From the IMG/VR virus record IMGVR_UViG_3300024999_000238, positions 1-36,921 of that record: a DNA stretch of 36,921 nt; one strand, written 5' to 3'. How positions within the stretch are numbered: the stretch's first letter is position 1; each line of letters starts with the position of its first letter. Shown one piece after another: positions 1 to 36,921 of this stretch. A program made the translations under genes and the position numbers. Origin of the DNA: a virus. The notes beneath the pieces are model-generated. The model was not told the origin of the DNA, ran no database searches, and saw only the letters and a program-made list of their open reading frames with translations.

Positions 1-456
1 TGGGCCGACGTTGGACACAAGGAAATACTTAAGGCCATCGACACATTTGTAAATAAAAAGCAGTTTGCAGAGCGTAACGCCCAAACAATTGCCACAAGGT
101 TAGCAATGAGCCAGCACCCAGCACTGTCGCATATAGCATATGTAAACGCTGAGGGACAGGAGAAGCGCCGGACAGCTAAAGTTACTCTGGTTGGTTTTGT
201 GCACGACTTCACTCAGGATCAGCTTATGGATATGGCTGGTCAGGCTGAGGATGGCAAAGAGATAGTAGTCGGCGGCCAAAAGGCTGAGGTCATAGACGTA
301 AAAGCCGAAGTTTCTGCTGAGGAAATTGGCGCTGAAATGGATGAGGAAGAGCGTTTAAATAAAGCCGCATCAGAAGAACCGGAAGCTGCTGAAATAAACA
401 GAGATAATGGATTCGGACAAGCTGACCTGAATGGCCTGGGTGGTGATATGTTTTGA
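1..456 (+). CDS. Unidentified early phage protein, 5'-truncated by the window edge
   Basis: The reading frame is open from base 1, so the gene starts upstream; an internal ATG at 106 is probably not the true start. The visible 151 residues include a basic helical stretch (AERNAQTIATRLAMSQHP), a short beta-rich part and an acidic Glu/Ala-rich tail ending in GLGGDMF. An acidic tail with a short terminal motif is common in phage ssDNA-binding and annealing proteins. The next gene, an SMC/Rad50-like ATPase, starts 4 bp inside its end, so the two are translationally coupled and a recombination or replication role is likely. I do not recognise the family; the function is inferred only from position. 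Confidence 0.75.
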   Translation, partial: WADVGHKEILKAIDTFVNKKQFAERNAQTIATRLAMSQHPALSHIAYVNAEGQEKRRTAKVTLVGFVHDFTQDQLMDMAGQAEDGKEIVVGGQKAEVIDVKAEVSAEEIGAEMDEEERLNKAASEEPEAAEINRDNGFGQADLNGLGGDMF

Positions 457-2603
457 TAAACTCCATCGAAATGAAGAACGTTAAAGGTCAGACCTGCAAT
501 CAGCCACTTACTGGCATGGACATTTTTGTAGGTAGAAATGGTGTCGGAAAAACTACCAGGGTACAGTCTTTAGGCACTGCAATAATGGGCTACGTGCCGG
601 GAGCCGGAAAAAGGGCGGAGGATACATTCAAACTTTCGACCAACGGAGTTATGACAGTTGGTCTGCAGACGGACCATTTCAAGTTTAGCAGGACCTTTAC
701 TAAGAAGGAATCTGAGGACAGCAAAACAGGTGCAAAAAAGGTTACTGTTGCTGAATCTATTTTAGTATCTCCGGGCAAGGGCGAGAAAAACGACACTGCA
801 AAGAAAGCCAGAATCTTGGATGAGATAGGCAGTTTCCCGGTGATGCTTGATTTCAGTGAATTTCTTGGGTTGTCGGACGCTAAGCGCAGGGATTTTGTTT
901 ATTCGCTTAGTCCGATTACCTCGAGTACGTGGACCAGGGAAGACGTTGAGAAGTATATCGCAGATCAACTTTTAACCACTGAAATAGGGGCCAATAACCC
1001 TGATAGATATAACGCAAACAAAGAAATTATCAGCATGGCTATGGCAGAGTACCCGCAAGAAGCAGACATTCACGCAGGGCTACAGAGCATGTTGGACTGG
1101 ACTTCTGCTCAATCTTCCTACTGGAACAGCAAACAGAAGGATGCCCAAGGCGCTGTCAGACAGATAGCTGAAAAGAAAAACGAACTTGAGGAAACGGACC
1201 GGAATATTGTTCAGGCCAAAGCTGAACTTGAGCAACTGCAGCAACAGCTTATTACGGTGGAAAAGCAGATTTCCACCGGGGTTGAGAAAAAGAAAAGCTC
1301 CGACCGGAGAACTGTCAAGATAACCGAACTGCAGTCTACTATCAAAGGGTTAGAAGAAATACCTGTTAGCTCTGATACCGCAGTCTTGGATGCGCAAATC
1401 AAAGAACTACAAGGGCAGATTACGCCTCCGGTGGATAACGAAGCTGAGACAGCAGAAATAAAGAAAAGGCTGTCTCAAATAAAGAAACAGCTTAAAGAAA
1501 AGACCGATAAGCGAACAGGTTTTAATAGTCAGATAACGATTATTAAAACTCAGATTAACACCCTTGTGCAGGCAATTTCCAAAACAGGTGAGCTTGCCGG
1601 AAAATGCACTATCCATCAACAAATTGCATGTCCGAAAAGTTGGGATGGACTTGATGCTTTTGTTAACAGAAAGAAGTCCGAGGGTGAAGCTAAAGTTTCA
1701 GATCTAACAGTCAAAATTGAGGAACTGAACGTCCAAATAAAAGCCTTGGAAACTGAATCGGAAACCCTGGAAGACAAGCGCGAAGAGGCTGTGCTACAGG
1801 CACAGAAGGCCAATAACCTAAACGCGGTTAAGCAGAGCAATATAAATACACTGGAGCGTGAAAAAAATAAGGTTCTAGCTGATGCAGAGAAATACACAAA
1901 TCAGCTTAACATGCACAAAACGGAACTTATTAATCTGATGAACGAACCGGCAGACGCATTTGCGCCGGTGGACATTCAGGAGAAGCAAGCTGAGGGGATA
2001 CGGTCCAGGATTGCTGAACTGAAGCAGTCAGTTTCCGAGAAGGAAAAGGCTAAACAGACAATCCTTCTCCTGCAGCAGTCAATGATTGAAAATACAAAGG
2101 CTGAATATATGAGCCTTGGCCTAAAATCTCTGAGTCAGGCGCTGGGTCCTAAAGGCATACAGGGTGAACTGGTCAAGGAAATTTTAGAACCGATACGGTC
2201 AGACATTGGCGGCAATTTGCAGCTGATGGGATTTAACCAAACCCCGTTTTTTCAAACTGAATCAGATACCGGTAAGGAAATATTCCAATTTGGATGGACA
2301 AACGAAAAGGGGTACAGGGTTAACTTTGATGCTCTTAGTACAGGACAACAGACGGTGTTTCTGGCCGCCATGATGGTCACTATCCTGGATAGGGCAAATC
2401 CGAAACTCAAAATACTGGTCATGGACGATTTAAACCACTTGGACAGGCATAATTTCCAGATGCTAATTAGCGGACTTAGTAAACTGGCCGGGAAACTGGA
2501 CAATATTATCCTTGCCGGTGCCATAGAGTTTACTTTCGAGGCCGATGGGTGGCAGGTTTGGGACCTGAGCTCGCCAGCAAGCGAGGTGGAACAGAGTGCG
2601 TGA
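453..2603 (+). CDS. Rad50/SMC-like AAA ATPase
   Basis: A 716-residue coiled-coil ABC-type ATPase. Walker A is GRNGVGKTT at residues 27-35. An ABC signature-like LSTGQQ lies near 627 and Walker B (ILVMDDLNHLD) near 652. Between them are two long Lys/Glu/Gln-rich coiled coils. Midway (about 385-393) is CTIHQQIAC, which sits where Rad50 has its CxxC zinc hook, although the spacing differs. Such phage ATPases are thought to process DNA ends or work with a nuclease or annealing protein in recombination and replication; no nuclease partner is visible here. The start is TTG at 453, overlapping the upstream stop, with GGTGGTGAT upstream. Confidence 0.85.
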   Translation: MINSIEMKNVKGQTCNQPLTGMDIFVGRNGVGKTTRVQSLGTAIMGYVPGAGKRAEDTFKLSTNGVMTVGLQTDHFKFSRTFTKKESEDSKTGAKKVTVAESILVSPGKGEKNDTAKKARILDEIGSFPVMLDFSEFLGLSDAKRRDFVYSLSPITSSTWTREDVEKYIADQLLTTEIGANNPDRYNANKEIISMAMAEYPQEADIHAGLQSMLDWTSAQSSYWNSKQKDAQGAVRQIAEKKNELEETDRNIVQAKAELEQLQQQLITVEKQISTGVEKKKSSDRRTVKITELQSTIKGLEEIPVSSDTAVLDAQIKELQGQITPPVDNEAETAEIKKRLSQIKKQLKEKTDKRTGFNSQITIIKTQINTLVQAISKTGELAGKCTIHQQIACPKSWDGLDAFVNRKKSEGEAKVSDLTVKIEELNVQIKALETESETLEDKREEAVLQAQKANNLNAVKQSNINTLEREKNKVLADAEKYTNQLNMHKTELINLMNEPADAFAPVDIQEKQAEGIRSRIAELKQSVSEKEKAKQTILLLQQSMIENTKAEYMSLGLKSLSQALGPKGIQGELVKEILEPIRSDIGGNLQLMGFNQTPFFQTESDTGKEIFQFGWTNEKGYRVNFDALSTGQQTVFLAAMMVTILDRANPKLKILVMDDLNHLDRHNFQMLISGLSKLAGKLDNIILAGAIEFTFEADGWQVWDLSSPASEVEQSA

Positions 2604-2844
2604 GATAATTATTGAAGGCAAGACAGCTATGGTAACTGATGCAAATCCAAATGACTATGTAGTTGGAGTAATTTCAGGAGCATCAAGAAAAACGACAAGG
2701 CCGCTAAGAACTGCGGATATTTCTGGACTAATCAAAGTTATGTTTAATAGTATGCCTTTAGGTTCGACGGTGCGGATCCTGATCGAAGTAGAGTCACCGA
2801 AAGAGCAAGCTAAGCCGGAGGATAACCAAAATGAAACTTCTTAA
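2596..2844 (+). CDS. Hypothetical early phage protein (82 aa)
   Basis: GTG start at 2596 overlaps the end of the ATPase gene by 8 bp, and its own end overlaps the helicase start by 14 bp, so it belongs to a coupled early operon. The protein is predicted to be a small beta-rich domain with a polar, charged C-terminus (KEQAKPEDNQNETS). No family recognised. Co-translation with an SMC-like ATPase and a helicase suggests an accessory recombination factor, but the sequence does not show this. Confidence 0.7.
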   Translation: MREIIIEGKTAMVTDANPNDYVVGVISGASRKTTRPLRTADISGLIKVMFNSMPLGSTVRILIEVESPKEQAKPEDNQNETS

Positions 2845-4666
2845 CGGCTTAAACGATGCCCAAAGAACTGCAGTTATTTCAAATGCCCCGGTTATATTGA
2901 CACTGGCCGGGGCCGGTACCGGAAAAACAAGAACACTGACACATAGGGTAGCTTATTTAAACCAGGAATGTAGGGTAGGAACCGGACAAATGCTGGCTTT
3001 AACCTTCACGAGATTAGCGGGCAAGGAGATGAAAGAACGGGTTATCTCGCTGATTGGCGAAGAGCAAGGCAAGAAGCTATTCTGTAATACTTTTCATGCC
3101 TTTGCGGTATTGGTGCTTCGCAGATGGGGCCATAAGGTAGGCTTAGAACCTAACTTTACCATCTATGACCAGGAAGACCGCGAGAGTATTTTAAAAACCA
3201 TTATTGAGGAGTTCGGTGGTAAGGTAACGCTTAAAAAGGTCATGCAGAGATATGAGAACTGTGAAGATATGATCGGGGAAAAAATAATGTTTCCCGAAGA
3301 GTTCAGGATATTGGTTGAATACGGCTATAGATTGCGGCAAAACAACGCCGTTGACTTGGACAGGCTTATCGATTTAGTTAACCGTTTATGGGAAAGATTT
3401 CCCGAATCTCTTTTGGAATACCAAAACAACTACACCTATGTTTTTATAGACGAGTTTCAGGATACCAGTGACGATCAGAAACGAATGATTAATTTCATAG
3501 CACCGAAAAACCTGTTTGTGGTAGGAGATGATTTTCAGGCAATTTATGGATGGCGCGGAGCCAGAGTTGACTATATACTTCGATTCCCGGAGGAATATCC
3601 GGGTTGTGAGGTTATTAAGCTGGAGGACAACTACCGGTCAACCAGGGCGATAGTAGCAGCAGCTAATAGACTTATATCATTCAATACCAACCAGACAGAA
3701 AAGAAATTGATAGCTCATAAAGACGGGGTGGAAATTTATACTGCAGTAACTCAATCTAGTGCACAAGAAGCATTGGTTGCCGCTAGGAACATTGAGGAAC
3801 TCATTTGTAAAGGAATCAAGCCGCAGGACATAGCCATACTAGCCAGGACTAATCGGCAGATTAAAAACGCTGTATTTTATCTTGACGGTATAAAAATACC
3901 TACTCAAATAGTTTCTGGCAGCGATGATCCATTTAAGAAAAATGGTGTTCGCGGGATGCTGGAGTTTATGGAATTCCTCAATAACAAAAAAGATAACCAT
4001 ACCTATAAGAAGTGCTTGGATTTCTCGTTAAGGAAATATAGCGAAATAGAACTGCAGGAAATTGAATTATTAGTTTATGAAAACGGTTGCAGTCTCTATG
4101 AAGCTACTTGTATGTGTGGCGAAAATAGTTCGATCTATCCTTTTAGGAAAATGGTAGAAGAGATAGAAATGGTAGTTGAGCAAGGACAATATACAAAAGC
4201 AAGTCAGTATCTTAAGAGCATTGACCTTGTACTTGGGATAACAGAAAAATACAACCAATATGGCCAGCAAAACAGGGTAGATGATATTAAGAAGGCCATA
4301 GTCACCATGGAGAACTGGGAGCAGGGCAAGCGGAGCCTTTGGGAAAGCGACAGCGTACAGAGCTTCCTAAAGTTTTTGAAATACCGCGATATTCAGGAGA
4401 AGTTAATCGAAGAAAAGCCTGCCGTGAAGCTGATGACCGTTCACGCATCAAAGGGGCTTGAATTTGATACAGTATTTGTTCTGGGGCTTAATCAAGGGGT
4501 TTTCCCTAGCAAGAGCAACAAGGACGAGGAAGAGGAAAGACGGCTCTGCTATGTGGCGCTGACGAGGGCTAAAAACCGCTTGGTACTGTGCCGGTCGCTG
4601 ACGTATTCGGACTGGCAGGGTAAGCAAGTGTCAGGCATACCAAGTCAGTACTTAAGTGAAATATAA
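2831..4666 (+). CDS. UvrD/Rep/PcrA-type superfamily 1 DNA helicase
   Basis: The 611 residues carry the SF1A helicase motifs in order: Q-motif region (LNDAQRTAV) at residue 7, Walker A AGAGTGKT at 26-33, Walker B FIDEFQDT near 204, motif III VVGDDFQAIYGWRGA near 230, motif IV-like DNYRST, motif V TVHASKGLEFDTVF near 536 and motif VI CYVALTRAKNRL near 573. It is somewhat shorter than cellular UvrD (about 720 aa), mainly at the C-terminus. Expected role: 3'-5' unwinding in phage replication or recombination. ATG start with CGGAGG upstream. It shares an operon with the SMC-like ATPase. Confidence 0.95.
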   Translation: MKLLNGLNDAQRTAVISNAPVILTLAGAGTGKTRTLTHRVAYLNQECRVGTGQMLALTFTRLAGKEMKERVISLIGEEQGKKLFCNTFHAFAVLVLRRWGHKVGLEPNFTIYDQEDRESILKTIIEEFGGKVTLKKVMQRYENCEDMIGEKIMFPEEFRILVEYGYRLRQNNAVDLDRLIDLVNRLWERFPESLLEYQNNYTYVFIDEFQDTSDDQKRMINFIAPKNLFVVGDDFQAIYGWRGARVDYILRFPEEYPGCEVIKLEDNYRSTRAIVAAANRLISFNTNQTEKKLIAHKDGVEIYTAVTQSSAQEALVAARNIEELICKGIKPQDIAILARTNRQIKNAVFYLDGIKIPTQIVSGSDDPFKKNGVRGMLEFMEFLNNKKDNHTYKKCLDFSLRKYSEIELQEIELLVYENGCSLYEATCMCGENSSIYPFRKMVEEIEMVVEQGQYTKASQYLKSIDLVLGITEKYNQYGQQNRVDDIKKAIVTMENWEQGKRSLWESDSVQSFLKFLKYRDIQEKLIEEKPAVKLMTVHASKGLEFDTVFVLGLNQGVFPSKSNKDEEEERRLCYVALTRAKNRLVLCRSLTYSDWQGKQVSGIPSQYLSEI

Positions 4667-4690
4667 ATATTTTAGGGAGGTTGTGAGGAT

Positions 4691-4834
4691 ATGGCTAAAT
4701 GTTTTGATTGCAAGACCGCAGATGCTAAGTTTTCGATTGATCGTGGTACACAGAGCTATGCACTTTGCACTGATTGTGCCAACAAGGAACTGAAAAAGCA
4801 GGGCAGAGAGCAGATTAAGGAGTGCAAAAAATAA
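4691..4834 (+). CDS. Small Cys-rich (zinc-ribbon-like) protein, 47 aa
   Basis: ATG at 4691, preceded by AGGGAGG at 4674-4680 and a closer GTGAGG. The product has CFDCK at residues 4-8 and CTDC at 26-29, a two-knuckle pattern expected to bind one zinc ion, followed by a Lys-rich tail with one further Cys. Phages often encode such tiny zinc ribbons; possible roles are nucleic-acid or protein binding. Function unknown, but the ribosome binding site and paired CxxC motifs support a real gene. Confidence 0.7.
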   Translation: MAKCFDCKTADAKFSIDRGTQSYALCTDCANKELKKQGREQIKECKK

Positions 4835-4837
4835 AGA

Positions 4838-4855
4838 CGGGAGCTACAACTCCCG
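4838..4855. other. Intergenic hairpin after the zinc-ribbon gene
   Basis: CGGGAG at 4838-4843 pairs with CTCCCG at 4850-4855 around a 6-nt loop. On the + strand it is followed by CGCTTAAAT, without a U-tract. On the - strand it is followed by TCTTTATTTTTT, so it would terminate minus-strand transcripts better than plus-strand ones. No minus-strand gene was found here. The rest of the 4835-4921 gap is AT-rich, without a clear promoter. Confidence 0.4.
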
Positions 4856-4921
4856 CCGCTTAAATAAACATACTGAATAATTATACACGTTTTTATACTT
4901 ATTGACAAGGACGTGAAAGGC

Positions 4922-5779
4922 ATGAAAGGTTACACATTTAACATAGGCAAGGATTCGGCCAGTTTCTCTTTCATAAACGATACCGAAGAGAAAAGAGATA
5001 TCCTCGACAGGTACTGGTCGCATTACGGAACACTGCACAGACTTTTAAACTTTATGAGGTCGCGTGGTTGGTGCATTCAGAATGACGATAGCGTAGGCAA
5101 GATTATCAGAAATGATTACTTTTATGGCAAGAAGGGTGATTTAGAATTCGAACTACACAGGTATCCAGTAGGATTTAGTTTTGAATTTTATCAGAATATA
5201 GTTTTTGAAAATATACATGGTGGTCGATACGACTTCGATAGATTTAATAAGATGCCTTATCTTGTTAAGCTAGTTTTTCTAAATGAAACCAGGTACATGA
5301 AGGCCTTTTTAGAAGGTTTAGGCTGCATAGATAATACTAAGCCATCTTATAAACTGGCTGAAGATAAAATTAAACGGAACCTCGTAGAGAGCTGGCACCA
5401 TCCTCAAAAATCTATGGACTTTAAGTTATCGGATTTGGATGGTACAACTTGCGAGGGTGACTATAATCATACCGACAGGGACAAAAATATTATTCACAAC
5501 GGAGAAGTAAAGTATTTCAGATGCTCTATAAGCGGTAGACTTATGCGCGGCAAGGTGTATCACAATATTAATAATATGTGGTGGGTAATAGTTAACAAGT
5601 ACAACTACAGGAACATTGCCGATTTTGAGCTATTCGATGTTCATAATTTTTTCGGACTCAAGAGACTAAAACAGGACAAGAAACCAAAAGAGTATTTAGA
5701 CAAAAAGGAAAAATTACAGCAATCCAGTAGTAAGGAATTGCTTAATGAGTTAAAGCGTAGAGGAATAAAAGTAAGTTAA
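4922..5779 (+). CDS. Hypothetical phage protein (285 aa)
   Basis: The ATG at 4922 (MKGYTFNIG) is preferred over an in-frame GTG at 4913, which would place the only upstream purine stretch (ACAAGG) too close. The protein is rich in Tyr, Asn, Asp and Lys, has no membrane segment, and ends in a Lys/Glu-rich helix (KELLNELKRRGIKVS). A Cys/His cluster around residues 178-205 (TTCEGDYNHTD, then FRCSISGRLMRGKVYH) could bind metal. I do not recognise a family. It opens the accessory gene cluster that runs to 8.1 kb. Confidence 0.75.
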   Translation: MKGYTFNIGKDSASFSFINDTEEKRDILDRYWSHYGTLHRLLNFMRSRGWCIQNDDSVGKIIRNDYFYGKKGDLEFELHRYPVGFSFEFYQNIVFENIHGGRYDFDRFNKMPYLVKLVFLNETRYMKAFLEGLGCIDNTKPSYKLAEDKIKRNLVESWHHPQKSMDFKLSDLDGTTCEGDYNHTDRDKNIIHNGEVKYFRCSISGRLMRGKVYHNINNMWWVIVNKYNYRNIADFELFDVHNFFGLKRLKQDKKPKEYLDKKEKLQQSSSKELLNELKRRGIKVS

Positions 5780-5804
5780 TCTAACACACAAGGGAGGCAG
5801 AACA

Positions 5805-5990
5805 TTGGAAAGTCCATATCAGAGCGGCTTTAATGCTGGATTTTTGGGTAGGCCCAAGCTGCCTCCCGCCGGAAAGCATGAAAAGGAAATTTACCTCACT
5901 GGGTACCGTGATGGGCGTAGATCGGCAAGAAAAAATGCCGTGGTTGCCCGTTGGGTATTTAGTGCGGCGAGGGGGAGAGTGGTTTTGTGA
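5805..5990 (+). CDS. RMF-like (ribosome modulation factor-like) small protein
   Basis: The 61-residue product has the pattern YQSGFNAGFLGRP, then an ELTGYRDGRRSA-like helix (actual LTGYRDGRRSA). This matches the RGYxAGxxGR...WxxGWRxG layout of ribosome modulation factor. Bacterial RMF dimerises 70S ribosomes into inactive 100S particles; phage copies are common but their role is unproved. The TTG start at 5805 is fixed by AGGGAGG at 5791-5797. It overlaps the next gene by 4 bp (GTGA). The Cys-Pro segment of classical RMF is missing, so this is a divergent member. Confidence 0.6.
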   Translation: MESPYQSGFNAGFLGRPKLPPAGKHEKEIYLTGYRDGRRSARKNAVVARWVFSAARGRVVL

Positions 5991-6244
5991 ATAGCTACAT
6001 GATGCCGTGGTATGGTGGCTATAGCTGTAATTCTTGCGAGGTTACTTATAGCATCCCTTATAAAGTAGTGGAAAAGGTAAGGTTAAAACTGCTTAGCCGG
6101 GAAATGGTTCATAAATTAAACGTGTCGGTATTTTCCAAGAAAGCTTTGCCTGCTGGACAAGTTTACGCTAAGTCTCATATCAGGAGAGCCAGAGCAAATC
6201 TTTGGTCAGGACAGCGGAAACGGCAGGTTAATGAAATAAGCTAA
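5987..6244 (+). CDS. Hypothetical basic protein (85 aa)
   Basis: GTG start overlaps the upstream stop by 4 bp. The N-terminus has CNSC near residue 14 but no second Cys pair. The remainder is strongly basic (KSHIRRARANLWSGQRKR), consistent with nucleic-acid binding. No family recognised. Confidence 0.55.
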   Translation: MNSYMMPWYGGYSCNSCEVTYSIPYKVVEKVRLKLLSREMVHKLNVSVFSKKALPAGQVYAKSHIRRARANLWSGQRKRQVNEIS

Positions 6245-6311
6245 ATTTTTTTAATCTCTTGAACTGGAACAATATTCCTCTTATATATGAATATGCGGGG
6301 TGGAAATATTT

Positions 6312-6509
6312 ATGACAGAAATTACAACGAAGGAAGTAGCTTTAAATATACCTGCAGTTGATACATGGCCCATAACGCACCTTCGGAAGTGCTGCAAGAA
6401 AAACAAAATTAAAGGATACACAAAGATGGACCGGGAGCAGTTAGTGCAGGCTGTCAAGAAGTTTATAGACTCTCTTTTACCGACAGAACTTGATGAGGAT
6501 GATGAATGA
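6312..6509 (+). CDS. Small SAP/Rho-N-like protein (65 aa)
   Basis: The ATG at 6312 is preferred over an in-frame GTG at 6300 because GGGGTGG at 6297-6303 is correctly spaced for it. Residues 21-51 (THLRKCCKKNKIKGYTKMDR and following) form a helix-extended loop-helix pattern like SAP or Rho N-terminal domains, which bind nucleic acid. The C-terminus is acidic (PTELDEDDE). The end overlaps the next gene by 4 bp (ATGA). The fold is inferred from pattern only. Confidence 0.6.
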   Translation: MTEITTKEVALNIPAVDTWPITHLRKCCKKNKIKGYTKMDREQLVQAVKKFIDSLLPTELDEDDE

Positions 6510-6793
6510 CAGGGTTAATAATCAGAGAGGAAGTATGTTGGCTGGCCTTGGCTGTGTGTATTTTGACCGAGATAACTCCCGAGGAATCATTTCAGCGCAT
6601 AGCGCCAGTAGGTATGACCGGGGGAAAGAATATCCGTCTAACTGAGGACGTTATCAGGGAAATGGTTCGGCTCAAGAAAAGCATGTCTTACGAGGCACTT
6701 GGCAAATATTACGGCGTGTCGGCGAACACCGCATATCGGAATATTAAGAAATACAACGAAAGGGTGAAGGTGGATGACAGGGGGAAAGCGTGA
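6506..6793 (+). CDS. Helix-turn-helix DNA-binding protein (95 aa)
   Basis: The C-terminal half (MSYEALGKYYGVSANTAYRN) reads as a helix-turn-helix of the resolvase/homeodomain-like type: a helix, a tight turn at YGVS and a recognition helix. The N-terminus is hydrophobic and less typical. It could be a small regulator in the accessory cluster or a terminase-small-like DNA binder. It overlaps the preceding gene by 4 bp and the following gene by 20 bp. Confidence 0.6.
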   Translation: MTGLIIREEVCWLALAVCILTEITPEESFQRIAPVGMTGGKNIRLTEDVIREMVRLKKSMSYEALGKYYGVSANTAYRNIKKYNERVKVDDRGKA

Positions 6794-7310
6794 TTTGCAG
6801 GCTGATTTAGGGATTTACGGGAAAGTAACGCCGGGGCCATGGGAGATAGATAAAATTGATTCCTTTAATGGTAGTGGTAAGTCAGAAATTTTCTACATCA
6901 TTAAGAGCGAACACGCCTGCAATAAGGATAAGATTGTCGCTGATATGATACTACACGGTGCGGATGCTAACTTTATTATTGCTGCCCGCGAAGGTTGGCC
7001 GGAAGCTATCAGCCGGGCAATTGCGGCAGAGGCAGAGGTTGAGAGACTAAAAAATACTATGAGTAGCTTTAAGTTAAAATTAGATAGACTTAGAAAGCTA
7101 CGGAAATTAAAGGTAGACTATGATGAATATAAATTGCAGGCAGAGGTTGAGCGGTTACAGAAAGCACTAACTGAAATTAGCAACTGGCGGGAAGAATGCG
7201 GAAAAGAAGCTGATAGTTTGGGCGCAGGATATATGACTTTTAGCGACGTTGAGGAATGGGATAACTTAGAGCGTTTTGCTAGGGAGGCACTCAACGATGC
7301 AAACAGCTAA
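6774..7310 (+). CDS. Ea22-like phage protein (178 aa)
   Basis: The combination VTPGPWEID near residue 18 and HGADANFIIAAREGWPEAIS in the middle is the hallmark of the Ea22/Ead family, encoded in accessory regions of many temperate phages. The usual helical EAEVERLK coiled coil follows. The biochemical role of the family is not established; lambda Ea22 has been linked to the lysis-lysogeny balance. ATG start with a purine-rich AAGGGTGAAGG upstream. Confidence 0.75.
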   Translation: MTGGKRDLQADLGIYGKVTPGPWEIDKIDSFNGSGKSEIFYIIKSEHACNKDKIVADMILHGADANFIIAAREGWPEAISRAIAAEAEVERLKNTMSSFKLKLDRLRKLRKLKVDYDEYKLQAEVERLQKALTEISNWREECGKEADSLGAGYMTFSDVEEWDNLERFAREALNDANS

Positions 7311-7506
7311 ACTACAAGGCACACGGCGCATAGTTCGCCGTCCCTGCCTAATCAGACAGTTAGCCAGGCGGGTTGACATGGCCTTTACGGCAATACAGGA
7401 GTGGTTTGAGGGTGAGGACAAACTGGTATCCAAGGCCGTGGGGTATGGGGTTGTGATACTGGCGGGGGTATATATGGTGGGGCAGATCGTGAGGTGGTTA
7501 CTATAG
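7297..7506 (+). CDS. Small single-pass membrane protein (69 aa)
   Basis: The ATG at 7297 is preferred over an in-frame TTG at 7276 because AGGGAGG at 7281-7287 fits it. The N-terminus is very basic and the C-terminal 22 residues (GYGVVILAGVYMVGQIVRWL) form one transmembrane helix. By the positive-inside rule the N-terminus should be cytoplasmic. Function unknown; small inner-membrane proteins in such clusters can act in exclusion or regulation, but nothing here shows it. Confidence 0.6.
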   Translation: MQTAKLQGTRRIVRRPCLIRQLARRVDMAFTAIQEWFEGEDKLVSKAVGYGVVILAGVYMVGQIVRWLL

Positions 7507-7703
7507 CAGATCATAACTTAACTGTAAACAAATTAAAGGCCGAGTTGAGCACGGCTAAAACTAAAGTCAGGTCATTGCGGAAGAAAAATAAGCAGTTGCG
7601 GGAGACGGTTGAAACACTAACGGAACTAATGAGCCACTGCGAAAGGTGTTCCGAGTTGGTTGATACTGCCTTGAAGGAATGTAAAAAGGTCTATGGAGGC
7701 TAG
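7494..7703 (+). CDS. Small coiled-coil protein (69 aa)
   Basis: GTG start inside the end of the previous gene. Residues 8-48 form a basic coiled coil (KLKAELSTAKTKVRSLRKKN and onwards). The C-terminus has CERCSELVDTALKEC, three cysteines that could bind metal or form disulfides. No family recognised. It ends 4 bp before the Spo0E-like gene. Confidence 0.55.
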   Translation: MVTIADHNLTVNKLKAELSTAKTKVRSLRKKNKQLRETVETLTELMSHCERCSELVDTALKECKKVYGG

Positions 7704-7707
7704 GGTA

Positions 7708-7854
7708 ATGACGGACCGGGATTTAGCGAAGTTGAGGCTGAGGATTGAGCGACTGCGGAAAAAGCTTTACATTTGTCCACCGGAGGAGCTTTTGAAGACT
7801 TCCCAGAAGCTGGATAAGCTGATTGTTGAGTATCAGAAGTATGGATATTCTTAG
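7708..7854 (+). CDS. Spo0E-like aspartyl-phosphate phosphatase, phage-borne
   Basis: ATG at 7708 follows GGAGG at 7695-7699. The 48-residue product is two helices: LAKLRLRIERLRKKLY, a short loop, then LLKTSQKLDKLIVEYQK. The second helix carries the SQKLDKLI signature (SxxLDxLI) of Spo0E-like proteins. Family members in spore-formers dephosphorylate Spo0A~P and so delay or block sporulation. Length (48 versus about 50-85 aa) and two-helix layout fit. The gene is embedded among phage accessory genes and overlaps the next start by 14 bp. If functional, it would let the phage hold its host out of sporulation. Confidence 0.8.
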   Translation: MTDRDLAKLRLRIERLRKKLYICPPEELLKTSQKLDKLIVEYQKYGYS

Positions 7855-8068
7855 GCGTATAGATGTTGCCTTGCTGAGAATGGAGAAGGCGGGGCACAAG
7901 GATACCGCACACTATAACAACCTAAAGGACAAGCGCGAACACGTTGCTTATGGCGCAGAATATGCGGCCAAAGACGTAACAGAGGAAAATATTAAAAGTG
8001 TCGGTGGGTTATTTGCAGTAATTAGTAGATTGTATAGATTGAGGCCATTTAATACCGATTTCAAATGA
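7841..8068 (+). CDS. Hypothetical helical protein (75 aa)
   Basis: The ATG at 7841 lies in the last codons of the Spo0E-like gene; an in-frame TTG at 7823 is an alternative. The upstream Shine-Dalgarno is weak, so translation is probably coupled. The product is mostly helical and basic, with no recognisable motif. It ends just before the replication initiator. Confidence 0.55.
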   Translation: MDILRRIDVALLRMEKAGHKDTAHYNNLKDKREHVAYGAEYAAKDVTEENIKSVGGLFAVISRLYRLRPFNTDFK

Positions 8069-8085
8069 TGCTTAGGGGTGCAAAT

Positions 8086-8922
8086 ATGAACTATATCAAA
8101 GAACTTAACGCATTCTATGATTGGCTCGAAACAAACGTACTATCACTATCTGGCATTGCTTTATGGCACGCATTGATGCACATAAACAATAAAACAGCAT
8201 GGATGGATGAGTTTGCTGTGGCCGTATCGGTGCTATGCGTTAAGTCTGGACTTGCACCCAGGACTGTATCATCTGCCAGGAACGAACTAGCGCAGAAGGG
8301 CAGAATTAAGTGGCGACAGCGCAAAGGAAGCCAAGCTGCTTTATATTCAATAATACCGTTTTATATAGAAGAAAAGTCGGCACAAAAGCAGGCATCTAAT
8401 GCCTACAAATGTGCCGACAAAAAGACAGTAGATAATTTGTCGGCATTAGATGCCGACAACCATGCCGACAACCATGCCGACAACCATGCCGACAACCATG
8501 CCGACAACCATGCCACATTAAATAAACTAAACGAAACTAAACTAAAAGATCATAATGATCATGATCACGAAGAGGAAAGTTTCGTTAAAGTTTACGAACA
8601 GGAATTTGGTAGGCTTATTAGTCCTAACGAAATGGGGAATCTGCAAAGCTATGTCGATGGCGGCATGGATCAATCAGTTATTTGTGAGGCAATTCGGAGA
8701 ACAAGATTACATGGCAAGACAAGATTAAGCTATACCGTGACCATACTAAACGACTGGGTAGATAACCAAGTAATCACAATGGACGGGGTAGCAAGGGTAG
8801 ATGCAGAATTTAAGAAAAAGAAAGCCAGTAAATCAAGCTCGAGCCCCCAAACAGACACCTGGGGAAATCCCAAAAACAAGGAAAAGGAAAAAGAAATACT
8901 GAGACAACTTTATAAAAATTAG
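8086..8922 (+). CDS. Replication initiation protein (HTH plus DnaD-like domain)
   Basis: The ATG at 8086 is chosen over ATGs at 8065 and 8068 because AGGGGTG at 8073-8079 is correctly spaced. The N-terminal 100 residues are a winged-helix-like domain (SGIALWHALMHI, LAPRTVSSARNELAQKGRIK), as in Firmicute phage replisome organisers. The C-terminal region (about 175-240, FVKVYEQEFGRLISPNE) is a DnaD/DnaB_2-like domain. Between them a low-complexity linker repeats ADNH five times; this part of the DNA looks like the origin. The DnaC-like loader follows 8 bp later, the classic initiator-loader pair. Confidence 0.85.
   Translation: MNYIKELNAFYDWLETNVLSLSGIALWHALMHINNKTAWMDEFAVAVSVLCVKSGLAPRTVSSARNELAQKGRIKWRQRKGSQAALYSIIPFYIEEKSAQKQASNAYKCADKKTVDNLSALDADNHADNHADNHADNHADNHATLNKLNETKLKDHNDHDHEEESFVKVYEQEFGRLISPNEMGNLQSYVDGGMDQSVICEAIRRTRLHGKTRLSYTVTILNDWVDNQVITMDGVARVDAEFKKKKASKSSSSPQTDTWGNPKNKEKEKEILRQLYKN
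8376..8560. other. Putative phage replication origin (iterons, inverted repeats, AT-rich stretch)
   Basis: Five perfect tandem copies of the 12-mer GCCGACAACCAT occupy 8452-8511. The core TGCCGAC occurs six times forward (8412, 8451, 8463, 8475, 8487, 8499) and twice inverted (8376, 8439). TTGTCGGCAT at 8437-8446 and ATGCCGACAA at 8450-8459 form a perfect 10-bp inverted repeat; AGGCAT/ATGCCT (8390-8404) forms another. An AT-rich stretch with three GATC sites follows (about 8515-8560). Iterons plus an AT-rich segment inside the initiator gene is the lambda O/ori arrangement. Confidence 0.65.
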
Positions 8923-8930
8923 GTGATTCT

Positions 8931-9620
8931 ATGTGTGATATATGCCAAGGCCGTGGAATTGTTTTGGTTGATGGAAACACAGCAAAACGCTGTAACTGCA
9001 TGATTAAGCGGCAGATTATTAACCGATTTAAGAATTCCAAGCTAAGTAAATCAATGCTCCAAATGACCTTTGAAAATTTTAATTTTATCTACTACGGCGA
9101 CAAGGTATTTGCGGCTAAAAAGACACTTGAAGCAGCTAAAGCCTTTGTTAAAAGCGTTATTGAAGGCCAGGCCGATGGCCTTATTTTGACCGGAAAAACT
9201 GGCCGGGGAAAGACCTATCTTGCCTGCTGCATAGCTAACGAGTTGCTTAGAAAAAACGTCGCTACTCTGTTTTGTGTGGTGCCGGACTTGCTTGACCAAA
9301 TCAAAGACACCTATAACAAAGACAGCGAATACAGCGAGCTTGATATTATCGACACGGCCAAGGAAGTAGCGGTGTTAATCCTGGATGACCTTGGAGCGCA
9401 CCAGTATACCGAGTGGGCGAGAAGTAAGTTATTTACAATCCTTAACTACAGAATTAACCATAACCTGCCAACCGTTATCACTACAAACCTTAGCGTGGAA
9501 GATGTTGGTGAGGTAATTGGGGATCGTGCTGCAAGTAGGATTATTCAGCTTTGTCAGCCGTACAAGCTTGAAGCAGATACTGATATTCGGGTACAGATGA
9601 GGTTGAATAAAGCAAAATAA
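8931..9620 (+). CDS. DnaC/DnaI-like helicase loader (AAA+ ATPase)
   Basis: A 229-residue protein with an N-terminal Cys cluster (C2, C5, C21, C23) like the zinc-binding N-domain of DnaI-type loaders. An AAA+ core follows: Walker A TGKTGRGKT near residue 87, Walker B LILDDLG near 149, sensor ITTNLS near 184 and an arginine-finger-like GDRAASRI near 195. It would load the replicative helicase onto the origin opened by the upstream initiator. ATG start at 8931, 8 bp after that gene. Confidence 0.9.
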   Translation: MCDICQGRGIVLVDGNTAKRCNCMIKRQIINRFKNSKLSKSMLQMTFENFNFIYYGDKVFAAKKTLEAAKAFVKSVIEGQADGLILTGKTGRGKTYLACCIANELLRKNVATLFCVVPDLLDQIKDTYNKDSEYSELDIIDTAKEVAVLILDDLGAHQYTEWARSKLFTILNYRINHNLPTVITTNLSVEDVGEVIGDRAASRIIQLCQPYKLEADTDIRVQMRLNKAK

Positions 9621-9653
9621 CCTCATGAATACGCAGAAAAAGGGGGTGAGGTT

Positions 9654-10913
9654 ATTAGAGAAATCATTGTTGACAACTTTGCCGGTGGTGGCGGGGCATC
9701 GACCGGCATTGAACTGGTCATTGGTCGGAGTGTAGACATAGCCATAAATCATGATCCGGTAGCAATCGCTATGCACAAAGTAAATCATCCCGGTACAGAA
9801 CACTTTTGTGAATCTGTTTGGGACGTGGATCCGCGACAAGCGGTAAAAGGTAGACCTGTTGCGCTGTGCTGGCTGAGTCCTGACTGTAAGCACTTTTCCA
9901 AAGCCAAAGGCGGAAAACCTGTAGAAAAACATATCCGTGGGCTTGCCTGGGTGGCAGTCAGGTGGGCGGCAACAGTTAGACCACGGGTGATCATCCTTGA
10001 AAACGTTGAAGAATTCAAAACCTGGGGCCCGCTGATGGATGGAAAACCTGACCCCAAGCAAAAGGGACGGACGTTCAATGTATTCATAAACGCTCTTAGG
10101 CGGCAAGGTTATCAAGTTGAGTATAAAGAGCTTAGGGCGTGTGACTATGGGGCGCCAACAATACGGAAAAGGTTTTTCTTGATAGCTAGGTGCGACGGTA
10201 GGCCGATAGTGTGGCCAGTGCCAACTCACGGTAACCCTGAGAGTTTGGATGTCAAAAGCGGCAGGTTGAAACCATGGAGAATGGCAGCTGAAATCATTGA
10301 TTGGTCGTTACCCTGCCCGAGCATTTTTGAACGCAAAAAGCCACTAGCTGAAAACACGATGCGGCGTATTGCCCGGGGAATTCAGAAGTTTGTCATAAAC
10401 AATCCCCATCCCTTTATCGTGCAGGTGAATCATAGCGGGGCTAAACATCATTATTGCCGGCCATTAGATAAGCCGCTATCAACTATCACATCTAAGCACG
10501 GATTTGGGATAGTAGCACCTGTAATAGCAAGGCAATTTGGACAATCCATAGGACATTCGATAGAGGAACCTTTAGGGACGGTTACTGCTGGAGGCATGGG
10601 TAAATCGCAATTAGTTACTGCTTTTATAGCCAAACACTACGGCGGCGGTTACACAGGACCTGGTAGTAGTTTAGGGGAGTCACTGCATACTGTTACAACC
10701 AAGGATCACAGTGCTCTGGTGACAGCGTTTTTATCAAAGTACCATGGCGAAACTTCACCGACTGGAGCGCGAGGACAGCAACTAGACGAACCTATTCGGA
10801 CAGTAGACAGGTTATTGATACGAAAGGTTTTAAGACTCCTGAATACAAGATTAAGAAAAAGATACTTCTGTTTAGGTACCCGGAACTGGACTTTACGGAG
10901 GAATAATTGGTGA
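9654..10913 (+). CDS. C5-cytosine DNA methyltransferase, C-terminally truncated, apparent ATT start
   Basis: Motif I (FAGGGGASTGIE) lies at the N-terminus, followed by the catalytic-loop variant SPDCKHFSKAKGGKP, ENVEEF (motif VI) and TIRKRFFLIA (motif VIII). Then come the PL.T(I/V)T repeats typical of phage members. Motif I is reached in this frame only from upstream of the ATG at 9771, yet no ATG, GTG or TTG lies between the preceding stop (9618-9620) and motif I. The best start is ATT at 9654, 7 nt after AGGGGG (within AGGGGGTGAG, 9641-9650). After EPIRTVD (about 10806) the sequence no longer resembles the family: the C-terminal target-recognition end and motifs IX-X are missing and about 35 unrelated residues follow. 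Likely inactive or altered. Confidence 0.8.
   Translation: MREIIVDNFAGGGGASTGIELVIGRSVDIAINHDPVAIAMHKVNHPGTEHFCESVWDVDPRQAVKGRPVALCWLSPDCKHFSKAKGGKPVEKHIRGLAWVAVRWAATVRPRVIILENVEEFKTWGPLMDGKPDPKQKGRTFNVFINALRRQGYQVEYKELRACDYGAPTIRKRFFLIARCDGRPIVWPVPTHGNPESLDVKSGRLKPWRMAAEIIDWSLPCPSIFERKKPLAENTMRRIARGIQKFVINNPHPFIVQVNHSGAKHHYCRPLDKPLSTITSKHGFGIVAPVIARQFGQSIGHSIEEPLGTVTAGGMGKSQLVTAFIAKHYGGGYTGPGSSLGESLHTVTTKDHSALVTAFLSKYHGETSPTGARGQQLDEPIRTVDRLLIRKVLRLLNTRLRKRYFCLGTRNWTLRRNNW
10811..10906 (+). pseudogene. 3' remnant of a DUF1064-type phage nuclease gene
   Basis: In the frame one base off the methyltransferase, 10811-10906 encodes VIDTKGFKTPEYKIKKKILL followed by FRYPELDFTEE and a stop. This is the usual end of DUF1064 (PF06356) phage endonuclease-like proteins: a conserved DVKG, a TPE(Y/F)K.KKK helix and an aromatic-Pro tail. 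The N-terminal part is absent and the frame runs directly back into the methyltransferase, so a deletion joined the two genes near 10805-10811. Recognition is from memory of the family pattern. Confidence 0.65.
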
Positions 10914-11104
10914 GGCTAACAGAATCTGAAGAACGTCAACTAACCGGTGAATTCGTCGAATTTTGCGAATTTCACCGGGACAAGTTGGCTAAAATGAAAG
11001 ACAATTCAACAAGGATGAATTTTATGCAGTTAGAATTGCCACATATTCCTCAATATTTGATTTTGCGGAAGGTTAGACCTTATCTAGCTAAGGGGTATCG
11101 ATAA
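10910..11104 (+). CDS. Hypothetical phage protein (64 aa)
   Basis: GTG at 10910 is placed 8 nt after GGAGG (10897-10901); an in-frame TTG at 10907 is an alternative. The product is a small charged helical protein (MRLTESEERQ start) with no recognised domain. Its ribosome binding site lies in the nuclease remnant, so it probably once followed the intact nuclease gene directly. It overlaps the next start (TAATG). Confidence 0.6.
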   Translation: MRLTESEERQLTGEFVEFCEFHRDKLAKMKDNSTRMNFMQLELPHIPQYLILRKVRPYLAKGYR

Positions 11105-11493
11105 TGGGTAACTGTATTAGTATATTTGATAAAGATGGAAACTTAATAGGTCATTCAACGCATGGACTTGCTTGTGGATTTTACGTTAACGACATAGTTA
11201 AAAAGTATAATCCAGACTACAATATGTTTTCCATAAAGGACATAAATGAGCAATTAGAGCCTGCTTTTAGTAACGGAACGCCAGAGGATTTAATTATATT
11301 ACATTTGTTTATGAATGATGAATCAACTTTTAATGAAGCTGATTTGCAGTATTTTGAGAACGGTGGCACTGCTTTTGAGACAGACAACGAGCAGTACGCC
11401 ATTGGCGAGGCGAAAAGCCTAACAGAACAAGGACATCCCTGTTATGTTGAGAATGAATACGGCGACGAAGTTTGGTATCCAGGGGAGAAATAA
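11104..11493 (+). CDS. Hypothetical acidic phage protein (129 aa)
   Basis: The start is ATG overlapping the previous stop. The acidic, mixed alpha/beta sequence begins GNCISIFDKDGNLIGHS and ends in DEVWYPGEK. It shows no membrane segment or known motif. Its EDLI and FNEADLQYF helices suggest a compact soluble domain. Function unknown. Confidence 0.6.
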   Translation: MGNCISIFDKDGNLIGHSTHGLACGFYVNDIVKKYNPDYNMFSIKDINEQLEPAFSNGTPEDLIILHLFMNDESTFNEADLQYFENGGTAFETDNEQYAIGEAKSLTEQGHPCYVENEYGDEVWYPGEK

Positions 11494-11494
11494 T

Positions 11495-11689
11495 ATGTAC
11501 TACGTTAGAGAATTAATAGAAATTCTCTTAGGAGAAGAAGAATATGTCACACTACACACTACCGAGGACAAGGAAGAAGCAGTCGACCATGCTGTGCAAG
11601 CGGTAATGTTTGGTCGTGACTGTAAGGTAGTTGATGACTACGAGGAAGTGGTTTGGGGACCGGCGTTCGAGGAGGACAATGATGAATAG
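11495..11689 (+). CDS. Hypothetical acidic protein (64 aa)
   Basis: ATG at 11495 follows AGGGGAGAAATA; the longer reading from 11444 lacks a ribosome binding site and overlaps the previous gene more. The protein is very acidic (about 20 Glu/Asp) and predicted alpha/beta. Strong negative charge is seen in DNA-mimic phage proteins, but this is only a possibility. No family recognised. Confidence 0.55.
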   Translation: MYYVRELIEILLGEEEYVTLHTTEDKEEAVDHAVQAVMFGRDCKVVDDYEEVVWGPAFEEDNDE

Positions 11690-12053
11690 AGCAGAGCGAA
11701 GAAAATTGCAAAAGTCAGGAAACTTGCCGTGGGAACAAAAACCGAGTCCTAAAGAATCCGGGGTGGGCACCGGTTGGTTTGGTGAAATGGATAAAGCATA
11801 TTCTAATGGCAAGTACGCTGTCATGGTCAGAACATTAAATACAATGATTGGCAGAGTTGAACATGCTTGCATTAGAAATACCGGCAATACCGACATTCCT
11901 TGGCGCGAAAAGCAGAAAATCAAGAATGAGCTTTTCGGTAAGGAAAGGGTTGCGGTTGAAGTATTCCCGGCAGAAAGTGAACTGGTTGACGAGGCAGGCA
12001 TGTATCATATTTGGGTTTTCGCTGAGGGCGATAAGTTGCCGTTTGGGTTATAA
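11682..12053 (+). CDS. Conserved phage protein, DUF7694-like (123 aa)
   Basis: ATG at 11682 (or 11679), six bases after GAGGAGG. The C-terminal half, with WREKQKIKNELFGKERVAVE, then VFPAESELVDEAGMYHIW and a terminal LPFGL, has the pattern of a domain common in phage early/middle clusters (DUF7694 as I recall). Its function is unknown. A basic N-terminus (MNRAERRKLQ) precedes it. Confidence 0.6.
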   Translation: MNRAERRKLQKSGNLPWEQKPSPKESGVGTGWFGEMDKAYSNGKYAVMVRTLNTMIGRVEHACIRNTGNTDIPWREKQKIKNELFGKERVAVEVFPAESELVDEAGMYHIWVFAEGDKLPFGL

Positions 12054-12077
12054 ACGGACACCGAAGGAGGGGGCGGG

Positions 12078-12344
12078 GTGTATCAAATAACACTAACTGA
12101 CCATGCCTATAAGCAGTATAAGGGGCGTGGCGGCAAGGATAACTTTAAGAGGCTAAAGGTCAAGCTACATAATAGATTTAATCATCAAATACACTCAGAC
12201 GAAGGAATAAGGCCCAATCCAAAGGAGGAACCATTTACGTTTTGGATTGACTTGGGCGGCGGATTTTATGCAGTTACGACAATCAGCTTTTACCGCTGGG
12301 TATGCTGCACGATTATACTGAACAGCGACGAGAGACATGCTTAA
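12078..12344 (+). CDS. Hypothetical phage protein (88 aa)
   Basis: GTG start at 12078 after AAGGAGG (12063-12069). The product resembles a small RelE-like or phage-encoded alpha/beta domain: an N-terminal strand and helix (YQITLTDHAYKQYKGRG), then strands FTFWIDLGGGFYAVTTI. This resemblance is weak. It overlaps the next small gene by 8 bp. Confidence 0.55.
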   Translation: MYQITLTDHAYKQYKGRGGKDNFKRLKVKLHNRFNHQIHSDEGIRPNPKEEPFTFWIDLGGGFYAVTTISFYRWVCCTIILNSDERHA

Positions 12345-12501
12345 AAAGGTTGTCGGGCCAGATCCCAGGGAAATAAGTAGTCAGGTTCCGATAAACTTTA
12401 AGATGGTTGAGGATAAGTTTGAGTATATTGAAGGCTGGTGGATCGATATACCGGACAAGCCAAAGGCGGAGGAACCGAAGAAGGGGAGGGGTAAGAAATA
12501 G
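12337..12501 (+). CDS. Small phage protein, paralogue of the gene at 13435 (54 aa)
   Basis: ATG at 12337 inside the end of the previous gene. The sequence MLKKVVGPDP, then EYIEGWWIDIPDKP, aligns with MRKVVGADPL and DPGWWKKIADKP of the gene at 13435-13578. Both share a KVVGxDP start, a central GWW and a DKP tail, which suggests an old duplication. The C-terminus is Lys-rich. Function unknown. Confidence 0.6.
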   Translation: MLKKVVGPDPREISSQVPINFKMVEDKFEYIEGWWIDIPDKPKAEEPKKGRGKK

Positions 12502-12530
12502 CTAGTGTAGTATTTAGGAGGGGCTTGCTG

Positions 12531-12677
12531 GTGGAAAAAGAAGATTTAATATTATGCTATGTTAAATATTTTAACGGAAATATGGGCTGGTTTTTACTTA
12601 CTCCGCAACAGATAGTAGACTCTTTTGAGTTTAGAAAGAGATTCCATGAATTACATAGCTCCCCGATATGTTATTAG
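12531..12677 (+). CDS. Hypothetical small protein (48 aa)
   Basis: GTG at 12531, preceded by AGGAGGGG at 12516-12523, a strong and well-spaced Shine-Dalgarno. The encoded peptide (MEKEDLILCYVKYFNGNMGW start) is aromatic and partly hydrophobic, without a clear membrane helix. No family recognised; called mainly on the ribosome binding site and operon position. Confidence 0.5.
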   Translation: MEKEDLILCYVKYFNGNMGWFLLTPQQIVDSFEFRKRFHELHSSPICY

Positions 12678-12693
12678 AGAGGTAGATAGGTAA

Positions 12694-12915
12694 ATGAGAA
12701 CAGCTCATAGCAAACAGAAAGGCGTTAAGCGATTTATATTTGGGAATTACTTTGGCTTAATTGTCGCTTGGTCAACTAAAAAGAAAGATTACTGGTACGA
12801 AAATGAGCCTGGCGACAAGCCGCCTGTGTGGTTCCAGGTTTTCAACGGTGAGGTCGTAATTGTTTGGTGCTTATATATTTTTCGTGCCTATGTAGCCCTG
12901 TTTGTGAGGATATAA
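12694..12915 (+). CDS. Hypothetical protein with C-terminal hydrophobic segment (73 aa)
   Basis: ATG at 12694 follows a GAGAGGTAGATAGG purine stretch. The N-terminus is basic and a Lys/Asp-rich middle leads to a hydrophobic C-terminus (EVVIVWCLYIFRAYVALFV), likely one membrane helix. Function unknown. Confidence 0.5.
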   Translation: MRTAHSKQKGVKRFIFGNYFGLIVAWSTKKKDYWYENEPGDKPPVWFQVFNGEVVIVWCLYIFRAYVALFVRI

Positions 12916-12927
12916 ATAACCAAAACA

Positions 12928-12947
12928 AGCCAGGTTAACGCCTGGCT
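12928..12947 (+). other. Hairpin before the sigma-like regulator
   Basis: AGCCAGG (12928-12934) and CCTGGCT (12941-12947) form a perfect 7-bp stem with a 6-nt loop. No U-tract follows, so it is a poor intrinsic terminator. It lies 27 bp before the regulator start and may stabilise or process the mRNA. Confidence 0.4.
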
Positions 12948-12973
12948 AAAACACATATTCGGGGGTGGATTTG

Positions 12974-13435
12974 ATGCAGGAATTGATTAAGGAGTACAAG
13001 CAGTCGATAAAAAACTTACGCACGGCTAAAGTGATACCGGTGGAGTGTAGCAGCATGATCTCAGATGCGAACTTTGCCATTGAGATTATGGAGACCGGAA
13101 AGGTACCTGGATCTACTTGGAGAGCTGGTAGAATACGCAAAGACGAAAGAGAAATATCTGTAGACCCTGCACAAATGGCTAAATATATTGCAAATACAAT
13201 TACTACAGATTCTGCCCCCGAAGCTGTTTTAGATTTACTTGATATCCTAATGACTAATCTAACAGAGCGCGAAAGATACGCTTTTGATTTAGTCAGGGGC
13301 AGGGGTTATTCCTTCGCTCAGGCAGGTACAATAATGGGCTGCAATAAGGGAAGTGTACAGAATTTTGTAAGTAGGGCAGAAAAAAAGATTCAGGTTGTCG
13401 TACGAAAACAGCATATATATAAGGGGGTAGTTTGA
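12974..13435 (+). CDS. Sigma-70 region-4-like phage transcription regulator (153 aa)
   Basis: The C-terminal third (LTERERYAFDLVRGRGYSFA, then GCNKGSVQNFVSRAEKKI) is a sigma region 4-type helix-turn-helix. Such proteins (ArpU/RinA-like or sigma-like) sit at the end of the early cluster in Firmicute phages and switch on late genes. The N-terminal half is helical and has no clear sigma region 2. ATG at 12974 is preferred over GTG at 12965 because GGGGGTGG (12961-12968) suits it. Its stop overlaps the next ATG. Position just before terminator and packaging genes supports late-gene activation. Confidence 0.7.
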   Translation: MQELIKEYKQSIKNLRTAKVIPVECSSMISDANFAIEIMETGKVPGSTWRAGRIRKDEREISVDPAQMAKYIANTITTDSAPEAVLDLLDILMTNLTERERYAFDLVRGRGYSFAQAGTIMGCNKGSVQNFVSRAEKKIQVVVRKQHIYKGVV

Positions 13436-13578
13436 TGCGGAAAGTTGTTGGCGCAGACCCCTTGAAGGTTAGTCCGATAAATCCGCAGGACTTTCGCTGT
13501 GTGAATGGGACATGGATACATGACCCTGGCTGGTGGAAGAAGATTGCCGATAAGCCGAGGCTGAGTGAGGAGAAGTAG
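13435..13578 (+). CDS. Small phage protein, paralogue of the gene at 12337 (47 aa)
   Basis: ATG at 13435 overlaps the regulator stop (TGATG) and follows AAGGGGG. It shares the KVVGxDP start, GWW and DKP tail of the 12337-12501 product. It is the last gene before the terminator. Function unknown. Confidence 0.6.
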   Translation: MRKVVGADPLKVSPINPQDFRCVNGTWIHDPGWWKKIADKPRLSEEK

Positions 13579-13611
13579 GGGGCTAAACTAGGGAAGAGAC
13601 GGAAATAGAGA

Positions 13612-13635
13612 AGCCGCCTGGTGAGGGCGGTTTTT
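13612..13635 (+). terminator. Rho-independent terminator of the early/middle operon
   Basis: AGCCGCC at 13612-13618 pairs with GGCGGTT at 13626-13632 (one G-U pair) around a short loop, followed by TTTTTG. It lies 34 bp after the last gene of the cluster and separates it from the cargo pair. Confidence 0.85.
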
Positions 13636-13723
13636 GTAATGTGAGCATGTTGGTATTTGTCGCAAATTTTAGGAAGGAAATGCTAATAATTTTGACGAAT
13701 ATTGAGATGAGGGGGTGGTCTAT

Positions 13724-14449
13724 ATGATACAAAATATATTTATTGTATTATTGTTTTTAATACCAGGAATGATTGCAGTATCTACTGAGGAAAATTTATC
13801 CGACGATTGCGGTAGACCAAAAAGTGATTTAGATAAAGCTATAGAAGCAATAATACTTAGTATGCCGGTATTTATTATAACATTGGCGTTGATTGAATTA
13901 GTTAACTGGGTGTGGGTTTGCAAATATGATGGCCAGTGGTGGGGTATTCGTTCCATAAGTATAATGCAAGAGTGGTTGAATTCGTTTAAACATTTAATTT
14001 TATATACTTGTAGTAGTACTATATCAGCTGTTATTATCGGGTTATTATTTGCTACGCAAAACAAGAAAAATTCTATCTATATACGATTTTTGGATTTCGG
14101 TAGAAAAAAACTGGGTAAGGCAGAGAAAAGTGGTTTTAATACTGTTTGGGAAGAAGTTGTTAATAACAGTGATGAGATAGTAGTATCACTTAAATCAAAA
14201 GAAGGCGGCTCTGAGGTAAAAGGGTTTTTGCGGGGCTTCTCACAAAGTGGTGATAAGCCCCGGGAAGTTACAATTGACAGTTTCGATGTTGTTGAAAAGT
14301 TTAAAGGATACTTTGATGATAAAAGACTTGTTTACTTTAACTTTGATACAGGGACTATAATAACTTTCTATGATATGACTTACTTTAATGATTACTGCAA
14401 AAAACTTAAAGAAGTCAATCATCCTTCTTTGGTGGCGGAGGAGGATTAG
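13724..14449 (+). CDS. Membrane-anchored protein, DUF6338-like; candidate moron
   Basis: ATG at 13724 after GAGGGGGTGG; an in-frame GTG at 13715 is an alternative. Three hydrophobic segments are visible: residues 4-21 (FIVLLFLIPGMIAV), about 44-66 and about 92-110. A soluble C-terminal domain of about 130 residues follows (FNTVWEEVVNNSDEIVVSLK). The layout recalls DUF6338 membrane proteins, whose function is unknown. The gene has a terminator upstream, a 145-bp leader, and faces a minus-strand gene with a 35-bp overlap of the ends. It is more AT-rich than its neighbours. This is the pattern of lysogen-expressed cargo, such as exclusion or defence genes. Confidence 0.7.
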   Translation: MIQNIFIVLLFLIPGMIAVSTEENLSDDCGRPKSDLDKAIEAIILSMPVFIITLALIELVNWVWVCKYDGQWWGIRSISIMQEWLNSFKHLILYTCSSTISAVIIGLLFATQNKKNSIYIRFLDFGRKKLGKAEKSGFNTVWEEVVNNSDEIVVSLKSKEGGSEVKGFLRGFSQSGDKPREVTIDSFDVVEKFKGYFDDKRLVYFNFDTGTIITFYDMTYFNDYCKKLKEVNHPSLVAEED

Positions 14450-14582
14450 GACTAAGCCTTGCAATTTCAACAAGATGAGTCGGTTTAGTCAAGGCATTTC
14501 TTTTACTAAAGTTTTCAGATGCTTTGACTGAATTTTCTACAATAGGTCTACTCGGTTTATTATTATCCTCTTTGTTTGCCAA
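14415..14582 (-). CDS. Small Pro-rich protein convergent with the membrane protein (55 aa)
   Basis: TTG start at 14582 on the minus strand, 5-7 nt after GGAGGGAGGTGA, one of the strongest ribosome binding sites in the window. The longer reading from 14633 ignores this site. The peptide is polar and apparently unstructured, rich in Asn, Lys and Ser, ending in PNPPPPPKKDD. A C-terminal Pro run could be an SH3-like ligand or a flexible tail. It may form a functional pair with the membrane protein. No family recognised. Confidence 0.6.
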   Translation of the reverse strand: MANKEDNNKPSRPIVENSVKASENFSKRNALTKPTHLVEIARLSPNPPPPPKKDD

Positions 14583-14751
14583 AATATTCACCTCCCTCCT
14601 ATGTTGAATTGTGGTAACCTGTCCAATTATCACTATTCAACGCGAAAGGAGGTTTACCTTTATCTAATAATGTTATGTAACCGCTACTGCACTACTAACC
14701 TACTTTATAATCAAATGCAGGGTAAATATTCTGCTCTGTGCTTGATAGTAC
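14583..14751. other. Intergenic region with inverted repeat and a -10-like box
   Basis: This region separates the cargo pair from the tRNA-like element. GTTGAAT (14603-14609) and ATTCAAC (14635-14641) form a 7-bp inverted repeat that could be an operator or a hairpin. An orphan AAAGGAGG (14645-14652) has no start codon at usable distance. TATAAT at 14706-14711 is a perfect -10 hexamer, but no good -35 lies 16-18 bp upstream, so any late promoter here would depend on an activator such as the sigma-like protein. Confidence 0.35.
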
Positions 14752-14826
14752 GCCGGGGTAGCTCAATCAGGTAGAGCGAATGCCCAGTAAGCATCGATGC
14801 GGGTTCGAGTCCTGCACCCGGCTCCA
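14752..14826 (+). tRNA. Degenerate tRNA or tRNA-like element (nominal anticodon AGT)
   Basis: A 75-nt cloverleaf with encoded CCA. Acceptor GCCGGGG/ACCCGGC pairs 6 of 7 (G7-A66 mismatch). The D-arm GCTC/GAGC is perfect, and T-arm GCGGG/CCTGC with loop TTCGAGT is canonical. The anticodon arm AATGC/GCATC has an A-C mismatch; its loop CCAGTAA has C instead of the invariant U33, giving AGT (Thr). The variable loop is only 3 nt. The body resembles bacterial tRNA-Thr, but decoding function is doubtful. It lies 36 bp before the terminase small subunit gene. Confidence 0.55.
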
Positions 14827-14862
14827 GAATTGTTACTACCATTGCAGATTGAAGGTGAGGTG

Positions 14863-15837
14863 ATGGCGAGGGAACGAAGCCCCCAGCGTGATAAGGCTTT
14901 TGAAATATGGCAGTCAAGTGGAGGCACTATTAAGCTAAAAGACATAGCCGCTGAGCTTGGCGTTTCAGACATACAAATCCGCAAGTGGAAGAATCAGGAC
15001 CGGTGGGAAGAGAAGTTGCAGCAGGCAAAAGTAACGTTACCGAATATGAATAGTAACGTTACTAATGGCAAAGGTAACGTTACTATTGAAAAAGTAACGG
15101 AAGACTATTTCCCCGGCCAATGCGAAGCCACCGGCCATAAGTCTGGCGAGCGCTGCCGTAATAAGGCTTTGGATGGAGAACGCTTCTGTAAGGTCCACCT
15201 TGATGGATGGGAAGGGCAGTGTACGGCGAAATCTAAACAGACCGGTGAGCGCTGCAAAAAGAAAGCCGAGCCTGGAAAGGACAAATGTAAGTTTCACGGG
15301 GGGAAGAGTACCGGGCCGCCACTGGGTAGTCAAAACGCTACAAAGCATGGCTTCTTTGCTCGTATATTCCCCGATGATGAGGAGACCAGGGCCATTGTAA
15401 ACGAGATTATAGAGAAAAGCCCTCTGGATATTCTTTGGGATCAGATAGTAATTCAGTATACGGCTATAGCCAGGGCGCAGAAGATTATGTTTGTTAAAGA
15501 TCAAGATGATTTAACTAAGGTCCTGAAACGCCAGAAGGAAACCAGCGGTATGCAAAGTGATGGATGGGAAAAAGAATGGGAACTCCAATTCGCTTGGGAT
15601 AAGCAGGCTGGTTTCTTAAAAGCGCAAAGCACAGCTATGAAGACCTTGGAGGGTCTCATTTCTCGTTATGAGGATATGGTAGAGAAGTATGAACTTAAGG
15701 GTATGTTAGTTGAAGGGCACCGACTGAGGGTAGAAAAGCTTAGAGCCGAAGTTGAAAAGATTAAAGGCGGCGACGATGACAAACCAATTGAAATCATAAT
15801 CAAGCGAAAGGGTGAGGGTAGTGGAAAAGGAAGTTAA
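14863..15837 (+). CDS. Terminase small subunit, PBSX-like with Cys/His inserts
   Basis: ATG at 14863 (GTG at 14860 also possible) after AAGGTGAGG. The N-terminal 50 residues ([20 protein letters not shown], then a helix-turn-helix [19 protein letters not shown]) match PBSX/XtmA-type small terminases, which bind the packaging site. Unusually, residues 86-145 hold two tandem Cys/His modules of about 28 residues (GQC...GERC...FCKVH and GQC...GERC...KCKFH), followed by [19 protein letters not shown], common in small terminases. At 324 residues it is longer than usual. The large subunit follows with a 17-bp overlap. Confidence 0.85.
15031..15099. repeat. Putative packaging (pac) site: phased GTAACGTTAC palindromes
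   Basis: Three perfect copies of the 10-bp palindrome GTAACGTTAC start at 15031, 15053 and 15074, and a half-site GTAACG starts at 15094. The steps are 22, 21 and 20 bp, about two helical turns, so all sites face one side of the DNA. They lie inside the small terminase gene, where SPP1 and P22 carry their pac sites. The encoded peptide merely repeats NVT/KVT. Confidence 0.6.
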
Positions 15838-17113
15838 CCCTCACTTTGAAGATTTTCTATTTGATTGGTTGATTAAATTTTACCTTCTTGTTGGTGGTTA
15901 CGGCTCATCTAAAAGCTATCACGTGGCCTTAAAAATAATATTAAAGCTGCTTCAGGAGAAAAGGACAGCCCTAGTTGTCAGAGAAGTTTACGATACAATG
16001 CGGGATAGCTGCTTTGCTCTGTTCAGTGAAATAATTACTGAACTGGAGCTTGACGATAGAATAAAACTTGTAACGTCGCCAATGCAGATCAGATTCCCTA
16101 ATGGCTCAAAGATAATTTTTAAGGGCATGGATAAGCCGGCTAAGCTTAAATCTATACATAATGTCAGTATCATATGGGTAGAGGAGTGTTCAGAACTAAA
16201 ATACGAGGGTTTTAAAGAATTAATCGGACGTTTAAGGCATCCCAGCTTAAGCCTTCATATGATATTGTCTACTAATCCGGTTAGTAAGGGGAATTGGACA
16301 TTTAAGCACTTTTTTAAGTTTGTTGCCCTGGATGATGAGCAGTTATACAAGTCAAGAATATTGATAATAAATAATGTCTATTATCATCACTCATTGGCTG
16401 ATGATAATTTATTTTTGCCCAGGAGCTATATAGACCAACTCGAAGAATTAGAACTATACGATCCTGACCTTTATCGAATCGCTAGAAACGGCCGATTCGG
16501 GGTAAATGGCATAAGGGTGCTACCACAGTTTGAAGTAAAACCACATTATGAAGTGATGGAAGCTATAAATAATATTCAACGCAATATGAAGCGCGTTGGT
16601 TTTGACTTTGGCTTTGAAGCTTCCTATAATGCCTTATTGAGATTGGTCATAGACCATGAAAATAAGATCCTCTATATCTACTGGGAATACTACAAGAATC
16701 ACATGACAGACGATAAAACAGCTATAGAAATAGCTGAGTTTAGGCAAACTAGAGAGCTTATCATAGCTGATTCGGCTGAGCCAAAAACAATACAGTATTT
16801 TAGACAGCAGGGGTTTAACATTAAGGAATGCAAGAAATTTCAGGGCTCGCGTCTACAAAACACTAAGAAGGTTAAGAGATTTAAGCAAATAATATGTTCT
16901 GAGAACTGTATCCACACAATTGAGGAATTAAGGGATTTAACCTATAAGGTTGACAAGGACGGAAACATCATTGAAGACCAGTTTAATATTGACCCTCATA
17001 CTTTTTCAGCTATTTGGTATGCGCTGGACGGGTATGAGGTTTCTGACTTAAAGAGCGGATATGGATTAGGTGTAACCGTTCCGAAGAGCGAAGCAACAGG
17101 CATGAGGTGGTAG
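15821..17113 (+). CDS. Terminase large subunit (PBSX/XtmB-like)
   Basis: GTG at 15821 is preferred over GTG at 15812 because AAAGGGTGAGG lies just upstream. The 430-residue protein has Walker A GGYGSSKS at residues 25-32, Walker B IIWVEE near 117 and the coupling motif STNP near 150. The nuclease part has VGFDFGFE near 259 and [11 protein letters not shown] near 309 with acidic residues of the RNase H-like fold. It cuts concatemers and drives DNA into the prohead. The 3' end lies 1 bp before the portal gene. Confidence 0.93.
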
Positions 17114-17114
17114 A

Positions 17115-19241
17115 ATGGCAAGAAAAAACTTTGCAGAAGAAATAGGCTCAATAAGCAGGTCCTTATTTAACCGGCTGTCAGATACGGAATACCTTTCCCT
17201 GTTGACCTGGCCGAATAGCATAACAACCTATGACAAGATGCGCCGATCAGATGGCCAGGTACAGGCTTTACTATACTGCCTGGAGCTGCCGATCAGGTCC
17301 ACCAGGTGGTATGTGGAGCCTTACGATAAAAACAATCCTAAAGATGTTCAAATAGCGGAATTCATCGAAGAGAACCTTTTTTCAGGTCCGCCAAAGGGTA
17401 TGACCGTACACTGGGACGATTTTTTGCGCCTGGCATTGCTGATGTTTAGCTTTGGTCATAGTATATTTGAAAAGGTTTATGAGGTAGATTCTAAAGGCTT
17501 TGCTAAGTGGAGAAAGTTTGCTGAAAGACCACATGAAACTATAAAGGATTTCAAGTATGACGAAAAGGGCGGGCCGCTGCACGTTGAACAATACGTAGCA
17601 GGGGCTTCTTTTGTTGAGATGCCAGTGGACAATTGCCTGATTTTTACCCATCGGAAAGAGGGTGGGAGGCTGCATGGAATACCAGTATTGAGAGCAGCGT
17701 ACAAGCACTGGTTTATAAAAGACTTCCTGCTCAAAATAACTAACATCGGCATTGAGAAAAACCATGTGGGAACGCCTGTATGTAAATTACCGCAAGAAAT
17801 ACAGGATGATAGTGACGATAAAGCAGTAGCAGAAAAGATAGTCAGGAACCTTCGTTCCGGTCAGGATGCCGGGGTAGTGTTACCCTTTGGCTGGGAGCTT
17901 GAAATGTTCGAGGGTAAGCGGGTAGCTATTGAGGTTTTGCCCTATATCCAGTATCAAGATCAGATGATCGCCAAGGCTGCCCTGGCTCAATTTCTACAGC
18001 TTGGTACCGGCAGTGTAGGAAGTTTTGCCCTGGGCAAGGACCAGAGCGACTTCTTTCTCATGTCCTTAAATGCTCAGGCTAAGTATGTTTGCGATACTAC
18101 AAACAGCTACGCCATTCCTCAGTTGGTTGATTATAACTGGGACGTTGAAGGTTATCCAAAGCTGAGGTTCGAAAAGGTTGGCGGTAGGAATACCGCTGGA
18201 ATTATTGAGGGAGTTAAAAGTCTTGTAGGTGGGAAAATAATTCTACCGGATGATGGGCTTGAAAAGTATATGCGCGAACTCATGGAGTTGCCTGAGATTG
18301 ACAAAGAGACAATCCGGGGAGGGCAGCAGGAAGCTTTTATACCTACTAGTCAGCCAAAAGAACCGATAAAGGAACCACCAGTAAGGGCAAGTGAAACTGA
18401 TTGCCGTGGAGAAACAAAAACAATAGGTTTTAAATTTGCTGAACCTGTATGGCGTAGGGACTTAACAGCTTACGAAAAAAGAATCAAGCTTTCCGAAATA
18501 GACCAAAAGTTTGACACCTCAGAAGAAGATTTTGTCAAAAAGGGCATGGAGATCCTTGGCGAACAGTTTTCTCCGTACCTGAAGCAGTTGGCCGCACTGA
18601 TCACTGATGGTAAATGGGAAGATGTAAGTCAGTTAGCGGTGGACAGTGAACCATTAGCGCAGTTCATTAACGACTACCTTGCTGGTCTGTTCACTTTCGG
18701 AGCAGGACAGGCAGCAGAAGAGCTTGATACCGAAAAGCCTGATATTCCTGACTTGAGTAAGCAAATAATTGGTCTCCGAGCCATGACCATAACGGAAAAG
18801 ATAATTTCAGCTATGAATGCTAAAGTTGTTTTTGATGTGCTGAATAGTGTTGAGGCGGGAGAAAAGCCAAAGGATGCCGTTGATGCTGTAAAGCAAAACA
18901 TCGAGGACTATATGAAGAAGGAACTCGAAGGTCACGCAACCGTACAGACAGCCTGGGCGATAAATAGTGGTAGGGATTTTGTTGCTGAGGAGCAGGGAGT
19001 AAAGAGAATCCAATATTCTGCCATTTTAGATAAACGCACCTGTCCCTTGTGTAAAAAACTTGACGGTATGATAATCCAGGCAGGTACGCCAGAGGCTAAG
19101 AAGTTTAAGCCACCAGTACACAGTCGCTGCCGATGTATCTTTGCATATGTATTACCGGAGGAGCAACCACAGCCGGAAGTAACATTTGAACCGCCGCCAG
19201 ATGAATTGCTGCAAAAACACGGTAACCTGATAGCAAAATAA
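17115..19241 (+). CDS. Portal protein (DUF935, Mu gp29-like) fused to MuF head morphogenesis domain
   Basis: The N-terminal 430 residues match Mu-type portals (DUF935): SITTYDKMRRSDGQVQALLY, then DFLRLALLMFSFGHSIFEKV and VALPF/GWELE-like segments (actual VVLPFGWELEMFEG). After a linker, residues 611-690 form a MuF/SPP1 gp7-type domain (YSAILDKRTCPLCKKLDGMI, then PPVHSRCRCIFAYV) with the conserved Cys and His residues. Mu encodes these as separate gp29 and gp30; here one 708-residue protein holds both. It forms the dodecameric DNA gate and carries the minor head protein. ATG start after GAGGTGGT. Confidence 0.9.
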   Translation: MARKNFAEEIGSISRSLFNRLSDTEYLSLLTWPNSITTYDKMRRSDGQVQALLYCLELPIRSTRWYVEPYDKNNPKDVQIAEFIEENLFSGPPKGMTVHWDDFLRLALLMFSFGHSIFEKVYEVDSKGFAKWRKFAERPHETIKDFKYDEKGGPLHVEQYVAGASFVEMPVDNCLIFTHRKEGGRLHGIPVLRAAYKHWFIKDFLLKITNIGIEKNHVGTPVCKLPQEIQDDSDDKAVAEKIVRNLRSGQDAGVVLPFGWELEMFEGKRVAIEVLPYIQYQDQMIAKAALAQFLQLGTGSVGSFALGKDQSDFFLMSLNAQAKYVCDTTNSYAIPQLVDYNWDVEGYPKLRFEKVGGRNTAGIIEGVKSLVGGKIILPDDGLEKYMRELMELPEIDKETIRGGQQEAFIPTSQPKEPIKEPPVRASETDCRGETKTIGFKFAEPVWRRDLTAYEKRIKLSEIDQKFDTSEEDFVKKGMEILGEQFSPYLKQLAALITDGKWEDVSQLAVDSEPLAQFINDYLAGLFTFGAGQAAEELDTEKPDIPDLSKQIIGLRAMTITEKIISAMNAKVVFDVLNSVEAGEKPKDAVDAVKQNIEDYMKKELEGHATVQTAWAINSGRDFVAEEQGVKRIQYSAILDKRTCPLCKKLDGMIIQAGTPEAKKFKPPVHSRCRCIFAYVLPEEQPQPEVTFEPPPDELLQKHGNLIAK

Positions 19242-19505
19242 TCACCTATCGGGATCAAGGGATCCACCTGGCCGACGTTGCCAGCGCTCTTGTACGCGAT
19301 CAAGCTGCTTCCAGATTAACGGGGCTAAATGCCTGATTCTGTCGTCGTTGGTCATTTTGTCGAAGGGGTAGCCTCCGAAAAGCTCGGCAGCAATGTCTTC
19401 GTCAAGTCGGATGCTTATATCAACTTTTTTCTGTTTTGGCTTAACCCGTCCTTTTTGGTCGGCACCAAATTCTAATTGGATTATATTCTTCTTTTTGGTC
19501 ATCAT
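19242..19505 (-). CDS. Minus-strand small protein, possible ribbon-helix-helix regulator (87 aa)
   Basis: The start is ATG at 19505 or, better spaced from AAAGGAG, ATG at 19502. The stop abuts the portal stop exactly. The N-terminus is basic (MTKKKNII). KKVDISIRLDEDIAAELFGG reads as a beta strand plus helix like a ribbon-helix-helix protein, but a full domain is not evident. The C-terminus is basic and helical. This gene opposes the late operon between portal and protease, so it would be antisense to late transcripts and is probably expressed early or in the lysogen. Confidence 0.65.
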   Translation of the reverse strand: MMTKKKNIIQLEFGADQKGRVKPKQKKVDISIRLDEDIAAELFGGYPFDKMTNDDRIRHLAPLIWKQLDRVQERWQRRPGGSLDPDR

Positions 19506-19544
19506 ATTACTCCTTTCTATGAAATAGCTTGTCCAATGTAATTC

Positions 19545-19561
19545 TATAAAATTATTTTATA
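19545..19561. promoter_or_regulatory. AT palindrome in the divergent region before the protease gene
   Basis: TATAAAAT-T-ATTTTATA is a perfect 17-bp palindrome between the minus-strand gene and the protease gene. It could supply -10 elements in both directions or bind a regulator. The best + strand fit is TTGTCC (19530) with a 17-bp spacer to TATTTT, which is weak. Confidence 0.35.
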
Positions 19562-19582
19562 TTCCTTTGAGGAGGTGAGATT

Positions 19583-21055
19583 TTGGGAAAAGATGTTGAT
19601 GGTAAAAATTCAAGTAAACGCTTTAAGGCAAAGAAGTCCTGGCTTATTCGTAAAGGCATGAGCGAAGAAGAGGCACATAAAAAAGCCCGTGCCTACGCAG
19701 GTGGGAAAACTTCACCGAAAGCAGGACAAACTGAGGAACCTATTGTCGAGGAGTTTTCAGCTTATACTAACCTTGTCGAGCTACCGGAAGAGGTAAGGGG
19801 ATTACTCCCGGTAGAAGCTCAGGAAATATGGATGCGGTGGTTCAACGCATTTATTGAGGGCAGAGACAGGGTAAAGTGTGAAGAGGCGGCCTGGACAGCT
19901 GTAGAAGGCGCAGGATACACAGTGAAGGCGAGTGAGAAAATGGGAAATAAATTCTACGGGTTAATAGCCCTGGGTGAGGCTATGCTGATGCCAGCCCCGT
20001 CAGGGATGCAATATTCATCTACATCGGTAGTTGAGATAATGAGAACGGGACAGTGGGAACACCCGCTATATGGTCCAATCTCAATTATGGAGAGCGACCT
20101 GGACGGCTTTATAGCTAACTTTTTTGCAAATGTTCGCGGTATTGACATAGCTGTTGACCAGGAGCATAAGCCGGAAGCTGGGGCAATGGGTTGGTTTAAA
20201 AAGCTCTGGAAAATACCTCGGGATGATGAAGGGTTTAGTTTGCAAGCGGAAATACAATGGACATATCAGGGTGAACAGCTTATTAGGGATGGCATTTACC
20301 GTTATTTCTCCCCTGAGTTTACGAATGAATGGAAGGACCCTGAGAGCGGTCGGATCTATAAAAATGTTCTCTTTGGTGGTGCATTAACCAACCGGCCATT
20401 TATAAAAAATATGGACCCGATATTGCTTTCTGAGGGCGTTATGGAGACCCTCGGTTTTATTTTAAAGGAAACCCAACCCGGGGGCAACCGGGATAAAAAT
20501 AAAGGAGGAACCCCAGACGTGAAACTTTTAGCAGAGCACTACAAAGCCCTCGGGTTAAGTGAGAACGCCACCGAGGCAGAGGTTTTGGCCGCGATTGTCG
20601 CTATGAAAAACAATCCTGCACCTGGCAAGCAGGACAACACAGAGGTTGTTCAATTGTCTGAGACAGTCAAAGTTATGGGAGAGCAGCTTACCACCGCTCA
20701 GGCAGAAATTAAGAAGTTGTCTGAGACCAACATCCTACTGGCCGAAGCAGCCAAAGCGGTTAAATGGGAATCTATTAGCCAGAAGGCTTTTAGTGAGGGC
20801 AGAATGACCGTAGCCTTGTCTGAGAAATTCAAGCCGCTATTTATGGCAAACCCAGAAGGTATTGGGGCTATTATTGAGGATCTGCCCAAAATTATCCCGG
20901 GCGAAAAAGGACACTCCAACGCCGGAGGTGCTGCAGGCAGTACCTCTAAAATGTCTGAGGCTCAGGCGCAGGTTGCCGGGATGCTGGGATTAAGTGAAGA
21001 ACAAATACTAAAGGCTACTCCTGAATGGCTTAAGGAGCAGGGAGGTAAAGAATAA
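19583..21055 (+). CDS. Head maturation protease/scaffold (Mu gpI-like) with N-terminal ChaB domain
   Basis: The 490-residue protein starts at TTG 19583, fixed by GAGGAGGTGAG at 19570-19580. Residues about 60-105 (LPEEVRGLLPVEAQEIWMRW) are a ChaB-like domain. Residues 130-300 match Mu-like protease I: GQWEHPLYGPISIMESDL, DIAVDQEHKPEAGAMGWFK, YFSPEFTNEWKDPESGRIYK. After a Pro/Gly-rich linker comes a helical scaffold region. It cleaves scaffold and capsid proteins during head assembly. A second in-frame start inside the gene probably makes the scaffold alone. Confidence 0.85.
   Translation: MGKDVDGKNSSKRFKAKKSWLIRKGMSEEEAHKKARAYAGGKTSPKAGQTEEPIVEEFSAYTNLVELPEEVRGLLPVEAQEIWMRWFNAFIEGRDRVKCEEAAWTAVEGAGYTVKASEKMGNKFYGLIALGEAMLMPAPSGMQYSSTSVVEIMRTGQWEHPLYGPISIMESDLDGFIANFFANVRGIDIAVDQEHKPEAGAMGWFKKLWKIPRDDEGFSLQAEIQWTYQGEQLIRDGIYRYFSPEFTNEWKDPESGRIYKNVLFGGALTNRPFIKNMDPILLSEGVMETLGFILKETQPGGNRDKNKGGTPDVKLLAEHYKALGLSENATEAEVLAAIVAMKNNPAPGKQDNTEVVQLSETVKVMGEQLTTAQAEIKKLSETNILLAEAAKAVKWESISQKAFSEGRMTVALSEKFKPLFMANPEGIGAIIEDLPKIIPGEKGHSNAGGAAGSTSKMSEAQAQVAGMLGLSEEQILKATPEWLKEQGGKE
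20519..21055 (+). CDS. Internal in-frame start: probable scaffolding protein (Mu gpZ-like)
   Basis: AAAGGAGG at 20501-20508 precedes an in-frame GTG at 20519 by 10 nt. The resulting 178-residue protein starts VKLLAEHYKALGLSENATEA and is helical and acidic, with a coiled-coil core (ETVKVMGEQLTTAQAEIKKL), as expected of a scaffold. Nested protease/scaffold genes with a shared 3' end are known from Mu (I/Z) and lambda (C/Nu3). Confidence 0.65.
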   Translation: MKLLAEHYKALGLSENATEAEVLAAIVAMKNNPAPGKQDNTEVVQLSETVKVMGEQLTTAQAEIKKLSETNILLAEAAKAVKWESISQKAFSEGRMTVALSEKFKPLFMANPEGIGAIIEDLPKIIPGEKGHSNAGGAAGSTSKMSEAQAQVAGMLGLSEEQILKATPEWLKEQGGKE

Positions 21056-22092
21056 TGGGGGCATTAACTACAAGTGCAAATAGAAAGAAAAAAGAAGGCG
21101 ATTTGCTGGCCCTGACCGTAAAGAGCGGCAGTGCTGTTTATAAGGGGGCTGCTGCATGTGTTGGCGCTGACGGATACCTAATTCCCGGTGCCGACACTGC
21201 AGGTTTAATTTTTTCCGGCGTGGCTTATGAGTCAGTAACCGGTAACGGCACCTTAAAATGCAGGGTAGAGCGCAAAGGAATATTCTTGTTTGCCATTGCT
21301 GCTGCTACTATTGCCAATATCGGCGACGCTGTATTTTTGGTTGACGACAATACCGTTGGCCTGGCCGCCACTACCACAAATGATATTTATTGTGGCGTGA
21401 TCGCTAACTATGAGTCTGCTACTCAGGTATGGGTAGACATCTATCCGGCACTGCTTCAGACCGATGTAGCAACCCACATTGCCGATACTTCCGGTGCTCA
21501 TGCTGCAAGCTCTATTTCTATCGCCGATGAAGGCACCTTTACCGAAGAGACTGACGTTGAAGGTGCTTTGCAGGAAGTTTACCAAGACTTAATTTCAGCT
21601 CAAAAGGTTATTCCTATTGCTCTTGGCGACTTTACGCTGGAAGACGGTACTGCCATAACAAAGTATTCTGCCGGTGGTGCAACTCCTGGCTTCCAGCAAC
21701 TTGCTAATAAAGAGGTTGTGTTAACCTGGGACGGAAATAGTACACAGACTCCGATCGCTGTCACCGTTCCTTTCGTAGACCCTGGTATCGACGATGCGGC
21801 TGCCTGTGTGGTCCATATTTTAGCTAGGATGGCCGGGGCTAACGATACACCTGTTATTGTTCATGAGGCTTACTTTGGTGCCGGTGATACTGATTGTGCT
21901 GGTACAGACCCGGAAGTAACTGAGGGCGCAACCCTGAGCGAATACACCTGCACTATTGCACATGGTGACGTACCTGCTGCACCGTCAAGCTTAACGCTCA
22001 TCCTGACTCCTACTGCCGGGCAGATGGCAACTGATGAGCTTTACATCTATGCCGCTTGGCTAGAAGTAACCAGTAAATTGAAAACTAGCTAA
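21055..22092 (+). CDS. Capsid decoration/head fibre-like protein (345 aa)
   Basis: ATG overlaps the protease stop (TAATG). The N-terminal 130 residues (KSGSAVYKGAAACVGADGYL) form a beta-rich domain like DUF2190-type decoration proteins, usually placed next to the major capsid gene. A linker DTSGAHAASSISIADEGTFT, typical of phage fibres, leads to a C-terminal beta domain with DDTPV- and PSSLTLILTP-like strands. The protein is probably displayed on the capsid surface and adds a fibre-like head. The assignment rests on position and pattern. Confidence 0.65.
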   Translation: MGALTTSANRKKKEGDLLALTVKSGSAVYKGAAACVGADGYLIPGADTAGLIFSGVAYESVTGNGTLKCRVERKGIFLFAIAAATIANIGDAVFLVDDNTVGLAATTTNDIYCGVIANYESATQVWVDIYPALLQTDVATHIADTSGAHAASSISIADEGTFTEETDVEGALQEVYQDLISAQKVIPIALGDFTLEDGTAITKYSAGGATPGFQQLANKEVVLTWDGNSTQTPIAVTVPFVDPGIDDAAACVVHILARMAGANDTPVIVHEAYFGAGDTDCAGTDPEVTEGATLSEYTCTIAHGDVPAAPSSLTLILTPTAGQMATDELYIYAAWLEVTSKLKTS

Positions 22093-22119
22093 CAAGCTAG
22101 CTAAGGAGGAAAAGGAATT

Positions 22120-23013
22120 ATGGCTGTAGTAACAAGTGATTTTTTAGCTGCAACCTATTCGGGCCTACGGGCCATTTACGGAGAGACTTTTGAAGCAACT
22201 AATCCTAAGTGGAATACCCTTGCTATGGAAGTCTCGTCTGAAACCGAAACAGAGGACTATTCCTGGATGGCTGAGGTTCCGGGGATGAAAGAATGGGTGG
22301 ATGAACGTACCCTGGAGGCTTTGAAGCAATTTAGCTTCAGCATTAAAAACAGAGACTGGGAAGATACTATCTCTGTAGATCGAAATACCATGGAAGATAA
22401 TAAGCTTAACCAGATCAAGCCAAGAATCCAAGATCTGGCCTTGGCTGCAAAAATGCACCCTGACGAACTAGTATTTGCACTGATAGCTGCAGGTTTTTCT
22501 ACTGTTTGCTATGATGGACAATACTTTTTTGATACCGATCACCCGCTAGCTGACGGGTCTGTACAGAGTAATAAGCTGAATCTAGCCCTTGATGCTACCG
22601 GACTTTCAGCTGCTATCGCGCTTGGACGTAGATTGAAGGGTTATACAGGAAGAGCGTTAAATATTGAATATGATACTTTATACGTGCCTCCTGAACTGGA
22701 AATTACGGGCCGCAAGTTACTTTTCGCCGAAAGAAATGATGCTGGTGCCACCAACATCATGAAAGATATACTTGAAAATCTAGTGGTAACACCTTATTTA
22801 ACGGACCCAAATAACTGGTTTATTGGTTGTACTAAGCGACCGCTTAAACCTGTCCTTTTGCAAATGCGCAAGAAGCCGGAATTTATAGCCCTAGATCGTC
22901 CAGATGACTACACTGCTTTTATGAAAAAGAAATTTCTCTATGGCGTTGACGGTCGTTATAATGTCGGACTTGGTATGTATCAGCTTGCAGTTGGATCAGA
23001 AGTAGCTAATTAA
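22120..23013 (+). CDS. Major capsid protein (Mu gpT-like)
   Basis: ATG at 22120 after AAGGAGG. The 297-residue protein matches the Mu-type major head subunit: an N-terminal SDFLAATYSGLRAIYGETFE, then YSWMAEVPGMKEWVDER, DWEDTISVDRNTMEDNKL and TVCYDGQYFFDTDHPL. An HK97 fold is expected. It is preceded by a small CTAGCT/AGCTAG inverted repeat (22084-22099) and followed by a strong hairpin. Confidence 0.93.
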   Translation: MAVVTSDFLAATYSGLRAIYGETFEATNPKWNTLAMEVSSETETEDYSWMAEVPGMKEWVDERTLEALKQFSFSIKNRDWEDTISVDRNTMEDNKLNQIKPRIQDLALAAKMHPDELVFALIAAGFSTVCYDGQYFFDTDHPLADGSVQSNKLNLALDATGLSAAIALGRRLKGYTGRALNIEYDTLYVPPELEITGRKLLFAERNDAGATNIMKDILENLVVTPYLTDPNNWFIGCTKRPLKPVLLQMRKKPEFIALDRPDDYTAFMKKKFLYGVDGRYNVGLGMYQLAVGSEVAN

Positions 23014-23024
23014 TTCATCTTAAC

Positions 23025-23056
23025 GCAAAGGTTCCGGATAATCTCCGGGCCTTTGC
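23025..23056 (+). other. Strong hairpin after the major capsid gene
   Basis: GCAAAGG (23025-23031) pairs with CCTTTGC (23050-23056) and CCGGA (23034-23038) with TCCGG (23044-23048), separated by small bulges; no U-tract follows. It probably protects the abundant capsid mRNA 3' end or partly attenuates downstream expression. It precedes the next ribosome binding site by only 5 bp. Confidence 0.65.
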
Positions 23057-23076
23057 AGTTTAGAAAGGAGATTATT

Positions 23077-23331
23077 ATGCCTAAATATTTAGTTAGAGCA
23101 CTTCAGCCCGATGGCTTTTGGAGGGGTGGTCTACATTTTCCTGCTGACGGTAGGGAAATTGACACGGAGCAATTGACCGAACAGCAAGTAAAGCTAATCA
23201 TGGGTGAAAAGAGGATGCTGCTTATAACTGAAGTACAGGAAAAACCAGAAGCGCCCAATGATCTGGAGAAAGATGCGAAAAATGCAAATGCGCCAGACCA
23301 TGAGAAAATAAAATCAGGGAAAGGAAAATAA
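23077..23331 (+). CDS. Mu gp35/FluMu-like head protein (84 aa)
   Basis: ATG at 23077 after AAAGGAG. The sequence PKYLVRALQPDGFWRGGLHF, then EQLTEQQVKLIMGEKRMLLI, resembles the FluMu N-terminal domain (HI1506-related), which pairs with gpT-type capsid genes in Mu-like phages. A Lys/Asn-rich tail follows. It is likely a minor head or joining component. Confidence 0.65.
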   Translation: MPKYLVRALQPDGFWRGGLHFPADGREIDTEQLTEQQVKLIMGEKRMLLITEVQEKPEAPNDLEKDAKNANAPDHEKIKSGKGK

Positions 23332-23334
23332 TTT

Positions 23335-23814
23335 ATGAAAAAATATTTAGGTGTCAAAATCATTGAGGCAGAGCCGATGAATTTAGGGGATTACAATAAT
23401 TTTAGAGGCTGGCCTATTCCGGAAAATGAAAATCCTTTAAGGGATGGGTATAAGGTTGTGTATTCTGACGGATATGTAAGTTGGTCGCCAAGGGAAATAT
23501 TTGAAGAAGCGTACCGACCAACCGATGGACTCACCCTTGGGTTGGCCATTGAAGCAGCAAAGAAAGGCTTTAAGGTGGCCCGTGCCGGTTGGTATGGAAA
23601 AGGTTTGTTTGTTGTCTACCAGAAAGGTTACCCACAGGGAATTCCGTGCAATAAGCAAACCGCTGAGGCGTGGGGTATGAATGAGGGTGACTTGTTCATA
23701 TGTAACCCGTACCTGCAAATTAAGCAGGCGGATGGCAGTCACAGTATGTGGGCGCCGAGTATAGGCGACGCTTTAGCTGAAGATTGGATGATAGTTGGCG
23801 GAGTGGCAGAGTAA
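23335..23814 (+). CDS. Tad2-domain protein (DUF2829, anti-Thoeris-like) with N-terminal extension
   Basis: Residues about 66-156 match the DUF2829/Tad2 fold: LTLGLAIEAAKKGFKVARAG, WYGKGLFVVYQKG, CNPYLQIKQADGSHSMWAPS, then DALAEDWMIV. Tad2 proteins sequester the cyclic nucleotide signals of Thoeris and related defences. Here the domain is fused to an N-terminal 60-residue domain (KYLGVKIIEAEPMNLGDYNN, YKVVYSDGYVSWSPREIFEE) seen in many phage proteins of unknown role. The gene sits among head-completion genes; its stop overlaps the next ATG. Domain identity is fairly sure; signal binding is untested. Confidence 0.8.
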   Translation: MKKYLGVKIIEAEPMNLGDYNNFRGWPIPENENPLRDGYKVVYSDGYVSWSPREIFEEAYRPTDGLTLGLAIEAAKKGFKVARAGWYGKGLFVVYQKGYPQGIPCNKQTAEAWGMNEGDLFICNPYLQIKQADGSHSMWAPSIGDALAEDWMIVGGVAE

Positions 23815-24239
23815 TGCCCTATCACATCCAGTCAGACGTTGAAGCCCTGCTTAAGCAGCTAAATTTTACCTTTACGGCAAACTCAAAAATAACTATCGTA
23901 GACGTGACAAAGTACATTGCCGATACCGACCGCTACATAGATAGTCGTCTAGCCAGTACCTACACGGTACCGGTTGTAGACACAGAAGCCAAAGCAATTC
24001 TTTTGCCTGTAGCTGCACAACTGACGGCGGCTAAATGTTGGCGTATTATCTACGCAGCCCAGCAGGGGGAGAGCAACAAGGCTAAGGAATGGGAAAACCA
24101 ATCCGAGAAGGTGCTCGGTATGGTAATTGCAAAAGAAATGAAATTTGGTGCGGCGGCTAAGGCTGGTTCGGTAAATACTCCCTATTCTGCCATGGCTGAT
24201 TCGGAGGTTATTTGGAAATTAAATACGGATCAGTGGTGA
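23814..24239 (+). CDS. Head-completion protein (Mu gp36-like, DUF1320)
   Basis: ATG at 23814 overlaps the Tad2-gene stop. The 141 residues have the DUF1320 pattern: an N-terminal helix, DVTKYIADTDRYIDSRLAST as the conserved DxxIxxRL core, and a TAAKCWRIIYA helix. This family joins portal and tail (adaptor). Its place between capsid and gpG-like genes is as in Mu. Confidence 0.85.
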   Translation: MPYHIQSDVEALLKQLNFTFTANSKITIVDVTKYIADTDRYIDSRLASTYTVPVVDTEAKAILLPVAAQLTAAKCWRIIYAAQQGESNKAKEWENQSEKVLGMVIAKEMKFGAAAKAGSVNTPYSAMADSEVIWKLNTDQW

Positions 24240-24243
24240 TGTT

Positions 24244-24768
24244 ATGCTGAACCTTAGATTTGAAGTGGCCGGAGATGTTCAGTTGTCCAGGATGCTGGAC
24301 CGGGTGAGCGAAGACCTGTCCAATATGAGGCCTGCCTGGGACAGAATACACCAGAATTTCCTCGAAGGTGAGCACGGCACTTTTTCGCTGGAAGGTGCCT
24401 TTGGCGGTAAAGCTAAGTGGAAGCCTCTTAGTCCAAAGTATGAACTATGGAAAGAGCAGCGATACCCTGGGCAGCCTATTTTAGTTTTAACAGGTTCCTT
24501 ACGAGCGAGTTTAGTGCAATCAAGTGACCCTGATCATATCTATGAACCTACTGACGCAGGAGTTTCTATTGGTACAAAGATACGTACTCCCAACGGTAGA
24601 TGGAATCTTGGGTTGCTTCATCAAAAGGGAACCAGTAAAATGCCTGCCCGTCCTCCGGTTGAACTAACTGCACAGCAGAAAAACGAATGGGTAAGCATAA
24701 TGCACGACTGGCTTTGGGTTGAAGTTTTGCCATGGCAAAGTCAATCAGAATTAAGCCCGCCGAGGTGA
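24244..24768 (+). CDS. Phage virion morphogenesis protein (Mu gpG-like)
   Basis: The 174-residue protein shows the gpG/phage tail completion pattern: MLDRVSEDLSNMRPAWDRIH, then WKPLSPKYELWKEQRYPGQP and LVLTGSLRASLV. It is thought to act in tail completion or head-tail joining. ATG start, 4 bp after the preceding stop. Confidence 0.85.
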   Translation: MLNLRFEVAGDVQLSRMLDRVSEDLSNMRPAWDRIHQNFLEGEHGTFSLEGAFGGKAKWKPLSPKYELWKEQRYPGQPILVLTGSLRASLVQSSDPDHIYEPTDAGVSIGTKIRTPNGRWNLGLLHQKGTSKMPARPPVELTAQQKNEWVSIMHDWLWVEVLPWQSQSELSPPR

Positions 24769-24772
24769 GAAA

Positions 24773-25228
24773 ATGCCTAATGCAGAAAAAATAACTGATG
24801 TTTGTAAGTCAGTTATCGTTAACAATATTGAGGCTAAGCTGGCCGAGATAGACGCAGAGAACGGCAAGGGGATTGTCACATCTACTCCTGCAGAGTATTT
24901 CAGCAGGGAAATAGACGAAAATATGATGGTCAATTACCCAGCCTGCAAGATTAACTACCTGCGTTTTTCAAAGATTGATGAGTATACCTGGCGGCACTAT
25001 CTAAACATCGAGTTTTACCAGGCCAATCACGACCAGGACGAACTTGAAATACAAATCAAAAGGATGGCCGCTGCTGGCCAAGAAATCCTTGAAAAAGAAG
25101 CTAACTGGCACGGGTACGGCTATAATCCGCAGGTTAGTGATGGGTTTATAAGCAGCGTTTTGCCTATGGAACATGGCTTTCTGCGTGCCTGCCGGTTGCA
25201 GTTTAGCGTAGAAACTATTGAGGAGTGA
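24773..25228 (+). CDS. Tail completion/terminator-like protein (Mu gp37-like position)
   Basis: ATG at 24773 with GAGGTGAG upstream. The 151 residues are mixed alpha/beta, with the segments YTWRHYLNIEFYQANHDQDE and RACRLQFSVETIEE, typical of tail-terminator proteins that cap the tail tube. Identity is inferred from size, fold pattern and position between gpG-like and tube genes. Confidence 0.6.
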   Translation: MPNAEKITDVCKSVIVNNIEAKLAEIDAENGKGIVTSTPAEYFSREIDENMMVNYPACKINYLRFSKIDEYTWRHYLNIEFYQANHDQDELEIQIKRMAAAGQEILEKEANWHGYGYNPQVSDGFISSVLPMEHGFLRACRLQFSVETIEE

Positions 25229-25233
25229 TTTAC

Positions 25234-25785
25234 ATGCCCACAAATGTTAACCTAATCCATGTTGGGGCCGGTACATTGTCGCTTGATGAAGGATTATCAA
25301 GTGCCCTTACCGTTTCGGTATCTGACGATGGAGGATCGCTTGCCTATTCTCAAAGCCTTGAATTTATTGAAATTGAAGAGGCTATCGGGGCTGTTGATGC
25401 TTATATTACGGGTGAAGAATGCACTTTTTCGATAACCTGCAAGGAAAGTGAAGCGGCAAAAGTAAAGATGGCTATGGGCCACGGTACCATAACCACTACG
25501 GCGGCTGCCGCTGGCGTAAAGGGCAAAGATGAACTTGAGTTTGGAAGTAGTAGTGCGGTTACTAAAAGGACACTGAAATACACTGTTCCTCGCAGGCATA
25601 ACCCAGCTCTTAACATAATTATTGAGTTATGGAGCGTGGTGGCAGTTCCCAAGCTGGAGAAAAAGTTCACCAAAAAAGGCCAAACAATGATCGCTATGAC
25701 TTTCCGTGCAATCAACGACATGACAAAGACTGCCGGGAAGCGCCTTGGCAAGATCACGTATGAAACTGCTGAAGCGACAAGCTAA
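25234..25785 (+). CDS. Major tail tube protein (siphovirus type)
   Basis: ATG at 25234 is preferred over an in-frame ATG... at 25225 because GAGGAGTGA lies upstream. The 183 residues are beta-rich (VNLIHVGAGTLSLDE, GGSLAYSQSLEFIEIEEAIG) with an Ala-rich central loop. No sheath protein gene lies nearby, which fits a non-contractile tail. The C-terminal strand pair (TMIAMTFRAINDMTKTAGK) is typical of tube proteins. Confidence 0.7.
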   Translation: MPTNVNLIHVGAGTLSLDEGLSSALTVSVSDDGGSLAYSQSLEFIEIEEAIGAVDAYITGEECTFSITCKESEAAKVKMAMGHGTITTTAAAAGVKGKDELEFGSSSAVTKRTLKYTVPRRHNPALNIIIELWSVVAVPKLEKKFTKKGQTMIAMTFRAINDMTKTAGKRLGKITYETAEATS

Positions 25786-25800
25786 GGGAGGTCTAATTAA

Positions 25801-26133
25801 ATGGCAAGAACTGCATTGGCTGTACAATCCTGTGCTATAACTGGACTAGAAACTGTTTACACTGCCGCTAACGTTGATGGTCATAGCGTAGCAAATAACG
25901 GAGAAATGTTTTTGCACGTTAAAAATGAGGCTGTAGCTGATATAACCGTCACCCTGGTAAGTGTCGCCGACCCGTGGGGCAGGACAGGGGATCGTGCGGT
26001 TGTTGTTTCGGCAGGTGAAGAAAGAATGATAGGGCCAATACCACCACATCTTTTCAACCAGGCCGATGGCACGGTTAACGTAAACTTTTCAGCTGTTACG
26101 ACTGTAACTATAGCTGCTATAAAGCTGAGGTAA
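25801..26133 (+). CDS. Small beta-rich structural protein (110 aa)
   Basis: ATG after GGGAGG. The Val/Thr/Ala-rich sequence with alternating strands (TVTLVSVADPWGRTGDRAVV, then GEERMIGPIPPHLF) predicts a beta-sandwich like small virion decoration proteins. It lies between tube and tail genes. No specific family recognised. Confidence 0.6.
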   Translation: MARTALAVQSCAITGLETVYTAANVDGHSVANNGEMFLHVKNEAVADITVTLVSVADPWGRTGDRAVVVSAGEERMIGPIPPHLFNQADGTVNVNFSAVTTVTIAAIKLR

Positions 26134-26137
26134 TAAC

Positions 26138-27076
26138 ATGGATACATTAATTCGCGAAACAAAACCAAAGCCGGGGCAATTGCCAGAGATTATCCCGGCT
26201 CAATATTGGGACCCTGATTCAGATGATGGAAATGGTGCTTACGAAAAGATTCGCGGTACCAGAGGGGCTCCTAGGGTGCTGTTGTGGGGTGTTGACGGGG
26301 CCCCGTTGCTAACAGAGGAATACCCGGGCCATATGGATATGATTGATAGGGCGGCCCGGTTATTAGGTAAAGTGAGTGCTGATGATGGATCGCTAGTTAC
26401 TCTTGGTGCTATCGCTGATGCTGTAGTAGCGGCTGGTGCTACCGGGACACTGAGCGCAAAACTTAGGCGGCTAACAACTGACCTGGATGCTTTACTTACA
26501 AAAGTTGGTGAAATTCAAGCCAGTCCAACGGCAAATACGATACTCGCCCGCTTAAAAGATATCAAGGATGGTATCCCACTAACTGGTAGTTCAGTGGTGG
26601 TAGGAAAGGTTGGAATTGACCAGACAACTGATGGTACAACAAATAAAGTTTCTGCCGAAAATAAGGTAAGCAACGGTACAACCTTAGACACCTGGCGTAA
26701 TAATGTGCAAAAAACATTACTTGCATCAGCAGCAAGAACAACTGCAACAACAAGTCCTGTGCAAGATAATTATAATGCGCGTGGGGTTGTTTTGACCTTA
26801 AATGTTACGGCAAATCCAGGTGGTGCAGAAACGCTTGAATTGAGGTTGTATTACAGGGTTGGTGTTACAGGTGGTCTTTTTGCAAAAATGGCAATACCGG
26901 CAGCAACGAACGCTACATACTCATTAATTGTTTGTCCTGGTTCAAGCGGAACACCTGAGACTGCCGCAGCCTACAAAACATATTCTTTGGCTATCCCAAG
27001 GCAATATGTAGCAAATGTAACACCTTCAGGGGCAGGTTCGTGGACATACGAATTAACTGCTACTGAAATTGTTTAG
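26138..27076 (+). CDS. Structural protein with C-terminal beta-sandwich (312 aa)
   Basis: The N-terminus is Pro-rich (TKPKPGQLPEIIPAQYWDPD). A central helical region (VSADDGSLVTLGAIADAVVA, LRRLTTDLDALLTKV) resembles trimeric fibre stalks. The C-terminal 110 residues (TLNVTANPGGAETLELRLYY) form a beta-sandwich. It may decorate the tail tube or be a short fibre. Function is not established. Confidence 0.6.
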   Translation: MDTLIRETKPKPGQLPEIIPAQYWDPDSDDGNGAYEKIRGTRGAPRVLLWGVDGAPLLTEEYPGHMDMIDRAARLLGKVSADDGSLVTLGAIADAVVAAGATGTLSAKLRRLTTDLDALLTKVGEIQASPTANTILARLKDIKDGIPLTGSSVVVGKVGIDQTTDGTTNKVSAENKVSNGTTLDTWRNNVQKTLLASAARTTATTSPVQDNYNARGVVLTLNVTANPGGAETLELRLYYRVGVTGGLFAKMAIPAATNATYSLIVCPGSSGTPETAAAYKTYSLAIPRQYVANVTPSGAGSWTYELTATEIV

Positions 27077-27089
27077 GGGGGGTGTATAG

Positions 27090-27296
27090 GTGTTAGATAC
27101 AAAAGTTTTTAATACAGCAACAGATTACGTTTTTAGCGTTACTGATGGAGCAGATACTTATGAGTATAGCTTTGCAAAAGAAGTATCAGAAGGACAGGAT
27201 CTGACTACTTATCTGCAAAACTGCAAACGAGAAGCGGAATTACTTGCGCAACTCGAAATTGACCAAAAAGTGTCACCGCAGGAAATAATTATTTAG
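27090..27296 (+). CDS. Small tail-region protein (68 aa)
   Basis: GTG at 27090 after GGGGGGG. The sequence FVFSVTDGADTYEYSFAKE-like start (actual YVFSVTDGADTYEYSF) is beta-rich and a helix NCKREAELLAQLEIDQK follows. Unknown function. It is the last late gene before the repressor-integrase cassette. Confidence 0.6.
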   Translation: MLDTKVFNTATDYVFSVTDGADTYEYSFAKEVSEGQDLTTYLQNCKREAELLAQLEIDQKVSPQEIII

Positions 27297-27298
27297 CG

Positions 27299-27320
27299 AG
27301 CTAACGAAAATGCGTTAGCT
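27299..27320. repeat. Inverted repeat with 6-bp spacer; candidate recombination core
   Basis: AGCTAACG (27299-27306) and CGTTAGCT (27313-27320) are perfect 8-bp arms around AAAATG. The arm-spacer-arm geometry suits a tyrosine-recombinase crossover site. It lies at the left edge of the cassette and 403 bp from the integrase start. A perfect palindrome CCGGGCCCGG follows at 27331-27340. As RNA the repeat is a hairpin without U-tract, so a terminator is less likely. Confidence 0.35.
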
Positions 27321-27351
27321 AGCTGATGAACCGGGCCCGGAAGGATAACAA

Positions 27352-27378
27352 AAAGCCACCCGGTTTTAAGGTGGCTTT
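27352..27378 (-). terminator. Rho-independent terminator of the repressor gene (bidirectional)
   Basis: AAAGCCACC (27352-27360) pairs with GGTGGCTTT (27370-27378) around a 9-nt loop. On the minus strand it is followed by a T-run (CTTTTTG), just after the repressor stop. On the + strand the stem is followed by TTTAAAATTT, so it may also stop late transcripts entering the cassette. Confidence 0.8.
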
Positions 27379-27383
27379 AAAAT

Positions 27384-27599
27384 TTAATCTTCTTTTAGAT
27401 ATAGTAAATCGGCTATGTTAATTTTAAGATATTCGCAAAGCTTAGTAATAAGGTCTTCCGGATAATGTTTCATTTCGTCGTTGTAAAACTGCCTAACGCT
27501 TGCAAACCTGTAGTCAATATCTCTGGATACTTGCCGGATAGATAATTTCCGGTCATCTAGAATTTCTTTTAAATTTGAATGCAACTTTAAGGCACTCAC
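27384..27599 (-). CDS. XRE/Cro-type HTH repressor (71 aa)
   Basis: GTG start at 27599 follows AGGGAGGTG; the reading from 27608 would put its start inside the ribosome binding site. Residues about 10-60 form the five-helix Cro/CI fold, with LSIRQVSRDIDYRFASVRQF as the helix-turn-helix and LITKLCEYLKINIADLLYL at the end. No C-terminal dimerisation or cleavage domain is present. Divergent from the integrase, with three operators between them; O1 overlaps its own promoter, so it should autoregulate. Confidence 0.85.
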   Translation of the reverse strand: MSALKLHSNLKEILDDRKLSIRQVSRDIDYRFASVRQFYNDEMKHYPEDLITKLCEYLKINIADLLYLKED

Positions 27600-27620
27600 G
27601 GGCAGCACCTCCCTACCTTT

Positions 27621-27648
27621 ATTATAATTGATACGAAAAAAGTTTCAA
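27621..27648 (-). promoter_or_regulatory. Repressor promoter
   Basis: On the minus strand, TTGAAA (27648-27643), a 16-bp spacer and TATAAT (27626-27621). The predicted start near 27614 lies at the ribosome binding site, so the leader is very short. O1 (27630-27646) covers the spacer and -35. Confidence 0.75.
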
Positions 27649-27704
27649 GTATAATATTGATACTAATTTAGTATCGTGATATACTTAGATACGAAAATAG
27701 TATC
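27630..27704. promoter_or_regulatory. Three 17-bp repressor operators with exact 29-bp phasing
   Basis: O1 is GATACGAAAAAAGTTTC (27630-27646), O2 GATACTAATTTAGTATC (27659-27675, perfect palindrome) and O3 GATACGAAAATAGTATC (27688-27704). All have the GATAC-N7-GTATC form, O1 with a degenerate right arm. Start-to-start distance is 29 bp in both cases. O1 covers the repressor promoter, O2 the integrase -35 and O3 its start site. Confidence 0.8.
27657..27685 (+). promoter_or_regulatory. Integrase promoter
   Basis: TTGATA (27657-27662), 17-bp spacer, TATACT (27680-27685): a near-consensus sigma-A promoter. Start is expected near 27692, inside O3, giving a leader of about 30 nt to ATG 27723. Confidence 0.8.
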
Positions 27705-27722
27705 AATTTGGAGGTGCTGCCA

Positions 27723-28565
27723 ATGTTATTGTCGAAAGCATGGAAACTTTACGAAGCGGACAAGCGTCTTTTAGGATACTCGCTACATACGCTTAAAGCC
27801 TATCAACTGCAGTCTAACTTGTTAATTAGGCACATAGGCGACGTCGAAACTGAGGAAGTTACCCATGTAGCACTTAAAGAGTATTTGATTAAGCAGGACC
27901 ATCTCAAACCTGCCAGTATCGGACATAGAATAAAGTTTATACGCGCCTTCTTTAGATACCTACATGAAGAAGGTTTCATTGAACGCAATGTTTCCTCGAA
28001 ACTGAAGGAACCAAAGCAGGGCGCCAGGATCCCAAAGGCGCTGAACACTGAAGAAGTGGAATTGCTACGGGATGCCTGCAGTAGTTCGCTGGAAAAGGCG
28101 CTCACTGAATTTTTCTACGCCACAGGATGTCGGATAGGCGAAGTTTTTGGACTGAACATAAAAGACATTAATTGGCAGACAAGATCCGCTCTTGTCATTG
28201 GCAAGGGTAACAAACAGCGCGAAGTGTATTTCACTGAGAGGTGCAGGATATGGCTGCAGAAATATTTACAGAGTCGGACCGATGAACATGAAGCCCTGTT
28301 TGTAACAGTCAGAAAACCTATCCGACGTATGTCGATAGCCAGAATCAGGGAGATAGTGAAAGATATCGCCAAACACTCTGAGGTGGAAGTAAATGTCTAT
28401 CCGCACAGATGGCGGCATACGACAGCAACTACGATGTTGGAGAATGGGGCTCCATTACATGTTATTATGTCCAGCATGGGGCACGCCCGTCCCAGTACCA
28501 CGATGATTTATGCCCAGCTCTCCGGGGAGCGTCGGAGGCAGGAGTATAATAAATATTTTAGGTAG
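27723..28565 (+). CDS. int: Tyrosine recombinase/integrase
   Basis: ATG at 27723, 6 nt after GGAGGTG. The 280-residue protein has the N-terminal SAM-like DNA-binding domain (KAWKLYEADKRLLGYSLHTL) and a complete catalytic domain: R137 in GCRIGEV, K161 in GKGNKQREV, H228 and R231 in HRWRH, H254 in GHARPS and the nucleophile Y263. There is no AP2-like arm-binding domain, so it resembles XerC/D in size more than large phage integrases. It would integrate and excise the phage or invert or move a local segment. It lies inside the tail gene cluster, with its own promoter and terminator. Confidence 0.93.
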   Translation: MLLSKAWKLYEADKRLLGYSLHTLKAYQLQSNLLIRHIGDVETEEVTHVALKEYLIKQDHLKPASIGHRIKFIRAFFRYLHEEGFIERNVSSKLKEPKQGARIPKALNTEEVELLRDACSSSLEKALTEFFYATGCRIGEVFGLNIKDINWQTRSALVIGKGNKQREVYFTERCRIWLQKYLQSRTDEHEALFVTVRKPIRRMSIARIREIVKDIAKHSEVEVNVYPHRWRHTTATTMLENGAPLHVIMSSMGHARPSTTMIYAQLSGERRRQEYNKYFR

Positions 28566-28587
28566 ACCGTCCTTTTAGGGCGGTTTT
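28566..28587 (+). terminator. Rho-independent terminator after integrase
   Basis: ACCGTCC (28566-28572) pairs with GGGCGGT (28578-28584, one G-U pair) around a 5-nt loop, followed by TTTTAAATTT. It begins 1 bp after the integrase stop and lies 22 bp before the tail chaperone gene, so late transcription must read through or restart. Confidence 0.75.
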
Positions 28588-28608
28588 AAATTTAAGGGGG
28601 GCAAACTT

Positions 28609-29046
28609 ATGATTTGCGAAGTAAACAATACCATAGAACAAAAAATAGAGGCTATTAAAACCCGTACTCCGGATCAGAAAATGACCCGCGAAGGTGTACC
28701 CGTCAGTATTGGCGGGAAAACGTTTGAAATTAAGCCCTTGGTTCGCAAACAGGCCCGGGCTTTTCGCCAAAAGTGGGCTGAGATGGCCGGAAAGTTTCTA
28801 CATATTAATGCCGAACTGACTGATAAAGCCTCTCCTATTAATTCAGTTGTTGCGCTTCTTGATAATCTAGGAGAAGCCGAACCCTTGCAGTTAAATGCAC
28901 TTATCACAGCTATTCCGGAGCTGACCGGAAAAGAAGACTGGATCGATGATAACGCCACAAATGAGGAGTTGGCAGAGGCTATGTTGCTAGCTCTACATAT
29001 GAACGGCATGGGAAACCCTATGAACCCCCGGCAGAGGGGGATGTAA
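28609..29046 (+). CDS. Tail assembly chaperone (lambda gpG-like), unshifted product
   Basis: ATG at 28609 after AAGGGGGG. The 145-residue protein (ISIGGKTFEIKPLVRKQARA-like core; actual VSIGGKTFEIKPLVRKQARA) has the helical layout of tail chaperones and lies just before the tape measure gene, as in lambda G. The slippery heptamer near its end allows a longer frameshifted form. Confidence 0.8.
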   Translation: MICEVNNTIEQKIEAIKTRTPDQKMTREGVPVSIGGKTFEIKPLVRKQARAFRQKWAEMAGKFLHINAELTDKASPINSVVALLDNLGEAEPLQLNALITAIPELTGKEDWIDDNATNEELAEAMLLALHMNGMGNPMNPRQRGM

Positions 29047-29312
29047 CATTAGCTAACGCTTATGAAGCATTTATGACTGCTTTCCCTGCTTACACGGTTG
29101 ATAAAATTGAAAATGAGCTTACCGATGACCAAATTGTCTTATTAATGGAAAGCCGGGTAGACAGAGTTGGAGGCGAATCAGAGCAGGTATCTACTGAAAG
29201 CCTCGCACTGAAAGCACTGAACAACAAAGGAAAAGTTAACAAAATAGATATTGAGGACCTTGAAAACATGCCTGGATTTGCAGTGGAAAAGGTGGTGGTG
29301 AACCGTGGCTAG
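28609..29312 (+). CDS. Tail assembly chaperone, -1 frameshift product (GT-like, about 234 aa)
   Basis: Ribosomes slipping -1 on GGGAAAC (29010-29016) continue in the other frame with PYEPPAEGDVTLANAYEAFM and on to a stop at 29310-29312, which overlaps the tape measure start. The second-frame segment is open well upstream of its first ATG (29073), has no ribosome binding site, and reads as ordinary protein. This is the G/GT arrangement of lambda and most siphoviruses; the GT tail recruits tube protein to the tape measure. Confidence 0.8.
29010..29040 (+). promoter_or_regulatory. -1 programmed frameshift site
   Basis: G-GGA-AAC is read in the chaperone frame and can re-pair as GGG-AAA. Eight nt downstream, CCCCC (29025-29029) and GGGGG (29036-29040) form a stem with a 6-nt loop, the expected stimulator. 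Confidence 0.8.
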
Positions 29313-32300
29313 TGCAGGTGAATTACTAATACGGATTATGGGAGACTCAAGTAACGCCATTAGGTCTTTCCTGGGCATTAGGACAGAGGTTGATAACTTG
29401 CCCGGTCATCTTCAGCGAGCTGGCGACAAGATGAAAGGCATTGGGACAGCCATGAGCGCTGCCATCACCGCCCCGATTCTTGCTGCAGGTGGAATGATGT
29501 TAAAAGGGGCTCTTGACGCAGAATCGGCTATAGGTAAATTGCAGGCGCAGTTAGGTATCACCTCTCAAGAGGCTGCAGATCTTGGCAATGTTGCTAAGGG
29601 AGCTTGGAAATCCGGATTTGGACAAGATATTGAACAAGCTACAGAGTCCGTGAGGCAAGTTCGTTTGAATATGGGTGCACTGGCTAAAGAGGAAATGCAG
29701 TCAGTTACTGAAGGAGCTATGGTAATTTCCGATGTATTTGGCGCTGAGGTAACGGATAGCACCAAAGCCGCCGGAACTATGATTAAAAACTTCGGAATCA
29801 GCGGCCAGGATGCACTAGATTTAATCACCGTCGGCTTTCAAAAAGGCGGGGACTATTCCGGTGAGCTGCTTGATACCTTGAATGAATATTCACCTCAGTT
29901 TGCCAGCATGGGAATGTCTGCTGACCAAATGATGGGGATACTGGTTGCTGGGGCTAATGCCGGAGCTTTTAGCTTGGATAAGGTTGGCGATGCAGTAAAG
30001 GAGTTTAATATAAGGGCTCAGGATGGAAGTAAAGGTACAGCAGAAGGTTTTACAGCTATTGGACTGGACGCTACAAAAATGGGCGCTGATATAGCTGCTG
30101 GTGGCGATAAAGCACAGCAGGCTTTCATGGCCACTATTGCGTCATTGGCTGCCATGAAAGATCCAGTCGCTCAAAATACTGCAGGTGTAGCGCTCTTCGG
30201 TACACAGTGGGAGGATGTTAGGTCTAAGGTAATTGTCGCAATGGCTGACGGTGTAAAGGGTGTAGGAGATTTTAAGGGAGCTACTCAAGAAGCAGCTGAA
30301 GCTATGAAAGCGAATAACCCGGGCCTTGCTATGACGGCTGCTATGCGTGAGATGCAGGCAGTAGTTACTCCAGTACTACTGCCGCTAATAGATATGATTA
30401 GGGCTGACTTTATTCCTTCTATACAATCACTGGTTGAATGGTTCACTGGTCTATCTCCTGCTGGACAAAAAACAGTACTTGTAATAGCAGGAATTGCCGC
30501 AGCTATAGGGCCGCTGTTAATGGGCTTCGGGGCAGTGTCAAGTGCTATATCTGGCATAATAGCAATTGCACCAGCACTGGGAACTGCATTTACCATAGCG
30601 ACCGGTCCCATAGGTATAGCTGTTGCGGTTATAGCGGCACTTGTGGCCGGTGGAATTGCTTTGTATCAAAACTGGGACACTGTGAAAGCCAAAGCTTCCG
30701 AGTTAGGACAAGCCGTTAAAACGGTATTCAATAATATAAGATCAAGTGTTTCAGGTTTATGGTCGGAAGCAGTAACCTGGGGTAGTAACATAATTCAAGG
30801 CATGGTAAACGGTATAACATTCAAACTCCAATCCGCAAAAGAAGCCGCTTTATCCGTGGCAACCAGTGTCAAGGATGCCATAACAGGATTTTTCGATATG
30901 CGTAGCCCTTCTAAGGTAACTGAGGAACTTGGTAGATATATTGCCGAAGGTTTGGCAAAAGGTATTGAGAAAGGAACATCTGAGGCCGAAAAAGCTGCTG
31001 AAAAAATGGCTCAGGCCGTTCAAGGTGCCGTCAGTCTTGTGTTGGGGGATCTAGATAGAACATTCCAATTAGCTTCTGCTGGTCTGGAATTAAAAACTAT
31101 TGCATCGAGCAATAACATAACAGAAATACAGAGGCTTAAAAACGAACTTCAAAAACTCCAGCTCGAACTGCAACAAGCGTCGGAAAAAGTAGATGTACTT
31201 AATGACATCTACGAAATGACCAAGGCAAAACTTGGCGAAAACAGCCAAATCACGAAACAATATAAGCACGAGCTTGAGATGGCAAAAATAGCCCTCGAAA
31301 AGCTAAACATAGAAATATCTAACAATGCGGTAGCCCAAGAGCAAGCTTCTATAGATCAAATTATCAGAAGACAAAAAGAGCTTTTTGACAAGTATAGTAA
31401 GGCCCTTAAAGAAGAATCCGAGGAAATAAAGAAGGCTTATGAGGAACGCAAAAAACTCATCGAGGCAGAAATTGAGGCAGATGAGGAACTGATTAGGTCC
31501 AAAGAAGAGCTAATCGATAAGCTTAAAGAGGAAACTGACAGCCGGGTTAAGGCTTTGCAGGCACAAATCGAAGCCCTTGAAGAAGAAGCTGACACCGAAA
31601 GCCGTGCTGAGGCTGAGGAAGAATATAACGCAACAATAGCAGAGCTAACCGAAGAACGTAATAAAGAAGCGCTCTATGCCGGCAAAGAACATAAAGAAAA
31701 AGTAGAAGAACTCGATAAGCAAATAGCCGAGGCTCAAAAAGAATGGCAGGAAAAGCAGAACGAATGGGCAAGAGAAGACCAGGAAAAGGCATTGCAGGAT
31801 CAAATAGATGCTATAGAAGAAGAAGCAAGTATCCGTGAAGACGCAATAAAAGATGAAATTGACGACATTAAAGCTGCCAATGAAAAGAAGAGAAAGGAAC
31901 TCGAAAAATATTACTCTGAAGTCCAGGAACTTATCTCTGACAGCACTTTGGAGATGTTGGCAAAGCTGGCAATGACCAACGATCAGTGGTACCAGCAAGG
32001 CATTGACTGGATGCGTCAATTAGCACAGGGAATGGCGGCAGGGTCTACAGAATTGCCGCTTGGTGCAAGTGAGTTTTTGGGTGGCGTGCAAGCGCAAGGG
32101 TCAAGTGGTGGCAACGCAGGCACACCCCAATTAATAGCTTCTATAGGTCCAGGTCAATATATAAACGCAAACGGTACGACATATATGGCATCAAGGGACT
32201 TGGCCGGCATGTTAGACCAACCCGTGGAGTGGGATCAAGTAAATCAGAGAGTTAAGATTGGTACTCAATGGTTTACCCCTTGGAAGGTTGAAGATGGTAC

Positions 32301-32694
32301 TTCTTACGTCGGCATCCGTGAAGTCGCCGAAGCACTTGGGTATACAGTCGGTTGGGATGACAGTAATGTGAAGATTTATAAGGCCGCCAAAGGTGGTATT
32401 TTTCATCGTCCGGCAATAACTCAAATAGCTGAAGCCGGTGGCAGCGAGGTAGCTGCTCCATTATCAACTCTACTGCCAATGATGCGAGATACATTGATTG
32501 ATGCGCTGATGTCTATTGGACCTAAATTTTCATCTATAGCACCCTCACCAGCAATGGCTGGCGGCGGAGATACGATTATAAACCTTACTTTTCCAGGCCC
32601 AATAATCATTCGTAGTGATGACGATATTGTGCAGATAAGTAACCGACTTGGTGGATTAGTGCGCTCGACACAGCGAGGAGTGGGGAGGCGGTAA
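29305..32694 (+). CDS. Tail tape measure protein with stalk domain
   Basis: GTG start overlapping the chaperone stop. The 1129-residue protein has a phage minor-tail/TP901-type core (about 30-330), hydrophobic segments near 385-455 (VLVIAGIAAAIGPLLMGFGA), a long charged coiled coil (about 620-890) and an unusual C-terminal copper-amine-oxidase-like stalk domain (about 941-1031: YINANGTTYMASRDLAGMLD, YVGIREVAEALGYTVGWDD). It sets tail length, roughly 0.15 nm per residue or about 170 nm by the usual rule, and helps DNA entry. The dit gene follows immediately. Confidence 0.93.
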   Translation: MASAGELLIRIMGDSSNAIRSFLGIRTEVDNLPGHLQRAGDKMKGIGTAMSAAITAPILAAGGMMLKGALDAESAIGKLQAQLGITSQEAADLGNVAKGAWKSGFGQDIEQATESVRQVRLNMGALAKEEMQSVTEGAMVISDVFGAEVTDSTKAAGTMIKNFGISGQDALDLITVGFQKGGDYSGELLDTLNEYSPQFASMGMSADQMMGILVAGANAGAFSLDKVGDAVKEFNIRAQDGSKGTAEGFTAIGLDATKMGADIAAGGDKAQQAFMATIASLAAMKDPVAQNTAGVALFGTQWEDVRSKVIVAMADGVKGVGDFKGATQEAAEAMKANNPGLAMTAAMREMQAVVTPVLLPLIDMIRADFIPSIQSLVEWFTGLSPAGQKTVLVIAGIAAAIGPLLMGFGAVSSAISGIIAIAPALGTAFTIATGPIGIAVAVIAALVAGGIALYQNWDTVKAKASELGQAVKTVFNNIRSSVSGLWSEAVTWGSNIIQGMVNGITFKLQSAKEAALSVATSVKDAITGFFDMRSPSKVTEELGRYIAEGLAKGIEKGTSEAEKAAEKMAQAVQGAVSLVLGDLDRTFQLASAGLELKTIASSNNITEIQRLKNELQKLQLELQQASEKVDVLNDIYEMTKAKLGENSQITKQYKHELEMAKIALEKLNIEISNNAVAQEQASIDQIIRRQKELFDKYSKALKEESEEIKKAYEERKKLIEAEIEADEELIRSKEELIDKLKEETDSRVKALQAQIEALEEEADTESRAEAEEEYNATIAELTEERNKEALYAGKEHKEKVEELDKQIAEAQKEWQEKQNEWAREDQEKALQDQIDAIEEEASIREDAIKDEIDDIKAANEKKRKELEKYYSEVQELISDSTLEMLAKLAMTNDQWYQQGIDWMRQLAQGMAAGSTELPLGASEFLGGVQAQGSSGGNAGTPQLIASIGPGQYINANGTTYMASRDLAGMLDQPVEWDQVNQRVKIGTQWFTPWKVEDGTSYVGIREVAEALGYTVGWDDSNVKIYKAAKGGIFHRPAITQIAEAGGSEVAAPLSTLLPMMRDTLIDALMSIGPKFSSIAPSPAMAGGGDTIINLTFPGPIIIRSDDDIVQISNRLGGLVRSTQRGVGRR

Positions 32695-32695
32695 T

Positions 32696-33436
32696 ATGTA
32701 TGGCTTTACGTTCAATGGCACGCACAGCAGCGCATACGGAATATATATGCGCTCCAAAAACCGCCAACTACTGCCAGCCAGTGACGACCAATATAAAGAG
32801 ATTCCCGGCATGGATGGATCGCATTTAATGCCCGGATCTCTTAAAGACAGATACATAGATATTGACTGCAAGATATTAGAAACAAGCCTCCTTGCCTTGC
32901 GTCAAAAAGCCCGGCAGATAGCCGCCTGGCTCTATACCCCCGCCCGCGCAAAGCTAATTTTTGATGACGAGCCAGGGGTGTTTTACTGGGCAAAGCTAAT
33001 CAATCAGGTGGATCTGCAGCAGACGTTTGCTTTAGGGGAATTTACCCTGCAGTTCAGGTGCTTGCCTCATGCTTATGCTGTTTCACCTGTCGTTGTTGAG
33101 CAGGATATCGCCAACGCTGGGACGCTTACCTTGACCAATTCGGGAGGGGTAAATACTCCCGTGGCTATAGAGATAAGTGGTAGTAGCGCGCTAACTAATG
33201 GGTTCACGTTAAATATTAATGGCGATGAGTGCATCTATTTAAGTGCTGTAGATGTCGGTAAAACTGTTTATATTGACACCGAGAGAATGACAGTACAGCT
33301 AGACGGAACCAGCGCCCTACTTTACCACGACGGTACTTTTTCCGTGCTTGTTCCGGGTAGCAACACATTGACGTATACAAACCCGGATACCACCGGGGCG
33401 CATATCAAGATTACTTATTACGAGAGGTGGTTATAG
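32696..33436 (+). CDS. Distal tail protein (Dit-like)
   Basis: The 246-residue protein starts MYGFTFNGTHSSAYGIYM and continues with IPGMDGSHLMPGSLKDRYID, the N-terminal Dit fold of siphoviruses. The C-terminal half is a galectin-like beta-sandwich (LTLTNSGGVNTPVAIEISGS). Dit forms the hexameric hub joining tube and host-binding tip. This supports siphovirus morphology. Confidence 0.9.
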   Translation: MYGFTFNGTHSSAYGIYMRSKNRQLLPASDDQYKEIPGMDGSHLMPGSLKDRYIDIDCKILETSLLALRQKARQIAAWLYTPARAKLIFDDEPGVFYWAKLINQVDLQQTFALGEFTLQFRCLPHAYAVSPVVVEQDIANAGTLTLTNSGGVNTPVAIEISGSSALTNGFTLNINGDECIYLSAVDVGKTVYIDTERMTVQLDGTSALLYHDGTFSVLVPGSNTLTYTNPDTTGAHIKITYYERWL

Positions 33437-33438
33437 TT

Positions 33439-36400
33439 TTGGCCAATTTAGTAAATAACCCACTTCTCTTGATAAGTACAACCGGTACCATAGAGGTCAT
33501 GGATAGCGAAGGGAATTTCCCTTTTGACCCTGCGGATCACTGTTACGCTCCGGGCGGTTGCGATACCCTGGGCGGGGATGGAGTAGCACCCGACAACTAT
33601 TGGGCCCTTGGCGGCCCAGACTATGGAACCTTTTTAGCTGCCGGAGGAGTTTGGGATGTGAGACAAACTCCTGGTGGTGGGAAAAGCATCCTACTGGATA
33701 TAGCTGATCCACTGGTAGCCCAATCAGGTGGCATAACGCAGGTAATAGCTATTAATCAGACAGAAGTAAAGCCGATCTGCATATCGGCCTATGTTGCTGC
33801 GGAAGGATGTATTGGCAATCCTAAAGTTACTATTGGCTTTATTGGTCATCCCCCCGGTTGGCCTGCTGTCGGTGGCGGGGATCTGGTTTTTGATGCTGGG
33901 ACGTATGATTTTGTCTTTAAGAAAAAGACATTTATTCCGTCCCGGCCGGTAAAATACCTGTTCCTACACCTCTTGCACCGAGGGTTTTCGGCTGGTAAAG
34001 CTTGGTACGGTAATTTCACCCTAGAGGAATTAGCTGTAAATCCGGTAGAATTGCCAGTGGAAAACTGTGTTGTAAACCCAAACTTTTTTTACTCAGGGGA
34101 CGATGTAGCACCTACTGGATGGGACGTTGCGAGTGCAGCAATGATCGAAGAAATTAACCCGCTTGGTACGATATCAATGCTACTACAGCGAAATAGTTCA
34201 CTATTACAGAAAAATATTTGCATTGACAACGGGCTCCTAAAACAAAAAATAACCGTTTACGCTATGAGTTCTGGAGTATCTATTTTCAGGGTAAAGGTGA
34301 CTCTGCTTGATAGGTACCGGCGTCCGATAGACGAAAAGATCGTAAACGTCCAAGCGACAAGTCAGTGGCGGGCTACTGATATTTACGTCCTGAGTACAGC
34401 GTTTTCCGAAAAGGCAGATATTGAAATCACTAATACAGATGGTGATGCCGGGTATATCGGTGGCGTGCTGTTAGTATCTCAGGCATTTACACCATCAAAA
34501 ATTGTTGATGTGTCGGCAACCACCAATACAGTGACAATACCGGCAGCTAGTGCTGACACAACTGCAGTTATTCCGGTTGGGGCAACGGCAAACCCGAATC
34601 ATATTGAGTTTGATATTGGGACTACCAACAACACTGTATACGTTACGGATGGGCTTATGGGCGACTTTGCCGCTGCTGCAGTACATGAACCTTTTACGCT
34701 GCTCAAAAAAGCGGACATGACGCAACTGAGCGGCACGGAATACACACTCTACCCTTGGCCAGCGGCAATTATCGGAATTGAAGTAGATGGTCAAGAGATG
34801 GACCAGTTATTACGGATACCTCATGTTGTACATCCTGATAATTGGCTGGTAACAACAGGGGGAAGTATCCCCGCGGGGGAGACGAGATATTATTGTGTTA
34901 CGGCGCTTACAACAAATGGCGAAACAGATCGTTCCAATGAAGTCCGGGCGATAACCGGAGTAGGCACAAATACCAATCAAGTACCTATTGAGATTTCACC
35001 AGTCGAAGGGGCAACATCATACCGCGTCTATATGACCCAGAACGAGGACGTTGAACAGCCTTGGGAATATAGTGTTGCTGGGGTAAAAAAACTTGTTTGG
35101 GATGACGGGCAGAATCATCTTGTCGCTGAGGTGACTGCTGCACAACTACAGGCTGCCGGGTATATAGTCTATGATACCGGAGCGGCCTTGTCTGTCGGAT
35201 ACCCGCCGACTACAAATACTGCCGAACGATGGGCTGTAGGCGATGTAAGCCAAAAGGTTATTTTTGATGCGGCAAGTATACCTGCGGGAACGGTTCAAGC
35301 GATTTGCCATGTCGCTGAAAACGAAAAGGCAATAATGTACCTGCCGCACGCGGACAAATTTTATGTGGTCGGGGACGCCGGAATTTATGAGTCAGACGTA
35401 TTTACACCTGGTCAGGCAACCCTAACCACAGAAGCCCTAAATGTAGTGGCCCTGTCTTATTTCGGGGAATTATGGTACATGACTGTCTCCGGGGATGTGA
35501 AAAACTTAACCGGGATCACGTATCCCGGGGACGTTGGCTTTATTGCTTTTTGTTTTGTGGAGGCGACTCACATTGCCCGAATAACTGCCGCCGGAGCAGT
35601 TAAAATATTTGACTTGGCCGGGACTATTACGAGTCAATTCACATTAACCGGAATAACTGACTGTCAGGGACTCGCTCTTTATTTTAACAAACTGATAACT
35701 TACGACAACTCACAGAATAAATTTATTGTTTTTGATCAGCAAGGCAATATCCTGCAGTCTATCGACACACCGATTATAGGTACTACGGCCTGGAATATAT
35801 CCGGCATTAACCTTGCAGTATTAACCAGTTTTACCGTTGCTGTTTTTAGGATTCATGCTCAAACATATTATTCAAAGTTGGATAAGGAATACTACCTTGG
35901 TAGCAACCCACAACAACCAGCAATAACACGGATAAAGCTACCCGGGGAAGTTACAGATCCAGTTCCTCCTGAACTGTTGCCAAATGGTACATTTGAGGAC
36001 GGGACAACCTTTCCGACAGGATTTAGTATTTACGGGCCGAGTGAAATAGCTACATCATTTTCAACTGAAATAGCCATTCCAGGTACGAAAGCCTTAACGT
36101 TTACGTTTCCAAGTGCTTCTTGGAAAAGCATAAATAAGTACGGTATCCCTGTTATTGGTGGTAGGCAATATAGCTTTTCCATACATGTCAAGGCTACTGC
36201 AAACTCCAACGGGCTACTTGGTATTCAGTTCGTAGATAAGGACGGAAGCGGTGACGAGACATTTCTCACTGTACCTTATACGACTGAATACACAATATAC
36301 CAGGCTATATTACAGGCTCATGTCGACGCTGTAAATGTTGAATTTCGTTATCTTTGCTACGGCAGTGATGCCCAAGGCATTACCTATTTTTTAAATGCTT

Positions 36401-36921
36401 TGAGTCTCAAGGAAGAGGAATCGCCGGAAGTAACCTTTGAACATTTATACAACGGTAAGTTCTCCGTTTATCCGACTGGTGCTGTGATGCCTTCCGGGTG
36501 GTCAATAGCTGGGGATGGTTCGGATGATGCTGTAACAGCCATAGAAAATCCTACCATGCAGGCACAAGGGAAAGCACTCAAAATAACTTTACCGACATTT
36601 GAAATAGCTGGTTGGACAGCTTTGCAGTCTCAAACTTTTGCTGTCGAGGAAGGCGACAATCTGGAAGTTAGTTTTTACTATCGTAAAGGCAAGAATGAAT
36701 CATACGGTTTGCAGGTGTCGCTCTATTATGTTGATGATGGTCCTTCAGTACACAGGACAGTAACAATACCTGCTCCTGCTTCGGCTTCTCCGGTAGTTGT
36801 TTTGTTCCCACCAAACCCGGCGGGATATACTGAAGCGTACTTACGAATATGGCCGGGATTTGACGATTCAAATTGGATTGAAAATTGTAGCGTCAAACCT
36901 GTTGTAAGTCTTAGTGGTGTG
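33439..36921 (+). CDS. Large modular tail/receptor-binding protein, 3'-truncated by the window edge
   Basis: TTG at 33439, after CGAGAGGTGG. The frame stays open for all 1161 visible codons. At least four repeated jelly-roll modules of carbohydrate-binding type are seen, marked by N-P/G-x-F...PTGW/F near residues 215 (VNPNFFYSGDDVAPTGWDV), 848 (LPNGTFEDGTTFPTGFSIYG) and 1000 (YNGKFSVYP...PSGWSI), plus a first one at the N-terminus. Residues about 470-545 look like a fibronectin-type domain (RYYCVTALTTNGETDRSNEV) and about 610-820 resemble beta-propeller repeats. It probably binds surface glycans. No peptidase or lysin motif is visible in the part seen. Confidence 0.8.
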   Translation, partial: MANLVNNPLLLISTTGTIEVMDSEGNFPFDPADHCYAPGGCDTLGGDGVAPDNYWALGGPDYGTFLAAGGVWDVRQTPGGGKSILLDIADPLVAQSGGITQVIAINQTEVKPICISAYVAAEGCIGNPKVTIGFIGHPPGWPAVGGGDLVFDAGTYDFVFKKKTFIPSRPVKYLFLHLLHRGFSAGKAWYGNFTLEELAVNPVELPVENCVVNPNFFYSGDDVAPTGWDVASAAMIEEINPLGTISMLLQRNSSLLQKNICIDNGLLKQKITVYAMSSGVSIFRVKVTLLDRYRRPIDEKIVNVQATSQWRATDIYVLSTAFSEKADIEITNTDGDAGYIGGVLLVSQAFTPSKIVDVSATTNTVTIPAASADTTAVIPVGATANPNHIEFDIGTTNNTVYVTDGLMGDFAAAAVHEPFTLLKKADMTQLSGTEYTLYPWPAAIIGIEVDGQEMDQLLRIPHVVHPDNWLVTTGGSIPAGETRYYCVTALTTNGETDRSNEVRAITGVGTNTNQVPIEISPVEGATSYRVYMTQNEDVEQPWEYSVAGVKKLVWDDGQNHLVAEVTAAQLQAAGYIVYDTGAALSVGYPPTTNTAERWAVGDVSQKVIFDAASIPAGTVQAICHVAENEKAIMYLPHADKFYVVGDAGIYESDVFTPGQATLTTEALNVVALSYFGELWYMTVSGDVKNLTGITYPGDVGFIAFCFVEATHIARITAAGAVKIFDLAGTITSQFTLTGITDCQGLALYFNKLITYDNSQNKFIVFDQQGNILQSIDTPIIGTTAWNISGINLAVLTSFTVAVFRIHAQTYYSKLDKEYYLGSNPQQPAITRIKLPGEVTDPVPPELLPNGTFEDGTTFPTGFSIYGPSEIATSFSTEIAIPGTKALTFTFPSASWKSINKYGIPVIGGRQYSFSIHVKATANSNGLLGIQFVDKDGSGDETFLTVPYTTEYTIYQAILQAHVDAVNVEFRYLCYGSDAQGITYFLNALSLKEEESPEVTFEHLYNGKFSVYPTGAVMPSGWSIAGDGSDDAVTAIENPTMQAQGKALKITLPTFEIAGWTALQSQTFAVEEGDNLEVSFYYRKGKNESYGLQVSLYYVDDGPSVHRTVTIPAPASASPVVVLFPPNPAGYTEAYLRIWPGFDDSNWIENCSVKPVVSLSGV

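Follow-up and report, generated by a model that had tools for sequence, protein, structure and literature searches.

A compact Spo0E-like protein encoded among the DNA-replication genes of a phage

On the evidence of its sequence and a structure model, the product of a 48-codon phage gene is a compact, phage-encoded protein of the Spo0E-like aspartyl-phosphate phosphatase family. The gene lies in the window analyzed here, the whole 36,921-nt stretch of virus record IMGVR_UViG_3300024999_000238, close upstream of genes for DnaD- and DnaC-like replication proteins. We lean towards a role in which this protein is made with the early replication proteins and removes Spo0A~P, thereby delaying host sporulation during phage replication.

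Gene and family assignment

The frame on the plus strand (Table 1) encodes MTDRDLAKLRLRIERLRKKLYICPPEELLKTSQKLDKLIVEYQKYGYS and is a genuine gene with a good ribosome-binding site. An alternative in-frame ATG at position 7693 overlaps the Shine-Dalgarno sequence, and the start at 7708 was therefore preferred. Compared with two phage relatives, the gene differs at codon positions 1, 2 and 3 by 7/3/19 and 8/4/17 nucleotides (dN/dS 0.05 and 0.09), and dN/dS among the window and relatives L102 and L002 ranged from 0.05 to 0.10 (Nei-Gojobori method, 38 codons), ratios that are approximate because dS is high. The mostly third-position differences and the low dN/dS indicate that this is no chance ORF but a translated gene whose protein is under selection, and in related phages the purifying selection on it is strong.

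Table 1. Features of the Spo0E-like gene and its neighbors in the window
Feature	Position	Strand	Evidence or remark
Phage early protein of unknown function (phrog_722/phrog_1667-like)	6774..7310	+	Relatives adjoin Spo0E genes in L167 and L179
Small protein with hydrophobic C-terminal stretch (by eye)	7276..7506	+	Relatives in L002, L087, L102, L167, L183 and L089
Small coiled-coil protein, directly upstream	7494..7703	+	End overlaps Shine-Dalgarno region; coiled-coil matches only sub-threshold
Shine-Dalgarno GGAGG	7695..7699	+	8 nt 5' of ATG, within 3' end of preceding gene; read from sequence
Spo0E-like protein, 48 aa	7708..7854	+	ORF; PF09388 E 5.2e-8; dN/dS 0.05-0.10 among phage relatives; AlphaFold hairpin, pLDDT 92
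Inter-helix connector, residues 23-24	7774..7779	+	About six residues shorter than canonical; AlphaFold helices and anchor-to-S spacing
Signature SQKLDKLI, residues 32-39	7801..7824	+	SxxxD = S32, D36; D36 codon 7813-7815
Small protein without family match	7841..8068	+	ATG 7841 overlaps end of Spo0E gene
DnaD-like replication initiation protein/helicase loader	8065..8922	+	phrog_186 E 1.7e-32; PF07261 E 2.8e-14
DnaC-like helicase loader	8931..9620	+	phrog_50 E 1.4e-58; PF01695 E 2.8e-20

The original prediction had placed the protein in the Spo0E-like family by its SQKLDKLI signature and had named a PF09388 profile search as a check, with the lack of a Spo0E hit counting against the assignment. 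This search returned a match of 33.2 bits (E 5.2e-8) against a curated cut-off of 23 bits, and the assignment is borne out by profile, signature, fold and relatives alike. The local alignment joins residues 26-44 to profile positions 24-42, namely helix 2 and the signature, a partial coverage that is probably due to the shortened connector. The phage relatives scored 24.9 to 36.7 bits, and the alignment spans the full model (positions 1-42) in relatives L002, L087/L099, L136 and L137. Five scrambled 48-mers of similar composition gave no PF09388 match; these controls were scrambled manually and match the amino-acid content of the protein only roughly. Across a 23-sequence alignment, S32, D36 and I39 are invariant, and the hydrophobic residues that flank the signature positions are preserved. 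Published work gives SxxxD as the mark of the family and reports that function in B. subtilis depends critically on its aspartate (PMC11115286).

AlphaFold predicted an antiparallel two-helix hairpin (helices at residues 3-22 and 25-46) with a pLDDT of 92 and a pTM of 0.70. The B. anthracis Spo0E-like phosphatase 2c0s aligns with this model over 45 residues at 1.7 Å and 27% identity (Z 5.9), a match found among unrelated hairpins. A Foldseek search of the model against the PDB gave no match at E ≤ 0.001, a hairpin this short being non-discriminating, and the best profile matches among PDB chains were at chance level (2bzb, E 0.57). Helical hairpins are common, and the fold alone is little proof of family. 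It is hardly credible, nevertheless, that the product resembles Spo0E only as a coiled coil would by chance, or that it is a functionless fragment in decay: this reading could draw on the restricted Pfam match and the commonness of such hairpins, but it is opposed by the low dN/dS, the silent scrambles, the full-length PF09388 matches of several relatives and a position conserved in several phage lineages.

Neither PHROGs nor NCBIfam held a family for the 48-aa protein, and tblastn with it against 50,697 phage records found no match. With the canonical Spo0E consensus as query, two annotated phage homologues were recovered. The expectation that so short a gene would escape standard gene callers was not supported, since phages vB_BpsM-61 and vB_GthS_PK2.1 have annotated homologues that are just as short (47 and 52 aa). 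We also considered a Rap/RRNPP phosphatase, that is, a large TPR protein with a peptide-encoding neighbor. This candidate was ruled out by the 48-residue hairpin, and no TPR-family match was present in it or in the nine neighbors scanned.

Genomic neighborhood

The presumed phage setting is supported by the gene content of the window, which includes terminase, portal, capsid, tape measure and integrase genes as well as the DnaD/DnaC-type replication genes. From position 6300 to 8922, same-strand genes overlap or almost touch. From this gene order, we infer that the Spo0E-like gene sits in a single early replication operon and is expressed with the timing of that operon. In a consensus-based scan, promoter and terminator sites were no more frequent than in shuffled sequences, and no promoter of its own was seen above shuffle level for the Spo0E-like gene.

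Several other features of the window are worth recording. The protein encoded at 7276-7506, which has a conserved EW.EG(E/K)D motif, is found repeatedly in this phage group, whether or not a Spo0E gene is present. Within the DnaD-like gene, a perfect 12-bp tandem repeat of 5.4 copies (ATGCCGACAACC, positions 8450-8514) encodes NHAD repeats, and the relative L102 has the same NHAD repeats; the array could be an origin-like set of iterons. The DNA cytosine methyltransferase-like frame at 9655-10913 has a conserved N-terminal sequence, IIVDNFAGGGGASTGIE, located 5' of the first ATG/GTG/TTG (9771), and an ATT at about 9655 has a purine-rich stretch 5' of it; translation may therefore begin at an unusual start codon such as this ATT. 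A positive-control sigma-like factor (12965-13435; phrog_1190, NCBIfam NF005385 below cut-off) is a candidate late-gene activator. Finally, the tyrosine integrase gene (27708-28565) has the head genes on one side and the tail tape measure gene on the other, an uncommon location for a phage integrase.

Relatives in other phages and likely host

A survey of related phages, as the original prediction had proposed, uncovered close relatives of the Spo0E-like protein in three other phage lineages (L002, L087/L099 and L101/L102). In L002 and L087, the Spo0E gene stands between a methyltransferase-like gene, whose end it overlaps, and a DnaD-like gene, and in L102 one ORF of 163 aa intervenes between the Spo0E and DnaD-like genes. 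A replication-initiation gene follows shortly 3' of the Spo0E gene in the window, L002, L087, L102, L167, L169 and L179. L183, whose DnaC is 87% identical to that of the window, has no Spo0E gene, and its methyltransferase-like and DnaD-like genes are about 25 nt apart. Absence from the matching slot in L183 thus marks the Spo0E gene as an accessory gene at a preferred site. Of the 88 related phage records, four had a PF09388 match, and in two of these the connector was canonical; the other 84 had none, and therefore the gene is probably dispensable, although many of the records are fragments.

Scanning genomes with the phage alignment retrieved mostly records of Pelotomaculum, Peptococcaceae and other Firmicutes. 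In the class (Desulfotomaculia) of one Pelotomaculum MAG, the phage-built Spo0E profile matched in 76 of 113 genomes and Spo0A_C in 105. Strong Spo0E matches in genomes G125, G110 and G116 stood in phage-like neighborhoods. Among the loci with strong matches, L166 is near an integrase and a ParB-like gene, L167 is beside relatives of two small early genes of the window, and L169 is upstream of DnaD- and DnaC-like genes; the strong match in G156 (L168) has metabolic neighbors and no phage genes. G125, one of the three prophage-bearing genomes, gave no Spo0A match and may be incomplete. The terminase of the window had no relative in the 113 genomes, and the host was therefore assigned from the Spo0E gene and the small genes around it. 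Judging from these relatives, the host is likely a spore-forming member of Desulfotomaculia or a close relative. Single genomes of this class, such as G162 and G206, hold up to seven Spo0E-like profile matches, which suggests that the family has expanded there.

Proposed role

Proteins of the Spo0E family inactivate Spo0A, the master regulator of sporulation, in other settings. To a phage, a sporulating host means either a dead end or a refuge. As the tight same-strand gene row suggests, the Spo0E-like protein would be produced alongside the early DNA-replication proteins. By analogy with its family, the hairpin would engage the host Spo0A at its receiver domain, and D36 of the SxxxD signature would promote loss of the phosphoryl group from Spo0A~P, the presumed target. 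With less Spo0A~P, sporulation would be delayed while the phage replicates, so that its genome would not be trapped in a dormant cell, and any effects of Spo0A on host or phage genes would be lifted. In C. difficile, Spo0E binds Spo0A and represses sporulation, and spo0E mutants sporulate more (PMC11115286). The devI gene of ICEBs1 delays sporulation, probably via Spo0A, when the element is active (PMC8032392), and Spo0A halts phi29 (PMC9437464).

The same phosphatase activity on Spo0A~P might instead serve mainly the lysogen, with a prophage-expressed protein tuning entry into sporulation to the benefit of the carrier cell. The integrase gene of the window, the homologous genes within prophage-like regions of bacterial genomes and the host fitness benefit that ICEBs1 devI confers through delayed sporulation (PMC8032392) would all suit this reading, which we nonetheless consider unlikely. 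The gene lies inside a replication operon, normally silent in a prophage, and shows no promoter of its own above shuffle level; moreover, the ICEBs1 benefit is reported to require activation of the element (PMC8032392). Given its placement in the replication operon, the gene is more plausibly expressed during lytic replication than confined to a role in the lysogen, and of the two outcomes originally envisaged, keeping the infected cell productive is thereby favored over tuning spore entry of the lysogen.

The connector between the two helices may bear on the choice of partner. From the conserved helix-1 anchor to the signature serine, the window protein has a spacing of 19 residues, as do its three phage relatives and two of the prophage copies; the Desulfotomaculia-class paralogues examined have 20-24 and canonical proteins 24-25, and the window connector is about six residues shorter than that of canonical Spo0E. 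In C. difficile, the Spo0E helices are modeled against Spo0A, with RstA contacts in and near the linker (PMC11115286). By analogy, a trimmed linker would presumably leave Spo0A binding intact and alter or abolish RstA-type binding.

A short connector could also alter the target. The Spo0E fold and signature might be retained for another partner, be it an RRNPP regulator (for example, RstA) or some response regulator other than Spo0A, with the main effect on motility, quorum sensing or another program. C. difficile Spo0E does bind RstA as well, near the helix linker (PMC11115286), the up to seven Spo0E-profile matches per Desulfotomaculia genome leave room for targets to have split, and the connector is unusually short. 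We regard this alternative as quite unlikely, given that S32, D36 and the flanking hydrophobic residues are kept and that the modeled RstA contacts fall in and near the very linker that is shortened here, making RstA-type binding less likely than Spo0A binding.

Returning to removal of Spo0A~P during replication, a broader and rather doubtful extension is that Desulfotomaculia phages possess their own minimal-connector Spo0E class, which would reside in the replication operon, couple the start of replication to Spo0A~P removal and have its RstA-like linker contacts trimmed. A 23-row tree built on 48 residues, with 13 of 20 inner branches unresolved, did not place the phage copies relative to the chromosomal ones. 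If the proposed role is correct, few conceivable controls of the sporulation choice would be simpler than removal of Spo0A~P by a phage protein of 48 residues. The lineage links a Spo0E-like gene to a replication module and to poorly studied anaerobic spore-formers, and its natural trimmed-connector variants offer a small set for separating the parts of Spo0E needed for Spo0A from those needed for other partners.

Comparison with known systems

Spo0E-like genes have been described before in phages of Bacillus, Geobacillus and Brevibacillus, and a part for phage spo0E in sporulation hijacking has been proposed. Brevibacillus phage SecTim467 gp70 is a Spo0E-like protein (PMC4909266). Bacillus phage vB_BpsM-61 (AYP68783) and Geobacillus phage vB_GthS_PK2.1 (UYL93922) likewise carry a Spo0E-like gene in a phage of a spore-former, among early recombination genes. 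Their proteins have the canonical long connector and their genes are beside XRE regulator and ERF recombinase genes, whereas the connector is short and the neighbors are of the DnaD/DnaC type in the window. Geobacillus phage TP-84 (L171) also apparently encodes a Spo0E-like protein, annotated only as hypothetical (MGKRLQKLIEQQRKKMIDLGMTKGFNHPDTIRASQELDKLINKAMKKQKPGK). A survey of sporulation genes in gut phages does not include spo0E in its main text (PMC10294663). The term 'sporulation-hijacking' was proposed for phage quorum-sensing systems located beside spo0E, abrB or rap (PMC10075063); those loci and ours share a phage copy of a sporulation-initiation regulator, but no adjacent RRNPP receptor was found among the neighboring genes scanned here.

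With chromosomal Spo0E, YisI and YnzD (PF09388), the window protein shares a two-helix hairpin of 40-85 residues, the SxxxD signature and a profile match above cut-off; it differs in being phage-encoded and in its shorter connector (19 vs 24-25 residues by anchor spacing). Closer in form are the short-connector paralogues of Desulfotomaculia genomes (e.g., L141 and L142), which have the same signature and are nearly as short (spacing 20). The phage copies remain the shortest, and paralogue L168 differs in having metabolic neighbors. What is new here is a compact, short-connector Spo0E kept next to phage DNA-replication genes, a modest structural twist on a known family.

Follow-up and report, generated by a model that had tools for sequence, protein, structure and literature searches.

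Unrelated phages seem to trade the tips of their surface proteins as gene cassettes bounded by a pair of short sites; a small recombinase, encoded next to one site, is the probable agent

A repressor and a recombinase gene among the late genes

The window, by which we mean the whole stretch of DNA analyzed, is a 36.9-kb virus record that is partial, with a final ORF continuing past its right end. Its late genes run rightward, and a repressor-recombinase pair lies among them, between a small gene and a late gene that is followed by a 79-aa ORF and then by the tape-measure gene (Table 1). Elsewhere, at 9771-10913, the window holds a partial match to a C5-cytosine methylase domain (residues 35-142 of 380, corresponding to positions 67-163 of the 324 in the model).

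Table 1. Genes, putative sites and regulatory elements at the locus
Feature	Position	Strand	Basis
Structural protein gene: platform-side N-terminal part (to about codon 146) and exchangeable C-terminal domain, predicted jelly roll	26138..27076	+	Comparison of relatives; structure model
Putative left recombination site, CAACTAACTGGTAGT type, one mismatch here, in frame (PLTGS)	26576..26590	+	Motif count; L150/L166 breakpoint
Small module gene, 68 aa, last gene ahead of the right site	27090..27296	+	Alignment to module genes of other backbones
Putative right recombination site, palindrome AGCTAACG-AAAATG-CGTTAGCT	27299..27320	+	IMG/VR core matches; adjoins the recombinase in relatives
Terminator-like hairpin of the repressor gene	27352..27378	-	Terminator scan, no excess over shuffles
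HTH_26 repressor	27384..27608	-	PF13443, 8.2e-12
Divergent promoters and dyad operators	27621..27707	both	Repeat and promoter scans
Xer-like tyrosine recombinase	27708..28565	+	Phage_integrase, 1.3e-36
Hairpin after the recombinase, probable terminator	28566..28584	+	DNA fold z -2.0; not called by the terminator scan
Next late gene, right-hand backbone; tail chaperone by position only	28609..29046	+	Same neighbor in G004, G005/G006, G011 and G012

The initial annotation had described the pair as a cassette placed between 27296 and the gene at 28609, with a divergent HTH repressor, a tyrosine integrase, shared operators and a terminator at each end. Its position is borne out, both genes are real according to Pfam, and dyads at 27656-27675 and 27688-27707 lie between them. 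The operator region also contains a 19-nt repeat (at 27630 and 27688), and the operators overlap sigma-70-like promoters on both strands. Across 27250-28650 we counted nine promoter-like sites, against the 3.2 ± 1.8 expected from shuffled sequences. Regarding the terminators, the hairpin at the left end is the shared palindrome described below and was not terminator-like in our scan, so that this half of the claim is not confirmed; the right-hand one is kept as probable. The scan gave two matches, including the minus-strand hairpin of Table 1, and this number is not above the 1.3 ± 1.3 expected.

The recombinase is 285 aa long when read from the TTG at 27708, or 280 aa from the ATG at 27723, which is the start in most of the aligned relatives. 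R142, K166, H233, R236, H259 and Y268, which we take to be its catalytic residues, are among the columns invariant in all ten aligned sequences. Its nearest solved relative is XerD (1.9e-28). None of the NCBIfam models matching the protein, integron integrases included, reaches its curated cut-off: 181.4 bits against 335.15 for XerC, 175.2 against 329.6 for XerD, and 187.6 against 220 for XerA, even though the XerA model matches it at 2.9e-55. The integron integrase model TIGR02249 gave 75.2 bits against a cut-off of 265. This model was matched in two stretches (window residues 16-190 to profile positions 11-185, and L062 residues 208-268 to profile positions 242-302), which suggests that the part between them is shorter in the recombinase than in the model.

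Two scans found the recombinase family in phages of one sample series. The full-length copies that we compared are 68-95% identical to that of the window, and the 15 tabulated recombinase loci are 48-100% identical, some of them being partial or broken. Some relatives share the late genes of the window and carry the recombinase just upstream of gene 28609; others have unrelated backbones, in which it lies between major-head/decoration-type and head-tail genes (roles assigned by eye). A recent insertion into this particular phage, as had been considered, does not agree with the finding that all five loci retrieved through gene 28609 have the recombinase just upstream, one of them only its end. 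The type of repressor varies among relatives (HTH_26, another HTH, ribbon-helix-helix-like, or none detected) and the recombinase stays. The gene is frameshifted in L058 (1888-2731) and L059 (6004-6857). In L060 (642-1600), an HNH-like ORF (by eye) follows the palindrome in place of the recombinase, whose gene must have been lost or replaced there, because only its last 59-61 bp remain, 95-98% identical. A further HNH-like ORF (264 aa, by eye) was seen at 3992-4786 of L015, between the right site and the repressor. From the seven relatives at 30-35% identity that were fetched, three (L127, L128 and L131) adjoin genes resembling type I specificity subunits (by eye), a known setting for segment shuffling, which hints at one group of enzymes for shuffling segments. 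The search of genome contigs for relatives of the recombinase returned seven loci, whose best segment is only 33% identical and hence gives no prophage context.

Two recurring sites

By comparing the DNA upstream of the cassette we identified a 22-bp palindrome, with consensus AACTAACG-AARRTG-CGTTAGTT, directly after the last gene ahead of the cassette; in the window it begins two bases past the stop codon of the small gene. Its hairpin has DNA z-scores of -3.6 and -4.3 on the two strands. A near-identical palindrome adjoins the recombinase family in unrelated phages, and is also present at a dozen loci without a recombinase. The core of this right site was found in 34 IMG/VR stretches, some of which are the same phage from different samples, and 30 of them belong to the one sample series. 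The matches outside the series (L061, L077, L085 and L094) were judged to be due to chance and set aside, as were those given there by a shorter pattern. A record-wide search of 40 records, nearly all picked for having the site or the recombinase, yielded 46 matches in 37 records, compared to two for the reversed control. G001, G003 and G008 gave no pattern match, and their variant right sites were found by comparison.

An upstream frame stops between -12 and +6 bp from the right site in 26 of 29 tabulated loci, counting frames of at least 40 codons (at least 30 when running off the contig) and setting aside G002, which had been joined with a spacer. All 15 tabulated recombinase loci have the site upstream of the recombinase, at distances of 66 to 424 bp, but 1,251 bp in G012, where an extra ORF lies between; the sites of G001, G003 and L009 are variants missed by the pattern search. 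At 12 of the 30 tabulated loci no recombinase was seen in the 2-3 kb downstream of the site, and 15 of the 24 records searched, many of which may be fragments, contain no tyrosine recombinase anywhere. G027, which is closed by a 1,901-bp identical terminal repeat, carries two modules and has no PF00589 match.

The six-base center of the palindrome is AAAATG in the window, L062, L073 and L091, with a one-base-shorter variant in G001, and AAGGTG in L064, L067, L071, L084, L087 and L089. In the comparable cases the center tracks the type of module, and each center also occurs with other modules. By eye, AACTAACG-center-CG appears more constant than the bases beyond it. In L059 and G027 a second site comes close behind the first, separated by a short additional stretch, as if small cassettes had been added there. 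Our analysis suggests that the palindrome belongs to the end of the module, like an attC.

We also recorded several peculiarities around right sites. Between the near-identical phages L005 (5610) and L011 (L042 981), the right arm of the palindrome differs by a few changes, which make a different inverted repeat and resemble quasi-palindrome correction. The start of a structural gene is found on both sides of the palindrome in L087 (-2532 to +739 around the site at 3017), and that of a head-tail adaptor-like gene in L064 (around 8436), as would be expected of an insertion between two copies. The 53-kb contig G017 has right sites at 200 and 37532, each followed by a nearly identical RHH-like repressor and preceded by different head genes, so it represents either tandem phages or a misjoin. 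A candidate from a Terrisporobacter phage, in which a structural gene is followed by a recombinase (34% identity), with a palindrome (TGCACAAT-TTGAATCT-ATTGTGCA) past the stop of the structural gene, was rejected; a second copy of the palindrome arm was not found inside the structural gene.

The genes ahead of the palindrome are conserved at their start and vary toward their end. Within the upstream structural gene, where the platform meets the variable tip, there is a second site, CAACTAACTGGTAGT, which is read in frame (QLTGS type); the window's copy had been missed by the initial annotation. In an unguided k-mer count the 12-mer ACTAACTGGTAG appeared in 17 of 31 left flanks, and in 17 of the 28 with at least 500 bp. 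Left site and palindrome have AACTAAC in common, in the same direction, and diverge afterwards. When 664 kb of selected contigs were searched with AACTAACTGGTAG, allowing at most one mismatch, 27 matches were obtained, against none for the reversed pattern. Twenty-five of them precede a right site on the same strand and read in frame as [QKP]-[LV]-[TS]-G-[SR], those of G002 and G007 only across contig ends. The match at 4390 of G003 lies in an open frame with no known right site after it, and that at 12789 of L064 is out of frame and on the other strand. Five further loci were inspected, four with weaker left sites (12-13 of 15) and one, L060, with none. Codon usage in the left site is skewed, with CTA for 23 of 25 leucines (background 0.12) and GGT for all 27 glycines, a skew in which shared descent has a part, and which is in part circular, since this DNA motif was itself the means of finding most sites.

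A scan for the left site alone returned 101 stretches, and 69 of the 80 matches listed were new. Among these listed matches, 13 new loci belong to the series (five being copies of one phage), and all of them are in frame (QLTGS). Within the same list, a right-like site (13-15 of 16) follows at 1.05-2.04 kb in each of the nine series loci that continue downstream for 1.9 kb or more; the remaining four of the 13 stop within 1.3 kb, three of them being identical to loci with a known right site. As for the 56 listed loci outside the series, 18 of which have less than 2.1 kb downstream, the best right-site score was 12 of 16. L138 and L199, two of the 13, come from samples 3300025015 and 3300025030, which joined the series only with this test, and both are identical to first-series loci.

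Modules between the sites and their products

The stretch between both sites, which we call the module, consists of a variable C-terminal domain and usually a small gene, and measures 532 to 2203 bp. Comparison of the contigs gave both outcomes, namely the same backbone with different modules and unrelated backbones with the same module. In the structural gene of the window, only the N-terminal part is conserved in same-backbone relatives, and the C-terminal part differs. The sharpest case is the pair L150/L166, from one sample, with 91% identity that ends at the last base of the left site, no detectable similarity within the module, and 84% identity resuming 3 bp ahead of the right site. For L198 and G001, 86% identity extends to the final base of the left site, and L073 and L076 fall to about 35% across the module, with 98% from the right site onward. 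One backbone is common to the window, G004 and G012 (73-84% upstream and 74-89% downstream), and their modules differ. Conversely, modules on unrelated backbones are 94% identical over 417 bp in G001/L073, 100% over 118 bp, to the contig end, in G002/L125, and, along the whole module, 78% in L064/L089 and 73% in L067/L071. The small module gene of the window aligns to those of L073 (60%), L091 (46%) and L062 (38%), which are on other backbones. According to these comparisons, the exchange, its sites, the modules and their boundaries are established at the level of sequence.

Not all breakpoints are this precise. Similarity ends 52-100 bp ahead of the left site in L055/L071, 106-190 bp in WIN/G004 (WIN being the window), 82-235 bp in L058/L089 and 143-776 bp in L073/L076, so that older or additional exchanges, or evolution of the linker, have to be allowed for. 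One could argue that the sites are short conserved anchors for homologous recombination, phage-encoded or of the host, and that the recombinase has another task. Phage mosaicism is usually credited to chance or homologous recombination, and conserved boundary sequences are known from mosaic phages. The four pairs that lose similarity early, the conserved peptide encoded by the left site and the dozen tabulated loci without a recombinase nearby would all suit such anchors. Against them speak their size, 15-22 bp with near-random identity beyond in the module, and the presence of the palindrome just upstream of a dedicated recombinase at every tabulated recombinase locus. We regard this explanation as unlikely, and favor recombinase-driven exchange.

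The pair itself might instead be mobile, a selfish element with the palindrome as its insertion site, the diversity of the modules being ordinary evolution of receptor binding. Indeed, the recombinase is 93% identical in the unrelated backbone G001, and the repressor-recombinase unit does come and go among related backbones: L055 carries it, and L071 and L091, with related downstream genes, are without it. Such an element fits poorly with modules that differ within one kind of backbone where no recombinase was seen nearby (L073/L076), with a left site that is far from any insertion of the pair, and with the lack of a common flanking sequence at the right end of the recombinase across the backbones compared. 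We consider it improbable.

The initial annotation had offered two readings, a lysogeny module whose attachment site lies here, or a mobile or regulatory insertion. In the first, the recombinase would be the phage integrase and the palindrome its attP, and integration would split head from tail genes; a single palindrome beside the recombinase and the ends of contigs G002 and G007 near the module agree with it. Nevertheless, the arrangement found is not that of a sole integrase beside a lysogeny module (the window itself being partial). G004 and G002, whose recombinase is placed comparably, hold separate, conventional integrases with repressor-type genes elsewhere: a 407-aa integrase at 2.9-7.0 kb of G004, accompanied by a repressor, a divergent HTH gene and a gene that is probably ImmA-like, and a 400-aa integrase at 15.2-19.4 kb of G002, accompanied by repressor-type genes (roles by eye, except for the PF00589 matches). 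An additional integrase elsewhere in relatives is what the initial annotation had itself named as speaking against an attachment site. Moreover, G004, G005/G006 and G012 span the locus without interruption, G010 and G011 break off within the recombinase gene, and the same sequences occur in very different backbones at different genes (roles by eye). Regarding the contig ends, G002 starts 19 bp ahead of its right site and stops roughly 0.1 kb beyond the left one, and the first base of L009 falls within its left site. The two termini of G007 correspond to the module of L009 and not to host DNA, and in G002 as in G007 the ends lie on the two sides of the module. Such ends are compatible with several modules per backbone in the samples. 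No host attB or attL/attR junction was seen, and the genome contigs gave no close relative of the recombinase (seven loci, best segment 33%). The attP reading is largely refuted, and very improbable in our judgment, and a lysogeny module is unlikely. The second reading came nearer to the truth, although it is mostly the structural-gene module on the left of the cassette that moves. On the whole, the observation of an abnormal position and of recombination at the locus is borne out, other details were confirmed in part, and the interpretation is partly supported.

To what the modules encode, structure models and profiles give some indication. In the model of the window's structural protein, residues 189-312 form a beta sandwich, predicted as a jelly roll; the model is weak overall (pLDDT 49.7), with 60-82 for residues 201-312. 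The best VIA match to this C-terminal part is XepA of PBSX (Z 11.5, rmsd 1.9, 97 aligned residues), which is within 1 Z of unrelated rows, including an unrelated protease domain; a jelly-roll chain from a Bordetella phage capsid structure matches next (Z 9.9, rmsd 2.7, 106 aligned). The L064 module is LamG-like by eye, and is predicted with low confidence (pLDDT 56) to be a lectin-like beta sandwich matching lectin-like domains of sialidases and clostridial toxin binding domains; given this confidence and the identity of about 12%, we claim no function for it. Pfam, at 0.01, names one of the ten upstream proteins tested, a polysaccharide deacetylase in the module of G004. Since jelly-roll, lectin-like and deacetylase domains are predicted, the modules likely act in surface binding.

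Comparison with known systems and a proposed mechanism

In order to contextualize our results, we compared the locus with known recombination systems. Like integrons, it combines a Xer-like tyrosine recombinase with one half-type site at one end and a palindrome by the stop codon at the end of each cassette, and its cassettes are common to unrelated carriers. The consensus core of attC is GTTRRRY, and the GTTAG in the arm of our palindrome presumably resembles it. Unlike in integrons, the window recombinase is far under the integron-integrase cut-off and appears to be without a stretch of that model, the palindrome measures 22 bp, the setting is phage late operons with mostly one module per platform, and the left site lies inside a coding sequence, so that the cassette is fused in frame. 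We found neither an IntI-type integrase above the cut-off with the extra internal segment nor attC R and L boxes with a GTTRRRY core, from which GTTAGTT or GTTAGCT departs at one position.

Xer/dif systems include the nearest solved and curated relatives of the enzyme (XerC, XerD and XerA), and share inverted 8-bp arms around a 6-bp center. Here, in contrast, the recombinase is phage-borne, beside structural genes and with a divergent repressor gene, its site has another sequence, and none of the three curated cut-offs is reached. Shufflons and phage tail-fiber inversion (Rci, Gin, Cin, Min) act on inverted sites and a fixed local set of segments. They likewise place variable C-terminal ends on a constant N-terminal adhesin part, but here the sites read in the same direction, as do all 25 left sites with the right site that follows, and the alternative modules are in other phages. 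Inversion between inverted repeats was rejected for 25.7-29.4 kb of the window, where only weak, distant pairs were found beyond the operator dyad. At the pneumococcal tvr locus, hsdS segments are excised and reintegrated, and neighboring regulators hold down transcription of the recombinase (PMC6265443). As far as that account describes it, the restraint by neighbors is similar to the present one, and the exchanged segments of most tabulated modules here are also flanked by direct repeats (AACTAAC at both ends); tvr, however, shuffles segments within one bacterial restriction locus, whereas our modules differ between whole phage genomes, and the regulators here are small HTH or RHH-like proteins. 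Among the papers listed by our searches of the open-licence PMC literature, none describes such an exchange, judging from titles and the beginnings of abstracts.

We propose the following mechanism. A late structural gene would provide a fixed N-terminal part that ends at the left site (read QLTGS). The exchangeable module would come next, with the C-terminal tip domain and usually a small gene, and would end just before the palindromic right site, followed in many phages by the repressed Xer-like recombinase. Once released from its repressor, this enzyme would recombine the sites, which would allow modules to be excised or inserted, or traded by phages that co-infect a cell; phages lacking the gene would rely on an enzyme supplied in trans. 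We infer the enzyme involved, the direction of the reaction, any circular intermediate, the timing and the surface-binding role of the tips. Both sites share only AACTAAC and then differ, so a simple left-by-right recombination is not explained; left-by-left plus right-by-right exchange, or an integron-like half-site reaction, would be possible.

Taken together, the surface-protein tips of unrelated phages seem to travel as gene cassettes that are exchanged at a pair of short sites, and the swap is probably done by the small recombinase encoded beside one of them. That virion tip modules are exchanged across this phage community in an integron-like manner, driven by the recombinase, is in our opinion a likely explanation. 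We are evenly divided on a broader proposal, according to which this would be a phage-borne cassette system distinct from integrons, with a community-wide pool of tip modules, each with its own palindromic end, that move between unrelated phages on head or tail genes through an in-frame site, by means of a repressed Xer-like recombinase encoded by some phages and used in trans by others.

Modules resembling surface tips change at two recurring sites, in the best cases at base level, across unrelated backbones, and one of the sites of exchange adjoins a dedicated enzyme. If this enzyme drives the process, the exchange of tips would be a programmed and shareable function that lets viruses trade surface-binding parts. 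If so, the acquisition of surface-binding modules would become directly testable with two short sites and one gene.
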